Of a stretch of DNA of 64,000 bases, positions 1 through 64,000 are shown piece by piece. Below the pieces are notes generated by a model. That model did not search any database. It had not been told where the DNA came from and saw only the letters and a program-made list of their open reading frames with translations. Source of the stretch: a virus. Within the stretch, counting starts at the first letter, position 1. Each line of letters begins with the position of its first letter. The translations under genes were made by a program, and so were the position numbers. The DNA lies in IMG/VR virus record IMGVR_UViG_3300033149_003115, positions 49,898 through 113,897 of that record, one strand, 5' to 3'.

Positions 1-2
1 CC

Positions 3-335
3 AGCCTACTGGATAAAGCACTTCTACACAGACCATCCAGGTTTGATGTTAAGATAAGGTTTGAGCTACCCAGTTCTTCTGAGAGACTGAGCCTGGTGAA
101 CCTGTATTCTAAAGGGGTCAAGATGTCTAAAGAGATAAGGAGCTTAATAGCGTCCAGGACTGAGGGATTCACTCCTGCCATGATCAAGGAGGTCATAGTG
201 TATTCCAGGTTATTGTCTCTGTTCAAGGGATCAACACTGAGAGATGACATAGTGAAATCCTCCATATCCATCCTCAAGGAGAGCATGAGAATGAACAGGG
301 AGAGATATCAAGATCAAAAAGGACTAATAGTATGA
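3..335 (+). CDS. AAA+ ATPase, C-terminal part (cut by window edge)
   Basis: The open frame enters from the left edge, so only about 110 C-terminal residues are present. It opens with an ALLHRPSRFD segment followed by LPSSSER, the end of the AAA+ core in the classical clade (Cdc48, FtsH, PAN: ALLRPGRFD then LPxxxER), where the arginine acts as an arginine finger. The remaining part is the small helical lid (GFTPAMIKEVIVYSR), which matches the 'G(Y/F)S.A.I' lid pattern. Walker motifs would lie upstream, outside the window. A role in unfolding or in loading or remodelling replication proteins is inferred only from its place beside replication genes. Confidence 0.75.
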   Translation, partial: SLLDKALLHRPSRFDVKIRFELPSSSERLSLVNLYSKGVKMSKEIRSLIASRTEGFTPAMIKEVIVYSRLLSLFKGSTLRDDIVKSSISILKESMRMNRERYQDQKGLIV

Positions 336-416
336 GATAATGAGGTGCAGACTTGATGTTATATGTTAATAAATTAGAAGATAGAGAGATCACCTACAAA
401 GGAAGAGAGGAAAGAG

Positions 417-662
417 ATGAGTAGGCTATACAGGGATCCAGATCTATATAGAAAGATATGGAGCTTGTACAGGGTGATTAAGGAGGATATCAAGCTACTA
501 AGCATGGTCTCTGATGACTCTAGGGAAGCTCTTAGGATTAAGATATTAAAAGAGCTGGATGAGCTATGGAGTCTTATTAGACCTATACTGGAAGAACTGT
601 TGTTACCTGACCCTAGGAGATTATTCCCTAGAGATATTCTGGATAGATCTTCTCTCCTATAG
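417..662 (+). CDS. Small helical protein, unknown
   Basis: An 81-residue, charged, predicted all-helical protein with no cysteines and no motif I recognise. It is leucine- and isoleucine-rich with alternating acidic and basic residues, which suits a short helical bundle or protein-protein adaptor. A purine-rich stretch (GAGAGGAAAGAG) lies directly before the ATG and can serve as ribosome binding site. It sits between the AAA+ ATPase and a methyltransferase on the same strand. No function is assigned. Confidence 0.55.
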   Translation: MSRLYRDPDLYRKIWSLYRVIKEDIKLLSMVSDDSREALRIKILKELDELWSLIRPILEELLLPDPRRLFPRDILDRSSLL

Positions 663-702
663 CTCCTTATCTTTTATTTATTACAAGCTTAGGTGAATGT
701 AT

Positions 703-1290
703 ATGAGAAACTTATATTGTAACGAGATAGAACGCAATAAATGGAGAGCAACCAGAGACTTTGTTAAAAAGTACTTGAGCAGAGATAGTGTAGTACTAGA
801 CACATTTGCTGGTGTAGGTTTTATAACTGAAATATACGCCTCTCATGTAAAGAGAGTAGTAGCCATAGAAGTAGATAATGAAGTATTTAAGTCTCTAAAA
901 GAGCATCTAGTTCCTTACTCTAATATTCAGTACTACAATGAGAATAGTGAAGTTCTAATATCTAGGGGTTTAAATGACAAGTTTGATGTTATAGATTTTG
1001 ATCCTTGGGGATGTGCAGACAAGCTAATAGTGAAAAGCTTAAACCTATTAAAAGAACACTCCTATCTGGCTATCACTAACTGTGATCCCTTTGTTATCTC
1101 TAGATTCAAGTGTACTATTAAGAAATATGGAGAGCCATATATTAATGATTGGAGAGGGTACTCTAAGCGTTATTATGATCAGTTTATATCTCCTGTGCTA
1201 GAGAACAATGGGTTAGAGTCCAAGCTCATCAGTCATATGGACACATCTAATATTTGTAGAATAATAGTGGAAACAAATAGGTTATCATGA
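703..1290 (+). CDS. SAM-dependent methyltransferase, tRNA (Trm1-like) type
   Basis: A class I Rossmann methyltransferase of about 195 residues. Motif I is VLDTFAGVGF (residues 31-40 from this start), the acidic end of strand 2 is AIEVD, and motif IV is DFDPWG, close to the D-x-DPFG of Trm1, the tRNA guanine-26 dimethyltransferase. It is far shorter than cellular Trm1 and lacks that enzyme's C-terminal domain, so a minimal viral tRNA or other RNA methyltransferase is more likely than a true Trm1. AGGTGA ends right before the first ATG at 697, so the ATG at 703 with seven bases of spacing is preferred. The target nucleotide cannot be read from sequence. Confidence 0.7.
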   Translation: MRNLYCNEIERNKWRATRDFVKKYLSRDSVVLDTFAGVGFITEIYASHVKRVVAIEVDNEVFKSLKEHLVPYSNIQYYNENSEVLISRGLNDKFDVIDFDPWGCADKLIVKSLNLLKEHSYLAITNCDPFVISRFKCTIKKYGEPYINDWRGYSKRYYDQFISPVLENNGLESKLISHMDTSNICRIIVETNRLS

Positions 1291-1396
1291 GATGATAAAA
1301 TGGTGAGTAAACCATATTATCTAGCTCATCATATTAACAACAGGAGTATAATAGGAACAACAGACTGATGGTGTAATGTATAATCATATGAGAATA

Positions 1397-1413
1397 GTGG
1401 GAGGATATCCCAC
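1397..1413. other. Short perfect hairpin in intergenic gap
   Basis: GTGGGA (1397-1402) pairs with TCCCAC (1408-1413) around a five-base loop. It lies in the 284-bp gap between the methyltransferase and the DHH protein, which otherwise holds only a promoter and a 22-codon open stretch at 1300-1368. It could be a transcript 3'-end structure; no T-run follows. Confidence 0.35.
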
Positions 1414-1527
1414 TAAGATCTAGTATATGGAAATACCTCTTTGTTAGAAGAGCGTCATGGATAAGGATGATTAAATAAGGTGATCCATTGTCTCTTTCAT
1501 ACTGAGATCTAACTGATAAGGTTGTAT

Positions 1528-1537
1528 CTTTATATTA
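1528..1537 (+). promoter_or_regulatory. TATA-like box for DHH phosphoesterase gene
   Basis: CTTTATATTA sits 38-47 bases before the ATG at 1575, which would place a transcript start about 25 bases downstream and leave a short leader carrying AGGAATGATG as a weak ribosome binding site. Read from sequence only. Confidence 0.45.
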
Positions 1538-1574
1538 TCCAAATTTATGATCAATGGTAAAGGAATGATGTATT

Positions 1575-2579
1575 ATGAGTAAACTGATAGAAGTGTATGG
1601 AGGAACACTAGAAGATCTAAAAAATAGGATAGAAGAATCTCAACCACTACAAATGGCATTTCACTCAGACTCTGATGGAGTTGCTAGTGCTTGCTTATTA
1701 GCTTCGATATTTGAGGTGGAGGAGTCTAAGGACTTTCCTTATTCTCCCTCTATATTTGGAGCTTATAGAGAAGGGAACATAGCAGTGGATCTGGGATCTC
1801 CTCTGTTCCCCAGTCAGTGGAAAGGAGTTATAATAGATCATCATGATCACCCTAATCCTAGCTATCCATTGATATGGGGAAGAATACCAACTGGTGGTAT
1901 TATTTATGAGATCTTTAAGGATAGAATACCAGAGGACAAGCTATGGCTGGTGGTGTTATCCCTGGCTGGGGATGGACAACCAGAGCTAATACCTGATGAG
2001 ATATGGGATGCCTTACCAGAGCTATGGTTTGAGCAAGGGAGGGTGTACAAGGATAAGTATAGAAATGTCAAGGCTTATCCATACCCCTTCTTTAGTAAAA
2101 TATCACCACTGGTCAACTCATTGTGTAGAACAGGTAATGTGATGGGAGCTTACAAGCTAGTCAGGAGTGCTAGGGGGATCAGAGACATCATCTTTAACTC
2201 CACTGCTCTGAGAGCCCAGAGAGAGCTGTCAGATGAGGAGAGCAGAATATATGCTGGAAATGATCCAGAGAGGACACTACAGGTAGAAAAAATAGGACAC
2301 TTCAGCCTGGTCTTGATAAGATCCAAGTATCACATAGCTGGTAGGATAGCAGCTGGGTTACAAAAGGGAGATCATTACTCCACTTATATAGTGGTGAACA
2401 TGATCAACAAGGAGGTCTCTATTAGAGGACTACTGGCTAAGTATGTGGCTAACAGGCTAGCTCAAGAGGGTTATCTATGTGGAGGACATGCAGGGTTCAC
2501 AGCTTGTAGTATCTTACCAACTCAGAATATGGAAGTATTTGTTTCTAAGGTAAGGGAAGTGTTAGCTAGAATTAAGTGA
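1575..2579 (+). CDS. DHH-family phosphoesterase (RecJ/NrnA-like)
   Basis: A 334-residue protein with the ordered motifs of the DHH superfamily: HSDSDG (residues 30-35, motif I), DHH (88-90, motif III), an LAGDG segment near residue 140 (motif IV) and GGHAGF (303-308), the DHHA1 substrate-grip motif. All predicted Mn-binding aspartates and histidines are present, so an active enzyme is expected. Family members are RecJ-like single-strand exonucleases, archaeal GAN and nanoRNases/pAp phosphatases. The compact length without OB fold favours an archaeal RecJ-like or NrnA-like 5' exonuclease/oligonucleotidase for viral replication or nucleotide salvage. It has its own TATA-like box and heads a run of + strand genes. 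Confidence 0.8.
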   Translation: MSKLIEVYGGTLEDLKNRIEESQPLQMAFHSDSDGVASACLLASIFEVEESKDFPYSPSIFGAYREGNIAVDLGSPLFPSQWKGVIIDHHDHPNPSYPLIWGRIPTGGIIYEIFKDRIPEDKLWLVVLSLAGDGQPELIPDEIWDALPELWFEQGRVYKDKYRNVKAYPYPFFSKISPLVNSLCRTGNVMGAYKLVRSARGIRDIIFNSTALRAQRELSDEESRIYAGNDPERTLQVEKIGHFSLVLIRSKYHIAGRIAAGLQKGDHYSTYIVVNMINKEVSIRGLLAKYVANRLAQEGYLCGGHAGFTACSILPTQNMEVFVSKVREVLARIK

Positions 2580-2585
2580 TCTTAG

Positions 2586-2798
2586 ATGTCTAAGATGGAA
2601 GATCCAGTGTACTCCTTATTTTTTAATACACATTATGAGGTGATCACTATTCAATCTCTTAGACCAGTATGGGTGGGAGATAAGATGGTATTTAATAAGC
2701 GTACTAAGGTGATTAGAAAGAACCTCAGTCTGATGGACAAGCTAAGGTATTATTGGAGAGATCTCAGACTATGGATAAGGATGAAGAGCTCAGGATAG
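2586..2798 (+). CDS. Small basic protein, unknown
   Basis: A 70-residue protein starting seven bases after the DHH gene. Its second half is rich in arginine, lysine and tryptophan (YYWRDLRLWIRMK), which could bind nucleic acid or lie on a membrane surface. No family is recognised. Its 3' end overlaps the start of the next reading frame. Confidence 0.45.
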   Translation: MSKMEDPVYSLFFNTHYEVITIQSLRPVWVGDKMVFNKRTKVIRKNLSLMDKLRYYWRDLRLWIRMKSSG

Positions 2799-2968
2799 CT
2801 CCTAATGTTTATCACTCCTCTACGGGTTCAGAGGTAACATTGAGATCATTGGAACATAGAAAAGGAGCCTTTATCAGATCTAGCTTCCCAGGTTCCAGCA
2901 TTGTTCTAACTACGAGATTATCCATGCTCCAGTCAGTCGAAACTATTAGTAAGATCATTATGAGATAG
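2771..2968 (+). CDS. Small hypothetical protein
   Basis: A 65-residue frame starting at an ATG inside the end of the preceding gene (28-base overlap). The frame can be extended to a TTG at 2753, but the ATG is simpler. No cysteines, no motif, no clear ribosome binding site. It fills the gap to the next gene in the same direction, the main reason to keep it; it could be spurious. Confidence 0.3.
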   Translation: MDKDEELRIAPNVYHSSTGSEVTLRSLEHRKGAFIRSSFPGSSIVLTTRLSMLQSVETISKIIMR

Positions 2969-3002
2969 CTTTGTTAATAGGAAAATAGGTGATAGAAGAT
3001 CT

Positions 3003-3278
3003 ATGAATGTCTTGAAGGATAAACTATATCGAGAATATCTGAAAATAAAAGAGGCTCGTGTAGAGCTGAATGACCTGCTATCCCAATGGGAGCACCTATC
3101 TCTAGCCTTTGGCTCAAATGAGAGCTCAGTTAAAAGACTAGAGGATCAGATCAATAATATCTACAAGGAGTTCCCATATCTCTCATCCAAAGCTGATACT
3201 CTCAATATACAGTTTCCATTGATCCTTAGGTTTATTAAGTACATGGACAAGAGGATTGGAATACTTGAAGATCTATAG
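3003..3278 (+). CDS. Small coiled-coil protein, unknown
   Basis: A 91-residue, all-helical protein with heptad-like spacing of leucine and isoleucine in its first 60 residues (YLKIKEARVELNDLL, then VKRLEDQINNI). No enzymatic motif is visible. It sits between small unknown genes and an SDR epimerase. A structural or adaptor role is possible but not shown. Confidence 0.5.
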   Translation: MNVLKDKLYREYLKIKEARVELNDLLSQWEHLSLAFGSNESSVKRLEDQINNIYKEFPYLSSKADTLNIQFPLILRFIKYMDKRIGILEDL

Positions 3279-3293
3279 TGAAGGTGATATGAT

Positions 3294-4214
3294 ATGATGA
3301 AGGTGATAGTAACAGGTGGGTTGGGGTTCATAGGTAGTAACCTGGTGGAGAGGCTAGTAAAAGAGGACTATGAGGTGACTATCTTTGATAACTACCACAC
3401 TGGTAGCTTTGCTAATGTGAAAGAGTTCTACGATAGTAAAGTATACGATCTAACTCATCTTAGATACTTTGGTAAGAATGATGTGGTCTTTCACTTTGGG
3501 ACACCATCATCATCCCCTATGTACAAGAGGAATCCTCTGCTAGTATCGGAGGCTATAAGGGACTTTATTAGAGTGTTGGAGTATTGTAAAAGAACTAAGA
3601 GCAAGCTGGTGTTTGCTAGCTCCTCCAGTCTCTACAATGGTAACTATACCCCTTTTAAAGAGAATATGAGCATTAAGGTCACAGATTACTACACTGAGGC
3701 TAGATATAGTATGGAGAGACTAGCTGAGCTATATTCTAAGCTACATAAAGTTAGATCCATAGGACTCAGGCTCTTTAGTGTCTATGGTCCCAGGGAGGAG
3801 CATAAGAAGCAGTATGCTAATGTCATCACTCAGTTCCTATGGAAGATGTTAAAAGATGAGCAACCAGTGATCTATGGAGATGGCACTCAGACCAGGGACT
3901 TTATACATGTCAGTGATGTGGTTGATGCATGTATGTTAGCCATGAATTATAGAACTAAGTTTGAGATCTTCAACATAGGGACTGGTGATGCATACTCCTT
4001 CAATGATGTGGTAGAGCTTCTGAACCTACTACTTCTTAAGGACATATCTCCTAAGTATATCAAGAACCCTGTTAAGAACTATGTTAAGCACACACTGGCT
4101 GACACCAGGAAAGCTGAGAGAAAGCTCAAGTTTAAGTCTAAGGTTGATCTGGAGAAAGGGGCTAGAGGTTTAGTGGAGTATTACCTGTATAACAACTTGT
4201 TCGATGGGATCTAG
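3294..4214 (+). CDS. NAD-dependent epimerase/dehydratase (extended SDR)
   Basis: A 306-residue extended short-chain dehydrogenase of the UDP-glucose 4-epimerase/dTDP-glucose dehydratase group. It begins with the dinucleotide-binding GGLGFIGSN, and has the ASSSSLY serine segment and the YGDGTQTRDFIHVSD substrate-domain motif typical of nucleotide-sugar enzymes. The catalytic Tyr-x3-Lys appears as YTEAR, so the lysine is replaced by arginine while the flanking residues (ME in place of AE) still align. It may be weakly active or rely on arginine. It stands alone among replication genes, about 18 kb from the glycan cassette it may serve. AAGGTGAT before the ATG is a good ribosome binding site. 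Confidence 0.85.
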   Translation: MMKVIVTGGLGFIGSNLVERLVKEDYEVTIFDNYHTGSFANVKEFYDSKVYDLTHLRYFGKNDVVFHFGTPSSSPMYKRNPLLVSEAIRDFIRVLEYCKRTKSKLVFASSSSLYNGNYTPFKENMSIKVTDYYTEARYSMERLAELYSKLHKVRSIGLRLFSVYGPREEHKKQYANVITQFLWKMLKDEQPVIYGDGTQTRDFIHVSDVVDACMLAMNYRTKFEIFNIGTGDAYSFNDVVELLNLLLLKDISPKYIKNPVKNYVKHTLADTRKAERKLKFKSKVDLEKGARGLVEYYLYNNLFDGI

Positions 4215-4418
4215 ATGTCTAAAGAATATGATGGGTACGTCATTAAGAAGCTCTCCTATAGGGTGTGGCTAGTAGTGTCACCTGAAGGGAGATCATACTA
4301 TGTTATCTTAACAGATAGAAAATGGATATGTACCTGTCCTTATTACAATAGGTTTCCAAGAGCTTGTAAACATATTAGATATGTGATCAGGTCTATCATG
4401 GAGGAGAGTAAGAAATGA
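4215..4418 (+). CDS. SWIM-type zinc finger protein
   Basis: A 67-residue protein starting directly after the epimerase stop. It contains CTCPYYNRFPRACKHI, the C-x-C-x(n)-C-x-H pattern of SWIM zinc fingers, in the usual context after a tryptophan-containing strand (KWICTC). SWIM domains bind DNA or proteins and, in archaea, often accompany recombination factors; RadA lies about 0.5 kb downstream. A RadA/Shu2-like recombination mediator is an attractive but unproven idea. Confidence 0.75.
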   Translation: MSKEYDGYVIKKLSYRVWLVVSPEGRSYYVILTDRKWICTCPYYNRFPRACKHIRYVIRSIMEESKK

Positions 4419-4633
4419 CCATTTCTCCTTCATCAGGATGTTGGATATCCTCTTCTACCTTAGAAGGTACCTTAGAAGGTACATTTTCTATATTAATAAA
4501 ATGTGATATATGTGGTAGAGAAGCTGATATCAGATCTTGCTCTCAGATCTTTGTAAGAGATAAGCAGATATTCCTGTGTGAGGAATGCACAGTGAAAATG
4601 TTAGGTAAGCTAATCACTGTTGTGGATCTCTAG
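4415..4633 (+). CDS. Small zinc-ribbon-like protein
   Basis: A 72-residue protein whose ATG overlaps the preceding stop (ATGA), so translation is probably coupled. CDICG and CEEC form a Cys2-Cys2 zinc site separated by about 25 residues. The N-terminal 25 residues are low in charge and contain an exact tandem LEGTLEGT encoded by a 12-bp DNA repeat. No specific function is recognised. Confidence 0.55.
   Translation: MTISPSSGCWISSSTLEGTLEGTFSILIKCDICGREADIRSCSQIFVRDKQIFLCEECTVKMLGKLITVVDL
4457..4480 (+). repeat. 12-bp tandem duplication inside a small gene
   Basis: ACCTTAGAAGGT occurs twice back to back, each copy nearly palindromic (ACCTT/AAGGT arms). It encodes the LEGT doublet of the zinc-ribbon protein and looks like a recent slippage event. 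Confidence 0.6.
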
Positions 4634-4643
4634 AGGTATTGAA

Positions 4644-4874
4644 ATGAATAACATAGAAGCATTTTATATTACCTTAGACTCTTTTAGACACACAGCTGAC
4701 ATTAGAGTGGATCTCTCTATTTCAGATCCCTTTAAATGTCATAATTGTGAGGGTTTTATAGACCAGGGGAAAGGATATTTTATTTTAGATCCTAAGAGAC
4801 ACAAGGTGTTTCACCTCTGTAGAAACTGTGGAAATGAAGTGTTAAAGAAGCTAGAAGTGATAGAATGTTTGTGA
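4644..4874 (+). CDS. Small zinc-ribbon-like protein
   Basis: A 76-residue protein with CHNC (residues 33-36) and CRNC (near residue 60), a treble-clef or ribbon-like Cys2-Cys2 zinc site. A GTG at 4620 could lengthen it by eight residues, but the ATG at 4644 has GAGGTATT upstream and avoids overlapping the previous gene. It belongs to a family-like set of tiny Cys2-Cys2 proteins scattered through this half of the window and immediately precedes radA. Confidence 0.55.
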   Translation: MNNIEAFYITLDSFRHTADIRVDLSISDPFKCHNCEGFIDQGKGYFILDPKRHKVFHLCRNCGNEVLKKLEVIECL

Positions 4875-4886
4875 GAGTGAATAGAA

Positions 4887-5876
4887 TTGGTTAAACTATC
4901 AGATATACCTGGAGTGGGTCCATCCACTGTGGAGAGGCTAGAAGCTAAGGGAGTATTAACTGTAGAGCAAATGTCTATTATGGATCCAGAAGAGCTTAAA
5001 GCTATTCTGGAATGTTCCCTGGCTAAGGCTAAGAAGCTGATCAAAGGAGCTAAGGATCTAAGCAAGGATGCTATCAAGATCCTAGATGGGGATGCACTAC
5101 TACAGGAGAGAAAGAGCAAGATACAAAGAATATCAACAGGTAGTAAGGATCTGGACACTATACTGGGAGGAGGGGTACCAACTGATGCACTAACAGCATG
5201 GTATGGACAGTTCAGTACAGGGAAAACACAGCTTTGTAACCAGTTGGTTATTAATATGAAGAAACAATACAATAGAAAGTCAGCTTGGATAGAGACAGAG
5301 CCTCAGACCTTGGTGATAGAGAGACTACTAGAAATATCCAAGGCTCAGGGAGTTGACTTTGATCCCAAGACTGATCTATATGTGATAACAGCTAAGTTCA
5401 TGGACTCTCCTGTTCACATGTTCAAGGCATATGAGGCTATAGAGTCTAAGATCAAGATGGGAGAGGACATAGGGCTAATAGTCATAGACTCCTTTAATGC
5501 TATCTTCAGGAGCACTTACACTGGTAGAGAGATGTTGCCAGCTAGATCAGCTGAAACTGGTAGACATATAGGGTACCTACAGAAGCTAGCATCCAAGTAT
5601 AACATAGCAGTTGTGATGACTTTACAGGTGATGGGAGTTCCTGACTCTGGTTCTCAGCTTGGAGCCATTAAGCAATATGGGATCAGAGAGGTGCCAGTGG
5701 GTCCTCATGTCCTGAAACATGGGGTTAATTACATGGTTGGATTACAAAGGATATCAGCTAATGACAGAACATGGTCAGCTATAGTGGCAGATGGTCCTGT
5801 TCCTAGGGGAGATTGTGTGTTTGTAATAGATGAGACAGGAATTAGAGACTTCAGGAGTAGAAAGGGAGTAAGATAA
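4887..5876 (+). CDS. radA: RadA recombinase
   Basis: A 329-residue RadA/Rad51-type recombinase, near the normal archaeal length. The N-terminal helix-hairpin-helix domain (IPGVGPSTVERL, residues 7-18) binds DNA; the core holds Walker A GQFSTGKT (107-114) and Walker B LIVIDS (197-202), and later the GSQLG loop of the DNA-binding region. It would form ATP-dependent filaments on single-stranded DNA and drive strand exchange, supporting recombination-dependent replication or repair. The start is a TTG; no in-frame ATG exists before the conserved domain. The Walker A serine in place of the usual glycine or second serine (GEFGSGKT in cellular RadA) is the only notable change. It lies in a close operon with the following small genes. 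Confidence 0.95.
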   Translation: MVKLSDIPGVGPSTVERLEAKGVLTVEQMSIMDPEELKAILECSLAKAKKLIKGAKDLSKDAIKILDGDALLQERKSKIQRISTGSKDLDTILGGGVPTDALTAWYGQFSTGKTQLCNQLVINMKKQYNRKSAWIETEPQTLVIERLLEISKAQGVDFDPKTDLYVITAKFMDSPVHMFKAYEAIESKIKMGEDIGLIVIDSFNAIFRSTYTGREMLPARSAETGRHIGYLQKLASKYNIAVVMTLQVMGVPDSGSQLGAIKQYGIREVPVGPHVLKHGVNYMVGLQRISANDRTWSAIVADGPVPRGDCVFVIDETGIRDFRSRKGVR

Positions 5877-6116
5877 ATGAGTAATATAGCTACTTTTTCT
5901 ATTAGCCCTAAAACTTGGACATCAGTCAAGAAAAGGTGTCCATTAATAGAGATATGTAATAGGAAAATACCAGAAGACATATTTAAGTTCACTTGTATGT
6001 CCACTGACTACGTATATTGTGAATACTTTAAGGAACATGCTACTAAGGATATGCTAGACAAGATATTCAAAGAGCCTAAAAAGTGGTTAGCTATGAGAGT
6101 AGCTGAGGACATATAA
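5877..6116 (+). CDS. Small cysteine-containing protein, unknown
   Basis: A 79-residue protein whose ATG directly follows the radA stop. It has four cysteines spaced C-x5-C-x13-C-x7-C with aromatic residues after the last one (CEYF), suggesting a small metal site (zinc or Fe-S). No family is recognised. Tight coupling to radA hints at a recombination accessory, by position only. Confidence 0.5.
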   Translation: MSNIATFSISPKTWTSVKKRCPLIEICNRKIPEDIFKFTCMSTDYVYCEYFKEHATKDMLDKIFKEPKKWLAMRVAEDI

Positions 6117-6117
6117 G

Positions 6118-6450
6118 ATGAATAGCTATCTTGTAGTTCCTTTCTTAGAGACAGTGTACTTCCTCATAGGGTTGAACTTTGGTAGAGCATTTGGTAAGAA
6201 GCTGGATCAAGAGATACAGAGAAGTGAATGGTATAAGAGGAGATCCAAACCTACTAGATGGATGATCAGGAGAATGTTGGACTTTACTCATCACTGGTAC
6301 ATAGGGGCATTAATGATGATTTATTCTAGCTGTCCAGAAACCTACTGGTTCGGAGCTGGATTACTAATAGACGACTTACCAGACATTCCAAGAAGAATCA
6401 AATCAGTTTTAGCTGATTTAAAGAAAATGGCAAAAGAAAATAATCCTTAA
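6118..6450 (+). CDS. Conserved protein with C-terminus replaced by mobile-element copy
   Basis: A 110-residue protein with a hydrophobic N-terminus (probable membrane segment, residues 4-22), a basic middle and a HHWYIGALMMIY segment leading to a DDLPDIPRR motif. Its function is unknown. From codon 62 (nt 6301) onward it is repeated downstream of the homing endonuclease at 6930-7064 with 33 of 42 comparable residues identical, but with different third-base choices and a longer tail (KKMAKENNP against RREP). This is the pattern expected if the endonuclease element brought its own copy of the 3' coding end, keeping the target gene functional. The gene follows the small cysteine protein with one base between. 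Confidence 0.75.
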   Translation: MNSYLVVPFLETVYFLIGLNFGRAFGKKLDQEIQRSEWYKRRSKPTRWMIRRMLDFTHHWYIGALMMIYSSCPETYWFGAGLLIDDLPDIPRRIKSVLADLKKMAKENNP

Positions 6451-6471
6451 AGATATTATGAGGTTAGAATA

Positions 6472-6924
6472 TTGGACTGGTCTTATATAGCTGGGTTTAT
6501 AGATGGTGAAGGCAATATTGGATTGATGAAAAGACGAGGCACTAAAAGAATAGAACCTTATTTGAAGATGGTGAACTCAAATAGAGAAGTTCTTGAAGAA
6601 ATCGAGAAATTCATAGGAGCTGGTGTTGTGAGGTTAAATAACAAAGGTAGCTTTAAAAAGAACTGGAGGAAAACTTATGTTCTTGTGTTCAACTCTAGAG
6701 ATAATATTAGGACTATCTTAAAAAATTGTATAAATGATTTAATAGTAAAACAGAGACAAGCTGAGCTCATGTTAGAGTTCATTAAAATTAGAGATCTCAA
6801 ATGTAGATCAGGTTCCCCCTTAAAAGGGAGATCAAGAGGTTCTTCAAGCTTTGATGAAGAATTAAAAATATATGAAGAGATGAAAAAGTTAAACTTTCAA
6901 CGAGGTAAGGCACATTATAAATAG
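6472..6924 (+). CDS. LAGLIDADG homing endonuclease (free-standing)
   Basis: A 150-residue protein opening with YIAGFIDGEGNI (residues 5-16), the LAGLIDADG helix, followed by the family's KMVNSN strand and a charged linker; a single motif implies that it works as a homodimer. Such enzymes cut one long DNA site to spread their own gene. The start is TTG with GAGGTTAG upstream. It sits between the intact copy and a fossil copy of one gene's 3' end, has no splicing signals and is not in frame with its neighbours, so it is neither an intein nor obviously intron-borne. Its A/T-rich codons differ from the surrounding genes, supporting recent arrival. Confidence 0.9.
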   Translation: MDWSYIAGFIDGEGNIGLMKRRGTKRIEPYLKMVNSNREVLEEIEKFIGAGVVRLNNKGSFKKNWRKTYVLVFNSRDNIRTILKNCINDLIVKQRQAELMLEFIKIRDLKCRSGSPLKGRSRGSSSFDEELKIYEEMKKLNFQRGKAHYK

Positions 6925-6929
6925 AAAGG

Positions 6930-7064
6930 ATAGGAGCACTTATGATGATTTACTCTAACTGTCCAGAGACTTATTGGTTTGGAGCTGGTATCCTGGTTGA
7001 TGATCTCCCTGATATCCCTAGAAGAGTAAAAGAGGTAATGTCTGATCTGAGGAGAGAGCCTTAA
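6930..7064 (+). pseudogene. Displaced original 3' end of the gene at 6118
   Basis: Forty-four codons plus stop, in one frame, beginning IGALMMIYSNCPETYWFGAG and running through DDLPDIPRR to RREP. They match the C-terminal half of the protein at 6118-6450 almost residue for residue. There is no start codon ahead of the fragment and it begins exactly where the homology in the upstream gene begins (after the HHWY codons). It ends three bases before the next gene, the spacing expected of the pre-insertion operon. I interpret it as the original 3' end cut off when the endonuclease element inserted. Confidence 0.85.
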
Positions 7065-7067
7065 AGA

Positions 7068-7727
7068 ATGACTATCTATGTTGATATCCATGAGCCGTCT
7101 TCTATGTCCACTAAGCTCAAACACCTTGGGGTGGATGTCAAGGTGATGGACCTTAAGGTGGGGGACTACTGGGTGGGAGATGCCATGATAGAGCGTAAGA
7201 CCATAGATGACTTCCTCAGATCCATAGTACAGAAGAGATACTATAAGCAGCTTTACAACATGATGAAGAACACCAAGAAGGGGATGGTCTACATTACTGG
7301 AGTATATCCCAAAGTACCTCCGATGAGGAGAGTTGGGGGTAAGCTAAGACCTATAGACATAGAAAGTGTGTTGAGGACTCATAGGATCGTTAGCTATTAT
7401 TCCTTTAGAATACCAGTGTTCCATGTTAGCTCTGATGATGATCTCATCAAGGATCTGCTGGAGTATCATACCAAATCAGGTAAGAATGTCTCTCTCAAAC
7501 CCCTGGACATCAGACGTAAAGCTGATAGCCTGGAGGATATCAGGACTAACATATTTGGATCCATACCAGGGATAGGGAGGAAGACAGCTAACTACCTGGG
7601 TAAGCATCTCTCTCTAGAGAGTGTGTTCTCCATGTCGGTGGATGAGCTTAGAGATCTTAAAGTAGGAAATAAGAGATTAGGAAAGAGAGGTGAGCACATA
7701 TACAATGTCTTCCATGATAAGAGATAA
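7068..7727 (+). CDS. XPF/ERCC4-family structure-specific nuclease
   Basis: A 219-residue protein. Residues 1-130 form an ERCC4 nuclease domain with the signature VGDYWVGD ... IERKTIDDF (GDx(n)ERKx3D); the acidic and lysine residues of the active site are all present. Residues 160-219 carry a helix-hairpin-helix tail (SIPGIGRKTANYL). Archaeal XPF/Hef nucleases cut 3' flaps, fork junctions and nicked Holliday structures; this short helicase-free form resembles crenarchaeal XPF that works with PCNA. In this virus it would process recombination intermediates made by RadA. GGAG lies in the fossil fragment just upstream of the ATG. Confidence 0.9.
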   Translation: MTIYVDIHEPSSMSTKLKHLGVDVKVMDLKVGDYWVGDAMIERKTIDDFLRSIVQKRYYKQLYNMMKNTKKGMVYITGVYPKVPPMRRVGGKLRPIDIESVLRTHRIVSYYSFRIPVFHVSSDDDLIKDLLEYHTKSGKNVSLKPLDIRRKADSLEDIRTNIFGSIPGIGRKTANYLGKHLSLESVFSMSVDELRDLKVGNKRLGKRGEHIYNVFHDKR

Positions 7728-7929
7728 GAAGGATGTTGAGCTAGGAAAGGATATACCCTCTATCAAGAAGCAGCTAGGTAGACCTGTCACATGCTTTGGA
7801 TGTGGTAAGATAATAGAGAACCTAGAGGACATCAGGTGGGGTAGAGTAGTGATAGAAATGGGTAATCTAAGGTTTAGATACCTGGCTCCATTCTGTAGTG
7901 ACAAATGTGTGGTCACTTATGAGCTGTGA
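7705..7929 (+). CDS. Small Cys2-Cys2 zinc protein
   Basis: About 74 residues with CFGCGK and CSDKC, a treble-clef-like zinc site in a context (WGRVVIEMGNLRFRYLAPFCSDKC) repeated in several other tiny proteins here, such as those at 13023 and 16876. The start is uncertain: GTG 7690, ATG 7705 and ATG 7714 are in frame; GAGAGGTGA at 7683-7691 best fits 7705. It overlaps the XPF gene's end. Function unknown; possibly a transcription or DNA-binding adaptor. Confidence 0.55.
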   Translation: MSSMIRDKKDVELGKDIPSIKKQLGRPVTCFGCGKIIENLEDIRWGRVVIEMGNLRFRYLAPFCSDKCVVTYEL

Positions 7930-7983
7930 GATGAAATATCGGTTAGTATCGGATCATAGTAACAACCTAAAGGAGGATACGAG

Positions 7984-9012
7984 ATGAGTGAGAAGATACC
8001 TAAGAAAATAGTAGATAGGTTAGTGAAACACTCAGAGCAATATGGAATATCCATGGATGAGCTGAAAGAGGAGTACATGGAATACCTAGGACAAGTGAGA
8101 AAGGAGTTCAGTGATCTACCAGAGAGGAAGCAAAAGGTCCTGGCATACAGAAGACTAAAAGCAAGGCTGAAAGCTGAGGAGGGTGGGATTGGATCCAGAG
8201 CAGTTATGCACAGTGCTTTCTTCATAGGAGAGTCAGGGTTACAGAATACAGCTGATCAGATGATAGCTAAGATAAAGAGAATGTCAACTGAGGAGCAAAG
8301 GATCTTTCATCCTGATCCCAACACGTGGCTAGACTACAGAGAGGGTGACACCTACCTTAAACCAATAGAGGGATATGATCATAGGACATACTATGCTGTT
8401 GGATCAAGTGGTAAGGAGATAGACAAGAGCAGGTTAGGATTCATGGCTATACAGGCATGGAGGAAAGCTGCTACAGCCCTGAGCCCTGAGCTAGGGGTTG
8501 TGTATAACTTCAGAGCTATCAACAATGGAGGGGACAAGCAGCTCAAGTACTATGATCTGAATGCTACTGAGATAACCAGGCTAAGAGAGTCCTCTAAGCA
8601 GCTAACAGAGGATGAGAAAGAGTATCTGATAAGGAACTGTGGATGGGAGATATACACACTAGCAGACTTGGACATGTTGTATAAGACTCATTTCCAAGCT
8701 AATGAGCTAAATGGGAATAGAGTCTTCGATAGACAACCAGTCTTCATAGAAGCTGATGTCTCTAACATAGTTTTTAGAGATGATAGATCTACCAGAGTGT
8801 CCCTGGATGATGAGCTGGAGACAGGGGATTTCGTTTCAACTGCTTATGTCCCACACTACTTACCTATTAAGTTCAAGCAGGGAGATAGGGTAATATTTCT
8901 AGCAGAGCTTGGAGAGATCACATCCAGGACAGGTGATACCAGCACAGTGCTATTTGTCAAGGGGTACTTTAGAGTCCCAGAGTCTAGTAAAGCAATAGAC
9001 TTCCTAGACTAA
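7984..9012 (+). CDS. Probable OB-fold ssDNA-binding/replication protein
   Basis: A 342-residue protein with a helical, basic N-terminal 60 residues, a middle region without known motifs and a C-terminal part (residues ~280-340: KQGDRVIFLAELGEI, VLFVKGYFRV) that reads like the five-strand barrel of an OB fold. Its ribosome binding site (AAAGGAGGATACGAG then ATG) is the strongest in this half of the window, and a poly-T terminator follows, so it is probably made in quantity, as expected for a single-strand binding protein. Direct family recognition is weak; another abundant DNA-associated protein is possible. Confidence 0.45.
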   Translation: MSEKIPKKIVDRLVKHSEQYGISMDELKEEYMEYLGQVRKEFSDLPERKQKVLAYRRLKARLKAEEGGIGSRAVMHSAFFIGESGLQNTADQMIAKIKRMSTEEQRIFHPDPNTWLDYREGDTYLKPIEGYDHRTYYAVGSSGKEIDKSRLGFMAIQAWRKAATALSPELGVVYNFRAINNGGDKQLKYYDLNATEITRLRESSKQLTEDEKEYLIRNCGWEIYTLADLDMLYKTHFQANELNGNRVFDRQPVFIEADVSNIVFRDDRSTRVSLDDELETGDFVSTAYVPHYLPIKFKQGDRVIFLAELGEITSRTGDTSTVLFVKGYFRVPESSKAIDFLD

Positions 9013-9020
9013 CCTATTTA

Positions 9021-9038
9021 TTCCTCTCTTTTTTTTTA
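9021..9038 (+). terminator. Poly-T archaeal terminator
   Basis: A pyrimidine-rich stretch ending in nine T residues (9029-9037) follows the stop of the putative ssDNA-binding protein. Archaeal RNA polymerase terminates at such T-runs without a hairpin. Confidence 0.65.
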
Positions 9039-9058
9039 ATGTAAGAGGTGATTTGTTT

Positions 9059-9352
9059 ATGATGATAATTGGAGTAGAGATCAAAGATGCCATAAGGGTA
9101 AAGGGGAGAATAGTCTGGAATAACCCTTATAGGAGAGAGAAAGGACCCAGGTCTGATAAGCATCCTGTGTTTAGAGTTAAGAACAGGAGTCTGAGGACTT
9201 TGATGTGGTTGTATGGTTTATTTAGAGAGGAGGGTGTTGTCCCATCAGCTATGGATTTTTCTCTATTAACCGAGGTGATCAGTAAGAAGATCGGTATCAC
9301 TAGATATGGAGCTTATGACTATGCTAGAGCATTGTCCTATATTACTTCATAA
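9059..9352 (+). CDS. Small hypothetical protein
   Basis: A 97-residue protein with GAGGTGAT eight bases before the ATG at 9059; an upstream TTG at 9053 is too close to that site. The middle is basic (NNPYRREKGPRSDKH). The C-terminal half, with SLLTEVISKKIGITRYGAYDYARAL, could form a helix-turn-helix, which would make it a DNA-binding protein, but this is weak. It precedes the ParB-like gene. Confidence 0.5.
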   Translation: MMIIGVEIKDAIRVKGRIVWNNPYRREKGPRSDKHPVFRVKNRSLRTLMWLYGLFREEGVVPSAMDFSLLTEVISKKIGITRYGAYDYARALSYITS

Positions 9353-9380
9353 TTAAGTAGAAAAGAGGTGAACTAAGAAT

Positions 9381-10277
9381 ATGAGTGATGGATATAGTAG
9401 GTTATGGGAAGAGAAGGGTGATGAGTGGGAGATCCTGTATCTAAGCCCTGATGAGATCAAGGGGATATCCCAGTACAATGCTAGGAAGACATTCCCTGAT
9501 AAGGAGCTAGAGGAGCTGGTGATCTCTCTGAGAGAAGCTGGTATTAACACCAGACCTATCATCCTGGACCAGCACAATGAGGTGGTGGAGGGTGGTAGAA
9601 GATATCAAGCAGCTCTCAAAGCTGGGCTAGAGAAGGTCTTCTGTCTTAGAAAGACCATGACACCTCTGGAGGCTAAAGTAAGATCCTTCATAGAGAACGA
9701 GCTATCATATGACATGACTGAAAGAGACAGATATCTCTTTGCTAAGGATCTGGTTGAGAAAGAGGGGATCAAGCCAGAGGACATAGCTTTCATAGTGGGA
9801 AGATCACATAGCACTGTTAGAGAATGGTTAGCCTATGAGAAATACCCAAAGGTGCTCTCAGAATCTGATGCCAGGGATGTGTATGATACTCAGTCAGCTA
9901 GAAAGAGAAAGATCCTGAGGGTCACTATAGATAACCCAGCCTTCCAGGATGATCCAGAGGCTGCTCTCAAGCTAGCAAAACATCTGGACAAGATCAGGCA
10001 TAGGACACTGGACGATATTAAGCAGGATGTCAAGGAGGGAGTCTTCAACTCTCATGCATCAGAGAAGGTGGATAGGATAGTGAGGAGGGAGGAAGAGCTC
10101 TCATCACACCCTGAGAAGTTTAGGCTTAGACATCTAAGGGTCCCTAGAGAGCTGGACAGGAGGCTGATCAAGGTATTCAAGTTTGATTATCCCAAGGATC
10201 CAGTGGAGGATGCTATAGTGAAGATCCTGGAGGACTATGTGAATACAAGAGAAAAAGAGCTGGGGTTTGTACGATGA
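9381..10277 (+). CDS. ParB/Spo0J-like DNA-binding protein
   Basis: A 298-residue protein. Residues ~18-95 form a ParB N-terminal domain: after LSPDEIKGISQYNARKTF comes VVEGGRRYQAAL, the GxxRxxA box that binds CTP/DNA in ParB proteins. Residues ~110-155 hold a helix-turn-helix (IAFIVGRSHSTVREWL). The C-terminal half is basic and helical. Viral ParB-like proteins act in partition, replication control or as nucleases. No ParA is seen nearby, which favours a transcriptional or replication role over partition. Its stop overlaps the next start (ATGA). Confidence 0.8.
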   Translation: MSDGYSRLWEEKGDEWEILYLSPDEIKGISQYNARKTFPDKELEELVISLREAGINTRPIILDQHNEVVEGGRRYQAALKAGLEKVFCLRKTMTPLEAKVRSFIENELSYDMTERDRYLFAKDLVEKEGIKPEDIAFIVGRSHSTVREWLAYEKYPKVLSESDARDVYDTQSARKRKILRVTIDNPAFQDDPEAALKLAKHLDKIRHRTLDDIKQDVKEGVFNSHASEKVDRIVRREEELSSHPEKFRLRHLRVPRELDRRLIKVFKFDYPKDPVEDAIVKILEDYVNTREKELGFVR

Positions 10278-10489
10278 GGGTAGTGATAATCTTTGACACA
10301 ACTGAACCATCATTTGAAGCTGAAGTGTTCCATGATGGGGTCAAGAAGAAGAACCTTAGTAACCTGTTCTTGTTACTAAGACCCACTCAGCTTCCCATAT
10401 ATGAGACCTTCCAGAACATCCTATTTTATGATATTTTAGAAAAAGGGATCAATGCTGTTAAGAAAGAAAGAGTGGTAGAGGAGCTATAG
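10274..10489 (+). CDS. Small hypothetical protein
   Basis: A 71-residue protein translationally coupled to the ParB-like gene and followed without gap by the DNA polymerase gene. It starts with a strand-like MRVVIIFD and has no cysteines or known motif. Its position suggests a replication accessory; nothing in the sequence proves it. Confidence 0.5.
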   Translation: MRVVIIFDTTEPSFEAEVFHDGVKKKNLSNLFLLLRPTQLPIYETFQNILFYDILEKGINAVKKERVVEEL

Positions 10490-13078
10490 ATGAGGCTCTG
10501 CCTGACCAATATAGACTACAAGATAGAGGACAATGCTCCAGTTGTTTACATGTTTGTGAGGGACATAGAGGGGAATAGGTACATCATTAGAGACAATAGC
10601 TTTGAGCCTTATTTCTATATTAGAGAGAAAGACTACAATGTCTTGAGACTGGATGACAAGAGGAGAGGGTGCATTAAGAGAGTTGAGAAGGGGAACTTCA
10701 AGCTCTTAAGGGCTAGTAGAAGAGGAGTGAAGATAGTAACTTATTTACCTGGTCAGGTCAGGGAGCTCAGGAACTGGTTACACTCTATGAGGGATAGGAG
10801 GGAGCATCCCAGAGGGATAGAGACGTATGAAGCTGATGTGTTGTTTGTCTATAGATACCTTATAGATAGGAAGATCATCAATGGGGTGGAGATAGATGAC
10901 AAGTATTTCAGGATATGTAAAGACCTTGGATATATCCCCTGGAGTGATGAATATTGTGGACCAGCAAATGTTGAGTTCTCCAGGGTTAGATGTTTGTTTA
11001 TAGATATTGAGGTCACAGACGGGATCCCCAAAGAGGGGTACACATCCCCAGTGACCGTGATAGGGACTTATGACTCTTTCACCAGACAATACCATGTGTT
11101 CTATTGGAGGGGATCCCATTATTCTATCTCATCTGATCATATCATATACAGCAGATCAGAGGATGGCATGTTTGTTAGGTTCTTGGAGTATGTTAGCAAG
11201 ATAAACCCAGATCTTATCCTCTCCTTTACCAAGTTTGACATGTTGTATCTTATCAAGAGGATGAGAAAGATCAGGCTAGATCCCTCAGTGTTATCTCAGA
11301 TAGGGACAGTGAAGTGTTATGACAAGATGGAGAGAGTGAGCATAGGTGGTGTTGAGTACATAGACCTGGGACAGGTGTACAAGAAGGTGGTGAGAGGACA
11401 GAAATGGGAGACTCTGGATGCTATCTCTAACAGGGAGCTAGGGTATGGTAAGAAGAGGCTAAGCAAGGGTGATATATACTCTACCTGGATACATGATTAT
11501 AGGAGTGTGTTACTCTATAACCTCAGAGATGTGTTCTTGATCAAGAAGCTAGATGAAAAGCTTGATCTTGTGGATTACTTGGATGTTATCAGGAGAATAG
11601 TGGGGTGTAGGTTCAATGATGCTATGTTTGCAGCTAGAGTGGCTGATATCCTCTACCTGAGGTTGCTAAATGGGAAGCTAGCCTTGTTCTCTAGACCTAT
11701 GGAGAGAGCTAAAAGAGGGTACCTGGGAGCAATGGTGTACACAGCTAAGAAAGGTATTTACGATCATGTTGTGTGTCTGGACTATAGGTCATTGTACCCC
11801 TCTATCATCAGGGCTTACAACATTGGCTATAACACCTATGATCCGATAGCTGGGGATATAGTGATAGCTGAGAACTACAAGTACAGGAGTGATGTCCAGA
11901 GCTGGACTGTTAAGATATTAAATGATCTAAGTCCTCTCCTGGATGAGAACAAGAGAGAGATAGAGAAAGCTAAGAAGGCTAAGGACTTTGCTGAGGTTAA
12001 GAGACTAAAGAGAAGACGTATGGCTCTGAAGTCTATTGTAAATGGTATCTATGGCTTCTATGGGTATGCAGGGAACCCAGATGAGCATCACCCAGCTGCT
12101 AGGTTATATTCATCCGACATAGCAGAGTCTATCACAGTAGCAGCTAGGAAGCTACTAGAGAAGACATGGAGCATAGTCGGGGATCTGGGGTATGAAATGG
12201 TGTACTCTGACACAGACTCAGTATTTGTCAAGCTAAAGGGGACTGATAACTACATGGATGAGAGCATGGAGCTTAAAGACAAGATAGAATCCAGGTTGTG
12301 GAGCTATATCAGGGAAAGATGGAGGATAGACCCTTCTAACTTCATACTAGACCTGGAGGATGTCTATAAGAAATTTGTGATATTGACTAAGAAGAGATAT
12401 AGTGCTCTGACCATAGATGGGGATAGAATAAACAAGGGACTGGAGATAGTCAGGAGGGATCAATCAGATCTGACGGTGGAGACCCAGAAGGGGTTACTGG
12501 ATCTGATCCTTAAGGATGCTCCAGTATCCAGGATTAGGGAGTTTGTCAAGGGACAGATAAGGAAGCTAGACACTGAGCCATTGGAAAGGGTGGGGATAGC
12601 TGCTATGCTTCAACAGAGGAGGGACAGCTACACCAGTGCAGTTATCCATCTCAAGGCATTTGAATTTGCTAATCAGGTGTTGAAGCTCGATCTAGAGGAG
12701 GGTGAGAGGTTCTATTATATCTTCATCAAGCCATACAAGCTAAAGAGAGTGAGGATAAGGATCAGGCTGAGCAGCCCAGTCATGAGCTCTCAGGGAGAGA
12801 TCTATGATGTGGTGAGCGATGAGGGCAAAGGGTACCAGAATAAGAAGATAGCTCACATCACCAGGGACATTATCAGTGATGTGGCTGGGTTCAGATCATC
12901 ATCTGATCTTGAGAGAGCTCCTGGGATAGTTGTGGACAAGGAGAGGTTATTGGATCGTACTATAAAGAGCAAAGTGGAGGATCTCCTAGATCTGGTGGGT
13001 TTATCATGGAGTGAGATATTAGATGAGACAAGGAACCAAAAGAGATCAAGGCTTGACTACTATTTCTCATCAAGCTAA
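10490..13078 (+). CDS. polB: Family B DNA polymerase
   Basis: An 862-residue replicative polymerase with every key motif. The 3'-5' proofreading exonuclease has Exo I IDIE (171-174), Exo II SFTKFD (245-250) and Exo III YNLRD (343-347). The polymerase has motif A DYRSLYPSII (431-440), motif B KSIVNGIYG (514-522), motif C YSDTDS (572-577) and the KKRY box (634-637). Catalytic aspartates are intact. The last residues (RSRLDYYFSS) resemble a C-terminal PCNA-interacting peptide ending in aromatic residues. No protein-priming (TPR1/TPR2) insert is obvious, so RNA- or nick-primed synthesis is likely. No processivity clamp gene is seen in the window, so a host PCNA may be used. Confidence 0.97.
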   Translation: MRLCLTNIDYKIEDNAPVVYMFVRDIEGNRYIIRDNSFEPYFYIREKDYNVLRLDDKRRGCIKRVEKGNFKLLRASRRGVKIVTYLPGQVRELRNWLHSMRDRREHPRGIETYEADVLFVYRYLIDRKIINGVEIDDKYFRICKDLGYIPWSDEYCGPANVEFSRVRCLFIDIEVTDGIPKEGYTSPVTVIGTYDSFTRQYHVFYWRGSHYSISSDHIIYSRSEDGMFVRFLEYVSKINPDLILSFTKFDMLYLIKRMRKIRLDPSVLSQIGTVKCYDKMERVSIGGVEYIDLGQVYKKVVRGQKWETLDAISNRELGYGKKRLSKGDIYSTWIHDYRSVLLYNLRDVFLIKKLDEKLDLVDYLDVIRRIVGCRFNDAMFAARVADILYLRLLNGKLALFSRPMERAKRGYLGAMVYTAKKGIYDHVVCLDYRSLYPSIIRAYNIGYNTYDPIAGDIVIAENYKYRSDVQSWTVKILNDLSPLLDENKREIEKAKKAKDFAEVKRLKRRRMALKSIVNGIYGFYGYAGNPDEHHPAARLYSSDIAESITVAARKLLEKTWSIVGDLGYEMVYSDTDSVFVKLKGTDNYMDESMELKDKIESRLWSYIRERWRIDPSNFILDLEDVYKKFVILTKKRYSALTIDGDRINKGLEIVRRDQSDLTVETQKGLLDLILKDAPVSRIREFVKGQIRKLDTEPLERVGIAAMLQQRRDSYTSAVIHLKAFEFANQVLKLDLEEGERFYYIFIKPYKLKRVRIRIRLSSPVMSSQGEIYDVVSDEGKGYQNKKIAHITRDIISDVAGFRSSSDLERAPGIVVDKERLLDRTIKSKVEDLLDLVGLSWSEILDETRNQKRSRLDYYFSSS

Positions 13079-13289
13079 TCCTAACATAGTGATCACATAT
13101 CTTGATCTTGATGACTATCCACACCCTAAGCTTGATCTATCACCACCATACACTTACTCGTTAATATCTTATTGTTATGAGTGTAAAAAGAAGTTCAAGC
13201 CTAATGATAAGATTATATGGTATAGAGATTTTAAAGACATCTATAGACCCTACTGCTCTATGAGATGTCTAGTCAAGCATATTCTTTAA
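13023..13289 (+). CDS. Small Cys2-Cys2 zinc protein overlapping polB
   Basis: An 88-residue protein starting 56 bases inside the polymerase gene in another frame; GGAGTGA lies eight bases before this ATG, so the overlapping start is credible (a GTG at 13089 would avoid it). The C-terminal half has CYECKKKF and YCSMRC, the same treble-clef arrangement as the proteins at 7705 and 16876, all with a YRPYCS/LAPFCS-like approach. Possibly a repeated viral zinc-finger family. Confidence 0.55.
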   Translation: MRQGTKRDQGLTTISHQANPNIVITYLDLDDYPHPKLDLSPPYTYSLISYCYECKKKFKPNDKIIWYRDFKDIYRPYCSMRCLVKHIL

Positions 13290-13343
13290 AGCTAAGGATA
13301 TATTCCTCTTTTCTTATTTTAGATCACACTAGAGGAGAATAAT

Positions 13344-13529
13344 ATGCCTAAACCCTTGTATAAATATTCTATGTGGTTATGTCCTCAATGTGGTAAAGAG
13401 CTAAGTGTCTCTAGTGTCAAGTATCATAAAATAGACAATGGTGTGTTCAAGAGTGATAAGGTGATAATAGAGACTACTTATGAGTGTAAAGTATGTGGGT
13501 GGTCTTACTGGGAATCAGAGGAGGTATAG
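13344..13529 (+). CDS. Small zinc-ribbon protein
   Basis: A 61-residue classical zinc ribbon: LCPQCGKEL near the N-terminus and ECKVCGWSY near the C-terminus, about 35 residues apart. Such ribbons occur in transcription factors and RNA polymerase subunits. AGAGGAG precedes the ATG. It stands first in a three-gene run of zinc-ribbon proteins. Confidence 0.6.
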   Translation: MPKPLYKYSMWLCPQCGKELSVSSVKYHKIDNGVFKSDKVIIETTYECKVCGWSYWESEEV

Positions 13530-13531
13530 AC

Positions 13532-13870
13532 ATGGAGACCAGGGTTCTTCTTAAGGAGTACTTTAAGGATAAGATAGTGAAGGATAAGAAATGTCCTTAT
13601 TGTGACCAAGTGTCATTAGTCTTACAAAGGGATGTTGACTACCACACATTACGTTCTTACTACTGGTGTACTGAGTGTGGATTTGCTATAAGCTCTTACT
13701 TATTAGATAACCCTGAACATGCTGAGGATGCTTTGAAAGTAGCTGTGGAATGGTATAACGAGCTATTGGAGAAAAAGAAGGGGTTAGAAAGAAGCTTAGG
13801 GTATGTAACTGACAGGCTAAGGAGAGCTGGTAAGAAGGTACTGAGATCAGTGGTGATCGATGAGCTATGA
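13532..13870 (+). CDS. Zinc-ribbon protein with helical tail
   Basis: A 112-residue protein with CPYCDQ and CTECGF forming a zinc ribbon in residues 20-50, followed by a charged helix (WYNELLEKKKGLERSLGYVTDRL) that could dimerise or bind nucleic acid. The ATG at 13532 follows GAGGAGGTATA and begins two bases after the previous stop; an upstream in-frame ATG at 13493 inside the previous gene is not needed. Confidence 0.6.
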   Translation: METRVLLKEYFKDKIVKDKKCPYCDQVSLVLQRDVDYHTLRSYYWCTECGFAISSYLLDNPEHAEDALKVAVEWYNELLEKKKGLERSLGYVTDRLRRAGKKVLRSVVIDEL

Positions 13871-14076
13871 CCAGGTGCGAGTCCTGTGGATCTTTCTTTA
13901 ATGGGAGGGGATCCAACAATCTATGCTTAAGGTGCTTCCTGAAGGTTCTGGAACATTTCCCATTCTTGAAACATCTGTTGTACTCATCTGATGAGCTCTT
14001 TGATCTATACTTTACCACTTATTATGATGAGCCAGTTGACAAGATCAGAAAAATGATAATAGCTGAAATACTGTAG
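13867..14076 (+). CDS. Small zinc-ribbon protein
   Basis: A 69-residue protein coupled to the previous gene by ATGA. Residues 4-23 hold CESCGSFF and CLRC, a compact Cys2-Cys2 zinc knuckle; the rest is helical and hydrophobic (HFPFLKHLLYSSDELFDLY). Function unknown. Confidence 0.55.
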   Translation: MTRCESCGSFFNGRGSNNLCLRCFLKVLEHFPFLKHLLYSSDELFDLYFTTYYDEPVDKIRKMIIAEIL

Positions 14077-14134
14077 TAAAGATATATTAAGGGTATGTAA
14101 GTTAGAGATTAGGTGTAGGAGTTGATCTTTAGCT

Positions 14135-15208
14135 ATGGATGATGTTGTTAGAGAGATAAAAAAGAGATACTGGAAAGAAATAAGTAAGAAGGCTAATGTG
14201 AATAGTTTTAGTGGTAAGCTGAGACCACGTGAGAGGAATAATAAAACAATTCCTAACACCAGAGTGTTTAGAGTGTATGTGGAAAAGAAAGAGCCTCTAG
14301 ATAAGCTTAGAACTAAGGACATAATACCTGAGAGACTTTCACTTGGGTCTGATGAGATAGAGGTGGATGTTGTTCCCATTGGTCGTATTAGGTACATGGA
14401 TGAGCCTGAAGAGGGGGGTACTAAGCCAGAGGATCATCAAAAGAGACACAGACCCATACTAGCTGGTGTTTCTTGTACTCATTTTCAGTCTCCAGCCTGT
14501 ACTTTGAACTGGTTCTTTAAGAGGAAGGTGAGAGACTCTTCCACTGGACCTATATACCAGATATTAATAGCTGGGAATAACCACTGCTTTGGAAGAGAGA
14601 ATGATGCCAGAGTGGGTGATCCCATACTACAACCATCTCCAAATGATAAAGGGGACTATGCTAAAGATCAGGTAGGATCTTTCCTCTTCAATGTAGAGAC
14701 TAAGTTTGCTAGCTTCAAGTGTCCTGCTAGGAACTCATTGTATAAGGTGTATAGAGGACTTTATCACTTAGCTCACCTTAGACCTTTAGAGCCTGTGAAT
14801 AAAGTGGACATAGCTTTTGCTATACCAAATGACAACATCGAGATCGAGTACAGGATCCTGGGGATAGATGGGAGGGTTATAAAGACATCTAGAGAGCATC
14901 ATGAGAACACTTTTGTGTATAAGAGTGGGAGGACTTCTGGGGTCACTAGCTTCACTATTATAGATAATACCTGGAATGGATATGTTGAGGGTAGAAGAGG
15001 GAAGGCATATTACGAGGATTGTGTACTATGCTATGGAGTGTGTAAGGGAGGGGATAGTGGTAGCCCAGTGGTTAGCAAGGTCAGTGTAGGAGGAACCCCA
15101 GCTCTGATGTATCATGGAGCCTTGTTTGCAGGATCACAGACTCACATGGTGTATTGTAAGGTGGAGAACATAGAGAAGGAGGCAGGTGTGAGGGCTATCA
15201 CTTATTAG
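14135..15208 (+). CDS. Trypsin-like (S1 fold) serine protease
   Basis: A 357-residue protein with a readable chymotrypsin-type triad: His150 in LIAGNNHCFG, Asp225 in KVDIAFA and Ser308 in KGGDSGSPVV. YKSGRTSGVTSFTI (~262-275) is the typical strand preceding the serine loop. The first 105 residues are basic and disordered-looking. No signal peptide is evident, so the enzyme is likely cytoplasmic or packaged. It is transcribed toward the portal gene through a small membrane protein, which suggests a role in virion assembly or entry, yet a separate prohead protease lies at 39306-41342. Trypsin-fold proteases are rare in tailed viruses. A TATA-like GATATATTA lies at about 14083. Confidence 0.85.
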   Translation: MDDVVREIKKRYWKEISKKANVNSFSGKLRPRERNNKTIPNTRVFRVYVEKKEPLDKLRTKDIIPERLSLGSDEIEVDVVPIGRIRYMDEPEEGGTKPEDHQKRHRPILAGVSCTHFQSPACTLNWFFKRKVRDSSTGPIYQILIAGNNHCFGRENDARVGDPILQPSPNDKGDYAKDQVGSFLFNVETKFASFKCPARNSLYKVYRGLYHLAHLRPLEPVNKVDIAFAIPNDNIEIEYRILGIDGRVIKTSREHHENTFVYKSGRTSGVTSFTIIDNTWNGYVEGRRGKAYYEDCVLCYGVCKGGDSGSPVVSKVSVGGTPALMYHGALFAGSQTHMVYCKVENIEKEAGVRAITY

Positions 15209-15255
15209 AAAGTGATAAATAGTCGTGAGAGGGATAGAATAAAGAGGAGATTGAC

Positions 15256-15471
15256 ATGAGTGAAGAGGTTATTGAGGAAAAGAGCAAAGCTGACATGATT
15301 ATAGAGACAATATCCAAGTCCACTGGTGCTGTGGTGGTGTTTTGCTATCTAGTGACCATATTCGCTGTCTTGCTAGGACTGGGGTATATTGATCAGTCTC
15401 TATTCAAAGAGCTAGTATTGAGTGGAGCATTGGTCTCAGCTGTTCTTAGACTCTTAAAGAATGAAAAGTGA
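15256..15471 (+). CDS. Small membrane protein (two predicted helices)
   Basis: A 71-residue protein with an acidic N-terminal 18 residues, a hydrophobic helix (AVVVFCYLVTIFAVLLGLGY, about 25-45), a short linker and a second weaker helix (FKELVLSGALVSAVLRLL). Size and topology resemble holins or the small head-membrane proteins found near portal genes. It lies between protease and portal. A lysis role is a guess; no endolysin was recognised in the window. Confidence 0.6.
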   Translation: MSEEVIEEKSKADMIIETISKSTGAVVVFCYLVTIFAVLLGLGYIDQSLFKELVLSGALVSAVLRLLKNEK

Positions 15472-15478
15472 TAGGTAA

Positions 15479-16873
15479 ATGAGGATAACACGTAGAAAGC
15501 TAGCTCCTCCAGAGGAAAAAGAGCATAGTGTGATGGAGCTAGTCAGATCAGCTAATGCCAGGGACAGAGCCCTGATGTGGACTCAGCTAGAGGAGAGAAT
15601 AAAGTCAACAGTCTCCAGCTCTCAGCTAGAGACTCTTTTTCACTCTGATGGGTTAACCTTCAGAGAGGTGTATGATTATGTTGATTTCATAGTGGGACCA
15701 GGGTTCTACTTTGAAGGTGATCCCAAGCTGGTGAGGATATGTGATGAATGGAGTGATCTTGTGAGGCTTAAGAGAATACTGGAGGAGTGTGTCAAGGACA
15801 TACTGGTGGGAGGAGCTGGTAATGCATGGGTGGAGCTAGGATACAATGAGAGAGGGAGTGATATCCTAGCTCTCAGGATTCTTAACCCTAAGACGATGGA
15901 CTATATCAGGGATGATGCTAGTAAGAATGTCCTGATAGATGATGATGGTGAGCCACTGGGGTATAGGAGGATCAAGGATCAGATAAATGAGATGGAGTGG
16001 AGGAAAGACAGGATCACCAGAGATGGTGGTGTCATTTGGAGAGCTCCTCCAGGTCAGGATGGTAGGGACAGAATAGCTCATTTCAAGCTATTTGGGATAG
16101 GGGAGTCCTACCTGGGACAATCACCCCTGGAGACAGCTTACAAGCAGGCTATTATCAGGCTTAACCTCGAGGATAATGTCGGAGAGGGAGGGTACAGATC
16201 AGGAGGCATTGTAGCTTATGTTGGCAATGAGAAGTTCCCAAAGCCTTCTCCTAATATCATAGACAAGATAGTGGAGGATCTGAGAAATGTCACCACCCAG
16301 TCAGTGTTTGGGTTTCCTCACTTTGTCAAGCTGGATAGGCTACCATCCCCTGATCTGAGTGGTAGGGATGAGCTAATATTGTACTTTGCATCTATACAGT
16401 CCATAGCTATGGGGATACCCATCACCAGACATCTACACACCACATCTGGGAGGTTAGCTGCTAAGGTGTCAGCTGATATGAACCTGGACTTTGAGCAGCG
16501 TATAGCCTCTTTACAAGATAGACTGGCTGAGCAGGTGAGGGAGAAGCTGTTGTTTAGAATGTTGAAAGCTAGGAGACTAGTGAGCAAGTATAACGAGGTA
16601 CCCAAGATGATATTTAGGAGCAAAGCTCCACATCTATTGGAGAAGCTAGTGAACATGTTGTCCAGGCTTGGAAGGAGAGACCTGGTACGTAGAGATCCAG
16701 AGCTAGAGAAGAGAGTGAGAGAGGAACTTGGACTACCAACATCCTTCGTGGATAAGGAGCTGGAGGACTGGAGAGCTAGGGGATCAACCCCAAGATCCTC
16801 AAAAGGCAAGCAGGACATTGATGTTGATGAGATAGCTGAGGCAGTCATTGAGCATTTAGAAGAGTCTGAGTAG
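15479..16873 (+). CDS. Portal protein
   Basis: A 464-residue portal (HK97/SPP1-type dodecamer subunit) that would form the DNA channel at one capsid vertex and dock the terminase. The long stem and wing region contains VDFIVGPGF, AGNAWVEL, a LNPKTMDYI strand typical of portal wings, an IAHFKLFGIGESYLGQSPLETA segment (portals: 'i.hi......yG.s.l.pa') and the long stem helix after TSGRLAAKVSADMNLDFEQRI. The length is normal. It is encoded about 45 kb from the terminase genes, unusual because the two are normally neighbours. The C-terminal 40 residues are charged and probably flexible. Confidence 0.9.
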   Translation: MRITRRKLAPPEEKEHSVMELVRSANARDRALMWTQLEERIKSTVSSSQLETLFHSDGLTFREVYDYVDFIVGPGFYFEGDPKLVRICDEWSDLVRLKRILEECVKDILVGGAGNAWVELGYNERGSDILALRILNPKTMDYIRDDASKNVLIDDDGEPLGYRRIKDQINEMEWRKDRITRDGGVIWRAPPGQDGRDRIAHFKLFGIGESYLGQSPLETAYKQAIIRLNLEDNVGEGGYRSGGIVAYVGNEKFPKPSPNIIDKIVEDLRNVTTQSVFGFPHFVKLDRLPSPDLSGRDELILYFASIQSIAMGIPITRHLHTTSGRLAAKVSADMNLDFEQRIASLQDRLAEQVREKLLFRMLKARRLVSKYNEVPKMIFRSKAPHLLEKLVNMLSRLGRRDLVRRDPELEKRVREELGLPTSFVDKELEDWRARGSTPRSSKGKQDIDVDEIAEAVIEHLEESE

Positions 16874-16875
16874 GG

Positions 16876-17055
16876 ATGAGCAAGCTTGACTGTTGCTACT
16901 GTCACAAGCCTATTCAGGACAACAAGAGGTACTTTGTGTTGATACTAAGACAGAAGGGGACCTATGGCAACGAGCTTAGACTGAACTTTTGTAGCTTCAA
17001 GTGCTTGGAACATGTTATTAACAACCCAGCTGTCATCATCACTGAGATCCTCTAA
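16876..17055 (+). CDS. Tiny Cys2-Cys2 zinc protein
   Basis: A 59-residue frame directly after the portal stop: CCYCHK near residue 6-9 and FCSFKCLEHV near residue 40. The spacing and the CS-x-KC end match the proteins at 7705 and 13023, supporting a small repeated family in this virus. TAGGG ahead of the ATG is a weak ribosome binding site. Confidence 0.6.
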   Translation: MSKLDCCYCHKPIQDNKRYFVLILRQKGTYGNELRLNFCSFKCLEHVINNPAVIITEIL

Positions 17056-17070
17056 GAGGAGAGTGTCTTT

Positions 17071-19158
17071 ATGCGTTATGTGAGAAAGAGAGATGGTAAG
17101 CTAGAGTCCTTTGATAAGGAGAGGATATGTAAAGCTATTTGGAAGGCTAGTGAAGCTGTGGGTAACCCCAGTAAGGACTTTGCTTATCAGCTAGGAGATC
17201 AAGTGGTTAAAGAGCTAGAGTCCAGGTTCGGGAATGATGGAGTACCAACAGTGGAGGAGATACAGGACACTGTAGAGAGGGTACTAATTAGACGTAATTT
17301 GAGAAGGATGGCTAAGGCTTATATTCTGTATAGAGAGCAACATAAGGAGCTTAGAGATCTAGCTTCATCTCTAAATGGTATAGACTTAATTGATAGCTAT
17401 CTTAGAAAGCTTGATTGGAAGGTCAATGAGAATAGTAATATGACATATAGTCTACAAGGACTAAACAACTATATCTCAACAGAGATCACTAAGACATATT
17501 GGTTAAACAGAATATACCCAGAGAGTATTAGACAAGCTCATTTATCAGGTGATTTTCATATACATAATTTAAATCTAATTAGTGTTTATTGTGTTGGGTT
17601 TGATCTGTATGATGTGTTATTGACTGGGTTTAAAGGAGCTGTTGATAAGATATCATCTTCTCCAGCTAAACATTTTAGATCAGCTTTAGGACAGATAGTC
17701 AACTTCATGTATACTCTTCAAGGAGAAGCAGCTGGAGCTATAGCCTTTAGTAATATTGACACTTTGTTGTCACCATTTATCAAATATGATAAGCTAACCT
17801 ATAAACAAGTGGAACAATCATTACAAGAGTTCATGTATAATATGAATGTACCAACTAGAGTGGGTTTCCAAACTCCATTCACTAATATAACCTTGGATCT
17901 GGTGGTTCCTCCATACTTTAAGAACTCTCCTTCTCTTATAGGGGGTAAAGCTAATGGTGAAGTATATGGTGAGCTCCAGAATGAGGTAACTTTATTCAAT
18001 AAAGCATTATTTTCATTATATTATAAGGGAGACAGCTCAGGTAGACCTTTTACTTTCCCTATACCCACTTATAACATATCTAAGTCCTTTAGATGGGATA
18101 ATGAGGACTTAGAAGGACTATGGGCTGTTACAGCTAAATATGGAGTTCCATACTTTGCTAATTTTGTTAGCTCTGATATGAAGCTAGAAGATTCTCGTTC
18201 TATGTGCTGTCGCCTTAGACTTGATCTTAGTAAGCTAGAGAAGAAGGGAGGAGGCTACTTTGGAGCTAACTCTCTCACTGGATCCATTGGAGTAGTCACC
18301 CTTAATCTACCTAGACTAGGGTATACTTCTAAAAATGAGGATGAATTTGTAGAAAAGCTACTAGAACTTGCTAGCTTGGCTAAGGATAGCTTGGAGATTA
18401 AACGTAAAGCTCTGGAGAGATTTACAAAGTATAATCTTTATCCATATACTAAGTTCTACTTAAGATCAGTAAAAGAGAGATTTGGTAAGTACTGGCAGAA
18501 TCACTTTAGTACTATAGGACTAGTTGGGATGAATGAAGCTCTGTTGAACTTGATGAATGTTGATATAGGGACTAAGGAAGGAGTTAAATTCACTATTAAG
18601 ATATTGAAGATATTAAGAGAAGAGCTTGTAAAATATCAGGAGAAGACTGGTAATTACTATAACTTGGAAGCTACCCCAGCTGAGTCCACTTGTTATAGGC
18701 TAGCTATATTGGATAGAGAGAAATTTGGTGATTGTTATTTTGCTAATGGTAAAGGACATGAAGCTAAAGATCCATTCTATACTAACTCCACTCAGCTACC
18801 AGTCAACTACACCGATGATATCTTTGAAGCATTAGAGCTACAAAATGAGATACAATCACTTTATACTGGTGGTACAGTGATGCATCTATTCCTGGGGGAA
18901 CAAATACGTGATCATAATATGGTCAAGAAATTGATTAAAAGAGTATGTAATAATTATAAAATACCATATTTGACCATCACTCCCACATTCTCAGTGTGTT
19001 CTAATCATGGGTATATTAATGGAGAAGTGTCTAAGTGTCCTAAATGTGGTAAACAAACAGAGATATACTCAAGAGTGGTAGGGTACTTGAGACCAGTGTC
19101 ACAATGGAATAGAGGTAAGCAAGCTGAGTTCAAGCTACGTAAGACCTTCAGGGTATAA
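17071..19158 (+). CDS. nrdD: Anaerobic ribonucleoside-triphosphate reductase (class III)
   Basis: A 695-residue class III ribonucleotide reductase, which turns ribonucleotides into deoxynucleotides without oxygen. Residues 1-95 are an ATP-cone regulatory domain (KRDGKLESFDKERI). The barrel carries the active-site cysteines in SMCCRLRLD (~380) and the STCYRL segment (~542). Near the C-terminus a zinc site (CSNHGY ... CPKCG) precedes the glycyl-radical loop RVVGYLRP with the radical glycine at about 671. All essential parts are present. The activase gene follows 13 bases later. Presence in the virus implies an anaerobic host and a need to boost dNTP supply. Confidence 0.97.
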   Translation: MRYVRKRDGKLESFDKERICKAIWKASEAVGNPSKDFAYQLGDQVVKELESRFGNDGVPTVEEIQDTVERVLIRRNLRRMAKAYILYREQHKELRDLASSLNGIDLIDSYLRKLDWKVNENSNMTYSLQGLNNYISTEITKTYWLNRIYPESIRQAHLSGDFHIHNLNLISVYCVGFDLYDVLLTGFKGAVDKISSSPAKHFRSALGQIVNFMYTLQGEAAGAIAFSNIDTLLSPFIKYDKLTYKQVEQSLQEFMYNMNVPTRVGFQTPFTNITLDLVVPPYFKNSPSLIGGKANGEVYGELQNEVTLFNKALFSLYYKGDSSGRPFTFPIPTYNISKSFRWDNEDLEGLWAVTAKYGVPYFANFVSSDMKLEDSRSMCCRLRLDLSKLEKKGGGYFGANSLTGSIGVVTLNLPRLGYTSKNEDEFVEKLLELASLAKDSLEIKRKALERFTKYNLYPYTKFYLRSVKERFGKYWQNHFSTIGLVGMNEALLNLMNVDIGTKEGVKFTIKILKILREELVKYQEKTGNYYNLEATPAESTCYRLAILDREKFGDCYFANGKGHEAKDPFYTNSTQLPVNYTDDIFEALELQNEIQSLYTGGTVMHLFLGEQIRDHNMVKKLIKRVCNNYKIPYLTITPTFSVCSNHGYINGEVSKCPKCGKQTEIYSRVVGYLRPVSQWNRGKQAEFKLRKTFRV

Positions 19159-19171
19159 GGGATAACATGGG

Positions 19172-19867
19172 ATGATCATATCAAGACTAAACCCTTTCAC
19201 TCTTATTGACTACCCTGGTCATATAGCTTGTATACTGTTCACTCAGGGGTGCAATTTTCGATGTCCCTACTGTCAAAACCCTGAGCTAGTGGATCCCTCT
19301 AGATATATCAATAACAATGTGGAAATTAACAAAGTCCGTAGCTTCTTACTGGGTAGAAAGGGGAAGCTAGATGGGGTGGTAATAACGGGAGGAGAACCAA
19401 CCATACACTCTGATCTACCAATGTTGTGTGAGATGATAAAGGACTTGGGGTATGTAATCAAGCTAGACACTAATGGGTATGAGCCCACCATGTTGTCTTA
19501 CCTGATCAATAATCATTTGATAGACTATGTTGCTATGGACTACAAAGCCCCACTGGAGAAGTATCCGATGATCACTGGTAAGCTGAGGATGGATATTGGT
19601 AGAATATCCCACTCTAAGTCAATAATCATGTCCAGCGGACTGAGGCATGAGTTTAGGACCACTGTGGTGAGGGAGCTACTAAGCCTGGAAGATCTGGTGA
19701 GGATATCCAGTGAGATAAAAGGAGCTGATCTGTATGCCATCCAACGTTTTAAACCAGACAAGGTTCTGGATGATGATCTCAGGTATTGTAGCTCTTACTC
19801 AGCTGAGGAGATAGGATCCATCAGATCACTAATCTTAAATAATGTTAAAAAGCTGATAATAAGATAA
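19172..19867 (+). CDS. nrdG: Anaerobic RNR-activating radical SAM enzyme
   Basis: A 231-residue radical SAM protein with CNFRCPYC (CxxxCxxC, the [4Fe-4S] site), the GGEP motif (VITGGEPT) and a downstream DTNGY strand. It is of the longer archaeal NrdG type (LNPFTLIDYPGHIACILFTQGCNFRCPYCQNPEL). It would install the glycyl radical on the NrdD encoded just upstream, with which it is probably cotranscribed. The alternative, a pyruvate formate-lyase activase, is made unlikely by the pairing. Confidence 0.93.
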   Translation: MIISRLNPFTLIDYPGHIACILFTQGCNFRCPYCQNPELVDPSRYINNNVEINKVRSFLLGRKGKLDGVVITGGEPTIHSDLPMLCEMIKDLGYVIKLDTNGYEPTMLSYLINNHLIDYVAMDYKAPLEKYPMITGKLRMDIGRISHSKSIIMSSGLRHEFRTTVVRELLSLEDLVRISSEIKGADLYAIQRFKPDKVLDDDLRYCSSYSAEEIGSIRSLILNNVKKLIIR

Positions 19868-19870
19868 AGT

Positions 19871-19880
19871 ATTTATAAAA
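19871..19880 (+). promoter_or_regulatory. TATA box ahead of HTH-phosphoesterase gene
   Basis: ATTTATAAAA lies right after the nrdG stop, 35-45 bases before the TTG start at 19915. AAGGTGA eight bases before the TTG gives the ribosome binding site. Confidence 0.6.
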
Positions 19881-19914
19881 TAAAGTGTTTGATGAGGAAA
19901 TAAGGTGAAATAGT

Positions 19915-21087
19915 TTGGATATTCCTAAAGAGACACTGGAGAAGCTGTACTGGAGTGATAACCTCTCAGCTAGTGAAATAGCTGATAAGCTTGGTGTGTC
20001 TAAGAGCACTGTCCTAAGCTGGATGAGGAAATGTGGGATACCAAGACGTGATCTCTCAGACTCAGCTAAGCTGGCTAATCACAAGCTTAACCATAAGAAC
20101 AATGGGATGAGAGCTCATAATGAGATCATTGAAACACTAGATGGTATCCTTGACACACTGGAGGATTCTGTACCCACTGTCAGGTATGAGTCATCCCCAA
20201 AAGAGGACATCTATGTCTGTCTACCACTAAAGGTCCTGGAGTCTAAGAGAAGAGAGCAGCTATCCCTCACCCTGGTGTTGTCAGATCTACACCTTGGACA
20301 TGAGTCTCACCTGCCTGAGACATACTGGAGCTGTGTTTATAACCTATCAAGAGTGTTGAGGGTGTTAAAGAAACACTACAAGATCACCAAGCTAGACATT
20401 GTGTGTAATGGGGACATAGTGTCTGGGAAGGATGTCTACAGGTACCAGATATTCCAGAACCTGGTACAGAGATCACACTGGCAGGTGTTCTTAGCTGAGA
20501 GGATCATCAAGAGAACCATAGAGGAGATAGAGAAGGAATGTAAGGTCAACAGGGTGTACCTGATAAAGGGAACCCATGAGAGCCTTGAGAGCAACTTCAT
20601 GTTATACCTAAGGAAGTGCTTAGGAAACATTGCTAAGTATTCTAGCAAGTCACTGATCTTGAATGTAGCTGATCCCCTTGGGAACTACAATGTGTTGTTC
20701 ACTCATGGGTATGGAGGCTCGAGCTACTACCCCTTTGGATTTAAGTTCATAAGAGATATGTGGAAAACAATAGCTGAGTACAAGAACATAGGGGTCCCAA
20801 TAGAGAGGGTGATAAGTGGTCATTGTCACTGGCTAACACCTGATCTGGAGCTGGAGGGGATAAGGCTTAGCCAGAGTGGAGGGTTCCAGAAGTGGGAGTA
20901 CACTATTAACCAAAGACCGTCTGGGATGTTGTTGCTAGCTTGTAATGGGGATGAGTGTTCAGTCATCCCTATCAGACCTGATCCAGCCACTGAGGATGAG
21001 GAGAGGAATGACACTTCATTAGAGTATAAGAACATGAAGTATTACGCTCAGATGTTGAAGGATCATTTTAAGAGCTATGAGCTCTAA
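19915..21087 (+). CDS. HTH domain fused to metallophosphoesterase
   Basis: A 390-residue protein. Residues 1-45 are a helix-turn-helix (SASEIADKLGVSKSTVLSWMRKCGIPRRDL). Residues ~120-330 are a calcineurin-like phosphoesterase: SDLHLGH, NGDIVSG, KGTHESLE (in place of GNHE/D), THGYG and SGHCHW supply the two-metal site. The GTHES form is found in phage-encoded phosphoesterases. It probably hydrolyses a nucleic acid or nucleotide phosphodiester, guided by the DNA-binding domain. The start is TTG with a good ribosome binding site and its own TATA box. The exact substrate is unknown. Confidence 0.8.
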   Translation: MDIPKETLEKLYWSDNLSASEIADKLGVSKSTVLSWMRKCGIPRRDLSDSAKLANHKLNHKNNGMRAHNEIIETLDGILDTLEDSVPTVRYESSPKEDIYVCLPLKVLESKRREQLSLTLVLSDLHLGHESHLPETYWSCVYNLSRVLRVLKKHYKITKLDIVCNGDIVSGKDVYRYQIFQNLVQRSHWQVFLAERIIKRTIEEIEKECKVNRVYLIKGTHESLESNFMLYLRKCLGNIAKYSSKSLILNVADPLGNYNVLFTHGYGGSSYYPFGFKFIRDMWKTIAEYKNIGVPIERVISGHCHWLTPDLELEGIRLSQSGGFQKWEYTINQRPSGMLLLACNGDECSVIPIRPDPATEDEERNDTSLEYKNMKYYAQMLKDHFKSYEL

Positions 21088-21115
21088 GACAAGATAGACA
21101 ACAGAGGTGAACAGG

Positions 21116-21379
21116 ATGATGAAGAGACCTTTAAAGGACAAGCTCCAGGATGAGGAATACCTCAGCTCACTAAGTGAGAGGAGACGTAGGGAGCTCCTGG
21201 TGTGTGGTAAGCTACTGACAGAGGAGGAACTTGAGTATTTCAGCTCCATTGACACTGCATACAAGATAGCTAGATCCAGGTATATCAGGAGCAGATTTGA
21301 TGAGGAGATGGCTAGCAAGATACTGGAGAGAGGACATGTCCCAATATTCTTTAAAGACAAGATCCTAAATGAAGAGTAA
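21116..21379 (+). CDS. Small charged helical protein, unknown
   Basis: An 87-residue protein, highly charged (RPLKDKLQDEEYL, SERRRRELLV), predicted helical. GAGGTGA seven bases upstream selects the ATG at 21116 over a GTG at 21107. It shares the operon direction with the phosphoesterase and precedes the glycan cassette. No family recognised. Confidence 0.5.
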   Translation: MMKRPLKDKLQDEEYLSSLSERRRRELLVCGKLLTEEELEYFSSIDTAYKIARSRYIRSRFDEEMASKILERGHVPIFFKDKILNEE

Positions 21380-21423
21380 ATATAGATGACATCCGAATAG
21401 CTAGCTCAATATCTTTAGAGGAT

Positions 21424-23352
21424 ATGATGAATATGACTAAGAAGAAGAGAAGAGGTAAGAAAGACTACACCATCACCAGGAAAGATAGAAATAAGTTCAG
21501 AATGTTATGGCACTCAGTCTCTCCTCAAATCAGGTCTGGGTATGGCAATGTGACAAGACAGCTATGTACCAGGTTTAAAGAGTATGGATATAATGTCACT
21601 GTTAGTGCTTACTATGGAGTAGAGCCTGGAGGAGTTCTCCTAATCAATGGGGTCCCTGTGTTACCCTCTAAGCAGGGGAGGTTTGGAGAGCTTAGCTGCT
21701 TATACTATTACAAGACCTTAAGGGCTAACATAGCATGGCTCATGTGCTATGATGATAAGACTGAAATACTCACTGATCAAGGGTTTAAGTTCTTTAGAAA
21801 CCTGGATGGTACTGAGAAGGTGGTTCAATATAACAAGGAAAAAGACTACCTGGAGTATGTAAAACCATTGAGGTACTTTGTGTATCCATACACTGGTAAG
21901 ATGTATAGTGTGGAGGGTAGAGATATCTCCTTGATGGTGACTCCCAATCATAAGATGTTAGTAAAGAAGAGAAACAGAGAGAAATACGAGTTTGAGCATC
22001 CTGATCAAATAGTGGGGAAGAGGAGGAAATACCTTAAGATAGCCAGGTGGAAGGACTCTGATGAGAGGAGGATGAAAGCTAGAGAGCTATCCAAGGTACT
22101 TAACAAGAGAATGTGGATCTGTAGTAATGGTGTTACCAAATGTCTGTCTACACTGGACAGGGAGAAGGCTGACTATTTCCAGGAGCTAGCTATTAAAGCT
22201 GGGTTTGTAGCTGATCAAAGCCTCAAGAGCAGCTCCTGGCATGATAGACCTTGGTATGTGATATCCATAAAGGGGAGAAGGAGCACTGAGGTCAGACCAA
22301 AAGAGGGAGTAGGGAAGGATGGGTGGGTGGATTACTCTGGACATGTGTACTCAGTTCAAGTACCATCTGGAGCTATCCTGGTAAGAAGAAATGGTAAGAT
22401 AGTCATAAGTGGAAATTCAGACCCTTGGGCGTTTCATTGGTTTAGTGAGAAGCTCCCTTGCTCAGCTAGCTATGGTCCACTTGATCATGTTGGGTATCCT
22501 GAGGAGATACAGCATATCATGAGGGGTTTTGACTATAGAGTTAGTCCATCCAGGTTCCAGCAGAAAGAGTGGGCTAGCTATGATCCTCCAGTGGACTTTG
22601 AATACATCCCTCATGGAGTTGACACCTCAGTCTTCAAGCCAGTACCCAAGTCTAGAGCCAGGAAAGCACTGGGGTTGCCACAGGATGCCTTTATCTTTGG
22701 TAGTATATGTGCTAACTCTGACAAGGAGCATAGAAAGTCAGTTCCAGAGGTATTCCAAGCTCTAAAGATGTTCTTAGAGAGCAACCCAGATGTCAAGAGA
22801 GACAGTATAAAGTACTTCTTGTTCTCTAACCCCAGGGATTCGAGAGGGCTACAGCTAGAGCTATTTGCCAGGAAGTACGGTGTCAGTGACATCACTATAT
22901 TCCAGAACCCAATGTTGTTTGACACTGGGGTGAAGGAGAGTGAGCTTAACCTTATCTACAATAGCTTTGATGTCCTCCTCAACCCAGCCAGGAGAGGGGG
23001 TTTTGAGCTTGCTATCATAGAGGCAGCTGCTTGTGGTGTCCCAACCATAGCTCATGACTTCTCAGCTCCTCCTGAGCTTGTGAGGGGACATGGTTGGTTA
23101 TGCAAGTCCAAGATGAGGACCTATACCCCGATCAATGCTATAACTGCCATACCTGATGTGAATGATCTGGCTAAGTGTGTGGAGAGGGCTTACTTCAATG
23201 ACAAGGAGAGGAGGAAATATGGGAGAGACTCCAGGAAGTTCGCACTTGGTTTCAACTGGGATGACCTGGTAGCTGATCAATGGATCCCTCTGCTGGATAA
23301 GATAGTTGAGGAGACCAAGCCAAGGAAGGTGACAGAAAGGAGGATAGCCTAA
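21424..23352 (+). CDS. GT4-type glycosyltransferase interrupted by an intein
   Basis: A 642-residue precursor. The flanks (residues 1-107 and 332-642) form one GT-B glycosyltransferase of family-4 type: an N-terminal RSGYGNVTRQLC acceptor-domain loop, YIPHGVDTSVF, and the donor-domain GGFELAIIEAAACGVPTIAHD box containing the EX7E-like motif. Residues 108-331 are an intein inserted between WLM and SDPWAFHW. After splicing, a ~418-residue enzyme would transfer a sugar from a nucleotide donor to a lipid, protein or glycan. It opens the glycan cassette. Inteins usually sit in nucleic-acid enzymes, so a glycosyltransferase host is unusual. Confidence 0.9.
   Translation: MMNMTKKKRRGKKDYTITRKDRNKFRMLWHSVSPQIRSGYGNVTRQLCTRFKEYGYNVTVSAYYGVEPGGVLLINGVPVLPSKQGRFGELSCLYYYKTLRANIAWLMCYDDKTEILTDQGFKFFRNLDGTEKVVQYNKEKDYLEYVKPLRYFVYPYTGKMYSVEGRDISLMVTPNHKMLVKKRNREKYEFEHPDQIVGKRRKYLKIARWKDSDERRMKARELSKVLNKRMWICSNGVTKCLSTLDREKADYFQELAIKAGFVADQSLKSSSWHDRPWYVISIKGRRSTEVRPKEGVGKDGWVDYSGHVYSVQVPSGAILVRRNGKIVISGNSDPWAFHWFSEKLPCSASYGPLDHVGYPEEIQHIMRGFDYRVSPSRFQQKEWASYDPPVDFEYIPHGVDTSVFKPVPKSRARKALGLPQDAFIFGSICANSDKEHRKSVPEVFQALKMFLESNPDVKRDSIKYFLFSNPRDSRGLQLELFARKYGVSDITIFQNPMLFDTGVKESELNLIYNSFDVLLNPARRGGFELAIIEAAACGVPTIAHDFSAPPELVRGHGWLCKSKMRTYTPINAITAIPDVNDLAKCVERAYFNDKERRKYGRDSRKFALGFNWDDLVADQWIPLLDKIVEETKPRKVTERRIA
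21745..22416 (+). mobile_element. Intein coding region (224 residues, endonuclease degenerate)
   Basis: It begins with Cys108 (CYDDKTEILT, block A), has block B as VTPNHKML and ends with block F/G HVYSVQVPSGAILVRRNGKI followed by VISGN, then Ser332 of the extein. The terminal Asn and +1 Ser support standard splicing; the penultimate His is replaced by Gly, a variant known in working inteins. No LAGLIDADG motif survives, but DREKADYFQELAIKAGF resembles the tail of an intein endonuclease domain, so this looks like a shrunken mini-intein. Codon use matches the gene around it. Confidence 0.9.
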
Positions 23353-23353
23353 G

Positions 23354-25282
23354 TTGTCTAAGTCCGTAATGATAGGGGTGCCAGTGAAGAATGCAGCTAG
23401 GTGGTTACCAACATCACTGGACATAATAGAGAGGTTCACCTATCCCAAAGAGGATCTCAGGGTGGTCTTTGAGTACTCTAAGTCATCTGATGACACACTG
23501 AAGATCCTTAAGAAGTACCTGAAGAGGACCAGGATCCAGGCTGAGATATACCAGGAGCCCTATGATCCAGCTCTGAGGAAGCTTGGGATACAAATGGGAG
23601 CTGTCATCTACAATGACTTCCAGACCTTGCTGGATGAGGACTACTTCATGTTGTTTGATTGTGATATATGTGATGCTCCCAGGGATCTCATAGAGAGGCT
23701 GATGAGCATAGGTGAGGACATAGTGGCTCCATACCCCTGGAACGAGGGGTACTCTCACTTCTATGACACATGGATCTTCAGGATAGGGAACAAGAGGTTT
23801 CATCCCCTTGCTCCTCCAGGGATAGGGATGAGCACTCCAATAGAGGTTGATTCTGTTGGGACATGTTTCCTGTCTACCAGGGAGGCATTTAGGGATACTC
23901 CTATCCTGAACCCATACCCTAACCTCTCCTATTGTAACAATGCAAGGCGTAGAGGGTACAGGGTCCTGGCTGTGCCATATGTGGAGGTGTTCCATAGAGA
24001 CCTAGCTGGGATGGGGATAGTTCACAACCCCTTACCTCCTAAGATGGGAGGTTACCCAGCCAGTAGCTGGGCTACTGCTCTTGACCCTGTGATAGACCTG
24101 GATGGGAACATCGTCACACCTTACTCCTTTAATTTCAGTGACAAGGTGGAGATACAGAGGGTGGAGAGGGAGGTTGCACTCAGAGCCATCAAGCAGTACT
24201 TCACCACTCCATTCTGTAAGGAGAGAGGGAAGAGCCTGAGGTGGATGTATAATCTCTCACATTTTGGAGCTTTCTGGATGACACGTGATCCTCAGCTCCT
24301 GGATCTCATGTATAGGAACGAGATGTACCCCAGCTACATTGAAATAGAGCTCACTAACAAATGTCCATATAAGTGTGTGCACTGTGAAAGGACACACTGG
24401 GGTGATGACATAGAGCTTAGGAACATGACATGGGATGAGTTCCTGCTCATAATGAGGTCTTTCCCCAATCTCAAGCAATGCTCGTTCACTGGGATAGGAG
24501 ATCCATGGCTTAACCCAATATTCCTTGATGCTATCAAGTATGTGAAGGAGAGGGATGTGTACTTTGAGCAGTATGACACATTCCAGCACTGGAGCAGGGA
24601 CTCCATTGAAAAGATGGTGGAGTGGGGTGTGGAGAGGCTATTTGTGTCATTGGATGCAGCTACCAAAGAGACATATGAGAAGGTGAGGAAGGGACATAGC
24701 TGGGACAGGATGATAAGAAATGTTAAGCTGTTTGATGAGATAAAAAAAGAGCATGGATCTGTGTACCCTGAGATCAACTTTCATTTTGTGATTGATGCTC
24801 TGAACATTCATGAGGCACTGGACTGTGTGGACTTTGTAAAGTCCCTTGACATAGACAATGGGTTTATCCAGTACTCCAGGCTGTTGCACATGTATCCTGA
24901 GATAAATGATCTCTATGTTGATATCCCAGAGGATCTCTGTGATAAGATAAGGAGGAAAGGAAGGGACGAGGGTATCCCAATAGCCTGGAATGCTGATGTT
25001 AACCCCAACCTTCCTCCAATGTCAAAGTGTGCAGCTCTGTTCCAGCCCTTCTTCTTTGCTAATGGTGATGTCATAGTCTGTTGTGCTCAACATGAGGGTA
25101 ATAGGAGGAAATGGGAGCAGTCCATGAGGATGGGGAACATATTTGAGGCTAAGGACTTTAAGAAGATATGGTATGGGGAGAGATACAGAAGACTAAGAAG
25201 GGAGCTGAGAGAGGGGGTGTGCCCAGAGCCATGTGTTGGGTGTCCCATATACAAGCAACCCTCTGAGGTGAGGATGTGGTAA
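23354..25282 (+). CDS. GT-A glycosyltransferase fused to radical SAM/SPASM-like domain
   Basis: A 642-residue two-domain protein. Residues 1-~260 are a GT-A glycosyltransferase of the ANP1/Mnn9-like kind: GVPVKNAARWLPTSL at the start and FDCDICD (101-107) as the DxD metal site. Residues ~325-642 are a radical SAM domain with CPYKCVHC (C337, C341, C344), GIGDPWLNP in place of GGEP, a SLDAATKETYEKVRKG strand and a C-terminal cysteine set (VCCAQHEG; CPEPCVGC) for an auxiliary cluster. It may transfer a sugar and then modify it, or act on a glycopeptide. Start is TTG, one base after the previous stop. The fusion is open throughout, with no sign of a frame error. Confidence 0.88.
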   Translation: MSKSVMIGVPVKNAARWLPTSLDIIERFTYPKEDLRVVFEYSKSSDDTLKILKKYLKRTRIQAEIYQEPYDPALRKLGIQMGAVIYNDFQTLLDEDYFMLFDCDICDAPRDLIERLMSIGEDIVAPYPWNEGYSHFYDTWIFRIGNKRFHPLAPPGIGMSTPIEVDSVGTCFLSTREAFRDTPILNPYPNLSYCNNARRRGYRVLAVPYVEVFHRDLAGMGIVHNPLPPKMGGYPASSWATALDPVIDLDGNIVTPYSFNFSDKVEIQRVEREVALRAIKQYFTTPFCKERGKSLRWMYNLSHFGAFWMTRDPQLLDLMYRNEMYPSYIEIELTNKCPYKCVHCERTHWGDDIELRNMTWDEFLLIMRSFPNLKQCSFTGIGDPWLNPIFLDAIKYVKERDVYFEQYDTFQHWSRDSIEKMVEWGVERLFVSLDAATKETYEKVRKGHSWDRMIRNVKLFDEIKKEHGSVYPEINFHFVIDALNIHEALDCVDFVKSLDIDNGFIQYSRLLHMYPEINDLYVDIPEDLCDKIRRKGRDEGIPIAWNADVNPNLPPMSKCAALFQPFFFANGDVIVCCAQHEGNRRKWEQSMRMGNIFEAKDFKKIWYGERYRRLRRELREGVCPEPCVGCPIYKQPSEVRMW

Positions 25283-26346
25283 CATCTATGGAACTGATCC
25301 CGTCTCCAAGATATGCCCTGGTTGAGATAACCTGGAACTGTAACCTTAACTGTGTGATGTGTCCGAGGAACATATGTGGGTACAAGATGGGTACCAAGCC
25401 TCACATGTCCCTGGAGAGGTTCAGAGGAATCCTGGATAGTATCCCAACCTTGAGGAACATCAATATGGCTGGATGTGGGGAGCCATTATATCATCCTGAG
25501 TTCCATGAGATGGCTAGGGAGTGTGTGGATAGGGACATTGAGATAACTCTCACCAGTAATGGGACTCTGTTGTCAAGATCAAACATAGAGAAGATACCAA
25601 GAAGTGGAAAGGTCAGGATGCATGTCTCCATAGACTCTCCTGTTCCAGGGATATACAAGAAGTATAGAAGAGTTGATCTGAGCCTGGTGCTGAGGAACCT
25701 TGAGAGGCTGAAGAGGATAAGACCAGACATTGAACTTACCATTCAACCCTTGATAATGAGGGATACTTTGCCAGACATGAGGAAGATAATCCCTATAGCC
25801 AGGAGGTATGATGCCAGGCTATCCCCTATTTATCCAATAGCTTTTAGCAAGGATGATGAGGAGAGGCTACATCCCTTCTCCATGGAGGACTTTGATAAGA
25901 TGATGACCAATCTTCATTATCTCAGTGATCACTTTGGTGTCCCAATATATGAGAAGCCATCTTACCCAACCCCTAAGGACTGTGTGGAGCCATTTGTAGG
26001 ACCAGTGATCTCAGTGAAGGGAGAGATCTTTGGATGCTGCTATGCCTATGAGGCTAGGAGATACTCAGCTACCCCCAGGTACTGGGATGAATACTACAGG
26101 GGGAAACATATCAGAGTTCCTCAACATGACTACTTGTTTGGGAACATCTTCAAGGATGACTTTAAAGAGGTATGGAGAGGGGATGAGTACAGGGATCTCA
26201 GGAGGACACTGATGAATCTGAGGAAACACGAGATGACACATCCATATAACCTGGATCAATACATGATCCTGAGGGACCAGTCCAACATAAAGAAGAGGTT
26301 TGACTATTGCTCCATGTGTTTGTGGAGATGGAACCAAGCCTGCTAA
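25276..26346 (+). CDS. Radical SAM/SPASM-type protein
   Basis: A 356-residue protein with CNLNCVMC (the SAM/[4Fe-4S] site), GCGEPLYHPE (GGEP-like), VSIDSPVPGIYKKYRR, and a C-terminal auxiliary-cluster region with GEIFGCC and DYCSMC. The framework is like the radical SAM half of the preceding fusion and the following gene, so the three are paralogues. Such enzymes in glycan clusters dehydrogenate, epimerise or methylate sugars or lipid carriers. A GTG at 25276 overlaps the upstream stop; ATG 25288 is an alternative start. The substrate is not readable. Confidence 0.85.
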   Translation: MVTSMELIPSPRYALVEITWNCNLNCVMCPRNICGYKMGTKPHMSLERFRGILDSIPTLRNINMAGCGEPLYHPEFHEMARECVDRDIEITLTSNGTLLSRSNIEKIPRSGKVRMHVSIDSPVPGIYKKYRRVDLSLVLRNLERLKRIRPDIELTIQPLIMRDTLPDMRKIIPIARRYDARLSPIYPIAFSKDDEERLHPFSMEDFDKMMTNLHYLSDHFGVPIYEKPSYPTPKDCVEPFVGPVISVKGEIFGCCYAYEARRYSATPRYWDEYYRGKHIRVPQHDYLFGNIFKDDFKEVWRGDEYRDLRRTLMNLRKHEMTHPYNLDQYMILRDQSNIKKRFDYCSMCLWRWNQAC

Positions 26347-26349
26347 GAT

Positions 26350-27423
26350 GTGATGATGATGTATAACCCTTATCCCTACCCAACTGACTATATCCTGGAG
26401 ACCAACACTAATTGTAACCTGAGATGTGTGTGTTGTGCCAGGAGGTTCACTGACATGACACATGAGCCAATGTCCCTGAGAGATGTCAAGAGGATAGTCA
26501 AGAAGCTACCATGGTCCAGGATATTCAGGATAGGGGTCCAGGGTGAGCCTCTTATCTACCCTGAGAACTTTGACATAATGGAGTACATGAGGAAGCTACA
26601 CAAGATGTGTACCATCACCACCAATGGGACTATGTTGACAGATGACAAGATAGTGAAATCCATACCCTCCAATGTCAAGGTGATGTACATATCTGTGGAT
26701 GCTGGGTCACCTGAGGTGTATAAGGAGTACAGAGGATGGAGGTTTGATAAGTGGAAGGAGGGAGTGATCAACCTCAGGAGGCTCAGACCAGAGATACAAG
26801 TCCAGATCAACTACCTGTTGTTCAAGGGTAACCTGACAGATGTCCCAAAGATGCTGGAGTTCTGCTCAGAGCATGGGCTGAGCTTGTCCAGTACGTTCCC
26901 TGTCATCTTCATGGAGGAGATATCCAGACAGCATGATGCCTTCTGGTTGGAGAACTTACCTAATATAATACACCATAACCTGAAATATGCTAAGTTTCTG
27001 GGGGTTCCCTACTTGTGCTCTACTGGTAGGCTGAGGTGGAGGAGATGTGTGATCCCCTGGGTACAACCCTTGATCGGGATACAGGGAGATGTGTATGTTG
27101 ACTTCTTCATTTATCAGCTTAGGAACTACGATAGGAATGGTCCTGTCATCTGGAGGGAGTACTTCAGGGACAAGTATAAGGAGGTACCTCAGCATGAGTA
27201 TATTATGGGTAACATTCTGGAGGATGATTGGAGAACCATCTGGAACAATAGCTACACTCCCTTCCTCCTCAAGCTGGACTCTCTGAACAACATGAAGATA
27301 AGCTCTAAGATGTTCTCCAAGATGTATGAGGAGTACCCAGTGAAATATGATCAGGACAACCCAAGATGTTCTGGCTGGGAGTACTGTAAGATATGTGGGA
27401 GAAGATGGGGGTACAGCTACTAG
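26350..27423 (+). CDS. Radical SAM protein, auxiliary site degenerate
   Basis: A 357-residue paralogue of the preceding gene: CNLRCVCC holds the three cluster cysteines, VQGEPLIYPE the GGEP-like motif, and SVDAGSPEVYKEYRG the following strand. Where its neighbour has GEIFGCC it reads GDVYVDF, so two auxiliary-cluster cysteines are missing, though CSGWEYCKIC near the C-terminus remains. It may bind only one cluster or act as a partner of its neighbour. It starts three bases after the upstream stop. Confidence 0.83.
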   Translation: MMMMYNPYPYPTDYILETNTNCNLRCVCCARRFTDMTHEPMSLRDVKRIVKKLPWSRIFRIGVQGEPLIYPENFDIMEYMRKLHKMCTITTNGTMLTDDKIVKSIPSNVKVMYISVDAGSPEVYKEYRGWRFDKWKEGVINLRRLRPEIQVQINYLLFKGNLTDVPKMLEFCSEHGLSLSSTFPVIFMEEISRQHDAFWLENLPNIIHHNLKYAKFLGVPYLCSTGRLRWRRCVIPWVQPLIGIQGDVYVDFFIYQLRNYDRNGPVIWREYFRDKYKEVPQHEYIMGNILEDDWRTIWNNSYTPFLLKLDSLNNMKISSKMFSKMYEEYPVKYDQDNPRCSGWEYCKICGRRWGYSY

Positions 27424-27430
27424 GGTGAAG

Positions 27431-28273
27431 ATGATGGGTATCTCAGGTAAGCTGAGGATCCTGAGACCAGGCTTGTGGTATAGGAATATTATCTCCCTTG
27501 TCCCCCTTGTCCTCACAAGCAACCTGTGTGATCTCTCTCTCTATCCTCTGCTCTTTGTGAGGCTTGTATTGCTTTGTATGGCATCCAGTGTTGGGTATGT
27601 CATAAATGACATCCTGGATCATGAGAGTGATAAGGCTAACCCTGACAAGGCACATAGACCCTTGGTGTCTGGGGATATCAGTAGAGCAGAGGCTCTCCTG
27701 CTGGGTGGGTCCCTTGGGTGCCTAGTGTTGGTGTTGTCCTGGTTGCTCAGCTCAATGTACCCACCTCTGATCATGTTGAACACTGCTCTTTATTCGTTGC
27801 TTCTCAGGGATATCCCAGTGGTTGATATCATCTCCATATCATCTAACTATGTCTTCAGGATCATGGAGGGGTACTCGGTAGTTGGAAGTGGAGTGGATCA
27901 CAATGTGATCCTAACAGCTTTCTTCTTTGCAATGCTGATGAGCTCTGGGAAGAGGATAGGGGAGTACACCCTACTAGGGGAGAAGGGGAGAGAGCACAGG
28001 ATGACCTTGACAAGAGGATACATCAATCTCCTAGCAAGGATGTGCTTGGTGTTCTCATCATTGTTCATGTTGTTCTTGATCATGGCTCTTGGACACTGGG
28101 GTGTGATCATCTCACCAATGGTGATCTGGATGTTATACAAGTATCTGAGGTTAGTGGGAGATGATCCCATAAAGGTGAGGAGACCAGACACCCTGATGAA
28201 GGATAGGGTGTTTGGATGTTTGTTTGTAGCTGTGTCCTTGATAGTACTGGCTCATTATTCTGGAGTGATATGA
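27431..28273 (+). CDS. UbiA-family prenyltransferase, DPPR-synthase-like
   Basis: A 280-residue membrane protein with about eight hydrophobic helices. The first Asp motif is NDILDHESD (59-67) followed by NPDKAHRPLVSG, which matches decaprenyl-phosphate phosphoribosyltransferase (mycobacterial Rv3806c type: NDxxDxxxDxxHPxKxxRP) better than quinone or geranylgeranyl transferases. The second motif is RDIPVVDI. The reaction would be PRPP + polyprenyl phosphate giving polyprenyl-phospho-5-phosphoribose at the membrane. AGGGTGAAG precedes the ATG; the frame extends further upstream inside the previous gene. Its stop overlaps the next start, which encodes a phosphatase-bearing protein that could act on the product. 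Confidence 0.8.
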   Translation: MMGISGKLRILRPGLWYRNIISLVPLVLTSNLCDLSLYPLLFVRLVLLCMASSVGYVINDILDHESDKANPDKAHRPLVSGDISRAEALLLGGSLGCLVLVLSWLLSSMYPPLIMLNTALYSLLLRDIPVVDIISISSNYVFRIMEGYSVVGSGVDHNVILTAFFFAMLMSSGKRIGEYTLLGEKGREHRMTLTRGYINLLARMCLVFSSLFMLFLIMALGHWGVIISPMVIWMLYKYLRLVGDDPIKVRRPDTLMKDRVFGCLFVAVSLIVLAHYSGVI

Positions 28274-29340
28274 CCTTGGTATCTGTGGTTATTCCAGTTA
28301 GGAATGAGGAGAGGAGCATAGCATCCGTAATAGAGGATGTCATGTCATGTAGTGAGGTTGAGGAGATCATAGTGGTTGACAATGCATCCTCAGACAGGAC
28401 AGTGGAGATAGCCAGGAGGTATCCAGCTATCATCATCAGGCATGGGAGAGATCTAGGATACATGAGATCTATCCAGGATGGGTGTGTAGCTGCATCACGT
28501 GACAGGGTACTGATCATGGATGGGGATGGTCAGTACAGGATGGACAGATCAATATTTGGATCTGATGAGGACCTGATCACTGGAGCTAAGGTGGATAGAA
28601 AGGACAGTGCTCTCAGGGTGTTGTTTTCAAGCATCATGAACCTGATAGTCAGGGTGATGTTTCACCTGGATCTTAGAGATAGCAACTGTGGGTACAAGCT
28701 GATCAAAGAAGATCTCCTATGGATGGTGGTGAGCCTGAGCAAGCTAAAGTACACCCCTCTCACGGAGCTTTGTATCCTTGCACACAGATATGGGTACAAC
28801 ATCAAGGAGATCCCGATTAGGCACTACCCAAGGAGACATGGTAAGAGCAAGATCTTTACAAGCTTGATGAGATCTGGGATCCTCACACTACTTGGGTTGT
28901 TGAGGATGTGGTGTGATGACAAGAGAGACTTGGTATCTGGGTTCTTGATCTCGAGGACAAGGAATCTAAGGAGGATCAACCACTCGAAGATCCTTAAGTA
29001 TCTGTATGTCGGAGGGAGAGGACACAAACAATTCCCAATAGAGATAGATACCAGAGCTCACATGGAGGAGGGATCCTATGTTCATCCTCTCGTTCTGAAC
29101 AAGTATGTTGAGGCATTAGCTAGAAGCTTGGCATACAAGAAAGATGTGCTAGTGTTCTGTGACAAAGGGAGGGGTAGATCTGTGATGGTTGTTTGTGGGT
29201 ACCTGATGAGGTTTCTAAGGATGACATGGGTTGAAGCTTACAGGTTTCTAAAGAACAGACACCCCCAGTCGTATCTAACAAGAGAGCAGTTCAGGTCTCT
29301 AAGGGAGTATGAGAAGATCATTGAGGAGGGGATGAGATGA
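28270..29340 (+). CDS. GT2 glycosyltransferase fused to dual-specificity-type phosphatase
   Basis: A 356-residue fusion. Residues 1-~225 are a polyprenol-phosphate mannose-synthase-like GT2: VVIPVRNEERSI, VVDNASSDRT, and MDGDGQ (D84, D86 metal site). Residues ~235-356 form a cysteine phosphatase: LYVGGRG opens the domain and FCDKGRGRS gives the CX5R loop (Cys297, Arg303), with Phe where the usual His precedes the Cys. The domain ends HPQSYLTREQFRSLREY, standard for dual-specificity phosphatases. Together with the overlapping UbiA gene this could remove the 5-phosphate from polyprenyl-phosphoribose and use the lipid sugar. ATGA overlap fixes the start. Confidence 0.87.
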   Translation: MTLVSVVIPVRNEERSIASVIEDVMSCSEVEEIIVVDNASSDRTVEIARRYPAIIIRHGRDLGYMRSIQDGCVAASRDRVLIMDGDGQYRMDRSIFGSDEDLITGAKVDRKDSALRVLFSSIMNLIVRVMFHLDLRDSNCGYKLIKEDLLWMVVSLSKLKYTPLTELCILAHRYGYNIKEIPIRHYPRRHGKSKIFTSLMRSGILTLLGLLRMWCDDKRDLVSGFLISRTRNLRRINHSKILKYLYVGGRGHKQFPIEIDTRAHMEEGSYVHPLVLNKYVEALARSLAYKKDVLVFCDKGRGRSVMVVCGYLMRFLRMTWVEAYRFLKNRHPQSYLTREQFRSLREYEKIIEEGMR

Positions 29341-30302
29341 GATTGCTTGTTAGTGGGTATCCTGGCTGGTTGTGCACGAGGCTGGTTGAGAGAGTGCTTA
29401 AGGAGCACAAAGACTGGAGCCTTAGATGCTTGACCTTGAGAGGTTCCCCAAATCCATTAAAGGCTGATGTGGTTAGTGGTGATGTCAGGGATCTCTATAC
29501 CCTGGTTGAGGCAACAAAGGACATAGATCTGGTTGTTCATGCAGCTGGGATCATACATGGTAGACCAAAGACATTGATGGATGTGAACGCTCAGGGAACT
29601 TTAAATATGCTCAAGGCATGTGAGCATAACAATGTCAAGAGGATCATCTATATATCAAGTAACTCAGCAACAGGACACACCAGAGACAAGACACTGATGG
29701 ATGAGGGTACGTTCAGGGAGCCTTATCTGACATATGGTAAGAGCAAGTGGCTAGCTGAGGAGTATGTGAGGGGGTACTGGGAATCTAGAAAGATTGATGG
29801 CATAATACTAAAGCCATGCTGGTATTATGGTCCAAATCAACCAGGACGACAGACTAAGCTGTTTAGGATGATAAAGTCTGGGAGACCTCTGATCCTTGGT
29901 GATGGGAGGAATATTAGATCAATGACCTACATAGACAACCTGGTGGATGCTATCTTCCTGGCATCCAGGAGTGACACCTGGAACACCACGTACTGGATAG
30001 CGGATGAGAGACCCTACACCACGGATGAGATCTACGAGACCATAGCTGATCTCCTGGGGGTGAAGAGATACAACCCTGTTCATCTGCCAGGTCTAATATC
30101 CAGGGTAGCCAGAGCTGGGGATAAGGTCCTTCAGATGCTGGGGATGTACTCTCAGTATGTTCATGTGGCTGGTGAGATGACTCTGAACATAGCATGTGAT
30201 ATCTCCAAAGCCAGGAGAGAGCTTGGGTATGAGCCAGGGGTCTCCCTGAGGGACGGGATGAGGAGATCTATTAGATGGTGTGAGAGGAGAGGGTTGATAT
30301 GA
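29337..30302 (+). CDS. NAD(P)-dependent sugar epimerase/dehydratase (SDR)
   Basis: A 321-residue extended SDR starting at an ATGA overlap. The cofactor loop is VSGYPGWLCTRL, in which the third glycine of GxxGxxG is replaced by cysteine. VVHAAGIIHG, ISSNSATG and YGKSK (catalytic Tyr-x3-Lys) follow, then LGDGRNIRSMTYIDNLV and the family's C-terminal substrate domain. In this cassette it could oxidise, reduce or epimerise a nucleotide- or lipid-linked sugar, for example as the DprE2-like partner of a DPPR pathway; that assignment is inference. Confidence 0.88.
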   Translation: MRLLVSGYPGWLCTRLVERVLKEHKDWSLRCLTLRGSPNPLKADVVSGDVRDLYTLVEATKDIDLVVHAAGIIHGRPKTLMDVNAQGTLNMLKACEHNNVKRIIYISSNSATGHTRDKTLMDEGTFREPYLTYGKSKWLAEEYVRGYWESRKIDGIILKPCWYYGPNQPGRQTKLFRMIKSGRPLILGDGRNIRSMTYIDNLVDAIFLASRSDTWNTTYWIADERPYTTDEIYETIADLLGVKRYNPVHLPGLISRVARAGDKVLQMLGMYSQYVHVAGEMTLNIACDISKARRELGYEPGVSLRDGMRRSIRWCERRGLI

Positions 30303-31285
30303 GAGTGCTCATCACTGGATCATCTGGCTTCATAGGGTCCAGGCTAGCTAGGCTCTTCTGTGACAACCATGATGTCTTGTCTGTGGATATCTTGAGATAC
30401 CCATTTGAGCATCCAAGACTACATCACTTAAGAGAGGACTTTGTTAAATTAAGAGTGAAAGACATAAGAGGAGTGGACATTATTTATCACCTAGCAGCTA
30501 AGCTCCCAGTTGATAAGTGCTCTTTTGAGGAGTATTACAGGGTGAACGTGAGAGGGACCAGGGTGTTGCTAGAGAGGAGCCTGGAAGCAGGGGTCAAGAG
30601 GTTTGTCTATGTCTCATCCTCTGCTGTGTATGGGTACCCAAGATCTCCCATCACCGAGGGATCCCTTAGGAGACCAAGAGAGCCTTATGGACTATCAAAG
30701 TACTATGCTGAGCTGGTGTGTGAGCAGTACAGGAGGGATCATGGTATGGATATCTCCATAGTGAGACCAAGGACGGTGATTGGGAGCAAGAGGCTGGGGA
30801 TACTGTACTTGTTGTTTTACTGGATCAGGAATAACAAACATGTGTACTTGATAGGGGATGGAAGGAATAGATATCAGCTACTGTCCATATGGGATCTGAT
30901 CAGAGCCCTGTTCACTCTGAGACACAAAGGGGACTATGAGGACTTTAACCTGGGCACTGACAAGTTCCTCACATTGAGGGAGGACATAGATGATCTTATT
31001 CGGGTAGCTGGATCAAGATCCAGGATAGTGCTCCTGCCATCATTCTCAAAGGTGATGTGTAGGATAGCTGACAGGTTCATCCCCTTAGCCAGGTGGCATT
31101 ATGATCTGATAGATAGGGACTTCTATTTTGATATCTCAAAGGCTAGGGACATGCTGGGATGGATCCCTATACACTCCAACCTTGAGATGCTAGTGGAGGC
31201 TTACAGGACACTGGATGTCAGTGAGGATCACAGATCCTCTCATTTCTCTCCTGTTGATCTGAGGTTGTTGAGATTACTGCCATGA
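30299..31285 (+). CDS. NAD-dependent sugar epimerase (SDR)
   Basis: A 328-residue extended SDR, coupled to the previous gene by ATGA. It has ITGSSGFIGSRL (complete GxxGxxG), IYHLAAKLPV, VSSSAVYGYP, PYGLSKYYAE (Tyr-x3-Lys) and YLIGDGRNRYQLLSIWDL. Similar to GalE/UDP-sugar 4-epimerases and to lipid-linked sugar reductases. It is a distinct subfamily from the adjacent SDR, so the cassette holds two different redox or epimerase steps. The last 35 residues are basic and may touch the membrane. Confidence 0.9.
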   Translation: MRVLITGSSGFIGSRLARLFCDNHDVLSVDILRYPFEHPRLHHLREDFVKLRVKDIRGVDIIYHLAAKLPVDKCSFEEYYRVNVRGTRVLLERSLEAGVKRFVYVSSSAVYGYPRSPITEGSLRRPREPYGLSKYYAELVCEQYRRDHGMDISIVRPRTVIGSKRLGILYLLFYWIRNNKHVYLIGDGRNRYQLLSIWDLIRALFTLRHKGDYEDFNLGTDKFLTLREDIDDLIRVAGSRSRIVLLPSFSKVMCRIADRFIPLARWHYDLIDRDFYFDISKARDMLGWIPIHSNLEMLVEAYRTLDVSEDHRSSHFSPVDLRLLRLLP

Positions 31286-31301
31286 GAGGAGGATGTGAAG
31301 A

Positions 31302-32366
31302 ATGAAGGTGTTGATAGTTCATCCCTCTTTTGGGGTGTATGGAGGAGCTGAGCTTGCTATCTTCTACCTGACCAGGTACCTGAGGAGGAGAGGGGTGATG
31401 GTTGACATTACTACTAATATACTACATTACCAAGTGAGGAGAGATCTTAGAGGACTATGTGGTTTCCATGTGATGTTCAGTGATGATCTGTACCATGGGA
31501 TAGCTAAGTATGTCCATGAGCACTATAAGGAGTATGATGTGATAAACATGCATAACCATCCAGCTGAGCTCACTTTGTACCCTCACAAACATCCCTCTGT
31601 CTGGTACGTGAACGAGCCTCCCCAGGATGTCCTGGATGGGAAGGATGTCCATGAGAGTGAGAGGGTGGCTGTGAGGGACACTGTTGGGGAAGTGATCACT
31701 AACTCTGAGCATAACCAGGATGTTATCAGGAGGGTCTATGGAAGGAGATCCTCCATAGTGAGGTATGGTGTGGATCATGATTTCCTGGACAGGTATGACC
31801 TGGACAACCCTGTGATCAGAGACCTGGGGATTGATGATGATGACTATGTTATTCTACACTCAGGATGGTGGAACCCCTTCAAGGATCAGGTGTACTCAGT
31901 GAGGGTGTTCAGGAGGTTTAACAAGGTGGTCCCAGGGTCTAAGCTTGTGCTGTCTGGATACAACAAGACTCCATATGCCAGGCTTGTATATGATGCCATC
32001 AGGAGATCTGGGTGTGGGGACAAGATATTAGTCCATGACAGGGTGTCCAAGACAGAGGCTAGGGACCTGTGTGCCAGAGCTGATGTCTTGATCAATCCAT
32101 GTAGGGGTCAGGGATCTTTCCTGTCCACGTATGAAGCCATTAGTCTTGGTAAGACTGTGATAGTGAGGGATGATGTCCCAGACATCAGGCTTATCAGGGG
32201 ACATGATCTGTGCATAGTCTCGGATGACTTCTATGAGACATTATTGGATGTGTACAATGGGAGGCTGTGTGTCTCTGGAGATGCCAGGACATGGGTTAGG
32301 AATAATTTGACATGGGACAAGTATGGGGAAGGTGTGTATAACATCATGAGGGATGTTGTTGGATGA
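31302..32366 (+). CDS. GT4-family glycosyltransferase
   Basis: A 354-residue GT-B enzyme: N-terminal IVHPSFGVYGGAELAIF acceptor loop, INMHNHPAELT, VITNSEHNQDVI, VRYGVDHDFL hinge, then donor domain ILHSGWWNPFKDQ and the GQGSFLSTYEAISLGKTVIV stretch, which holds the EX7E-type glutamate. It adds a sugar from a nucleotide donor, probably on the virally built glycan. AGGAGGATGTGAAG lies upstream of the ATG. Its stop overlaps the next ATG. Confidence 0.9.
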   Translation: MKVLIVHPSFGVYGGAELAIFYLTRYLRRRGVMVDITTNILHYQVRRDLRGLCGFHVMFSDDLYHGIAKYVHEHYKEYDVINMHNHPAELTLYPHKHPSVWYVNEPPQDVLDGKDVHESERVAVRDTVGEVITNSEHNQDVIRRVYGRRSSIVRYGVDHDFLDRYDLDNPVIRDLGIDDDDYVILHSGWWNPFKDQVYSVRVFRRFNKVVPGSKLVLSGYNKTPYARLVYDAIRRSGCGDKILVHDRVSKTEARDLCARADVLINPCRGQGSFLSTYEAISLGKTVIVRDDVPDIRLIRGHDLCIVSDDFYETLLDVYNGRLCVSGDARTWVRNNLTWDKYGEGVYNIMRDVVG

Positions 32367-32689
32367 CTAAGGAGAGGACTATACAGGATTTTTGTGTGAA
32401 GTGTGGTAGCTGCTGTAGGAGGTTTGTGTTTAGAACTATCATGGGAGAGAAGGACTATGAGTTCTACAGACATGTGTATAACAATGGCTTTAGAGCCCAA
32501 CAGGTTGAGGTGTATTTTCCATCCAGGAACATGATGGATATTGTTATAAAAATACCTTGTAGGTTCCTTGATCCTGTCACCAACAAATGTATGAGCTATG
32601 AGAGCAGACCTGATCTGTGTAGGAGCTATTATTGTAAAAGAGTCAGAGAAGAGTATCAAAGATACAAGGATGGTATGAGGGATGAATAG
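32363..32689 (+). CDS. YkgJ-family cysteine-cluster protein
   Basis: A 108-residue protein with CVKCGSCCRRF at the N-terminus, PCRFLDPVTNKCMSY in the middle and SRPDLCRSYYC near the end, the complete Cys pattern of the YkgJ (zinc/iron-chelating, UPF0153) family. Such proteins bind a metal or Fe-S cluster; their role is poorly known. Next to radical SAM enzymes it might help cluster supply, but this is speculation. It is coupled to the flanking genes by overlaps on both sides. Confidence 0.82.
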   Translation: MTKERTIQDFCVKCGSCCRRFVFRTIMGEKDYEFYRHVYNNGFRAQQVEVYFPSRNMMDIVIKIPCRFLDPVTNKCMSYESRPDLCRSYYCKRVREEYQRYKDGMRDE

Positions 32690-33446
32690 TAGGACCAGGA
32701 GCAACCTTAGGAAAGAGAAACACCTCTTGGATGCTATTGACATTGCATTACGTGATCTAAAGATAAGATATGAGCCATTGTACCACAAATACAACTTCAA
32801 GAATGAGTGGGGTAAGGGGGTGCCAGACTATGACCTTGGATGTCTTGGTACATTAGAGGCTAAGAACTGGAACTGTGAGCGTTACTGGGTATCAGCTGAG
32901 AAGGCTCTGGAGCAGATAATACATAGGTTCATTGACTATGACAACCCCAAGATGTACTATAATCAAAAATACCTGGTGATATCCAGACCAAGGTGGATCA
33001 ATCACACAAGGGAGTTCCTCATAGCACATGGTATTAACATCATAGAGCTTGGGTATTTCGTGGATGAGGACAACATTGACAAGGCGTCTAAGGACATAAA
33101 GGACAAGCTGGGTGAGTACATCAAGGCATCTAGTCAGAGATCCCAGTGTGAGATCAGGATCTTTCCAACCTATCCAGTCAAGGACACCCTGACTTACTCC
33201 TTCAATTACTCATCCAGCCTCGACATGCCTGATCACATGAGACATGAAAGCTGTGTTGGTCTCTCTAGACACATACCCTTGTCACATAGACCTCCTTTTT
33301 ACTGGACACCCATATCAAGTGCTAGATATATTAAAGGTTATAATACTGGATATATTATTGGATATATTACATACCCAACCAATGATCCTACCTGTCCTGG
33401 AGATCATTCTCACTTGTTACTGTCTAAGAAAAGTGATAAAGGATGA
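32682..33446 (+). CDS. PD-(D/E)xK-like nuclease, tentative
   Basis: A 254-residue protein. GVPDYDLGCLGTLEAKNW (residues ~46-63) fits the PD...(D/E)xK nuclease core (Asp, then Glu-x-Lys), preceded by a helix and followed by helices with EKALEQIIHRF, as in Holliday-junction resolvases and VRR-Nuc-like folds. The C-terminal third (after residue 160) is Ser/Thr/Tyr/Pro-rich and holds a GY-I repeat (YIKGYNTGYIIGYITY), giving the impression of a separate or decayed tail. Target structure unknown. Confidence 0.6.
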   Translation: MNSRTRSNLRKEKHLLDAIDIALRDLKIRYEPLYHKYNFKNEWGKGVPDYDLGCLGTLEAKNWNCERYWVSAEKALEQIIHRFIDYDNPKMYYNQKYLVISRPRWINHTREFLIAHGINIIELGYFVDEDNIDKASKDIKDKLGEYIKASSQRSQCEIRIFPTYPVKDTLTYSFNYSSSLDMPDHMRHESCVGLSRHIPLSHRPPFYWTPISSARYIKGYNTGYIIGYITYPTNDPTCPGDHSHLLLSKKSDKG

Positions 33447-33559
33447 CCAGTAGAAGCAAGATAAGATGTCCAAGGTGTGGATCCAAGAAGATCAAGAAGC
33501 TGAACTATGTGTACCAATGTAGGGTATGCAAGGAGATCTGGAGCAAGGCTAGTCACTAG
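33443..33559 (+). CDS. Tiny zinc-ribbon protein
   Basis: A 38-residue protein starting in an ATGA overlap with the nuclease gene. CPRCG (9-13) and CRVCK (26-30) with basic residues between make a minimal zinc ribbon. Its stop overlaps the end of the converging minus-strand gene inside the near-palindrome CTAGTCACTAGT, so two late operons meet here without a gap. Confidence 0.55.
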   Translation: MTSRSKIRCPRCGSKKIKKLNYVYQCRVCKEIWSKASH

Positions 33560-34436
33560 TCATCTTGTAGACCAGGTTGTACCTCATCCCTCTAGAGAAC
33601 AGTCTCTCCCTGATAACGCTCACTGGAGTCATCCTACCTGGATCTATCCTCTTTACACCTGATATACTGGTCCTCTTGTTGAACAAGGCTCTGTCCACAT
33701 AAGATAATATGTCATCAAGCTCATCTGGGAACCTGGAGAAGCAGACAATGGTGAGGTCTAGATAATACTCCCCTATTCTCTTGTCTATCCATCTCTGGTT
33801 GAACCCTCTCCCCAAGATATCTATGGCTAGTCTTGGGAATGAGTGGAGAGACAGATCATCCCTGGGATAATCAACATATATCCAGCCTGGAGTGGATACA
33901 TCAAAGTAGAGATCAACATCTAAGCTACCCCAGGGTCCTCCAGAATCCCTGTACAATGCCGTTCCCATCCAGTAGTCACTATCCACCGTGTTCTTACCTA
34001 TGGTGTAATAGTCAGTAGCAGACACTGAGCTCTTAGGCTCAACGACTATCCAGTATGTCTTGTTAGATCCCAGCATGGATGATATTGGAACATTGACAGT
34101 GTAGGGGCTCAGGATAGTGGGAACTGATCCCACAGATATGGAGTGAGATCCCAGGGTGGATCCTGATGGTTGATCATCACTGGATGATTGTAAGGACACC
34201 ACTATTCCCTGGTCTGGAGATCCATATCTCCTCAGCTTAAGAGTAATCGGAACTGTCCCAGAGTAAGGATCAGTCTTTCTGTAGAACTTGGAGTATGGGA
34301 TAAAGGACTGAGCTATGTCTATTGTGGATGTAGCTGATAAGGTGTGCTCTGTGTCTCCACTTAAACACTCAGGGTATAGCCTGAGCCTCAAGGTGTCCTG
34401 TATAGCACTCTTTAGAGCATTTAAGCTGAACACCAA
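33549..34436 (-). CDS. Tail terminator-like protein with inserted beta domain
   Basis: A 295-residue protein, last gene of the minus-strand head/neck operon. The first 25 residues and the last ~120 (SFPRLAIDILG ... YYLDLTIVCFS ... YNLVYKM) fit a phage tail-completion/terminator fold (gpU or TrP-like), which caps the tail tube at the neck. Between them lie ~150 residues (about 28-178) of Ser/Thr/Gly-rich strands (LKLRRYGSPDQGIVVSLQ, TYWIVVEPKS, WGSLDVDLYFDV) typical of a carbohydrate-binding-like beta sandwich. The insert could decorate the neck. Assignment rests on gene order as well as sequence. Confidence 0.6.
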   Translation of the reverse strand: MVFSLNALKSAIQDTLRLRLYPECLSGDTEHTLSATSTIDIAQSFIPYSKFYRKTDPYSGTVPITLKLRRYGSPDQGIVVSLQSSSDDQPSGSTLGSHSISVGSVPTILSPYTVNVPISSMLGSNKTYWIVVEPKSSVSATDYYTIGKNTVDSDYWMGTALYRDSGGPWGSLDVDLYFDVSTPGWIYVDYPRDDLSLHSFPRLAIDILGRGFNQRWIDKRIGEYYLDLTIVCFSRFPDELDDILSYVDRALFNKRTSISGVKRIDPGRMTPVSVIRERLFSRGMRYNLVYKMTSD

Positions 34437-34437
34437 T

Positions 34438-34851
34438 CTAGGATCCCCTCAATATCTCCTTTATCCTGGTATACACGTTATTCACCAGGTTGTCCCTATT
34501 GCTACTCAGTATGCTCTCTAGATCCTCTCTACTAACCCATCCAGCTTTCTTCATAGGTTTGATGTATTTCCAGTAGGGACATCTGAAAGCTCTCCACATG
34601 AACACAGCCTTCCTCCTCTTCACCTCCTCCTCAGGGTACTCCCTGGTAGAAGGAATAATATAAGTAGTCATGGACTGTACATCCGTCTCTACCACATATT
34701 CTTTATCCCCCATCTCATTTATCTGATCAGCTATGGGAGCAGATCCATCATGCATACCAATAACAGCTTTGTCCTTTATTCTGTTATTTAGATCTTTAAA
34801 GAACCTAAGTGCATCTCGTACTCCACTAATTTCTATAGTTATTAAAGTCAT
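34438..34851 (-). CDS. HK97 gp10-like neck/tail completion protein
   Basis: A 137-residue protein with the start IEISGVRDALRFFKDLNNRIKDKA, the helix-rich opening seen in HK97-gp10-like tail-component proteins ('v.gl.el...l..l...i...'), plus a basic C-terminal half. It stands between the head-closure protein and the tail terminator, as in siphoviruses. A longer central segment with YIIPSTREYPEEEVKRRK is peculiar to this virus. Confidence 0.65.
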   Translation of the reverse strand: MTLITIEISGVRDALRFFKDLNNRIKDKAVIGMHDGSAPIADQINEMGDKEYVVETDVQSMTTYIIPSTREYPEEEVKRRKAVFMWRAFRCPYWKYIKPMKKAGWVSREDLESILSSNRDNLVNNVYTRIKEILRGS

Positions 34852-34858
34852 CTCTTGA

Positions 34859-35233
34859 TCACACTCCAGTAGATGTCTTTCTTAGTATAACCTCTTTATA
34901 GGCAACGGTGTTAAGCTCATAATGTTTGATGATCTCCACCACCTCAGTTTCTATCCCATCATTTAATATCACCCTATCATTGACATCGATATCAATGTTG
35001 GACTTAAAACATCCAGAGTAGTCCCCATCCACTCTATACCCTACTATATCCCATATCTCCCTTAATCCTCCAAATGGTATTATCCAGGCTCTGGTGCTTA
35101 TTGTATCATAGTAGGACTCATCCACGACCTGGTTATCATCGTCCAGTGTGAACGTGTGTCTATGGATCTTGACACTCTGACCATAAGTGTCTATCAGCTT
35201 CCCAACATGCCAGTTGGTCTCCATAGCACTCAT
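34859..35233 (-). CDS. Head closure (head-tail connector) protein
   Basis: A 124-residue beta-rich protein: GQSVKIHRHTF, STRAWIIPFGG, IDIDVNDRVIL and TEVVEIIKHYELNTVAYKEVIL form the small barrel of SPP1 gp16/HK97 gp7-like head-closure proteins, which seal the portal after packaging. The place in the operon (after the adaptor, before gp10-like) supports this. Confidence 0.65.
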   Translation of the reverse strand: MSAMETNWHVGKLIDTYGQSVKIHRHTFTLDDDNQVVDESYYDTISTRAWIIPFGGLREIWDIVGYRVDGDYSGCFKSNIDIDVNDRVILNDGIETEVVEIIKHYELNTVAYKEVILRKTSTGV

Positions 35234-35235
35234 GT

Positions 35236-35877
35236 TTACATCCTCCTCCTATGTAAGGTCATGTCAGAGCTGGTCTTCTTGACATGATAGTGGGACTTAA
35301 CCAGTGACATCATCTCGTAGTATTTGTCTAAGTACTCATTATATGGTTTTGTGTAATGTCTAAAGGTGATGGGACCTCTCCTAACACTGTCAGGTAAGAC
35401 AGTGAACTTCTGTACACAGAACAGGAAAGCTGCCAGGTAAGCACATGCTACCTTGATGAGATCCCAGTTCAGATCATCCTCCAGGGTGTAGGAATAGTCA
35501 ATAGTGATCATCTCTACACTCCCAGGAGGAGCTGATGTCAACACTATCTGACCATCTCTACTATACACCGTATCCACACCAACAGAGCTCTTAGTGGAGG
35601 GATCTTCCTTGTCAGTCCAGGTCCAGACAGTGACATCAGCAGATCCCACAGTTCCCCTATCACCACTCACATCAGCTATTGGGTAGTTACTAACAGAGAA
35701 TGTGGTGTTAGATCCATCTATGTCTCCTACTGGTTCCTCATCTTTGACAGAAATAGTGAGATCCTCAATTATCATCTGAGTGGCTATGTCAATAAACTCA
35801 CCTAGCTCACTATCAGACACATCGCTCTCAGTTAACCCTGTCAAGGTCCTTACCTCTGAGACTGTGGCATAAGGCAT
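35236..35877 (-). CDS. Head-tail adaptor (gp6/gp15-like) protein
   Basis: About 213 residues. It begins with MPYATVSEVRTLTGL, the typical start of adaptor proteins (YATVEDVR.LTG), has the ELGEFIDIATQMIIEDL helix, then an extra beta region (residues ~50-115, EEPVGDIDGSNTTFSV) and the final helix KVACAYLAAFLF. A GTG at 35907 is an in-frame alternative, but the ATG at 35877 follows GAGAGTGATGAA and fits the family start. The protein binds the portal and extends the channel. The beta insertion resembles phage structural Ig-like or fibre domains. Confidence 0.7.
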   Translation of the reverse strand: MPYATVSEVRTLTGLTESDVSDSELGEFIDIATQMIIEDLTISVKDEEPVGDIDGSNTTFSVSNYPIADVSGDRGTVGSADVTVWTWTDKEDPSTKSSVGVDTVYSRDGQIVLTSAPPGSVEMITIDYSYTLEDDLNWDLIKVACAYLAAFLFCVQKFTVLPDSVRRGPITFRHYTKPYNEYLDKYYEMMSLVKSHYHVKKTSSDMTLHRRRM

Positions 35878-35932
35878 TTCATCACTCTCTAATAATAATA
35901 AAGACACTCCACTCTCTTATTAAATTATAGCA

Positions 35933-35971
35933 TAAAAAAGATAACGTCTATTGGAGAACCCTCCAATAGAC
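35933..35971 (-). terminator. Strong hairpin plus T-run after capsid gene
   Basis: GTCTATTGGAG (35946-35956) and CTCCAATAGAC (35961-35971) pair perfectly over 11 bp with a four-base loop. On the minus strand the stem is followed after six bases by a run of six Ts. It lies between the major capsid protein at 36006 and the downstream neck genes, where partial termination or transcript protection would raise capsid output relative to neck proteins. Confidence 0.65.
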
Positions 35972-36005
35972 AAAGCTCATCTACTTCAAACCAGCACTAC
36001 ACGGC

Positions 36006-37070
36006 TCAAGCAGCTGGATACTCGTAGTCAGAAGACTGAGCATTCACAACTGCACCAACTGCCAGTGAGTCAGCTACTCCGAAGTTACGCTCAGCCCAGA
36101 AGTGGTACCAGACTGAGTCATAGTCAGGCTTGTCCTCTCTAACCCCACTTAGATCTCTCTTACGGACATCGTACCCTAGTCTCTTACTATCAACCACAAA
36201 GGCATTCCCCTGTGGAGCTCTGGAGCTAGTGACAACCTTCATACCAAAGATCTTCCCTATTTCAGCATTCATGAGAGCCTCATTTGAGCCATAAGCTGAC
36301 ACATCCACGAACTTGACATTAGGATCAAAGAGCAGGGAAGCTAGGTCAGCATCATTTATGATCAACACATCAGGCTTTCTATGCTTAGCCACAAGCTTAG
36401 ATCTGACCCTTAATATGTCCTTAGCAGACAGGGATCCAGCAGAGCTAGCACCAACCCACAATGTGGTTGAGCTAAGATAGTCTGAGTAGACTGATGTGAT
36501 AGTAGCTGCCGTCACAGACCCAGTGAGTGTGACCTTACCAGTATCATACTCAACAGAGCTGATAGTGGCACTGGATGGAACATCAGTTATCTTGATGACT
36601 GGAGTGTTGGGGAATGTCCCAAGTGACCCAGTGGCTACAGTACATGTCTGAGTAGTCAAGTCAAGCATCACGGTCTGAGCCACATCATCAAGCACCTCAG
36701 CCCATTCCAGACCTGCTTCATAGATGTGATCCTTGATCACATCTCTCATAGCCTGCTCCAGTGCTTCATTTGTGAACTCTAACCTGATCCCAGACTTGGT
36801 GACAGTCACAGTCACAGCATCATACGTGAAGCTAGAAGAAGCAATAGTGGCTCCAGGTGATGCTCCCCATGTGACAGATATCCCAGTGCCTTTCTTAGGA
36901 AACTGGATCTGTCTTGGAGTGTTAGGTCTTTTAAGATCCTCATTAGGCTTAAAGAGCTGAGCAAAGACCACTTCTCCCCTAGCAACCTCTTCTATGGTGT
37001 CAGCTATAGCCTTACCAGTGATAGCTGCTACATCAGCAGTTCCAAGTGCTAGTTCCTCTATAGATTTCAT
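36006..37070 (-). CDS. Major capsid protein, HK97 fold (copy 1)
   Basis: A 354-residue HK97-type capsid protein. It starts with ELALGTADVAAITGKAIADTIEEVARGEVVF, has the long spine-like helix region EALEQAMRDVIKDHIYEAGLEWAEVLDDVAQTV, a beta insertion (TPVIKITDVPSSATISS), KPDVLIINDADLASLL (A-domain) and the end YDSVWYHFWAERNFGVAD typical of MCP C-termini. A TATA box on its strand and AGAGGAGGATTAAG before the ATG suggest that this is the main, strongly expressed capsid gene. A second, clearly homologous gene lies at 37706-38782. Confidence 0.92.
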   Translation of the reverse strand: MKSIEELALGTADVAAITGKAIADTIEEVARGEVVFAQLFKPNEDLKRPNTPRQIQFPKKGTGISVTWGASPGATIASSSFTYDAVTVTVTKSGIRLEFTNEALEQAMRDVIKDHIYEAGLEWAEVLDDVAQTVMLDLTTQTCTVATGSLGTFPNTPVIKITDVPSSATISSVEYDTGKVTLTGSVTAATITSVYSDYLSSTTLWVGASSAGSLSAKDILRVRSKLVAKHRKPDVLIINDADLASLLFDPNVKFVDVSAYGSNEALMNAEIGKIFGMKVVTSSRAPQGNAFVVDSKRLGYDVRKRDLSGVREDKPDYDSVWYHFWAERNFGVADSLAVGAVVNAQSSDYEYPAA

Positions 37071-37114
37071 CTTAATCCTCCTCTAATTGTATGTTAATTA
37101 TTATGTGTGATGAG

Positions 37115-37124
37115 ATATATAAAG
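37115..37124 (-). promoter_or_regulatory. TATA box for major capsid gene
   Basis: On the minus strand the site reads CTTTATATAT, 45-54 bases ahead of the capsid ATG at 37070, leaving room for a transcript start near 37090 and the ribosome binding site AGAGGAGG. This gives the capsid gene its own promoter inside the operon. Confidence 0.7.
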
Positions 37125-37128
37125 AGTG

Positions 37129-37488
37129 TCATATCTCCTTGTACCTAATGACATAGAATATCTTGGAGCCAACTGATACATCTGACCATGTGATCACAAT
37201 ACCCTCATCAACATCTCCATCAATCCTGACCTCTGGCAATGTAAGTCCCTGGAACTTGGAGCAGTATAGCTTTGCTAGGATCTTACCACTATTGCTATAC
37301 TTAGCCTCTACATCCCCAGCACTGCTATCTGAGAATATATACACTCCTCGTGTACTGATCAGCCTACCCTTCCCTGGAGTAAGGACAGTGATGGGAGAAG
37401 ACTCAGTAGATGTATCTATCTCATCAGAAACACTGCTCTCAGAGCTCATTACATCTACCATCGAGGATGGCTTAGGTCTTTCTCCCAT
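37129..37488 (-). CDS. Small structural protein between the two capsid genes
   Basis: A 119-residue protein: the first 40 residues are Ser/Glu-rich and disordered (SSESSVSDEIDTSTESS), the rest is beta-rich (GRLISTRGVYIFSDS, KILAKLYCSKF, GIVITWSD). It could be a capsid decoration or head fibre protein, as often encoded beside the MCP. It has a TATA box but no clear ribosome binding site, so the transcript may be nearly leaderless. Identity not recognised. Confidence 0.55.
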   Translation of the reverse strand: MGERPKPSSMVDVMSSESSVSDEIDTSTESSPITVLTPGKGRLISTRGVYIFSDSSAGDVEAKYSNSGKILAKLYCSKFQGLTLPEVRIDGDVDEGIVITWSDVSVGSKIFYVIRYKEI

Positions 37489-37519
37489 TGCTGATCATCA
37501 ATTAATAACAGGAGCATTA

Positions 37520-37530
37520 TCTATAAACTT
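37520..37530 (-). promoter_or_regulatory. TATA box for small structural gene
   Basis: The minus strand reads AAGTTTATAGA about 32-42 bases before the ATG at 37488. The rest of the 217-bp gap (37560-37705) shows no gene, repeat or clear structure. Confidence 0.5.
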
Positions 37531-37705
37531 TACTAGAAATAAGCAACAGATCTGATCTATTTCTTACAAGGTAATCTCTAGAGCCTGATCCCCAGACTCA
37601 ATATGATAGGAATATTCTGAGATCGTGTAGTTTGTTTCTTATCCTCATCTTGAGGGTACTACCCATTGAAACATCAAGATAGTCTCATCCCAAGCTGGAC
37701 ATCAT

Positions 37706-38782
37706 CTATAGGCTTGCAGCTCCATATTCTCCCTGCTTGGCATTCACTATCACTCCTATGGCATTATCATCAGATACAGCCATCTCCCTCTCAGCCCAGA
37801 AGTGATAGAATACACTATCATAGTCAGGCTTGATCTCCTCATTTCCATCAAGGTCCCTCTTGATCACATCATACCCCAGTCTACTGGAGTCCACTAGTAT
37901 CCCAACTCCCTCAGGGACATTGGCAGAGCTCACTACTTTGAGATCCACTATCTGTCCCAGCTCTCCATTGAGCTTGTCATCCTTACCAGCATATAGCCTC
38001 TCATGTACAAACAAGGTCTGAGTGTCTGGATCGTATAGCAAGGTGGTGACCTCTGATGGATGTACCAGCAACACATCAGGGTGAATAGAGTTACTGATCA
38101 GGGTACTCCTAAGGTTCAAGACATCCCATATCTTGAGGTATTGCTTGGTGTTAGCATCCAGGTAAAACCCATTGCTCCTACATCTATCTGAATATAAGAA
38201 AGTCAGAGTACCAGATGATATAGATGATGTGAGCAACACCTTACCACTATAATAATCAACAGAGCTAACAGTGGCTCCTGATGGCACAGATGATATGCTA
38301 ATAACAGGGGTCAAGGTGGTACTACCCAGAGTACCCCCAGACCATGATGTTATGCTCCCAGTCTTTAGATCCAGGGCTATGGTCTGAGCCCGCTTATCAA
38401 GCTCATCAGCATATTTCTTCCCTACCATGTACACAGCATCTTTCAATAGATCCCTGGCTGTTGACTCTAACACCTCCTTGGGTATTTCTAGTCTAACACC
38501 AAACTTAGCAACATCAACAGTCAGAGCATCATATGAGAATGAGGATGGGGGCAATGTGGTGTTCTCCCCAACATCAGATGACACTACAATATTGTCCTCA
38601 AGCTTGGGGATCTCCAGTCTCCTGCCTGGACTCCTCAAGAAGTCCTTGTTCTCTCTAAAGAGCTGAGTAAAGACTACTTCATTCCTAGCAACATCATCTA
38701 TAGTCTTAGCTATCACCTTTGGAGTAATAGCCTGGACATCAGCTGTCCCCAGTGCCAGCTCCACTATCTCCTTACTATTCAT
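37706..38782 (-). CDS. Capsid protein, HK97 fold (copy 2, paralogue)
   Basis: A 358-residue paralogue of the main capsid protein along its whole length: ELALGTADVQAITPKVIAKTI at the start, the same spine helix and beta insertion (TPVISISSVPSGATVSS), and the end YDSVFYHFWAEREMAVSD. It lies at the front of the operon directly after the scaffold genes. A minor vertex protein (as T4 gp24 is to gp23) or a co-assembling second hexamer protein are the simplest roles. Both copies have an intact full-length frame, so neither is a pseudogene. Confidence 0.9.
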   Translation of the reverse strand: MNSKEIVELALGTADVQAITPKVIAKTIDDVARNEVVFTQLFRENKDFLRSPGRRLEIPKLEDNIVVSSDVGENTTLPPSSFSYDALTVDVAKFGVRLEIPKEVLESTARDLLKDAVYMVGKKYADELDKRAQTIALDLKTGSITSWSGGTLGSTTLTPVISISSVPSGATVSSVDYYSGKVLLTSSISSGTLTFLYSDRCRSNGFYLDANTKQYLKIWDVLNLRSTLISNSIHPDVLLVHPSEVTTLLYDPDTQTLFVHERLYAGKDDKLNGELGQIVDLKVVSSANVPEGVGILVDSSRLGYDVIKRDLDGNEEIKPDYDSVFYHFWAEREMAVSDDNAIGVIVNAKQGEYGAASL

Positions 38783-38788
38783 TTACTC

Positions 38789-39031
38789 TTACCTCCTGGT
38801 GGGTGGGACTCTCCTGAAGTGCTCTATAGCCCAGTCAGCAGCTACCTTGCTCTTCTCATCAGGGCTACTGGCACTAGAGAGACTCTGGGATATCACCCTC
38901 TCCTTTCTAAGCTCTTCCACCTCATGCTTAAGTCCCTTCATACCCTCTTCTAGCTCCTTCACCTTTTTAGCAAGATCATCCATCTTCTGTAGCTTCTCTA
39001 GTAAGCTCAACATTGTACTCACATCACTCAT
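38789..39031 (-). CDS. Small coiled-coil protein with HF-R-PP-RR tail (copy 2)
   Basis: An 80-residue protein: residues 5-45 are a coiled coil (LEKLQKMDDLAKKVKELEEGM), the C-terminus reads AADWAIEHFRRVPPTRR. The same tail pattern (A..AI.HF+R.PP.RR) ends the adjacent protein at 39046. It lies directly before capsid copy 2. A scaffold, capsid-adaptor or protease-tag role is likely by position. Confidence 0.6.
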   Translation of the reverse strand: MSDVSTMLSLLEKLQKMDDLAKKVKELEEGMKGLKHEVEELRKERVISQSLSSASSPDEKSKVAADWAIEHFRRVPPTRR

Positions 39032-39045
39032 GTCATCTCACCTCT

Positions 39046-39303
39046 CTAGATCACCCTTCTCTCAGGTGGTTCCCTCTTAAAGTGTAGTATAGCCATCTCA
39101 GCTGCATTGTCTAGCAGAGGCTCCATCTTCTTCTTCTTCCTCATCTTCTCCTTCTCAAGATGCTCAAGTGCACTCAGGGTATGGAACTTAGGCTTGTCAT
39201 CCTGTGACAAGCTCACATTTTCTCCTCTTAGATCCTGGACATCCTTCTCCAGCTTACTTAGACGACTTAGTATTTCCCTCACCAAGCTTTCCAGGTTAGA
39301 CAC
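39046..39303 (-). CDS. Small coiled-coil protein with HF-R-PP-RR tail (copy 1)
   Basis: An 85-residue protein: N-terminal coiled coil (LVREILSRLSKLEKDVQDL), basic linker (KMRKKKKME), C-terminus AAEMAILHFKREPPERR. It is the partner of the protein at 38789: different coils, shared tail. It starts just after the protease/scaffold gene's stop. Two small scaffold-like proteins beside two capsid proteins suggest one-to-one pairing. Confidence 0.6.
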   Translation of the reverse strand: MSNLESLVREILSRLSKLEKDVQDLRGENVSLSQDDKPKFHTLSALEHLEKEKMRKKKKMEPLLDNAAEMAILHFKREPPERRVI

Positions 39304-39305
39304 TT

Positions 39306-41342
39306 TTAGAAATCCCTTCTTGTACGGGTAGCTATTATCAGATCAGCTAAGAAGTCATGATCCTGCTTAGCCTTCTCTATCAGCTCCTCCTTAGGTGGAG
39401 CAGATTGCTCTTTCCTCTCAGGCTCGGACTGAGCTGGCTTGTTACCATCCTCACTCCTTTCCTCTGATGGAGATTCCTCTTCATTCTCATTAGCATCGGG
39501 TTTAGGAGCCTCATCCTCCTCAGCTGGTTTGTCCTCATTCACACCTGGGCTCTCTGTGTCATCTGAGCCTTCCTCAGATAGCTCAGCTAGCTTGGCTTTC
39601 TTGTACTTAGCATACTTCTTACAGCTGGGGAGATGAGCTAACAGGTCTTTTCTGCTCTTGAACACCTTACCACAGAACTTACATCTGAAGACCTCTTCCA
39701 GTGTCTCCTTGTACATCTCACACTCCTTGTAATGCTCCTCCAGATCATCCACTAGCTCATTACAAAAGACACATCTCTTACGTCTAAGCTCTTCCGTGTC
39801 CTCACTCAGGTCATTGTCCTCCAGATTGTCCTCCTTCTTCTTCTCCTCTTTCTTCTCAGGGTACTTCCCCTCCTCATATTTCCCATATTCCTCTGAATGT
39901 TCTTTATTAAAGTGTTCTATCATTTCCTCCTTGGTGTCAAACTCCTTACCACACACTGGACACTTGACCTTCTCTTCCTTTCCTTCCTCTATGGTCTCTG
40001 GGTGGTCAGTGCCTATTGGTATAATGACTCCCTGGGACTTTGTTTCCTCTGTTTTCCCTCCTTTACTGATGTAATCCTTAGCTTCATCCTCAGTATCAAA
40101 CTGAGCCACTATTTTCCACATACCAAACCCTTTCTTACCAGTAGCCTGGAACACGACGTACTTGTTTCTCACTTTCTTGTAAGCTAGATCCCCCTTCTTT
40201 GGGTTCTCTGGTAACCCAGCCAGATCCTCCTCTGACATCTCAATAATGGGAACAGTTCCCATAGAGTCCTCAGATGCTGATCCTCTTGGGGGTAATAGCT
40301 TGTAAGCATCCTCACCCACCAGCTCAAGTAGCTTCTTAGCCTTCTCCTCACCAAAATGAGCTATTAGTCTTTCTCTCTCCGTCCTGGGTCCTGATCCCTC
40401 TGTGTCATCTGACTTCTCATAATAAGGATAATAGTAGGGGTAATAGGGGTAATAGTAATAATGTGGTACTGGGTAGTAGTAGTATCCCTTCTTCCTCTTA
40501 ACCCTTTTCTTAGTAGAAGGGTATTTCCCAGGTTGATAGTACTCGTAGATCACTCTCTTTCTCTTCAGAGCTTCAGCTAGGTCCATGAACTCCAGCTCTA
40601 CTTCCTCTACTTCACCATCTTGCTCATCCTCTGGCAACACTGCTACCTTAGGTGTTGATAGCTCAAAATACTCATCACTCACTTCTTTTCTCTCCTCCTT
40701 TAATTCTTTATCATTCTCATTATTAATAACTGTTTCTTTTATTATACCATAATACTTGTATACAGGGGTGTTATCCTCACCCTCGCTTAGTGTCTCTTTA
40801 GAGACTATAACACAAGCCTTACAAGCTGGGTTAGTAGTTAAGGAGTTATCAATAGGCTCATAATCAACCCCTTTCACCAGGGTACCATCGCTTATCTTTC
40901 TAAGCCTAGTCTTCATGCTAGTAGCTGGGAAAGTACCATCCTTAACCAGCTCAACAGCTTTGGGATCCACAACTTCAGCCTCATATAGTATAGCTCCCAG
41001 TGTGTCAGACCACTCCACCCTGGTGTGTTTACCAACATCTTTATCCTTAAACTCATCAGTCTTCTCATGCTCTACCTTGAGAGGTAGCTTAGCCAGCTTG
41101 TCTTTAAACCTCTCGTACATCTTCTTCAGTTCGTCTTTGGTGTAGAGCACTCCATTCCACATCCCCTCAGCTAGCAAAATACCAGATATCTTGATCTTAT
41201 TCTTAAGCTCTTGATCTATTCTGAAATTAGATAAGGTCTGGGTCTCTACATAGCTCAGGGTGACATCCTTAGAGCTAGACACCTGATTTCTTAAATAGGT
41301 ATTTTCAGCTATCAGCTCTTCCAGAATAGAATCATTACTCAT
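39306..41342 (-). CDS. Prohead protease fused to Tyr-rich belt, zinc fingers and scaffold tail
   Basis: A 678-residue protein. Residues ~45-185 match capsid maturation proteases: ISGILLAEGMWNGVLY, His92 in KVEHEKT, Ser142 in PATSMKTR, and NPACKACVI. Residues 286-308 contain 15 tyrosines among Pro and His. Residues 461-482 are a C2H2 zinc finger (CPVC ... H477, H482), with two C2HC fingers at 524-541 (CVFC ... H537, C541) and 554-574 (CKFC ... H570, C574). The last ~100 residues are Glu/Ser/Pro-rich and end in a charged helix, like a scaffold. The protease would cleave capsid and scaffold during maturation. Fusion of zinc fingers to a prohead protease is unusual. Confidence 0.82.
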   Translation of the reverse strand: MSNDSILEELIAENTYLRNQVSSSKDVTLSYVETQTLSNFRIDQELKNKIKISGILLAEGMWNGVLYTKDELKKMYERFKDKLAKLPLKVEHEKTDEFKDKDVGKHTRVEWSDTLGAILYEAEVVDPKAVELVKDGTFPATSMKTRLRKISDGTLVKGVDYEPIDNSLTTNPACKACVIVSKETLSEGEDNTPVYKYYGIIKETVINNENDKELKEERKEVSDEYFELSTPKVAVLPEDEQDGEVEEVELEFMDLAEALKRKRVIYEYYQPGKYPSTKKRVKRKKGYYYYPVPHYYYYPYYPYYYPYYEKSDDTEGSGPRTERERLIAHFGEEKAKKLLELVGEDAYKLLPPRGSASEDSMGTVPIIEMSEEDLAGLPENPKKGDLAYKKVRNKYVVFQATGKKGFGMWKIVAQFDTEDEAKDYISKGGKTEETKSQGVIIPIGTDHPETIEEGKEEKVKCPVCGKEFDTKEEMIEHFNKEHSEEYGKYEEGKYPEKKEEKKKEDNLEDNDLSEDTEELRRKRCVFCNELVDDLEEHYKECEMYKETLEEVFRCKFCGKVFKSRKDLLAHLPSCKKYAKYKKAKLAELSEEGSDDTESPGVNEDKPAEEDEAPKPDANENEEESPSEERSEDGNKPAQSEPERKEQSAPPKEELIEKAKQDHDFLADLIIATRTRRDF

Positions 41343-41376
41343 GTCATATCACTACTACTAAATTACTATCTTGATG

Positions 41377-41386
41377 TTTATAAATT
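41377..41386 (-). promoter_or_regulatory. TATA box for protease-scaffold/capsid operon
   Basis: The minus strand reads AATTTATAAA 35-44 bases before the ATG at 41342, with the 50-bp gap otherwise free. It would drive the protease, scaffold and second capsid genes separately from the upstream ligase operon. Confidence 0.65.
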
Positions 41387-41392
41387 CTTTTA

Positions 41393-41716
41393 TTATATGT
41401 AGAACTGTGAAGGCTCATCCTCCTCTTTTTCTAGCTCCAGCTTGGACTGTAGATACTTGGTCCACCTGACATCATTCTCTAAGAACATTACGGCTATGAC
41501 CTTAAACTCCTCAAAGATCCTCTTGAGATCATCCTCACTAAAGGAGTTCATAATAGTGGGGTTATCTAACCAGTATTTCCATCCCTGACAGCTAGAGACT
41601 ATTGCTCTATTACACTTTAGTATGTTAGTGAGGTATTCTAGTCTGTCCCTACTCCTAGACTTCTTGATCCTATTGATCTCTTCTCTTACCTTACCCAGCC
41701 ATTCCTCTATCTTCAT
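41393..41716 (-). CDS. DUF2153-like helical protein
   Basis: A 107-residue helical protein whose pattern (IEEWLGKVREEINRI, NRAIVSSCQGWKYWLDNP, FSEDDLKRIFEEF, FLENDVRWTKYL) matches my memory of the DUF2153 family of Thermoproteota (small proteins with a conserved GW..W..NP). Function unknown. If right, it is a clue to the host phylum. It follows the phosphoesterase gene with three bases between. Confidence 0.55.
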   Translation of the reverse strand: MKIEEWLGKVREEINRIKKSRSRDRLEYLTNILKCNRAIVSSCQGWKYWLDNPTIMNSFSEDDLKRIFEEFKVIAVMFLENDVRWTKYLQSKLELEKEEDEPSQFYI

Positions 41717-41719
41717 TAT

Positions 41720-43642
41720 CTATCCCTCTTTTCTGATCTGAGCATGACCCCATGAGTCCAGTCTATTCTTTTTTATCCATTGAATTGCATCCTTATAAGT
41801 CCATTCTTTACTAAAGGTGACATAAGGTATCCTAGCCTGGTGTATCCTGCCTGGCACTGAGTATAACCCAATCGCTATATCAACCCCTTTGGGGATCTCC
41901 AGATCAGGTAGATATGCTTTGATCTTCTCATCAGGCTCAACCTTGGTAAATCTTCTTAGATCGTATATCCTAACTATGAAGTGATCCCACCCTTTTCTCT
42001 GCTCTATTCTGAGTGGTGAGAATGGTTTACCCTCTCTTGGATCCCCTTCTTTATCAAGTTCATAGTAGAATGACAATAGTGATAGCTCACCAGGTAGCTT
42101 GGACTTCATGAACTCCCATATCCTATCCTTTTTCCTAGCTATATAGAAACCCCTGAGCTTTTTCCCATGTAGCTCCAGTGATAAGAAATTAAGACTATCA
42201 GATAAGAGAGTGACATTGCCATGATCTAGTGTCCTGACTTTGCTCCACACACCAAAAGCTTTCATCTTGGTGCTCTTAGGCTTCACCCTCATCCATTCCA
42301 TGTCATAGCACCTCTTACGAACAGCTCTGATAGGCTCCTCCACTTTTGTAGTTCTGGGATCCTTGTACAAATTAAGCTCTTCCAGGTACTTCTGACCTCC
42401 AAGCTTCCATCTTAGATCCCAGTGTATCTTCCCAGAGTCCATAGGAAACTCATGTTCATCTAAGACAAACACCCCTTTGGTGAGATCCATCTCTTGTGAT
42501 AGCTTCTCAAACACAAAGGTATCTGTACCTTTCTCCTCTTGTCTAATTTCCCACTTACCTTTTAGCTTTCTACCTTTGAAGTTAAGGGAGATAATCTCTA
42601 CTCCCTCTTCTATAGTAGTGTTGTAAGAAGCTTCTCCTCTGTCTATAATGGTATATTTTCCCAATAACCTCTTATTAGGATTAAAGTTAGTGTCTGGTTG
42701 GGTAGGACCCTCGTATGTCAACCATTTCCTACTAGATCTTTCAAGCTCATAAGCAGACATTATCTTGTCTTTAAGAGGGTAACCATCCAGCAGAAAAGTT
42801 CGTACTTTACCACTCCCTTTATCATCTAGTAGCAGGAACCATCTAAACTGAGGCATCTGTCTACCACTTTTAGCCCTAGCTCCAAACCATGATGACAACC
42901 CTAGTGTGAACTTTATACTGGATAGCTCACTAAGCTCTCCTCTCATGTATTTGATCCATCTCTCGTATTCCTTAGGGAAGTTCTTCTTAGCCCATTCCTC
43001 TGGGAAAGGTACAATCCCCTTTGGTGGTTTCCATCCCTTCTTGATACCTCTGGAAATAGCATAAGGTGTTTTGTCCTTAGCCACCATGAATCTCCACATA
43101 CGCTCTGATTTCCCAGTAGGTCTCTTAGTCTTAGGATCAATCTTCTGTACTTTGATAGCTCTAAACACTAATCTAGTCCAGTCCTTCCATGTGTTCCCTT
43201 TTACAAAGTACTCCAGGTAATAGGGTTTCAGAGCACCAAACTTGACCTTCAGTCTGTCTAGTACTCTCATGTGCCCTTCAGCCTCCTCCCCAGCTCCCAC
43301 CTCTCCAGGCTTGAAGGTGAACACCTCCCCTATCTTTAGGTTCTTGAATAACCACTGCTTGGGTTGTATAGCTTTGGTCTCAGCTCTAAATCCCTTCCCT
43401 GGAACCAGCTTGTCCATTGTAGGAGGGTTATCGGTGTTAAATCCCACTATAGCAAAACCTACCAGGTGATCATCAACACTGAACCTAATATCATAATGGG
43501 AGGATCTCCCAATATCATGTCTCTCTATCACTCCTTCAGTGATCTTGTTACCCTTAGGATATTCCAGGTATCTAGATTGTAGATCTATACATACCTTGGG
43601 AGGTACATATAGTTCATCCAACATTTCTTTACTTATCCTCAT
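41720..43642 (-). CDS. Protein with two LigD-like 3'-phosphoesterase modules
   Basis: A 640-residue protein. Module 1 begins IERHDIGRSSHYDIRF (His42, His49, Asp51), the signature of LigD 3'-phosphoesterase (PE) domains (HDxxxxHYDxR), and closes with LNFKGRKLKGKWEIR (353-367). Module 2 starts DEHEFPMDSGKIHWDLRW (His397, His407) and closes with LELHGKKLRGFYIARK (488-503). A large region sits inside module 1. PE domains clean 3' phosphates or ribonucleotides at DNA ends before ligation. Its ATG overlaps the stop of the ligase gene, so the two probably form an end-processing and sealing pair. I see no Ku. Confidence 0.75.
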   Translation of the reverse strand: MRISKEMLDELYVPPKVCIDLQSRYLEYPKGNKITEGVIERHDIGRSSHYDIRFSVDDHLVGFAIVGFNTDNPPTMDKLVPGKGFRAETKAIQPKQWLFKNLKIGEVFTFKPGEVGAGEEAEGHMRVLDRLKVKFGALKPYYLEYFVKGNTWKDWTRLVFRAIKVQKIDPKTKRPTGKSERMWRFMVAKDKTPYAISRGIKKGWKPPKGIVPFPEEWAKKNFPKEYERWIKYMRGELSELSSIKFTLGLSSWFGARAKSGRQMPQFRWFLLLDDKGSGKVRTFLLDGYPLKDKIMSAYELERSSRKWLTYEGPTQPDTNFNPNKRLLGKYTIIDRGEASYNTTIEEGVEIISLNFKGRKLKGKWEIRQEEKGTDTFVFEKLSQEMDLTKGVFVLDEHEFPMDSGKIHWDLRWKLGGQKYLEELNLYKDPRTTKVEEPIRAVRKRCYDMEWMRVKPKSTKMKAFGVWSKVRTLDHGNVTLLSDSLNFLSLELHGKKLRGFYIARKKDRIWEFMKSKLPGELSLLSFYYELDKEGDPREGKPFSPLRIEQRKGWDHFIVRIYDLRRFTKVEPDEKIKAYLPDLEIPKGVDIAIGLYSVPGRIHQARIPYVTFSKEWTYKDAIQWIKKNRLDSWGHAQIRKEG

Positions 43643-46600
43643 CTATCTATCTCCTCTACCTTATAATCTGATGTAACAATCTTGGGATATGGCTTTCTAT
43701 TATAAGTCTTCATACCATAGTAATACCCCTTCACATACACACATTTGTAGATATTAGCCAAAGGACAGGCTATAGGGTATTTGAGATGCTCTATCTTGAC
43801 CTTGGTTAGCTCTTCATTCCTAGGTTTAATAAATATCTGCTTAAGAGGACATATCCGCTTATCTTCAGAGAATGGACAAGGGGGTAGCCTGATGATGACC
43901 TCAGGTTCTATACTTTCCAGTTCTTCCATAGATAGTGACCTAATATCCTTAGGAGCTGGTCTGGTCCTAAGCTTAGCTATCCTCTCTACTGTAGTCAGAG
44001 TATCAGGTTCGGTCTTGTCAGCTCTTTTCTCTTTAAAGAGAGGAAACATCCAAGTATATTTCATCTTACCATCTTCATTTACATATTTCCTTATTCTAAT
44101 AGGCATTACAGTTATTATATCTCCTCTCTTACACTTGACATCAGTGGCATAAGTCTTCCCTATAATAGCATAGTGTTTACCCCTGTACTCAACCACGTTG
44201 TCCTTCTGGAACTCATTAACTTTATTCTCAGGGATCAAGTATACTGAAATATACATATAGTTACCCATAGGCTCTCCAGTCTTGGTCCTCTTCTTCTCCT
44301 CTTTATCCCACACCATGACATCTATTTCCTTTAGGTTCTTGAGTTTACACATTCTCTCTGAACGGTTTTCTCCTTTGTACTTGATAGGATATAATAAACT
44401 AGCTGCTTTAGCAACCACACCTTCACTACCATTATAGTTCCTCATCTTTCTAACAGCATCTATGAACTCTTTAGGAGTTGTAGCAACTATGGATCTAACC
44501 CTGTCTAGATACCTAGCATCTTTAGGTACCACTTTATCAAGGATCTTAAACCTCTCAGAGTATGGTTTATCCACTAATGTCTCTCCATCTAGATACATTA
44601 TATCATAGAAGACATACACCACCTTATCCTCAAACCCTTCAGGAACTTTACCAGAAGTGATAACAGCTGTGTCCTCTCTCTCCATGAGCGGATACCTGTC
44701 TCTCTTGATCCTAGCTGACTTGACCTTGACATTGCTAGGTATTTTGAAAGCTACCATTTCCCCATCCAGGATACATTCATCACACTTTAGCTTCTCCTTG
44801 ATCTCCTTAACAACATTGGGGAACTGACTAGCTCTGTCCCTTTGTCTATCCTCAGTTATTATTTTCACCATGTCCTTGCTCTTATCAATGTGTAATTGGA
44901 GCCTCCTCCCATCAACCTTCTCCTGAACATATATCCCCTCATCCAGGTATCTCTTAGCCCATTTCTCATACATATCCTGGGGATCAAAGAACTCATATTT
45001 GAAAAACCCTGACTTGGGTTTAAGTCCTATAATTGGTTTACCAACCTTAAGCTTGGTGTTTCTAAGGATGACATTCTTACTGAGGTCTCTATAAGGACCA
45101 AACCCTCTAACAAAGTCATCCTTAGGCACTTTGATCAGCCCATAATGATATGCTGGGTAGCTCATACCTATTGAAGGACCATTAGGGTCAAACACTGGAT
45201 GAATAAGCTTAGCTAACCACGAGGGCTTGATCTCTTTTATAGCTTTTATCACCCTGGGATCTGGGTACTGTCTAAGAACCAAGTCCTGATCATGGGTCTT
45301 GTCAGCTTTACCCTCATTGGCTCTTCTACCAGTGAAGTAAGCTGCCCAGGGTTGTCCTCTGATAGGGATAATAGATGGAGCTGCATTGTAGATATCTTCT
45401 ATAGTGATCTCACCCTCTGGTTCTGGTACATCATCATCCTCTTCTGATAACCCCTTGATTGTTGGGTATTCAGTCACCTCTAACTCTATAGCTTTTTCCA
45501 GGATATTGTCTCCTCTATATTTCTCCCATAGTCCTCTCTTGAACATTTCTATTCCTACAAAAGTGGCACTATCTTGGATGTTCTCAGGTATTCTATTTGG
45601 CTCATCAGCTGTTTCTTTAGCTCTTTCTACTAAGAACTTCCATACATCTACAAGCTCCTTATCCGTTAACTCTTTAACAAATACTATATCAATATCTTCT
45701 ATCCTCATACCTTCAGGTAGCTTCCATCTTAGTTCCTTGCTCTCTTTCCATGGAATCTCCTTACCATATATCTCTATAGCTTTCCTAAACCCCTCAGCTG
45801 CATATTTGGTATATGTCTCTGGTCTGTTGAACTCAAACCCTCTCCTGATCATTTCTGGCAATAGTTTCTTAGCTATAAACCACACCATGTCGTCTTCTTT
45901 CCAGTTCTTGTACTTCTTTCCCTGTCTCATGTTAGAATAATGTCCTAGTGCTAGTCTAAAGTCATCCCCAAGCTGTTTCTTACTTACCTTTCTAGGATCA
46001 TAAGTCTTAATGTCCATGAATAACCAGTCCACAGCTCTATCACAGCTGGTTCTACTTAGATGTTCTAACCCTCTATCTATCATTTCCTTAGCTATCATGA
46101 AATGCATCTCACAGCAATCTGATAGTAGATCTCCACATGAATGGAAATATGCATGATAATACTCCAGATCAGATAAGCTCATACTCCTGGGAGTGATGAT
46201 CTTGATCTTATCATATCCCACAAAGACCTGTGCTCCTCGAGGAACTCTAATAGGCTTAGGAGCTGGAAGCTTGGTGAACTTAAATTCATAAGCATATAGT
46301 TTGTCTTTATCCCTCCACCACTCCCTGTACTCTTCACTTGTTATTCTATGCCTGTCCCTGAGCTTATCAAATTCTTCCTTACTGATCTCTCTAGGCTCTT
46401 CTAGGGATATTATACCATAAAGTAGCTTATTATCTATCAAGTACATATCCTCATTGACATGGGATGTGAACTTCTTAGACTTAACTATCAGGGTCTTCTT
46501 ACCCTTGTAGATCAGATCAGCATGTCTAGGGACCAGGTACAGACATGTCTTGATCCCTGAAGGGAATACCTTAGGAGTTATAGCATCAACATCAGAGGGT

Positions 46601-46920
46601 TTAAGAGCTAGATCAGAGCTCTTAGGCTCTATGTGAAAATGATAATGATCTTTTATCTTCCTATTTTCAAATCTAAGCTTGTACTTGTCATCACCATAGA
46701 CATCTCTACCTATCCTATGAGCATGTTCCATCATCTTGTCAATCATCTCTTTAGGAGGTCTTGTAGTGTGCTCTCTATACACAACCATAGGGACTTTACA
46801 GGTTAAGCAGTCAGCTATCCAGTAACGTGCTTTGTTAGTGAGAAGATCCTCTCTTTTCTCAGGGTAGTACCAATGAGTCTTCTTCTCTGCTTTACATAGA
46901 TCACACTTAGAACTATTCAT
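43639..46920 (-). CDS. Giant multidomain ATP-dependent DNA ligase
   Basis: About 1,093 residues from the ATG preceded by AGAGGAGT (the frame extends 37 codons further, without a better start). Residues 5-98 look like a HIT-like domain (CDLCKAEKKTHWYY, MVVYREHT, KDHYHFHIEP). Residues ~110-220 resemble an ASCH/PUA-like barrel. The ligase core starts near residue 640: motif I EKVDGRR with the adenylated Lys668, motif III DIMYLDGE, motif IV EGVVAKAA and motif V CKLKNL. C-terminal cysteines (CPFSEDKRICPL ... CPLANIYKC) suggest a metal site. Cellular archaeal ligases are about 560-610 residues, so this is nearly double. It heads the minus-strand late operon. Confidence 0.88.
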   Translation of the reverse strand: MNSSKCDLCKAEKKTHWYYPEKREDLLTNKARYWIADCLTCKVPMVVYREHTTRPPKEMIDKMMEHAHRIGRDVYGDDKYKLRFENRKIKDHYHFHIEPKSSDLALKPSDVDAITPKVFPSGIKTCLYLVPRHADLIYKGKKTLIVKSKKFTSHVNEDMYLIDNKLLYGIISLEEPREISKEEFDKLRDRHRITSEEYREWWRDKDKLYAYEFKFTKLPAPKPIRVPRGAQVFVGYDKIKIITPRSMSLSDLEYYHAYFHSCGDLLSDCCEMHFMIAKEMIDRGLEHLSRTSCDRAVDWLFMDIKTYDPRKVSKKQLGDDFRLALGHYSNMRQGKKYKNWKEDDMVWFIAKKLLPEMIRRGFEFNRPETYTKYAAEGFRKAIEIYGKEIPWKESKELRWKLPEGMRIEDIDIVFVKELTDKELVDVWKFLVERAKETADEPNRIPENIQDSATFVGIEMFKRGLWEKYRGDNILEKAIELEVTEYPTIKGLSEEDDDVPEPEGEITIEDIYNAAPSIIPIRGQPWAAYFTGRRANEGKADKTHDQDLVLRQYPDPRVIKAIKEIKPSWLAKLIHPVFDPNGPSIGMSYPAYHYGLIKVPKDDFVRGFGPYRDLSKNVILRNTKLKVGKPIIGLKPKSGFFKYEFFDPQDMYEKWAKRYLDEGIYVQEKVDGRRLQLHIDKSKDMVKIITEDRQRDRASQFPNVVKEIKEKLKCDECILDGEMVAFKIPSNVKVKSARIKRDRYPLMEREDTAVITSGKVPEGFEDKVVYVFYDIMYLDGETLVDKPYSERFKILDKVVPKDARYLDRVRSIVATTPKEFIDAVRKMRNYNGSEGVVAKAASLLYPIKYKGENRSERMCKLKNLKEIDVMVWDKEEKKRTKTGEPMGNYMYISVYLIPENKVNEFQKDNVVEYRGKHYAIIGKTYATDVKCKRGDIITVMPIRIRKYVNEDGKMKYTWMFPLFKEKRADKTEPDTLTTVERIAKLRTRPAPKDIRSLSMEELESIEPEVIIRLPPCPFSEDKRICPLKQIFIKPRNEELTKVKIEHLKYPIACPLANIYKCVYVKGYYYGMKTYNRKPYPKIVTSDYKVEEIDR

Positions 46921-46985
46921 AGATACTCCTCTTGAACTAAATAAGAAAGCTATTGACTTATTAATATTCTCATTGCTTATCTTAA

Positions 46986-46995
46986 TCTTTATATG
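46986..46995 (-). promoter_or_regulatory. TATA box for ligase operon (divergent region)
   Basis: The minus strand reads CATATAAAGA 66-75 bases before the ligase ATG at 46920. It shares the 167-bp gap with the plus-strand tail promoter, so head/ligase and tail operons fire divergently from one control region. Confidence 0.6.
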
Positions 46996-47023
46996 AAGCA
47001 TCTGATATCTATTAGATTGACAA

Positions 47024-47039
47024 ACCTTCAAGGGAAGGT
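47024..47039. other. Hairpin/palindrome between divergent operons
   Basis: ACCTTC (47024-47029) and GAAGGT (47034-47039) pair around AAGG. It lies between the two opposing TATA boxes, a natural place for a regulator binding site that controls both late operons. Confidence 0.4.
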
Positions 47040-47042
47040 CTT

Positions 47043-47050
47043 GTTATAAA
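47043..47050 (+). promoter_or_regulatory. TATA box for tail operon
   Basis: GTTATAAA lies 38-45 bases before the tail-tube ATG at 47088; GGAGGTAAG (47070-47078) is the ribosome binding site. The transcript start would fall close to that site. Confidence 0.6.
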
Positions 47051-47087
47051 GTAAACCTAATAAGTATTAGGAGGTAAGTAAGAGAGA

Positions 47088-48047
47088 ATGTCATACTTTA
47101 CTGACAGATGGATCAAGTTCAAAGAGGAGGATAGCTGGGGAGAGTGGGCAACACCTGACACCTTCCCCAACTACTTGCTAGAATGGTCAGCTACCTCTAC
47201 TGAGAATAAGAGTGAGGAGGATCTAATAGGTGGATCCAGGGACTGGAGGAAAAGAGTCTGGTTAGAAGAGGGAGTGGTTGCTAGATGGTTACAGGAGCTA
47301 GTATCAGCTAAGATCTATAAGTATATCCTGGGATCCAGAACTGGTACAGGTGATACGGTATCTCCAAGTTCAAGTACATATTCTCTATCATCCACATTAC
47401 CATCAATAAGTGTCTATAGAGGGTTATACCCTGATGAGTCTGGTGGAACTTTCAGCTTAGGATACTATGGTCTCAAGGTGGATACATCAGAGCTAACCAT
47501 CGAAGAGTCTGGTGATGTCAGATTAGAGCTTAACTTTGCAGGTAGAGGGGTCACAATACCCTCTGCAATATCCAAGCCTACTCTGGACATGGATGTTGAG
47601 GCATTTGCATTTCATCATTCCTCTATTGACATCATCACAAACACTGGGAGCACCTTGTCATGTTCATTGACTCCTAGGTTAGTAATATCCACTAACTCTA
47701 ACCTAACTGCCAGGTATTCAGCTGGATCTGGCTCATATAGACCAACAGAGCTTAGAGAGGGAGCTTTCCAAGTCAGTGGTAGAATAACCATGAGTGGTCA
47801 GCTCAGCTCTATAGCTTCACAGATCATAAACAGAACTGACAACACTATCAAGGCATACCTTAAGAAGGCAGGAAGCACCATCACATTCACACTAAACAAT
47901 GTAACATTTGATGAGCTTCCAGATGAGATACGGGGACTAGAACCAGTAGAGATAGAAATACCCTTTGTGGCTAGACCTGAATCAGGATCAGATGCCCTTA
48001 CTGTTGTTGAGACTTCCACTACAGCTTATGAAGACCTCCCGATCTAG
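47088..48047 (+). CDS. Tail tube protein
   Basis: A 319-residue beta-rich protein with a helical start (YFTDRWIKFKEEDSWGEW), a long Ser/Thr/Gly-rich middle and alternating strands (DVRLELNFAGRGV, FQVSGRITMSGQL, STITFTLNNVTFDELP, EIPFVA). This is the profile of siphovirus tail tube proteins of the archaeal-virus and lambda gpV type; position before the frameshifted chaperone and the tape measure confirms it. It would stack as hexamer rings around the tape measure. No sheath gene was found, so the tail is probably non-contractile. Confidence 0.8.
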   Translation: MSYFTDRWIKFKEEDSWGEWATPDTFPNYLLEWSATSTENKSEEDLIGGSRDWRKRVWLEEGVVARWLQELVSAKIYKYILGSRTGTGDTVSPSSSTYSLSSTLPSISVYRGLYPDESGGTFSLGYYGLKVDTSELTIEESGDVRLELNFAGRGVTIPSAISKPTLDMDVEAFAFHHSSIDIITNTGSTLSCSLTPRLVISTNSNLTARYSAGSGSYRPTELREGAFQVSGRITMSGQLSSIASQIINRTDNTIKAYLKKAGSTITFTLNNVTFDELPDEIRGLEPVEIEIPFVARPESGSDALTVVETSTTAYEDLPI

Positions 48048-48073
48048 GCTTAGGGAGAAAGAGGTGAGCATTA

Positions 48074-48475
48074 ATGGATGAATCTATCATCTCCTTAAAT
48101 GATATACTCGATAACCCATCTAGGGTCTTGGAGGTGAAGGGGATAGGAAACATTATGGTGAGAGATCCCACTACCAAGGACAGATTAGAAGCTAGGGATC
48201 AAGCTAAGAAGGATCCAAGATGGGAGTCCATGAGCCAGGAGGAAAGGTTAGGACTGATTCAAGATCTCATAGCTATCAAAATGATGGTAGAACCTAAGGT
48301 CACCATAGATGATTATTATAATGCCAACAGTGTCAAGCTCATGAACATCATAGATGCTATAGTGATAGACTACACCAAGAGGTTCCAATCCCTGACTAAG
48401 AAGAGAGAGAAGGAGATTAGGGATTTTTTAGAACTCCTGAGGGAAGGCAATCCAGGGAGTTCTACTACATCTTAA
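48074..48475 (+). CDS. Tail assembly chaperone (gpG-like)
   Basis: A 133-residue, acidic to neutral helical protein between tail tube and tape measure, the invariable place of the tail assembly chaperone. It begins with a short strand region (VKGIGNIMVRDPT) and continues as helices (EERLGLIQDLIAIKMMVEP). Near its end, nt 48424-48430 spell T_TTT_TTA in the reading frame, which lets a fraction of ribosomes continue in the -1 frame and make the longer product. It should coat the tape measure during tail assembly. Confidence 0.85.
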   Translation: MDESIISLNDILDNPSRVLEVKGIGNIMVRDPTTKDRLEARDQAKKDPRWESMSQEERLGLIQDLIAIKMMVEPKVTIDDYYNANSVKLMNIIDAIVIDYTKRFQSLTKKREKEIRDFLELLREGNPGSSTTS

Positions 48476-48657
48476 AGTCTAATAGCTATGATTTTAAGAA
48501 AGCATCTGAGATATACAAGAGCTTCACTGACATACAGAGACTATGGTTGTCTGTTATGCTGGAGGAGGAGAAGGGACAAGAGAGATCCCAGTACAAGCTA
48601 CAGGAGACAGCTAACAAGGTGTTTGGAGGTAGAGCAAGGAGGAGGAGGATGATATAA
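48074..48657 (+). CDS. Frameshifted tail assembly chaperone (gpGT-like fusion)
   Basis: Predicted -1 frameshift product: 119 codons of the chaperone up to nt 48430, then the -1 frame from 48430 to the stop at 48655-48657, giving about 194 residues. The extension (FYYILKSNSYDFKKASEIYKS ... MLEEEKGQE ... ARRRRMI) has no start codon of its own in a useful place and fills the 180-bp gap before the tape measure exactly, with stop and next ATG one base apart. Its start EFYYILKS with a following helix is typical of the T domain of tail chaperones. Confidence 0.85.
48424..48464 (+). promoter_or_regulatory. Programmed -1 ribosomal frameshift signal
   Basis: The slippery heptamer T_TTT_TTA is in register with the zero frame (GAT TTT TTA). 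Immediately downstream, GAACTCC (48431-48437) pairs with GGAGTTC (48456-48462), extendable to 9 bp by including T48429-A48430 with T48463-A48464. Hairpin plus slippery site form a complete signal, although the spacer is nearly zero instead of the usual 5-9 bases. Confidence 0.8.
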
Positions 48658-48658
48658 A

Positions 48659-50242
48659 ATGTCATACGATAAGGATATAGGAATAGGTATTAAGATTGAA
48701 GTAGACCCTACCACATTTGAGCAGACTAAGGCTAGATTAACTGAGATAGCTACTGTGCTTGAAAAGATAAGCTCAGTCTCCTCAAAGAAGCTAACCCTAG
48801 CTCTTGATGAGGTATCATCATCAGCTAAGAAGACAGCTCAAGCATCTGCTCAGGCTGGTAGACAAATACAGGAGGGGTTGTCTGTCAATGGTACTCCTTT
48901 GTCATCCCTCATAAACCAGTATTCAAACCTGAACACTGTGGTGTCCGACTCTGATGCAGTGTTTGAGGATCTATGGGATGTCCTGGAGAGGGTAAGAAGT
49001 AAGCAGATGACTGCTAAGAAAGGGATGATGGAGTTCAATGATGTCCTTGGAGCATCCACTCCAGTCGTGAGGATGCTGGTGAAGGGATGGGAAAACGTAG
49101 AGGCTATGGCTAAGCAGATGGGGATCAGTGCAGATGACCTAGCTAAGAGGATGCTAAAAGGAGAGATAGCATACTCCAGACAAAGAATAGGATCAATATA
49201 CCTTAACAGAGCTCTAGCTCAACAAGCTCAGGTCTTCAAGTCTGTTAGACTAGGGATGGGAGCTTATGGAACAGCTCTACAGTCACTGGGTAGGACAATG
49301 TTCTGGGTAGGACTAGGATCAATGTTCATAATGATGTCATGGGCTAGGATGCAAAGGAGAGCTAAGCAAGTCACTGCGTCTGCCTTTAGCTTAAAGAGAG
49401 CCTATGTGGATCTGTATCAGGCTCAGTCTAACCTGAAAGAGACCATGCTTGAATATGGGAAAACATCTAAAGAAGCTGTCTTAGCTCAGCTGAGACTGGA
49501 AGAGGCTCAGATGAGGGTTACCCAAGCTGAGGACAATGTGAGATCAGCTACTGAGCAGAATATTTATGCAACTGCTATGTGGATATTTGGAATGGTTCCC
49601 ACATACATCAGAGCTTCATTTGAGATGACCAGTTCTCTAGCTATGCTGACAGCAGCTAAATATCAGGTAGCAGGAGCCTCTATGGTTGAAGCTGCGGGTC
49701 AGAACGCAGCTGCTGGAGCAATCACTATTCATATCCCATTAATAGGAGGTGTCACACTAGCCTACTGGCAATGGGCACTAGCAATAGGAGCTGTGACATT
49801 TGGTCTTAACATATTAATAGGGTTATTAACACAGCAATACGCCATGAGCCAGGCTGAGGCTAGGATAAAGAAGGTGAGAGAGGAAACAGAGAAGTGGGAG
49901 GATGTATTAACTGGACATTCATTAGTGGACTCTTTAGAAGCTACCAGAAATAAGATGATGGAAACCAATCTAAGTACCAAGGAGCTTTCATATTCATTAT
50001 CAAGATTACCTCTAAGATCTCATAGTCCTCTAGAAATTAAAACCACCAGTGGATGGGTAGAAATGAGTAATCTAAATGCTGATCTCAAAGGGTTAGGAGC
50101 AGTGTCTAGTACTAGAAGTGTTAACATTAGTGTCAATGGACCCTGGTATATCAGAGAAGAAGCTGATATTACCAAAATAGCAAAGAAGATCAAGCAGATG
50201 GAAATGAGAGGTATAAGGAATAGTACTGGAGGCAAGATATAA
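48659..50242 (+). CDS. Tape measure protein
   Basis: A 527-residue protein: N-terminal coiled-coil half (QTKARLTEIATVLEKIS, SSAKKTAQASAQAGRQ), a hydrophobic central part with several predicted membrane-like helices (MFWVGLGSMFIMMSWA; MWIFGMVPTYIRASF; WALAIGAVTFGLNILIGLL), and a C-terminal RSHSPLEI / VNISVNGPWYIREEADITKIAKKI signature shared by many tape measures. Its length would set a short tail, roughly 80 nm by the usual 1.5 Angstrom per residue rule. The hydrophobic middle is the part that enters the host membrane. Confidence 0.85.
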   Translation: MSYDKDIGIGIKIEVDPTTFEQTKARLTEIATVLEKISSVSSKKLTLALDEVSSSAKKTAQASAQAGRQIQEGLSVNGTPLSSLINQYSNLNTVVSDSDAVFEDLWDVLERVRSKQMTAKKGMMEFNDVLGASTPVVRMLVKGWENVEAMAKQMGISADDLAKRMLKGEIAYSRQRIGSIYLNRALAQQAQVFKSVRLGMGAYGTALQSLGRTMFWVGLGSMFIMMSWARMQRRAKQVTASAFSLKRAYVDLYQAQSNLKETMLEYGKTSKEAVLAQLRLEEAQMRVTQAEDNVRSATEQNIYATAMWIFGMVPTYIRASFEMTSSLAMLTAAKYQVAGASMVEAAGQNAAAGAITIHIPLIGGVTLAYWQWALAIGAVTFGLNILIGLLTQQYAMSQAEARIKKVREETEKWEDVLTGHSLVDSLEATRNKMMETNLSTKELSYSLSRLPLRSHSPLEIKTTSGWVEMSNLNADLKGLGAVSSTRSVNISVNGPWYIREEADITKIAKKIKQMEMRGIRNSTGGKI

Positions 50243-50278
50243 CGATAATTCATAGTCCTCTCATTGAGGTGATGAGAC

Positions 50279-53017
50279 ATGAGTAATCCATCTTTGGAAG
50301 CTAGAGCCTCAGTAGAGTGCTTTCAATCAGTGGGGTATATGAATGATGGTCTACATCCCTATAACTCATCCACATCTCCTTATGGGTTTGTCCTGGATGG
50401 GGCTATGTATAGTACAGACAAAGATGTAGGATCTCTCATCACCACTTATCCAAGCTACACCACAATATGGGCTAACCTCGTATTAAATGACAACACCCTG
50501 AGTGTTTCTGATTATCCTTATGTAATAGTGAGAGGAAAGCAGATCTCAGACTCTGCTAACTGGAAGTTTGGTGTTAAGTACACTGACAATAGTGAGACAT
50601 TCTCTCCTCTATATTCTAACACAACATGGGACAGATATGTCCTAGCTCCAGACACTCTAAAATCCTATCAGTCCATAGCTCTAGCATGTCAGGGGACAGC
50701 TTACTTTGATTATGTGTGTATTTCTAGCACTATCCCAATGACATTACATCCTTTAAGCATGACTGTAGATAGGCTACTAACTGAGGAGATCAGTTCAGCT
50801 GAGATAACACTGGATTACGAGGATGTTAAGGATGTTAGCTTCTTAGGGTCTCATCTCAAGATCTGGTTAGCTAAGGAGACTATAGTCACTACTGAGGACT
50901 ATCATAAGGTTTTCACTGGTAAGGTTGAGAAGGTCTCTAAGACCATACAAGGACACACTCCAAGGGATCTGGTGATCGAGGCTACTGGATATGGGAAGTA
51001 CCTACAAAAGAAGATGTTAGGTCATCTAAAGGTCTATGATGGACGTATTCATGACATAGTTAGAGGTATGGTATCGGATCTGGTGGAGGATGGACTAATA
51101 ACATCTAACAGTATCAGTACATTCTCAGATCACACAAGGAAGAAGCTAACATCCAATCAGTCTGTCTTTGATGCATTGGTGGATCTAGCTGAGGACTATG
51201 GAGCTGACTTCTATGTTGATATTGGAGGAGATCTCAACTTCTTTAGAAAAGGTACCAGGGTGAATACTATCAACATAGATGTTGATGAGACTGTGGAGTA
51301 CCCATACTCAGAGGACATTAATAGCCTTATAAACTACCAGGAAGTGGTTGGTCTAGATGGTAAGACCCTGGGAACTGATCTTGAATACTCAGACTCTACT
51401 GTCAACTGGAGCTGTAGTGGGATCCTGGCTGAGGACACTGATATATATGATCCAGCTGGTAACCCTCCATCCATTAGATGTTCACTCCCCTCTGGAGGGA
51501 CTATATGGTTTGCTAGGGACATGGGAACATTAGATCTCTCCTTGGGAGGAGTCCTCCACTTTAGCTTACAGCTCAAGACATTGAGACCTGAGGATCTCAA
51601 ATCTCCTACTCCTAAGATAAGAACATATTTCATAGGTCCTGAGGGTCAGTACTTTGTTGATGTAGAAGCATCAGGAGGTCTCTCTGCTAGGAGATCACTC
51701 TATAGGTATGATGGGATCGAGTACCCGATGTATGTAAATAACTTCTATTTCTGGTATTACCCAATGACCAGGATAGATATCCCTTTTAACTACAAAGCAG
51801 GAACGGAGGAGCAGACAATAGGGACTAACCCAGACTGGTCTGAGATTAACACTATAAAGGTGGAGATCCTGGATCCCTTACCAAGTACTCTAGCTGTGGC
51901 ATGGCTAGACAACATGAGCATAGATGGTGTGTATTATTCTGCTACGATCAGTAATACCTTGTCTATTAAGGAGTATGGCAGATCAGAGGGAGTACCAATA
52001 GGACCTGATCCCTCTCTTGACACTCCTGATAAGTGTACACTAATGGCTAGCTTGATAGTAGCTACTTACAAGGATCCCATTAGGGTGATCGAAGATGTCA
52101 AGACGATCAGGAGCTTTGATTATAACCTAGGGGATGAATGTACTCTAAGTGTCAAAGAGATGTCTAGTGTTCCAGTCATACTGAGAAACATCAGACATGA
52201 GCTAGAAGGGATGAATTTTGATACTTATCTGACCTTCTCTAAGCGATATATACCATCAGCTGAGAAGCTACTAGCCACAGCTAAGAAGCAGCTAGAGGCT
52301 TATGGATGGAATATAGAGGCATGGAAGAGAGCCAAACAACCAACTAACATCACCCCTACCAGATCTGAGGAAATAGAATTCTGGGAAACAGATCTAGAAT
52401 TTCCTAGAGCAGCTTTAGTCAGTGCAGCTTTTGCAGTTTCATTAGGAGATAGTACAAGCAATTATGAATTAAAACACAGTGAATATTTCAATACATTTGA
52501 AGTGGGTGGAGGCGGATATTATAGACTTAAAGTAGCTAATGCATATGATACTCAACCAGGGTTTCATGCTAAAGGAAGATCAATACGAGGCAATAACAAA
52601 ATACAATTTAGATTTAAGGTAATACCAGATTTATGCAATACTACTATTTCAACAAGACAGATCTATATTGGAATACGAGATCCTGATTCAAGCACTGGGT
52701 ACTCTTTCTATTTTGAAGCTCCACCAGGCACAAGTAATGGTGGTTCGCTGTATTTCAGAATAGATGCTGATACATGGGGTTCTCAAGAAGCAATTGGAAC
52801 ATGGACATCTGGAAACACGTATGATTGTTGGGCTATTATAAATCCAGACATTGATGCAGTTCATGTGTATGTAAATGAACAGTTTAAATGTTCAGTATCG
52901 CCTTTAGTGTCAGGAACTTTTTATCCAATAGATGTCACTACTGCTACTCAGAATGCTACGATGGATGCTACTTTACAGGTAGAAATATTTGGATATCAGG
53001 TAGCTCAGGCATGGTGA
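50279..53017 (+). CDS. Tail hub/distal tail protein with jelly-roll C-terminus
   Basis: A 912-residue tail-tip protein. Residues 1-~155 are beta-rich (galectin- or CBM-like: SANWKFGVKYTD, YFDYVCISSTIP). Residues ~160-330 resemble the baseplate hub (gp27-like: ITLDYEDVKDV, VFTGKVEKVSK, DLVIEATGYGKYL, ADFYVDIGGDLNFF). A second beta domain follows (~370-540), then a linker helix (KLLATAKKQLEAYGWN). The last ~200 residues (from nt 52380) form another lectin-like sandwich (NKIQFRFKVIP ... YTYDCWAII-type strands) in notably A/T-rich DNA, suggesting an acquired adhesion domain. GAGGTGATGAG precedes the ATG. Confidence 0.75.
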   Translation: MSNPSLEARASVECFQSVGYMNDGLHPYNSSTSPYGFVLDGAMYSTDKDVGSLITTYPSYTTIWANLVLNDNTLSVSDYPYVIVRGKQISDSANWKFGVKYTDNSETFSPLYSNTTWDRYVLAPDTLKSYQSIALACQGTAYFDYVCISSTIPMTLHPLSMTVDRLLTEEISSAEITLDYEDVKDVSFLGSHLKIWLAKETIVTTEDYHKVFTGKVEKVSKTIQGHTPRDLVIEATGYGKYLQKKMLGHLKVYDGRIHDIVRGMVSDLVEDGLITSNSISTFSDHTRKKLTSNQSVFDALVDLAEDYGADFYVDIGGDLNFFRKGTRVNTINIDVDETVEYPYSEDINSLINYQEVVGLDGKTLGTDLEYSDSTVNWSCSGILAEDTDIYDPAGNPPSIRCSLPSGGTIWFARDMGTLDLSLGGVLHFSLQLKTLRPEDLKSPTPKIRTYFIGPEGQYFVDVEASGGLSARRSLYRYDGIEYPMYVNNFYFWYYPMTRIDIPFNYKAGTEEQTIGTNPDWSEINTIKVEILDPLPSTLAVAWLDNMSIDGVYYSATISNTLSIKEYGRSEGVPIGPDPSLDTPDKCTLMASLIVATYKDPIRVIEDVKTIRSFDYNLGDECTLSVKEMSSVPVILRNIRHELEGMNFDTYLTFSKRYIPSAEKLLATAKKQLEAYGWNIEAWKRAKQPTNITPTRSEEIEFWETDLEFPRAALVSAAFAVSLGDSTSNYELKHSEYFNTFEVGGGGYYRLKVANAYDTQPGFHAKGRSIRGNNKIQFRFKVIPDLCNTTISTRQIYIGIRDPDSSTGYSFYFEAPPGTSNGGSLYFRIDADTWGSQEAIGTWTSGNTYDCWAIINPDIDAVHVYVNEQFKCSVSPLVSGTFYPIDVTTATQNATMDATLQVEIFGYQVAQAW

Positions 53018-53115
53018 TGATGACTATGGGAGAATTAAATGAATTGAAGAAATCGAATCCATATTTCTGGTATTTGGAATGGAGGGATGCTCTTGTCAAT
53101 AGCAATACCAGCTAG
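53017..53115 (+). CDS. Short frame after the hub gene (remnant or micro-gene)
   Basis: A 32-residue frame (MGELNELKKSNPYFWYLEWRD) starting at the hub's stop and running into the next gene. The composition is protein-like but there is no clear ribosome binding site. It may be the leftover end of the original hub C-terminus after domain replacement, or a very small gene. Confidence 0.25.
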   Translation: MMTMGELNELKKSNPYFWYLEWRDALVNSNTS

Positions 53116-53734
53116 AGTGATCACTAAGATAGGAACACTATTCAAGCGTAGAGTGGAGAACATAGCTATCTATCTACTTACTAAGATAAACATCCTCATG
53201 GTCTACTTGATCACTCTAAAGGATCTTTGTAATATCATCCTCATCCTACCTTTCATCATCAATGTGAATGCGTATATCAAGCTCTTACTAAGAGAGATAG
53301 AGCACCTGATGATCTCTGAGCTATCGAGGATATGGTTAAGGTTTAGTAAGAGCATCTCCATCATGGACAAGATCATTCTACACTTCTACGCATCAAGCTC
53401 AATCATCACTGATAAGATCTTAAACCTTAAGATCAAGATGCCAGAGTCTCTAGAAGTACTGGATCTCCTCAAGATCACTTTAGATCTAGGTAAGAACATA
53501 TCAATAAATGAGATCCTGAACTACTTCCTAGTATGGTCAGAGAGTGTAAATATCTCAAGACATATCAAGCTAAGCCTAAGAGGTCTAGTGGACTCTCTTG
53601 GAATATCAGATGATCTAGGATATAATGTTAAATTATCTAAAGACATAACAATAGAGGACAGTATGAGCTACACTCTACAAGGAGAGTATATAAGGTTCGA
53701 TATTGGTAGATTTGATATAGGGAGGATAGGATAA
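53087..53734 (+). CDS. Tail protein built of short SxxxD beta-repeats
   Basis: A 215-residue protein. From about residue 90 it consists of units of 16-20 residues of the form S-hydrophobic-x-hydrophobic-x-D-x-hydrophobic (SISIMDKIILHF, SSIITDKILNLKI, SLEVLDLLKITLDL, NISINEILNYFL, SVNISRHIKLSL, SLGISDDLGYNV, DITIEDSMSYTL). Such repeats build beta-solenoid or fibrous stalks in tail fibres. The first 90 residues look like degenerate units. It ends with a doubled RFDIGR. The same repeat returns in the protein at 56172. Likely a tail fibre stalk. Confidence 0.6.
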   Translation: MLLSIAIPARVITKIGTLFKRRVENIAIYLLTKINILMVYLITLKDLCNIILILPFIINVNAYIKLLLREIEHLMISELSRIWLRFSKSISIMDKIILHFYASSSIITDKILNLKIKMPESLEVLDLLKITLDLGKNISINEILNYFLVWSESVNISRHIKLSLRGLVDSLGISDDLGYNVKLSKDITIEDSMSYTLQGEYIRFDIGRFDIGRIG

Positions 53735-53735
53735 A

Positions 53736-56159
53736 GTGCCAATTACTCACTCCAGTGTAGCTGTGTCTGGAGAGACACTGTGGGCTAATGCATGGAATGC
53801 TGATCACAAGATAACAGATGTTATACCTACTAGTGTTAATGTTTATGATCTGGGTAGCACTAGCTATGAGTTTAGAAATGCTTACTTAGGTGGGACTTTA
53901 TTCCTTGGTACTAACTCAGATGTAAATTTGTATCGTTCAGGTACGGATATCTTGAAAACGGATGATTTATTAATCTTAGGAGATGGTACTAATAAAGATC
54001 TACTAGTATTTAACACCGAGAGATCCTGGAGATTCACAACCAAAGACACTGGAGCTAGCACTAAATTAATTCTTAAGACTGATGTGAATGCTAAAGCTTT
54101 CCAGATTTGCAGAAACGATGATGAATCAATACTTTCGATTTATGCTAACACTCTTGATCCTGAAGTTACAGTCAATGGAAGCTTAATTGTAAATGATCAG
54201 CTTCAGCTCCCTGTACAAGGATCAAGCGGTGGTATACTGATAGGAGGAGATGTTCAGTTATACCGTTATGGTGCTAATGTTTTAAGAACACCAGATCAAA
54301 TAGATGTTGAGACAAAGATATGGTGTGGTGGACCTGTTGATGCTGAGAGATTGTGGATAGGTGGAACTGAAATAATAGATAGCTCAAGGATACTGAAGAA
54401 TATTGCTTCTATTGCTCAGAGTCTTCTTCCAGATGCGGATAACACGAGAGATTTAGGAAGTTCAAGCTATAGGTGGAGAGACTTAAGACTCTCTGGGGAT
54501 GCCTATATCGGTGGTGATGCTCTTATAAGTGGTGTTCTGGACAATCCATATATCAATGCTTATTCAAGTGATTATGGACTCGTTCTTTACTTACCATTTG
54601 AAGAGGGAACTGGAACTTCGGTCTATGACGAATCTCCTCATGGGAATGATGGAACTGTTTATGGTACTCTTTCTGGAACGGTTTACGGGGCATCTTGGGT
54701 TGATGGAAAGTATGACAAGGCTTTAGGCTTTGATGGTGATAACGACTATGTGGAACTGTCAGAACCTCTAACTATTTTTGATAAATCTTTCACAGTTTCC
54801 ATGTGGGTTTGGGCAGATTCAACGATTTCTGGAAGATGGGGGATTCTTCTTGGTGATTATAATCTTGGAGGAATAGATGTTAATTTTGAAATAGTCGAGA
54901 ATGGCAAAATACGATTTTATTGGGCTGGAAATCCAGATCTCAGAGGCACAAAGACTCTGGAAACGGAAAAATGGTATCTCATAACTTTTGTCAGGGATAA
55001 AGACGCTGAAACAGTCAAGGGTTATGTTAATGATGAGCTTGACATTAACTATAGTGGGGCAATATCTGATAAGACTGCAACCGTTCCACATAGAATTGGC
55101 AGAGATGCAAGAACGGGTGATACTGCTTTCGGACCAGGTATTATCGATGATGTTCGTATTTATAACCGAGCCTTAACTGAAGAGGAAATCCAGCAACTAT
55201 ATCAAGGCAAGGACATCGGTGGTGGTCGTGTTCTCTGCTTACGCTTCGATGAAGGAGAAGGTACTACGGTTTACAGCGATAACTGGTGTGATGGGAAGTA
55301 TGGGAAGGCGTTGAGCTTCGACGGCGAAGACGATTTCGCTCTTATAGACGACTCACCATCCTTGCATATTGCCGATGGAACAATAATATTTTGGGTGAAT
55401 AAACTTGCTAATCACGAAGTTACTGCTGACTTCCTGAATAAAAACAGGGGGGGACGCCATGAAGGTGACTTACATATTGGATTAAGAGCTGACGAAAACA
55501 TCGAGATTTGGCTAGACGATGGTGTAGACGAGCATTATGTTACTTCAGGTGTCCTTGGAGGAGGCTGGTATCACGTAGCTTTCACATTCGGTTCTGGCGG
55601 AATGAAATTGTATATTAACAGCGAACTTGTAGACACCAACGCTTACACGGGAGGAATTGAAAATAATACCTGGAAAATAAGCTTGGGAGCAGGAACAGAG
55701 ATAGGGACGGGACTCTGTAAGGTTGAGGGTTTAGATGAGGTTCGCATCTACAACCGAGCTCTCACACTAGAAGAGATAAGAGCTCTATACTTAGCTGGTA
55801 AATCAAGATATTCCAGAAGCATAGTTGTATCAGATAAGTTTAGAATATTTAGCACTTCTCTATCAGAGCTACTAAGGTTAACAACCACAAATCTAAACCT
55901 CAGTGTGTCACTCTTGCCATTATCAGATAGTGTTTATGACATTGGATCATCGAGCTATAAATGGAAAAACCTGTACATCACTAACACTATTAACTTTGGT
56001 ACAGACACCAACCTATATAGGAAGTCAGCTGATCTCTTAGCAACAGATGATGACTTTGATTTCAATCAACATCAAGCTAAGCAGTTTGTGATAGAGAACA
56101 GAACCAGTGATCCTAGCTCTCCAGTTGAGGGACAGCTATGGATCAGGACAGACCTATAG
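53736..56159 (+). CDS. Tail fibre with two laminin-G-like domains
   Basis: An 807-residue fibre starting at GTG two bases after the previous stop. Fibre-shaft motifs of the type D(L/I)GS(S/T)SY+W+(N/D)L occur three times (near residues 38, 239 and 742). Between them lie two LamG/concanavalin-like domains: ~285-490 (YLPFEEGTGTSVYDESPHGNDG ... VRIYNRALTEEEIQQLY) and ~498-690 (LRFDEGEGTTVY ... VRIYNRALTLEEIRALY). Such domains bind glycans. Their DNA uses CGT, CGC and CGA arginine codons, which the rest of the late region avoids, so the cassette was probably acquired recently. Confidence 0.85.
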   Translation: MPITHSSVAVSGETLWANAWNADHKITDVIPTSVNVYDLGSTSYEFRNAYLGGTLFLGTNSDVNLYRSGTDILKTDDLLILGDGTNKDLLVFNTERSWRFTTKDTGASTKLILKTDVNAKAFQICRNDDESILSIYANTLDPEVTVNGSLIVNDQLQLPVQGSSGGILIGGDVQLYRYGANVLRTPDQIDVETKIWCGGPVDAERLWIGGTEIIDSSRILKNIASIAQSLLPDADNTRDLGSSSYRWRDLRLSGDAYIGGDALISGVLDNPYINAYSSDYGLVLYLPFEEGTGTSVYDESPHGNDGTVYGTLSGTVYGASWVDGKYDKALGFDGDNDYVELSEPLTIFDKSFTVSMWVWADSTISGRWGILLGDYNLGGIDVNFEIVENGKIRFYWAGNPDLRGTKTLETEKWYLITFVRDKDAETVKGYVNDELDINYSGAISDKTATVPHRIGRDARTGDTAFGPGIIDDVRIYNRALTEEEIQQLYQGKDIGGGRVLCLRFDEGEGTTVYSDNWCDGKYGKALSFDGEDDFALIDDSPSLHIADGTIIFWVNKLANHEVTADFLNKNRGGRHEGDLHIGLRADENIEIWLDDGVDEHYVTSGVLGGGWYHVAFTFGSGGMKLYINSELVDTNAYTGGIENNTWKISLGAGTEIGTGLCKVEGLDEVRIYNRALTLEEIRALYLAGKSRYSRSIVVSDKFRIFSTSLSELLRLTTTNLNLSVSLLPLSDSVYDIGSSSYKWKNLYITNTINFGTDTNLYRKSADLLATDDDFDFNQHQAKQFVIENRTSDPSSPVEGQLWIRTDL

Positions 56160-56171
56160 GAGATATGAGAC

Positions 56172-56936
56172 ATGTCAGAGACTATTAGTCTAAGAGTACG
56201 GGTCTACCATGCTGGTAAGATCAGGACACTGAGGGAGAGTACCGCTAGTCCTCTAAGATTAAACATAGGAGGAGAGACTTACTATCTGGAGCTAGTGGAA
56301 CCAACCAATAGGTTTTCCAGTCCTGTCAGAGTGTATCACGGAGGACAGGTGTGGGCTATAGCCTATGGAGATATTATAGTACTTGTAGAATCCCTTGTCA
56401 TAGACGAGTTCTTGAAGTTAGTGTTAAGGTTAATTAAGAGCATTACGGTCCTAGAAAAGCTAAAGATAGACACAATAATCAAAGAGATCATTAGTGTAAC
56501 TAGACATCTTAAAATGAGGTTAAGCTTACCGAATGAGATCATGTCGATCATGGATATTCTCAAGCTCAGACTAAGGATGAGCAAAGCAATTGATATAGCA
56601 GAGGACTGGCTAGCTGAGAAGACATGTGCTACCTGCTATAGCTGTGATACATGTCAAATCTGTGATTCATGTGAGACCTGTGTAACCTGTGAAACCTCTG
56701 AAGTATGTCCATCCTGTGAGATCTGTAACACCTGTGATGTTTGTGACACCTGTCAAAGCTGCATTGGTTGTCAACACTGTGTGGTCTGTTATGGAAGCTG
56801 CTACACATCTTGTCAGAGCTGTTACTCGTGTATGGCTTGTGAGACTTGTGATGTATGTGATTCATGTCAGAGCTGTAATGTGTGTGACGCATGTGATGTA
56901 TGTGAGGTCTGTTATGCTGACTTCTACATTTCATAG
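56172..56936 (+). CDS. Tail protein with C-terminal Cys-x-x repeat domain
   Basis: A 254-residue protein in three parts. Residues 1-66: strand-rich head with two RVYHxG motifs (RVRVYHAGK, PVRVYHGGQVWAIAYG) seen in tail-associated proteins. Residues 70-150: the same SxxxD short repeats as the protein at 53087. Residues 152-247: 31 cysteines, one every third residue, broken only by a Ser at 176 and two four-residue steps at 206-214. The intervening residues are mostly D, E, Q, N, S, T, V. It is followed by a pure Cys-x-x protein and a radical SAM maturase. It would be anchored in the tail by its N-terminal parts, displaying a modified or metal-loaded cysteine rod. Confidence 0.8.
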   Translation: MSETISLRVRVYHAGKIRTLRESTASPLRLNIGGETYYLELVEPTNRFSSPVRVYHGGQVWAIAYGDIIVLVESLVIDEFLKLVLRLIKSITVLEKLKIDTIIKEIISVTRHLKMRLSLPNEIMSIMDILKLRLRMSKAIDIAEDWLAEKTCATCYSCDTCQICDSCETCVTCETSEVCPSCEICNTCDVCDTCQSCIGCQHCVVCYGSCYTSCQSCYSCMACETCDVCDSCQSCNVCDACDVCEVCYADFYIS

Positions 56937-57380
56937 AGGAGTGATGAAAGGATGACAATTAGCTGTACCAATTGTGACACGTGCCAGAGCTGTGTTGTGT
57001 GTGAGGTTTGCTATTCATGTGATGTCTGTGATGCTTGCAATACATGTGTGACCTGTCAGACTTGTGATATCTGTGAGCTATGTGATGTCTGTGATTCATG
57101 CAACACTTGTGAATTTTGTCATTCCTGTGACTGGTGTGTAGTTTGTCAAGCTTGTAATTCTTGCCAGTCGTGTGTGACATGTGAGAAGTGTGATTCATGT
57201 TTTAGCTGCTATAGTTGTGAGAACTGTGACTCGTGTGAACTATGCGTGACCTGTCAGCTGGTGATATAGGGAGTGAGTTATAAACATGTCAAGATGTATA
57301 GAGTGTGAGGTATGTGTAATGACACAAAACCCTAGATGTTCTAGCTGTTACACCTGTCAGAAGTGTGTGACGTGTCAGAT
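56622..57380 (+). repeat. DNA encoding period-3 cysteine repeats (three genes)
   Basis: Across three consecutive genes the DNA repeats a nine-base theme, TGT-NNN-NNN, with frequent TGTGATGTCTGTGA-like units. The third bases vary, so the cysteine pattern is kept by selection on protein and not simply by recent slippage. Confidence 0.75.
56952..57269 (+). CDS. Pure Cys-x-x repeat protein (33 cysteines)
   Basis: A 105-residue protein with cysteine at every third position from residue 5 to 101, 33 in a row without one break. The x-x pairs are polar or small (DT, QS, EV, DS, NT, EK). There is no signal peptide. The only parts outside the repeat are MTIS and the final QLVI. Strict period 3 would line all thiols on one face of an extended (polyproline-II or 3-10-like) chain. 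It stands between another Cys-x-x tail protein and a radical SAM/SPASM enzyme, so it is the best candidate for that enzyme's substrate. GAGTGATGAAAGG precedes the ATG. Confidence 0.85.
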   Translation: MTISCTNCDTCQSCVVCEVCYSCDVCDACNTCVTCQTCDICELCDVCDSCNTCEFCHSCDWCVVCQACNSCQSCVTCEKCDSCFSCYSCENCDSCELCVTCQLVI

Positions 57381-58566
57381 CATGAAGGGGAAAGGAGATG
57401 GAGGAGGACTAACCAGGGGTCCTTATCCAATTACTGGGATAACATTGTTCCCAACAGATCACTGTAACTTTAGATGTACCTACTGTTTCACTTATGAGTA
57501 TGAGAGAGAGTTCACTGGTAGGATGAACTGGGATACAGCTAAACAGTCCATAGACTTCCTTCTAAAGAACTCTGGTAACAACAGAATGGTGAGCATACAC
57601 TTCTTTGGTGGAGAGCCATTATTAGAATATGATCTAATAAAGAGAATGGTAAAGTATGGAGATAGAGAAGCTAAGAAATACAACAAGGAAATACGATGGG
57701 GTATGACTTCAAACTGCTCATTGATAACAAGGGATATTAACAGCTTTCTTAGAAAGCATAAGTTCAAGATCCTAGCTTCAATCGATGGATGGAGAGAATC
57801 TCACAATACTCACAGAGTAGATAAAGAGGGTAAAGGAACCTTTGATAGAGTTATCAGAGGAATAAAGATGTTGAAAGAATGGAGAACACCAGAGCTGAGA
57901 TGGACTCTTACTCCCCAGACATTGAAGTATGTGTCTAGTGACATTAGAAAGCTTGTAGACATGGGCTTCTCATCATTTGCACTGGAGCCAGTGTATGAGA
58001 TAGAATGGACTGAGGATGACTATGATGAGTATGAGAGGATGTTGAGAGATGTTTCAGATTTTCTCCTTGAACTAGCTGCTAAGAACAAGACCATTCATGT
58101 TAAGCCAATAGTGGATGGTCTACTAGTCTTTCAGCTAAATACCAGGATGAGAGACAGATGTGGACTTGCTAAGGGATCAGTTGGAGTGTCTCCATCTGGT
58201 GAGATATTCAGATGTCATAGGTTTGTAGGACAGTATGCTCACAAGATAGGGGATGTCTGGAAAGGGATAGATGTAGATAAGGCAGCTGTGATCAATAGCT
58301 CATGGGACATTAACAAAGTACATCCAGTCGGTGATGAGGATCAGGAGAAATGTAAGAACTGTAGAGCCAGAGTTATATGTACTGGAGGATGTCTGGCAGT
58401 GAACTATGATCTCTACAAGGATATCTTCACTGTTCCAGAGGTGTACTGTAAGCTGAATGAGATCAAGGTTAAAGTAGCTACAGACTTCTATTTGGAAATG
58501 ATTAATAAGTATCCCCTGTTATTAAATAGATATATGAAGCTAAGAAGGAGAAGGAGCAATAAGTAG
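57286..58566 (+). CDS. Radical SAM/SPASM peptide maturase with Cys-x-x leader
   Basis: A 426-residue enzyme. Residues 4-30 hold eight cysteines in Cys-x-x spacing (C4, 7, 10, 18, 21, 24, 27, 30), copying the neighbouring substrates. The radical SAM site is CNFRCTYC (C60, C64, C67), followed by FFGGEPLLEY and SIDGWRESHN. The SPASM domain is complete: C-x12-G-x4-C (CGLAKG ... GEIFRC), then CKNCRARVICTGGC, which is exactly C-x2-C-x5-C-x3-C, and a last Cys in VYCKL. This is the layout of sactipeptide/ranthipeptide and anSME-like maturases with two auxiliary [4Fe-4S] clusters. It should modify the Cys-x-x proteins, perhaps by thioether cross-links. Confidence 0.9.
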   Translation: MSRCIECEVCVMTQNPRCSSCYTCQKCVTCQIMKGKGDGGGLTRGPYPITGITLFPTDHCNFRCTYCFTYEYEREFTGRMNWDTAKQSIDFLLKNSGNNRMVSIHFFGGEPLLEYDLIKRMVKYGDREAKKYNKEIRWGMTSNCSLITRDINSFLRKHKFKILASIDGWRESHNTHRVDKEGKGTFDRVIRGIKMLKEWRTPELRWTLTPQTLKYVSSDIRKLVDMGFSSFALEPVYEIEWTEDDYDEYERMLRDVSDFLLELAAKNKTIHVKPIVDGLLVFQLNTRMRDRCGLAKGSVGVSPSGEIFRCHRFVGQYAHKIGDVWKGIDVDKAAVINSSWDINKVHPVGDEDQEKCKNCRARVICTGGCLAVNYDLYKDIFTVPEVYCKLNEIKVKVATDFYLEMINKYPLLLNRYMKLRRRRSNK

Positions 58567-59019
58567 ATGGAGGAGCATATCAGGATTAAAGAACGTCTTA
58601 GACTGGTGGTCCAGGACAAGAAGACTCACAAGATCATAGAGGAGAAGATAATAGAGCCTAAAGTCTCCAGGTGGGGTAAGTTCTTAGCAAGGATCCTTGG
58701 TAAAGAGGTACATGCCACTGTTTTAGACTATGGGAAGGAGATGGCAGCTAAGCTATATGGTGGGATATCTCCAGCTTATTCTATAGATCAGATAGGGACT
58801 GACAATGGAGGATGGAAATCAGCTACCAGAACCTATGAAGCTGTTGGTACTCTAAGAGTAGATAACAGCCTGGATCCATGGACCACATCTGGTCAGTATA
58901 ATTGGATAAAGTGTAGAAGCTCAGGTGATACTGTTAATACCCATAACTCTATCAAAGTGGATATTGATATCAGCTCTGGACAACAGTGGTGGGCTGAGGT
59001 ACAATTTGTGTTTAGCTAG
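58567..59019 (+). CDS. Putative virion surface/tail protein
   Basis: A 150-residue protein: charged N-terminal 50 residues (IKERLRLVVQDKKTHKIIEEKI), then LDYGKEMAAKLYGGISPAYSIDQIGTDNGG and a beta-rich end closing with WWAEVQFVFS. The next gene's product ends in a similar FVFSA after a comparable D/Q-rich strand, so the two share a C-terminal module. Such C-termini are common among phage tail-tip and receptor-binding proteins. It directly abuts the maturase gene and may be attached to or modified with the Cys-x-x proteins. Confidence 0.55.
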   Translation: MEEHIRIKERLRLVVQDKKTHKIIEEKIIEPKVSRWGKFLARILGKEVHATVLDYGKEMAAKLYGGISPAYSIDQIGTDNGGWKSATRTYEAVGTLRVDNSLDPWTTSGQYNWIKCRSSGDTVNTHNSIKVDIDISSGQQWWAEVQFVFS

Positions 59020-59040
59020 AAAGAGGAGAGGAGAACAGTC

Positions 59041-59793
59041 TTGAAAAAGGATATGTCTTTAAACTTTGTAATAAGGGAGATAATAGGATACACCATAGTG
59101 GAAGATGATGAGATAGTGGAAACTGGTACTATCCAAGCTAACACCGTTCTGGATCATACCTTTGAGTCTATTATTAGAGCTCTGGCTAATGATAGTTGGA
59201 ATGCTAACACTTTTTCTTTATCTACTCCTCAGCTAGTGCTCAAGAATGACCTTGGACAGTTATCAACTCAGGATGCTTCAAAGGAGCTCCAACCATCTGG
59301 CGTCTCATCTGGATCTGCAACACTGGTGATAAGTAACACAGCTTCACCTTTCTCTGGTCCTGGTACTTTCGTAACAGTTCTAACACAGAATGCTAATTAT
59401 CCAGGAGGGTATTTCAACTCTATATCAGCATTTACTATTGCTATAGGGTCAGGACAAGAGATCTCTTTCACTATTAAGGATATATTCTCAGATCTTAACA
59501 ACTATGGGAACTGGTATTGTGGGGATATATTGTATGGTAACCAGAGCTCCATTACATCAGGTGTATGGGTTAATACAGGATTACAAGATAGAACAGTCTC
59601 AGTTGATTGCTCTAGAGATGGTAACACCTTAACAGTCACAACAACCACCAGTCCTCCAATAGATGAATATAATATTTATTCTGTTGTCCTCAACTATGAT
59701 AAGAAGTTCCATGCTTTCATTGCGGCATTTGATGTGGATCTCCAGCCAGATCAAGAGCTTTACTCAGAATCTAAGTTCGTCTTCTCAGCTTAG
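59041..59793 (+). CDS. Putative virion surface/tail protein
   Basis: A 250-residue beta-rich protein, start TTG after a strong purine-rich site (GAGGAGAGGAG), or ATG 59053. The opening FVIREIIGYTIVEDDEIVETGTIQANTVLDHTFESII is like the YGKEMAAKLY region of the previous protein in a longer form; the Ser/Thr/Gly-rich middle and the end ELYSESKFVFSA fit a tail-tip or fibre component. The two proteins are probably related modules. Confidence 0.55.
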   Translation: MKKDMSLNFVIREIIGYTIVEDDEIVETGTIQANTVLDHTFESIIRALANDSWNANTFSLSTPQLVLKNDLGQLSTQDASKELQPSGVSSGSATLVISNTASPFSGPGTFVTVLTQNANYPGGYFNSISAFTIAIGSGQEISFTIKDIFSDLNNYGNWYCGDILYGNQSSITSGVWVNTGLQDRTVSVDCSRDGNTLTVTTTTSPPIDEYNIYSVVLNYDKKFHAFIAAFDVDLQPDQELYSESKFVFSA

Positions 59794-59812
59794 AATTAGG
59801 AGTGTGAAGAAA

Positions 59813-60337
59813 TTGGGTAGAACCTGTAAGCTCTGTACATCTATCCACAGAGCTGAATATGAGGAGATGAGGTTAAAGCAACACTTGACATATAGAGAGA
59901 TAATACAAATAGCTAAGAACAAGTATGGAGAGAGATTCACCAATAGATGTCTAAGTAATCACTTCAACAAGCATGTGGAGGAATACCTCAAGGCTAGTAT
60001 TAAGTCAGCTAAGCAGAGAAGTCAGCTGATAAAGGAGAGCTTGGAAAAGAACATAGCAGCTGTTAATCTGATCACCAAGTCCTTACAAGAGCTTGACAGT
60101 CAGCTGGAGAGGGTGATCAATAAACCAGATGATCCAGATGCCAGGAAGGAGAGTAGGGAGATCATTAGTAAGATAGATGACATACTAAACACGGCTCTCA
60201 AGTATAGTGAGAAGCTTGGAGTAGAGGAAACAGTCACAGATGAGGAGATATACGATAGGTTGTTATATTCCATAGAGCCTCTGGATGTAGATGATATACA
60301 GACAGTAAAGAAGAGATGGAAAGAATATACCAAGTGA
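59813..60337 (+). CDS. Terminase small subunit
   Basis: About 174 residues from TTG 59813, ten bases after AGGAG (GTG 59804 is too close to it). The start CKLCTSIHRAEYEEMRLKQHLTYREIIQIAKNKYG ... LSNHFNKHV is the helix-turn-helix with CxxC knuckle found in small terminases of many archaeal and thermophilic viruses; it recognises the packaging site. A long helical, oligomerising region follows (KSLQELDSQLERVI). The acidic C-terminus probably contacts the large subunit encoded six bases downstream. Confidence 0.8.
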   Translation: MGRTCKLCTSIHRAEYEEMRLKQHLTYREIIQIAKNKYGERFTNRCLSNHFNKHVEEYLKASIKSAKQRSQLIKESLEKNIAAVNLITKSLQELDSQLERVINKPDDPDARKESREIISKIDDILNTALKYSEKLGVEETVTDEEIYDRLLYSIEPLDVDDIQTVKKRWKEYTK

Positions 60338-60343
60338 TAAACA

Positions 60344-61693
60344 ATGGATCCAGAGACAAGGATGCAGCTACTTATTTGGTACAAGTCTCCCACTAAGTTC
60401 TATGAGGATTTATATGGTCATCCTCCTTTTCCTTACCAGGCAAGAGTGCTAAAGTTTATACCTAAGCTCAGAAGACTAATGATCCTCTCGGCTTCAGGCA
60501 CTGGAAAGTCGGAGCTATTAGCTGGGATAGGACTTTGGTTATGTATTCCATATTCTTATTATATTAAAAGATCTTATGACGTTATTATACTAGCTGGATC
60601 TCAAGATCAAGCTAGGAGCTTGTATAACTACACTTCAGAGATACTCCCAGAGCATCCAGTCTTATCCAAGCTAGTAGATGGAGAGGTACAAGTGACTCAA
60701 TGTAGATTCAAAACTGGTTCTATGATCAGAGCTTTACCAACATCACTAAAGTCAGTACAGGGTAAACACACCCCATGTGTTATCATAGATGAAGCTGTCT
60801 TAGCTGGTGATTTCTTTATTAAAGATGCTTATCGTATAGTCGGAGGGTTCCCAGATTCTAGGATCATACTAAGTGGTACTCCCATGGAATATAGTAGCTT
60901 ATTTGTAGAGATGTGGGATGATCTAAAGAACTACCCAGATTACTTCTCTAAGGACAAACCTGATCCCTTGGACTGGGCTAGGTTCTCATGGTCTGTAATG
61001 GAGTGTCCCAGGATAACAAAGGAGGAAGTAGAGGAGGCTAAGAGAAGACTCTCAGATGAGCAGTTCTCTATATTCTGGTTAGGTAAACCCTATCCTGTTA
61101 CTAACACTGTAGTTCCAGTTGAACTGATCAGGAGACAATCGATAGGTTATTCTAAGTTCCAATACGACCCTGCTCATAAAGTAGGTAAGATCATATTTGG
61201 AATAGACTGGGGTATGACAGACAGATCAGTCTTAGTGATAGTCCAGATATTGGATGATCAATACAGAGTGTTGGAAATAGATGAGTGGAGAGGACAGAGA
61301 TACGAGAATGTTCATGACTGGATCAAGGCTTATGCTATTAAATACAAGCCAGATCACATCTTTGTAGATCTTAACCCCAAGGGAGAATCCTCAAGATGTG
61401 TTGATAGGTTGATGCCACTAGGGTTTGATGTTAAGGCTATTAACATGGGTCAAGAGAGAGGATCCTTACAGGTTAGGATGAAGTACCTGTTTGAACATTC
61501 TAAGATAATAATACCTCAGGATGATGAGTTTCAACCTCTGTTAAATGAGATCAAGAGGTACACATGGGATCAAATAAAGAATGATGACAGGGTGACAGCT
61601 CTGATGTTATCCCTAAAGAACATTAACGAAGAGGAATACCAGGATCAGTTCTACTACAAGATATCATCATTTAAGAGAAAACGATTATGGTAG
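60344..61693 (+). CDS. terL: Terminase large subunit
   Basis: A 449-residue packaging motor. The ATPase domain has Walker A SASGTGKS (49-56), Walker B VIIDEA (146-151) and a coupling motif SGTP (177-180). The RNase H-like nuclease begins at FGIDWGMTD with Asp288 and includes IFVDLNPKGES and a C-terminal acidic cluster (NDDRVTALMLS). It cuts concatemeric DNA and pumps it through the portal. The length is normal for the family. It ends the plus-strand late operon; a hairpin overlaps its stop codon. Confidence 0.95.
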   Translation: MDPETRMQLLIWYKSPTKFYEDLYGHPPFPYQARVLKFIPKLRRLMILSASGTGKSELLAGIGLWLCIPYSYYIKRSYDVIILAGSQDQARSLYNYTSEILPEHPVLSKLVDGEVQVTQCRFKTGSMIRALPTSLKSVQGKHTPCVIIDEAVLAGDFFIKDAYRIVGGFPDSRIILSGTPMEYSSLFVEMWDDLKNYPDYFSKDKPDPLDWARFSWSVMECPRITKEEVEEAKRRLSDEQFSIFWLGKPYPVTNTVVPVELIRRQSIGYSKFQYDPAHKVGKIIFGIDWGMTDRSVLVIVQILDDQYRVLEIDEWRGQRYENVHDWIKAYAIKYKPDHIFVDLNPKGESSRCVDRLMPLGFDVKAINMGQERGSLQVRMKYLFEHSKIIIPQDDEFQPLLNEIKRYTWDQIKNDDRVTALMLSLKNINEEEYQDQFYYKISSFKRKRLW

Positions 61694-61721
61694 ATCTCTA
61701 AGATACTTGTTTTAGAGATCT
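61692..61721 (+). terminator. Hairpin at end of late operon
   Basis: AGATCTCTAA (61692-61701) pairs over 10 bp with TTAGAGATCT (61712-61721) around a ten-base loop. It begins inside the terL stop and lies between converging operons. No long T-run follows, so it may protect the transcript end or bind a regulator. Confidence 0.5.
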
Positions 61722-61820
61722 TAATCTCCTACCTTACGTTATTAATTTTAAAAAATATAGCTAACACATATACAGGTCAGATATGATGTTTTCCCTTCCT
61801 GTTTCTAAAATCTTATTCGT

Positions 61821-61946
61821 TTATTTCCTACGTAAGGCTCTAATGCAAGAGATATGGACAGCTTTATGGTTCCTCAAATACACACAATCTAGAGCTTTTA
61901 CTTCTTTACCACATATAGAGCATTTTTCCATATCTGATCCCTTCAT
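61821..61946 (-). CDS. Tiny zinc-finger protein
   Basis: A 41-residue protein whose ATG overlaps the stop of the upstream minus-strand gene (ATGA). CSICGKEV, a Cys at 21, HKAVH and a final Cys give a plausible zinc site. Two in-frame starts exist (MKGSD or MEKCS). Together with the upstream gene it forms a small minus-strand operon converging on terL. Confidence 0.5.
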   Translation of the reverse strand: MKGSDMEKCSICGKEVKALDCVYLRNHKAVHISCIRALRRK

Positions 61947-62476
61947 AGGAATTTAACCTTAAGGTTATGGCTATTAGCTGTTTGTCTCCATAACGCTTTA
62001 CTGTATGGCTTACCATTATAATGAAGCTTCTGAAGGGTTGAGAATACTCTATGGATTTTGTTATGTTCTATCCTCTTGAACGTTTTAAACTCTTTAGGAT
62101 CAAACCTCATTCTTTTAAATCTATTATCAGCTACGAATACCGTTTTAGCTCTGATCTCTTTTTCCACATCCTTCTTAAACTCTAATATCTCATCTTTTGA
62201 GATTTGGGATATATGTTTTTCAACCCTTCTAACCAAGAGCTGATCTTCATACAGAGCTACGAGATATGTAGCTCTATATTTTCCACACCGTTCGGGTTTT
62301 TCTTTTTCAGCTGTTTCATCATAGATTACTCTTACCAATTTAGAATAGAAGCTGTTTGCATATGTTCGTTTACCGAACCCTTGGATGATAGCTCTTACCT
62401 CTCGTTTGTCTATCAGATCATAATGTCTCCAGAGCTTAGCTAGATACCAGTTTTGGTATTTCTTCTTGAACGCCAT
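61943..62476 (-). CDS. Hypothetical basic protein
   Basis: A 177-residue, lysine- and arginine-rich protein without recognised motifs. The C-terminal part (KFKRMRFDPKEFKTFKRIEHNKIHRVF ...) is strongly basic and helical, which would suit nucleic-acid binding. The ATG at 62476 follows GAGGTTGAG. It uses CGT, CGC and CGA codons for arginine far more than the late genes. Divergent from the gene at 62720, it may be an early regulator; that is inference. Confidence 0.55.
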   Translation of the reverse strand: MAFKKKYQNWYLAKLWRHYDLIDKREVRAIIQGFGKRTYANSFYSKLVRVIYDETAEKEKPERCGKYRATYLVALYEDQLLVRRVEKHISQISKDEILEFKKDVEKEIRAKTVFVADNRFKRMRFDPKEFKTFKRIEHNKIHRVFSTLQKLHYNGKPYSKALWRQTANSHNLKVKFL

Positions 62477-62517
62477 TTTTCTCAACCTCGTTTTTTCTTT
62501 AAAGAATATACTAGATC

Positions 62518-62528
62518 GTTTATAAGCT
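62518..62528 (-). promoter_or_regulatory. TATA box of the minus-strand early gene
   Basis: The minus strand reads GCTTATAAACG about 42-52 bases before the ATG at 62476, leaving space for a start near 62498 and the ribosome binding site. Confidence 0.55.
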
Positions 62529-62551
62529 TAACCATCCTCCATAGACATGTT

Positions 62552-62571
62552 TAAGCCTTATTTTAGGCTTA
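62552..62571. other. Inverted repeat in divergent control region
   Basis: TAAGCCT (62552-62558) and AGGCTTA (62565-62571) face each other around TATTTT. With the two 12-bp palindromes nearby it makes three symmetric elements in a 234-bp gap. Confidence 0.45.
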
Positions 62572-62609
62572 TTTGAAGCTATTGGCATCTAGAAGGATCA
62601 TTCTTCTTT

Positions 62610-62643
62610 ACATGATCATGTTAATTTATGTTCTCAATTGAGA
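62610..62643. promoter_or_regulatory. Two 12-bp palindromes, operator candidates
   Basis: ACATGATCATGT (62610-62621) and TCTCAATTGAGA (62632-62643) are perfect 12-bp palindromes whose centres are 22 bp apart, about two helical turns, upstream of the plus-strand TATA box. They look like binding sites for dimeric regulators acting on both divergent genes. Confidence 0.5.
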
Positions 62644-62678
62644 GCGTTTTTTAACATAGATGTATCAACCCTAAATCT

Positions 62679-62687
62679 TTTATATAA
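62679..62687 (+). promoter_or_regulatory. TATA box of the plus-strand early gene
   Basis: TTTATATAA lies 33-41 bases before the ATG at 62720, a standard archaeal distance for a short leader. Confidence 0.65.
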
Positions 62688-62719
62688 CATATGTACAAAC
62701 ATAAGGAACGTGATCCAAA

Positions 62720-63277
62720 ATGAACGAAACAAAAGAGAACAACACAATGACCATAGAAGAGGATCAAGAGAATAATGGGAACTGTTTCCACTATCAAGAG
62801 TGGGATCGATGTCTCCATTATTCCAACAACCATAGAGAACTGGGATATTGTCCACATTACAATAACGGTAAATGTGAACTGTTTCCAGTGTACCCAAAAA
62901 TATTCAAAGACCCTAGATGTGTGGCTATTGATACCTTTAGAACAAAACATCCAATAAAGGATCGAATACCCCTAATGTGTGCCTTATATGGTCATGAATG
63001 GGGGGAACTGATCAGAGACTTGGATACTGGTATTCTCTATCGGGAATGTCAGAGATGTAAACAAACCCAAGTAGCATCTATTGAGGAACATTCAAGGCAT
63101 AGGGTAATTAAAGGGAAATTCCTTTTGGAGGAATGGGACGGTAAAACATTGATCTCTATTATCCCTAATGAACTTTCGTACCCCTTGGCTAAAGAGCTTC
63201 TGGATAAACGCAATGAGACACTCTTGATCCTCCATAAGGGAAAGGGACAGCTAACAATTTATCAACATGATCCCTAA
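62720..63277 (+). CDS. Cys/His-rich zinc-binding protein, unknown
   Basis: A 185-residue protein. Residues 20-70 have repeated CxHY-type units (NCFHYQEWDRCLHYS, YCPHYNNGKCELF) that may form CCCH-like zinc knuckles; residues ~85-130 hold a second site (CALYGHEW, CQRCKQTQ). The remainder is a small strand-helix domain. Zinc fingers of this kind bind RNA or protein. It carries its own TATA box and terminator and so is a single-gene unit, probably early. Confidence 0.55.
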   Translation: MNETKENNTMTIEEDQENNGNCFHYQEWDRCLHYSNNHRELGYCPHYNNGKCELFPVYPKIFKDPRCVAIDTFRTKHPIKDRIPLMCALYGHEWGELIRDLDTGILYRECQRCKQTQVASIEEHSRHRVIKGKFLLEEWDGKTLISIIPNELSYPLAKELLDKRNETLLILHKGKGQLTIYQHDP

Positions 63278-63282
63278 CCCTT

Positions 63283-63296
63283 ACCCCTTTTTTTTC
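63283..63296 (+). terminator. Poly-T terminator
   Basis: Eight Ts (63288-63295) follow the stop of the Cys/His-rich gene after a C-rich stretch, enough for archaeal termination. Confidence 0.6.
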
Positions 63297-63300
63297 ATAA

Positions 63301-63345
63301 GTGTTAAGCTCTTAAGTGTTAAGCTCTTGAGTATTAAGCTCTATA
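63301..63345. repeat. Three tandem 15-bp iteron-like repeats
   Basis: GTGTTAAGCTCTTAA, GTGTTAAGCTCTTGA and GTATTAAGCTCTATA follow one another exactly. The shared core is TTAAGCTCT. The 295-bp gap (63278-63572) holds this, a terminator before it, a TATA box after it and no gene. Possible replication origin or regulator array. Confidence 0.7.
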
Positions 63346-63513
63346 CCTTATTGATGTTCTAGGGTCTTTAGGGTAAATATTAGAAGGATAGAAATACCGA
63401 ATACGGAGACATAAGGAAAATAACTGGAACCCTAACATTCAACCCTCAAGGGATCGGAAAATAACCTTATTTTTTCCTTTATTTTAACGTCTTACCCATC
63501 CAAATTCGTAACC

Positions 63514-63522
63514 TTTAAATAT
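63514..63522 (+). promoter_or_regulatory. TATA box ahead of small gene
   Basis: TTTAAATAT lies 51-59 bases before the ATG at 63573; AAAAGGAGAT at 63556-63564 is a strong ribosome binding site. Confidence 0.6.
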
Positions 63523-63572
63523 CCTTTTGGCTTATCCCTATAACGCTAAACCACAAAAGGAGATATCGGGAA

Positions 63573-63875
63573 ATGCCTTTTTCCGTAGCGGGAACGGAAC
63601 TCAAGACAGCCAAAACAGTCGAAGTATCTAGGATTGATATCCTAGAGACCGATCTAGAAGCCTTCTGCAACATGCAAGGGATACCTTACTACTCTAAATA
63701 CTACACCAACAAAGACGGAAAAGAGATATCCAACGCTTCTAAAAGACGTAAAGCAAGAGAAGCTATGAGCCAGTTCGTACACATGATCATCGAAAGTGTC
63801 CAAGAAGCCAAACCAGATAAAGACGGAGTAAGACACATATCAGTTAGCTTCTTACCTCCAAAACAAAGTAGCTAA
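63573..63875 (+). CDS. Small hypothetical protein, strongly expressed
   Basis: A 100-residue protein with an N-terminal strand part (AGTELKTAKTVEVSRIDI), a basic helix (NASKRRKAREAMSQFVHMIIESVQE) and a final strand (RHISVSFLPPK). No family recognised. Its own TATA box, strong ribosome binding site and a full stem-loop/T-run terminator make it a well-delimited single-gene unit, as for an early regulator or anti-host protein. Confidence 0.55.
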   Translation: MPFSVAGTELKTAKTVEVSRIDILETDLEAFCNMQGIPYYSKYYTNKDGKEISNASKRRKAREAMSQFVHMIIESVQEAKPDKDGVRHISVSFLPPKQSS

Positions 63876-63895
63876 CTGATCCCTTCTTTTTTTTT
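63839..63895 (+). terminator. Stem-loop and T-run terminator
   Basis: ATCAGTTAGCT (63839-63849) pairs perfectly over 11 bp with AGCTAACTGAT (63870-63880) and is followed by CCCTTC and nine Ts (63887-63895). It resembles a bacterial-type intrinsic terminator. The stem includes the end of the coding region. Confidence 0.7.
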
Positions 63896-63920
63896 AGTGT
63901 TAAAGGTTGTGTTTGTTCAT

Positions 63921-64000
63921 ATGCCTTTAATGATAGACAATAAAGAGCTAGAAGTTTTAAAGGGTAAGAGAAACAGAGCCATTACTAAAGTAATTGATTA
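63921..64000 (+). CDS. Start of a further gene (cut by window edge)
   Basis: From the ATG at 63921 a frame stays open to the edge (26 codons), beginning MPLMIDNKELEVLKGKRNRAI. It follows a strong terminator by about 25 bases. Too short to identify. Confidence 0.4.
   Translation, partial: MPLMIDNKELEVLKGKRNRAITKVID

Follow-up and report, generated by a model that had tools for sequence, protein, structure and literature searches.

Small secreted peptides and a handful of cellular proteins are known to be cross-linked by enzymes that form thioethers. QhpD, the bacterial quinohemoprotein amine dehydrogenase maturase (TIGR03906), is a SPASM enzyme that places Cys-to-Asp/Glu thioethers into a structural protein subunit, a non-repetitive substrate. 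The SCIFF maturase CteB (TIGR03974), also a thioether former, acts on a short clostridial peptide with six Cys, and the CXXX-repeat maturase (TIGR04115) and CefB (NF038107, Cys every fifth residue) are SPASM enzymes beside strictly periodic-Cys cellular peptides with a spacing of 4 or 5. PapB, which matures PapA (freyrasin; NF047865), links Cys to Asp or Glu in CX3D/E and accepts CXnD with n of 0-6 (PMC9413430). Here, in viruses of archaea as well as of bacteria, the same kind of enzyme is tied to proteins that appear to be structural parts of the tail and contain up to ~90 Cys. The initial annotation of the locus knew of no viral system of this kind, and our literature search, confined to open-licence PMC papers, likewise found no published description of one.

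The locus lies in a window of 64,000 nucleotides (positions 49,898 to 113,897 of IMG/VR record IMGVR_UViG_3300033149_003115) and comprises three tightly packed ORFs on the same strand at 56172-58566 (56172-56936, 56952-57269 and 57286-58566). The gaps are 12, 15 and 16 bases, with 0 bases to the next gene, and each of the three start codons is preceded by a purine-rich SD-like sequence. The initial annotation had described three adjacent genes for a protein with a Cys-x-x domain, a repeat protein and a radical SAM/SPASM enzyme, and all three were recovered as ORFs. The features of the locus and its surroundings are as follows.

53736..56159, + strand: tail-fibre-like protein with laminin-G-type domains, directly upstream (PF13385, E 4.9e-47; PHROG virion structural, tail fiber)
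56172..56936, + strand: tail-module protein, 254 aa (ORF; 31 Cys, 30 in CxxC register)
56625..56912, + strand: Cys-x-x array of the 254-aa protein, residues ~152-247 (period-3 Cys matches)
56952..57269, + strand: 105-aa protein, almost only Cys-x-x (33/33 Cys in register)
57286..58566, + strand: predicted radical SAM/SPASM maturase, 426 aa (PF04055, NF047865, AlphaFold)
57295..57375, + strand: N-terminal Cys-x-x stretch of the maturase, Cys 4-30 (sequence; comparable stretches in relatives)
57463..57486, + strand: radical SAM [4Fe-4S] motif CNFRCTYC, residues 60-67 (Cys kept in alignment A1)
58159..58449, + strand: SPASM domain, C292, C310, C356, C359, C365, C369 and C388 (invariant in A1)
60344..61693, + strand: terminase large subunit (PF17289; phrog_2, E 2.6e-24)

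The terminase large subunit places the locus in the context of a tailed virus and its structural module. The informational genes, as read from the ORFs (B-family DNA polymerase, RadA-like and ERCC4-like), look archaeal, and this tailed virus appears to infect archaea. No usable match came from searches for sequences closely related to the window enzyme, the terminase or the capsid-like protein.

The 254-aa protein has a Cys-free N-terminal part of ~150 aa, a small beta domain followed by amphipathic helices, and a C-terminal array. Its N-terminal part is weakly similar to an upstream 215-aa ORF (53087-53734, E 2e-4) and matched no other family, and its designation as a tail protein rests on context, namely its place in the tail module and its relatives. 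The 105-aa protein matched no Pfam or NCBIfam family. The initial annotation took it for nothing but repeat; all 33 Cys are indeed in register, although the repeat makes up almost, not quite, the whole protein. Periodicity of this kind is far beyond chance, since a six-Cys period-3 pattern had 43 matches in the window, all within the first two cassette genes, and 0 in 100 shuffles. No further period-3 Cys run was found in the remainder of the 113.9-kb record, and Cys content in the rest of the window is 1.4%.

By its sequence, the 426-aa protein bears both marks of radical SAM/SPASM enzymes. The PF04055 Radical_SAM match is strong (E 1.3e-17, 64.9 bits against a cut-off of 29.5), and the SPASM ligand pattern C292-x12-G-x4-C310, C356-x2-C-x5-C-x3-C369 and C388 is complete, as the initial annotation had it. 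Across the ten homologues of alignment A1 all seven SPASM Cys are invariant, as are C64 and C67 of the radical SAM motif, with C60 nearly so. A feature absent from the initial annotation is an N-terminal Cys-x-x stretch of eight Cys (Cys 4, 7, 10, 18, 21, 24, 27 and 30). The ~48 residues ahead of the core are Cys-rich and unstructured in the AlphaFold model (pTM 0.78), in which the Cys-x-x stretch has low confidence; from the length and the model, there seems to be no room for an RRE domain, which in PapB is N-terminal and binds a leader peptide.

The best NCBIfam model, by a wide margin, is that of the PapB ranthipeptide maturase (NF047865), at 280.6 bits against a cut-off of 340; SCIFF and further peptide maturases come next. 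Eight cassette enzymes from other records likewise have PapB as their highest-scoring model (187-230 bits). Scores lie below the cut-off as well for TIGR03974 SCIFF (211.8 against 425), and far below it for the TIGR04115 CXXX-repeat maturase (132.8 against 350), NF038107 CefB (112.8 against 600) and TIGR03906 QhpD (203 against 453), so that no curated maturase family cut-off in NCBIfam is reached. The nearest solved structure is CteB (5wgg/5why, SCIFF-type), the top PDB match of the model with a TM of 0.70. Because PapB is the top model and CteB the nearest structure, the enzyme is by similarity of the thioether-forming SPASM kind, yet it belongs to no named family. The link to sactipeptides and ranthipeptides drawn in the initial annotation therefore stands as regards the kind of enzyme and fails as regards family membership, for want of any cut-off reached.

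Each known system resembles the locus in part. The likeness to PapB and PapA extends to the SPASM Cys and to periodic Cys in the candidate substrates, with the acids at i+4 as a possible further parallel, whereas the window enzyme is viral and carries a Cys-x-x stretch, apparently instead of an RRE, and its candidate substrates are tail-module proteins in which no cleavable leader was seen. The CXXX-repeat and CefB systems share the SPASM enzyme beside strictly periodic Cys; here, in contrast, the period is 3, with viral relatives at 4 and 2. Unlike the SCIFF peptide, the neighbours in the window have 31 and 33 Cys at period 3. QhpD provides the likeness of a SPASM enzyme with a protein-subunit substrate.

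Recurrence of the cassette was assessed from both sides. An array scan with the pattern C-[DN]-T-C-Q-x-CxxCxxC, covering viral contigs and 84,980 prokaryote genomes, repeatedly returned the cassette in viruses, Korarchaeota (L206/L292, Methanodesulfokora), Brockarchaeota (L276) and bacterial genomes (L278, L279 and L283), in agreement with the co-occurrence across genomes proposed in the initial annotation; L252, L256, L258, L260/L265, L271 and L272 are further loci that carry it. Cys-pattern matches were filtered by overlapping frames; several of the first ones fell on the strand opposite a coding repeat, collagen-like or other, or in a different frame from it, and were discarded as artefacts, while the window array genes have no overlapping coding repeat in the opposite or another frame. 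The common order is a tail protein with a C-terminal array, then an array-only protein, then the maturase. Many records in this survey are fragments, and in L202, L270 and L291 the contig or locus stops at or within the arrays. An exception is L288, a Cys-x-x pair with no adjacent enzyme. A strong match was found in only 1 of the 29 genomes searched in the Korarchaeota group, as expected of a mobile element.

The modified product is quite probably a virion part, judging from gene order and from the tail-family matches of relatives. The cassettes are positioned after tail genes, three array-bearing tail-module proteins have in common a module of the functionally unannotated phrog_8917, and in L256 a tail-fibre protein (phrog_7389) adjoins the arrays. 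That the products are instead secreted or host-directed RiPPs, such as a toxin, a signal or a factor in superinfection exclusion, we regard as highly improbable: the 105-aa protein is small, free-standing and RiPP-precursor-like, and similar enzymes occur with Cys-rich proteins at chromosomal loci of archaea, but most cassettes have one array as the C-terminal end of a tail-module protein of 800-1700 aa, their position within the tail operon does not vary, and among the inspected cassettes we recognised no gene for a protease or exporter.

Searching from the enzyme gave the same picture. When viral sequences were scanned with nothing but the enzyme profile, 80 loci were returned. As a check on ascertainment, we reran this reverse search with a profile limited to the core, and again with just the core of the window enzyme as query. 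With the core profile, 15 loci scored >384 and all of them have Cys-x-x array neighbours, nearly all directly upstream, the remaining loci scoring <300. Nine of these 15 come from contigs that had figured earlier in the analysis, and six (L296, L297, L298, L301, L302 and L303) from contigs new to it. The initial annotation had set beforehand, as its refutation, a maturase mostly standing without Cys-x-x neighbours in relatives; the closest relatives present the opposite. With the window core alone as query, array loci are imperfectly separated, L299 (CxxxC type) ranking sixth; a few loci of other spacing are mixed into this ranking because lower-tier enzymes adjoin CxxxC or CxC tail-module proteins, the next score tiers including neighbours with CxxxC repeats (L299, L304, L306, L313, L335 and L357) and CxC repeats (L315 and L319). 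Across 78 loci, Cys-rich genes occupy 35/76 (46%) of positions -1 and 21/76 (28%) of positions -2, compared with 15/555 (2.7%) of positions at least four genes from the enzyme. In an 89-row enzyme tree, a quick build with some long branches in which we rely only on strongly supported groups, the window enzyme belongs to a clade of 18 rows (SH-aLRT 99), every one with Cys-x-x neighbours, and the Cys-spacing type of the neighbours changes 27 times on the tree against 51.3 times with shuffled labels.

The two-way linkage of enzyme and array is thus strongly supported as general in viruses, and the Cys spacing of the neighbours follows the enzyme phylogeny. The system is broader than the initial annotation held, spanning several Cys spacings and both archaeal and bacterial viruses. 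Judged by the linkage, the enzyme very probably modifies the arrays. On balance, we favour the wider proposal that archaeal and bacterial tailed viruses cross-link periodic-Cys tail domains with their own large, unnamed class of SPASM maturases, each clade tuned to a spacing of every second, third or fourth residue.

Viral Cys-x-x proteins with no radical SAM gene in the contig or record are common, and for this reason the repeat alone is no sign of maturation; only the pair is. These proteins (L021, L071, L092, L150 and others) share Cys at every third residue with the window arrays and differ from them in being small and stand-alone; nearly all their records lack a radical SAM gene, Gln hardly ever follows Cys, and D/N often precede it. 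One enzyme-free class has D/N before Cys, the opposite register to the window arrays; another, collected with a pattern that favours it, has D/N after Cys. In phages L021 (4051-9690), L071, L099, L009 and L092, as many as four small Cys-x-x proteins are encoded; their N-termini are of the type MKITKR.NRWYDENNNSW, they match no Pfam family, and the record contains no radical SAM gene.

Enzyme-free proteins of this sort, like the extreme Cys density itself, could be taken to mean that the arrays are metal- or Fe-S-binding rods or disulfide networks, with the enzyme acting on another substrate or aiding cluster assembly. We consider this very unlikely, given the two-way linkage, the co-variation of the enzyme with Cys spacing, and the placing of D/E/N/Q after Cys and not before it in enzyme-linked arrays, a difference in composition from one large enzyme-free class. 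To our knowledge, moreover, no SPASM enzyme is a cluster loader.

Sequence comparison indicates strong purifying selection on the array Cys, and the arrays are real, Cys-constrained proteins. Between L202 and L270, 84/84 Cys are kept despite 10 TGT/TGC switches (omega 0.086), and between the array-only proteins of L296 and L298 30/30 Cys are kept over 18 codon switches, with other residues 53% identical; no omega is given for the latter pair because synonymous change is saturated. An AlphaFold model of the array protein was uninformative (pLDDT 53). Many of the arrays in L202, L258, L294 and L301 have a super-repeat of ~15, 18 or 21 residues, and the triplet register survives most breaks.

In the window arrays, the residue that follows Cys is D/E in 46% of cases and the one that precedes it in 0%, and 47% of array Cys have D/E at i+4 compared with 0% at i+2 or i+5, although the i+4 placement follows automatically from period 3 with acids after Cys and is not proof of chemistry. 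As these i+4 acids match the Cys-x3-Asp/Glu motifs of PapB, Cys-to-acid thioethers are our leading guess for the chemistry.

A separate gut phage and prophage lineage (L067, L139-L145, L221 and L224), whose hosts are probably Firmicutes, sets a limit to such a rule. There the tail-fibre gene is followed by genes for a maturase, two proteins of C-Q-x repeats and a protein with a Hint domain, and by another radical SAM gene; the enzymes of this lineage group outside the window clade, are the most distant among the cassette enzymes, and appear to represent an independent use of the same idea. The top gut-phage match (L122), next to a secD-like gene, was left uncounted as a probable chromosomal SCIFF maturase. 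Gln follows Cys in 89% of the gut repeats and acids are absent, so a Cys-Asp/Glu rule cannot be universal, and CX3D/E alone was dropped as a definition of the substrate. In this lineage the Hint-domain gene (L140 7986-8396, and the same place in L142 and L145; PF13403, E 9.8e-6, just under the cut-off) sits between the Cys-repeat genes and the second radical SAM gene, and its presence in a tail operon suggests further self-processing there.

The acid-free gut repeats also bear on whether the enzyme alters the arrays in some other way, by C-alpha (sactionine), Cys-Thr/Ser or C-C links, epimerisation or another Cys alteration. Relatives in the SPASM superfamily span many chemistries, and T/S are the commonest residues ahead of Cys in the arrays; nevertheless, the closest models are the Cys-using thioether formers PapB, SCIFF and QhpD, CteB is the structure nearest to the enzyme, and it is the Cys that are conserved; such alternatives seem unlikely to us. 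A thioether network is probably the product.

We therefore read the three genes as a virus-borne maturation cassette for a tail part, in which the radical SAM/SPASM enzyme would act on the arrays of both proteins, the tail-module one and the one that is almost only Cys-x-x. Most likely it would remove a hydrogen and form thioethers between the sulfur of each Cys and a carbon in the side chain of a residue close by; as in PapB, the candidate partner directly follows the next Cys (Cys-x3-Asp/Glu, and also Gln/Asn). Many such links could make a flexible, very Cys-rich stretch rigid and proof against reduction and proteases, as a rod or tip in which the tail protein ends, and the Cys-x-x stretch of the maturase itself probably docks on the arrays, replacing the RRE used by PapB. 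Taken as a whole, modification of the arrays of a tail part, most likely by PapB-like thioethers, is the account we find probable. The points against it are that no family cut-off is reached, that the enzyme seems to have no room for an RRE, that the gut repeats are of the Gln type, that enzyme-free Cys-x-x proteins exist and that L288 lacks an adjacent enzyme. The recurrence of the gene set in many unrelated viruses suggests that viruses chemically stitch tail parts, the chemistry being predicted. If confirmed, this chemistry would reveal a new route by which virions become rigid and withstand heat, reduction or proteases. It would also open up a large, unexplored set of enzymes that cross-link long repeats, and supply a function for a group of viral radical SAM genes now listed in libraries without one.

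Several further features were observed in the window and in the surveyed loci. Tandem related ORFs at 36006-37070 and 37706-38782 resemble major capsid protein paralogues, the first having no match in the phage collection, and two more radical SAM-like genes, at 25276-27423, lie inside a glycosyltransferase-/epimerase-like block, with no Cys repeats nearby. Archaeal genomes L385-L388 and L392 hold chromosomal-looking loci with a related radical SAM enzyme and a Cys-rich protein (31-53 Cys, CxxxC or mixed), and several of them also carry a small helical protein ending in a EVVMEILIELDLV-like sequence; a similar helix is fused to a Cys-x-x stretch in L276. The maturase genes of L278 (3-1694) and L299 (4840-7221) contain LAGLIDADG inteins, inserted directly after the radical SAM Cys motif.
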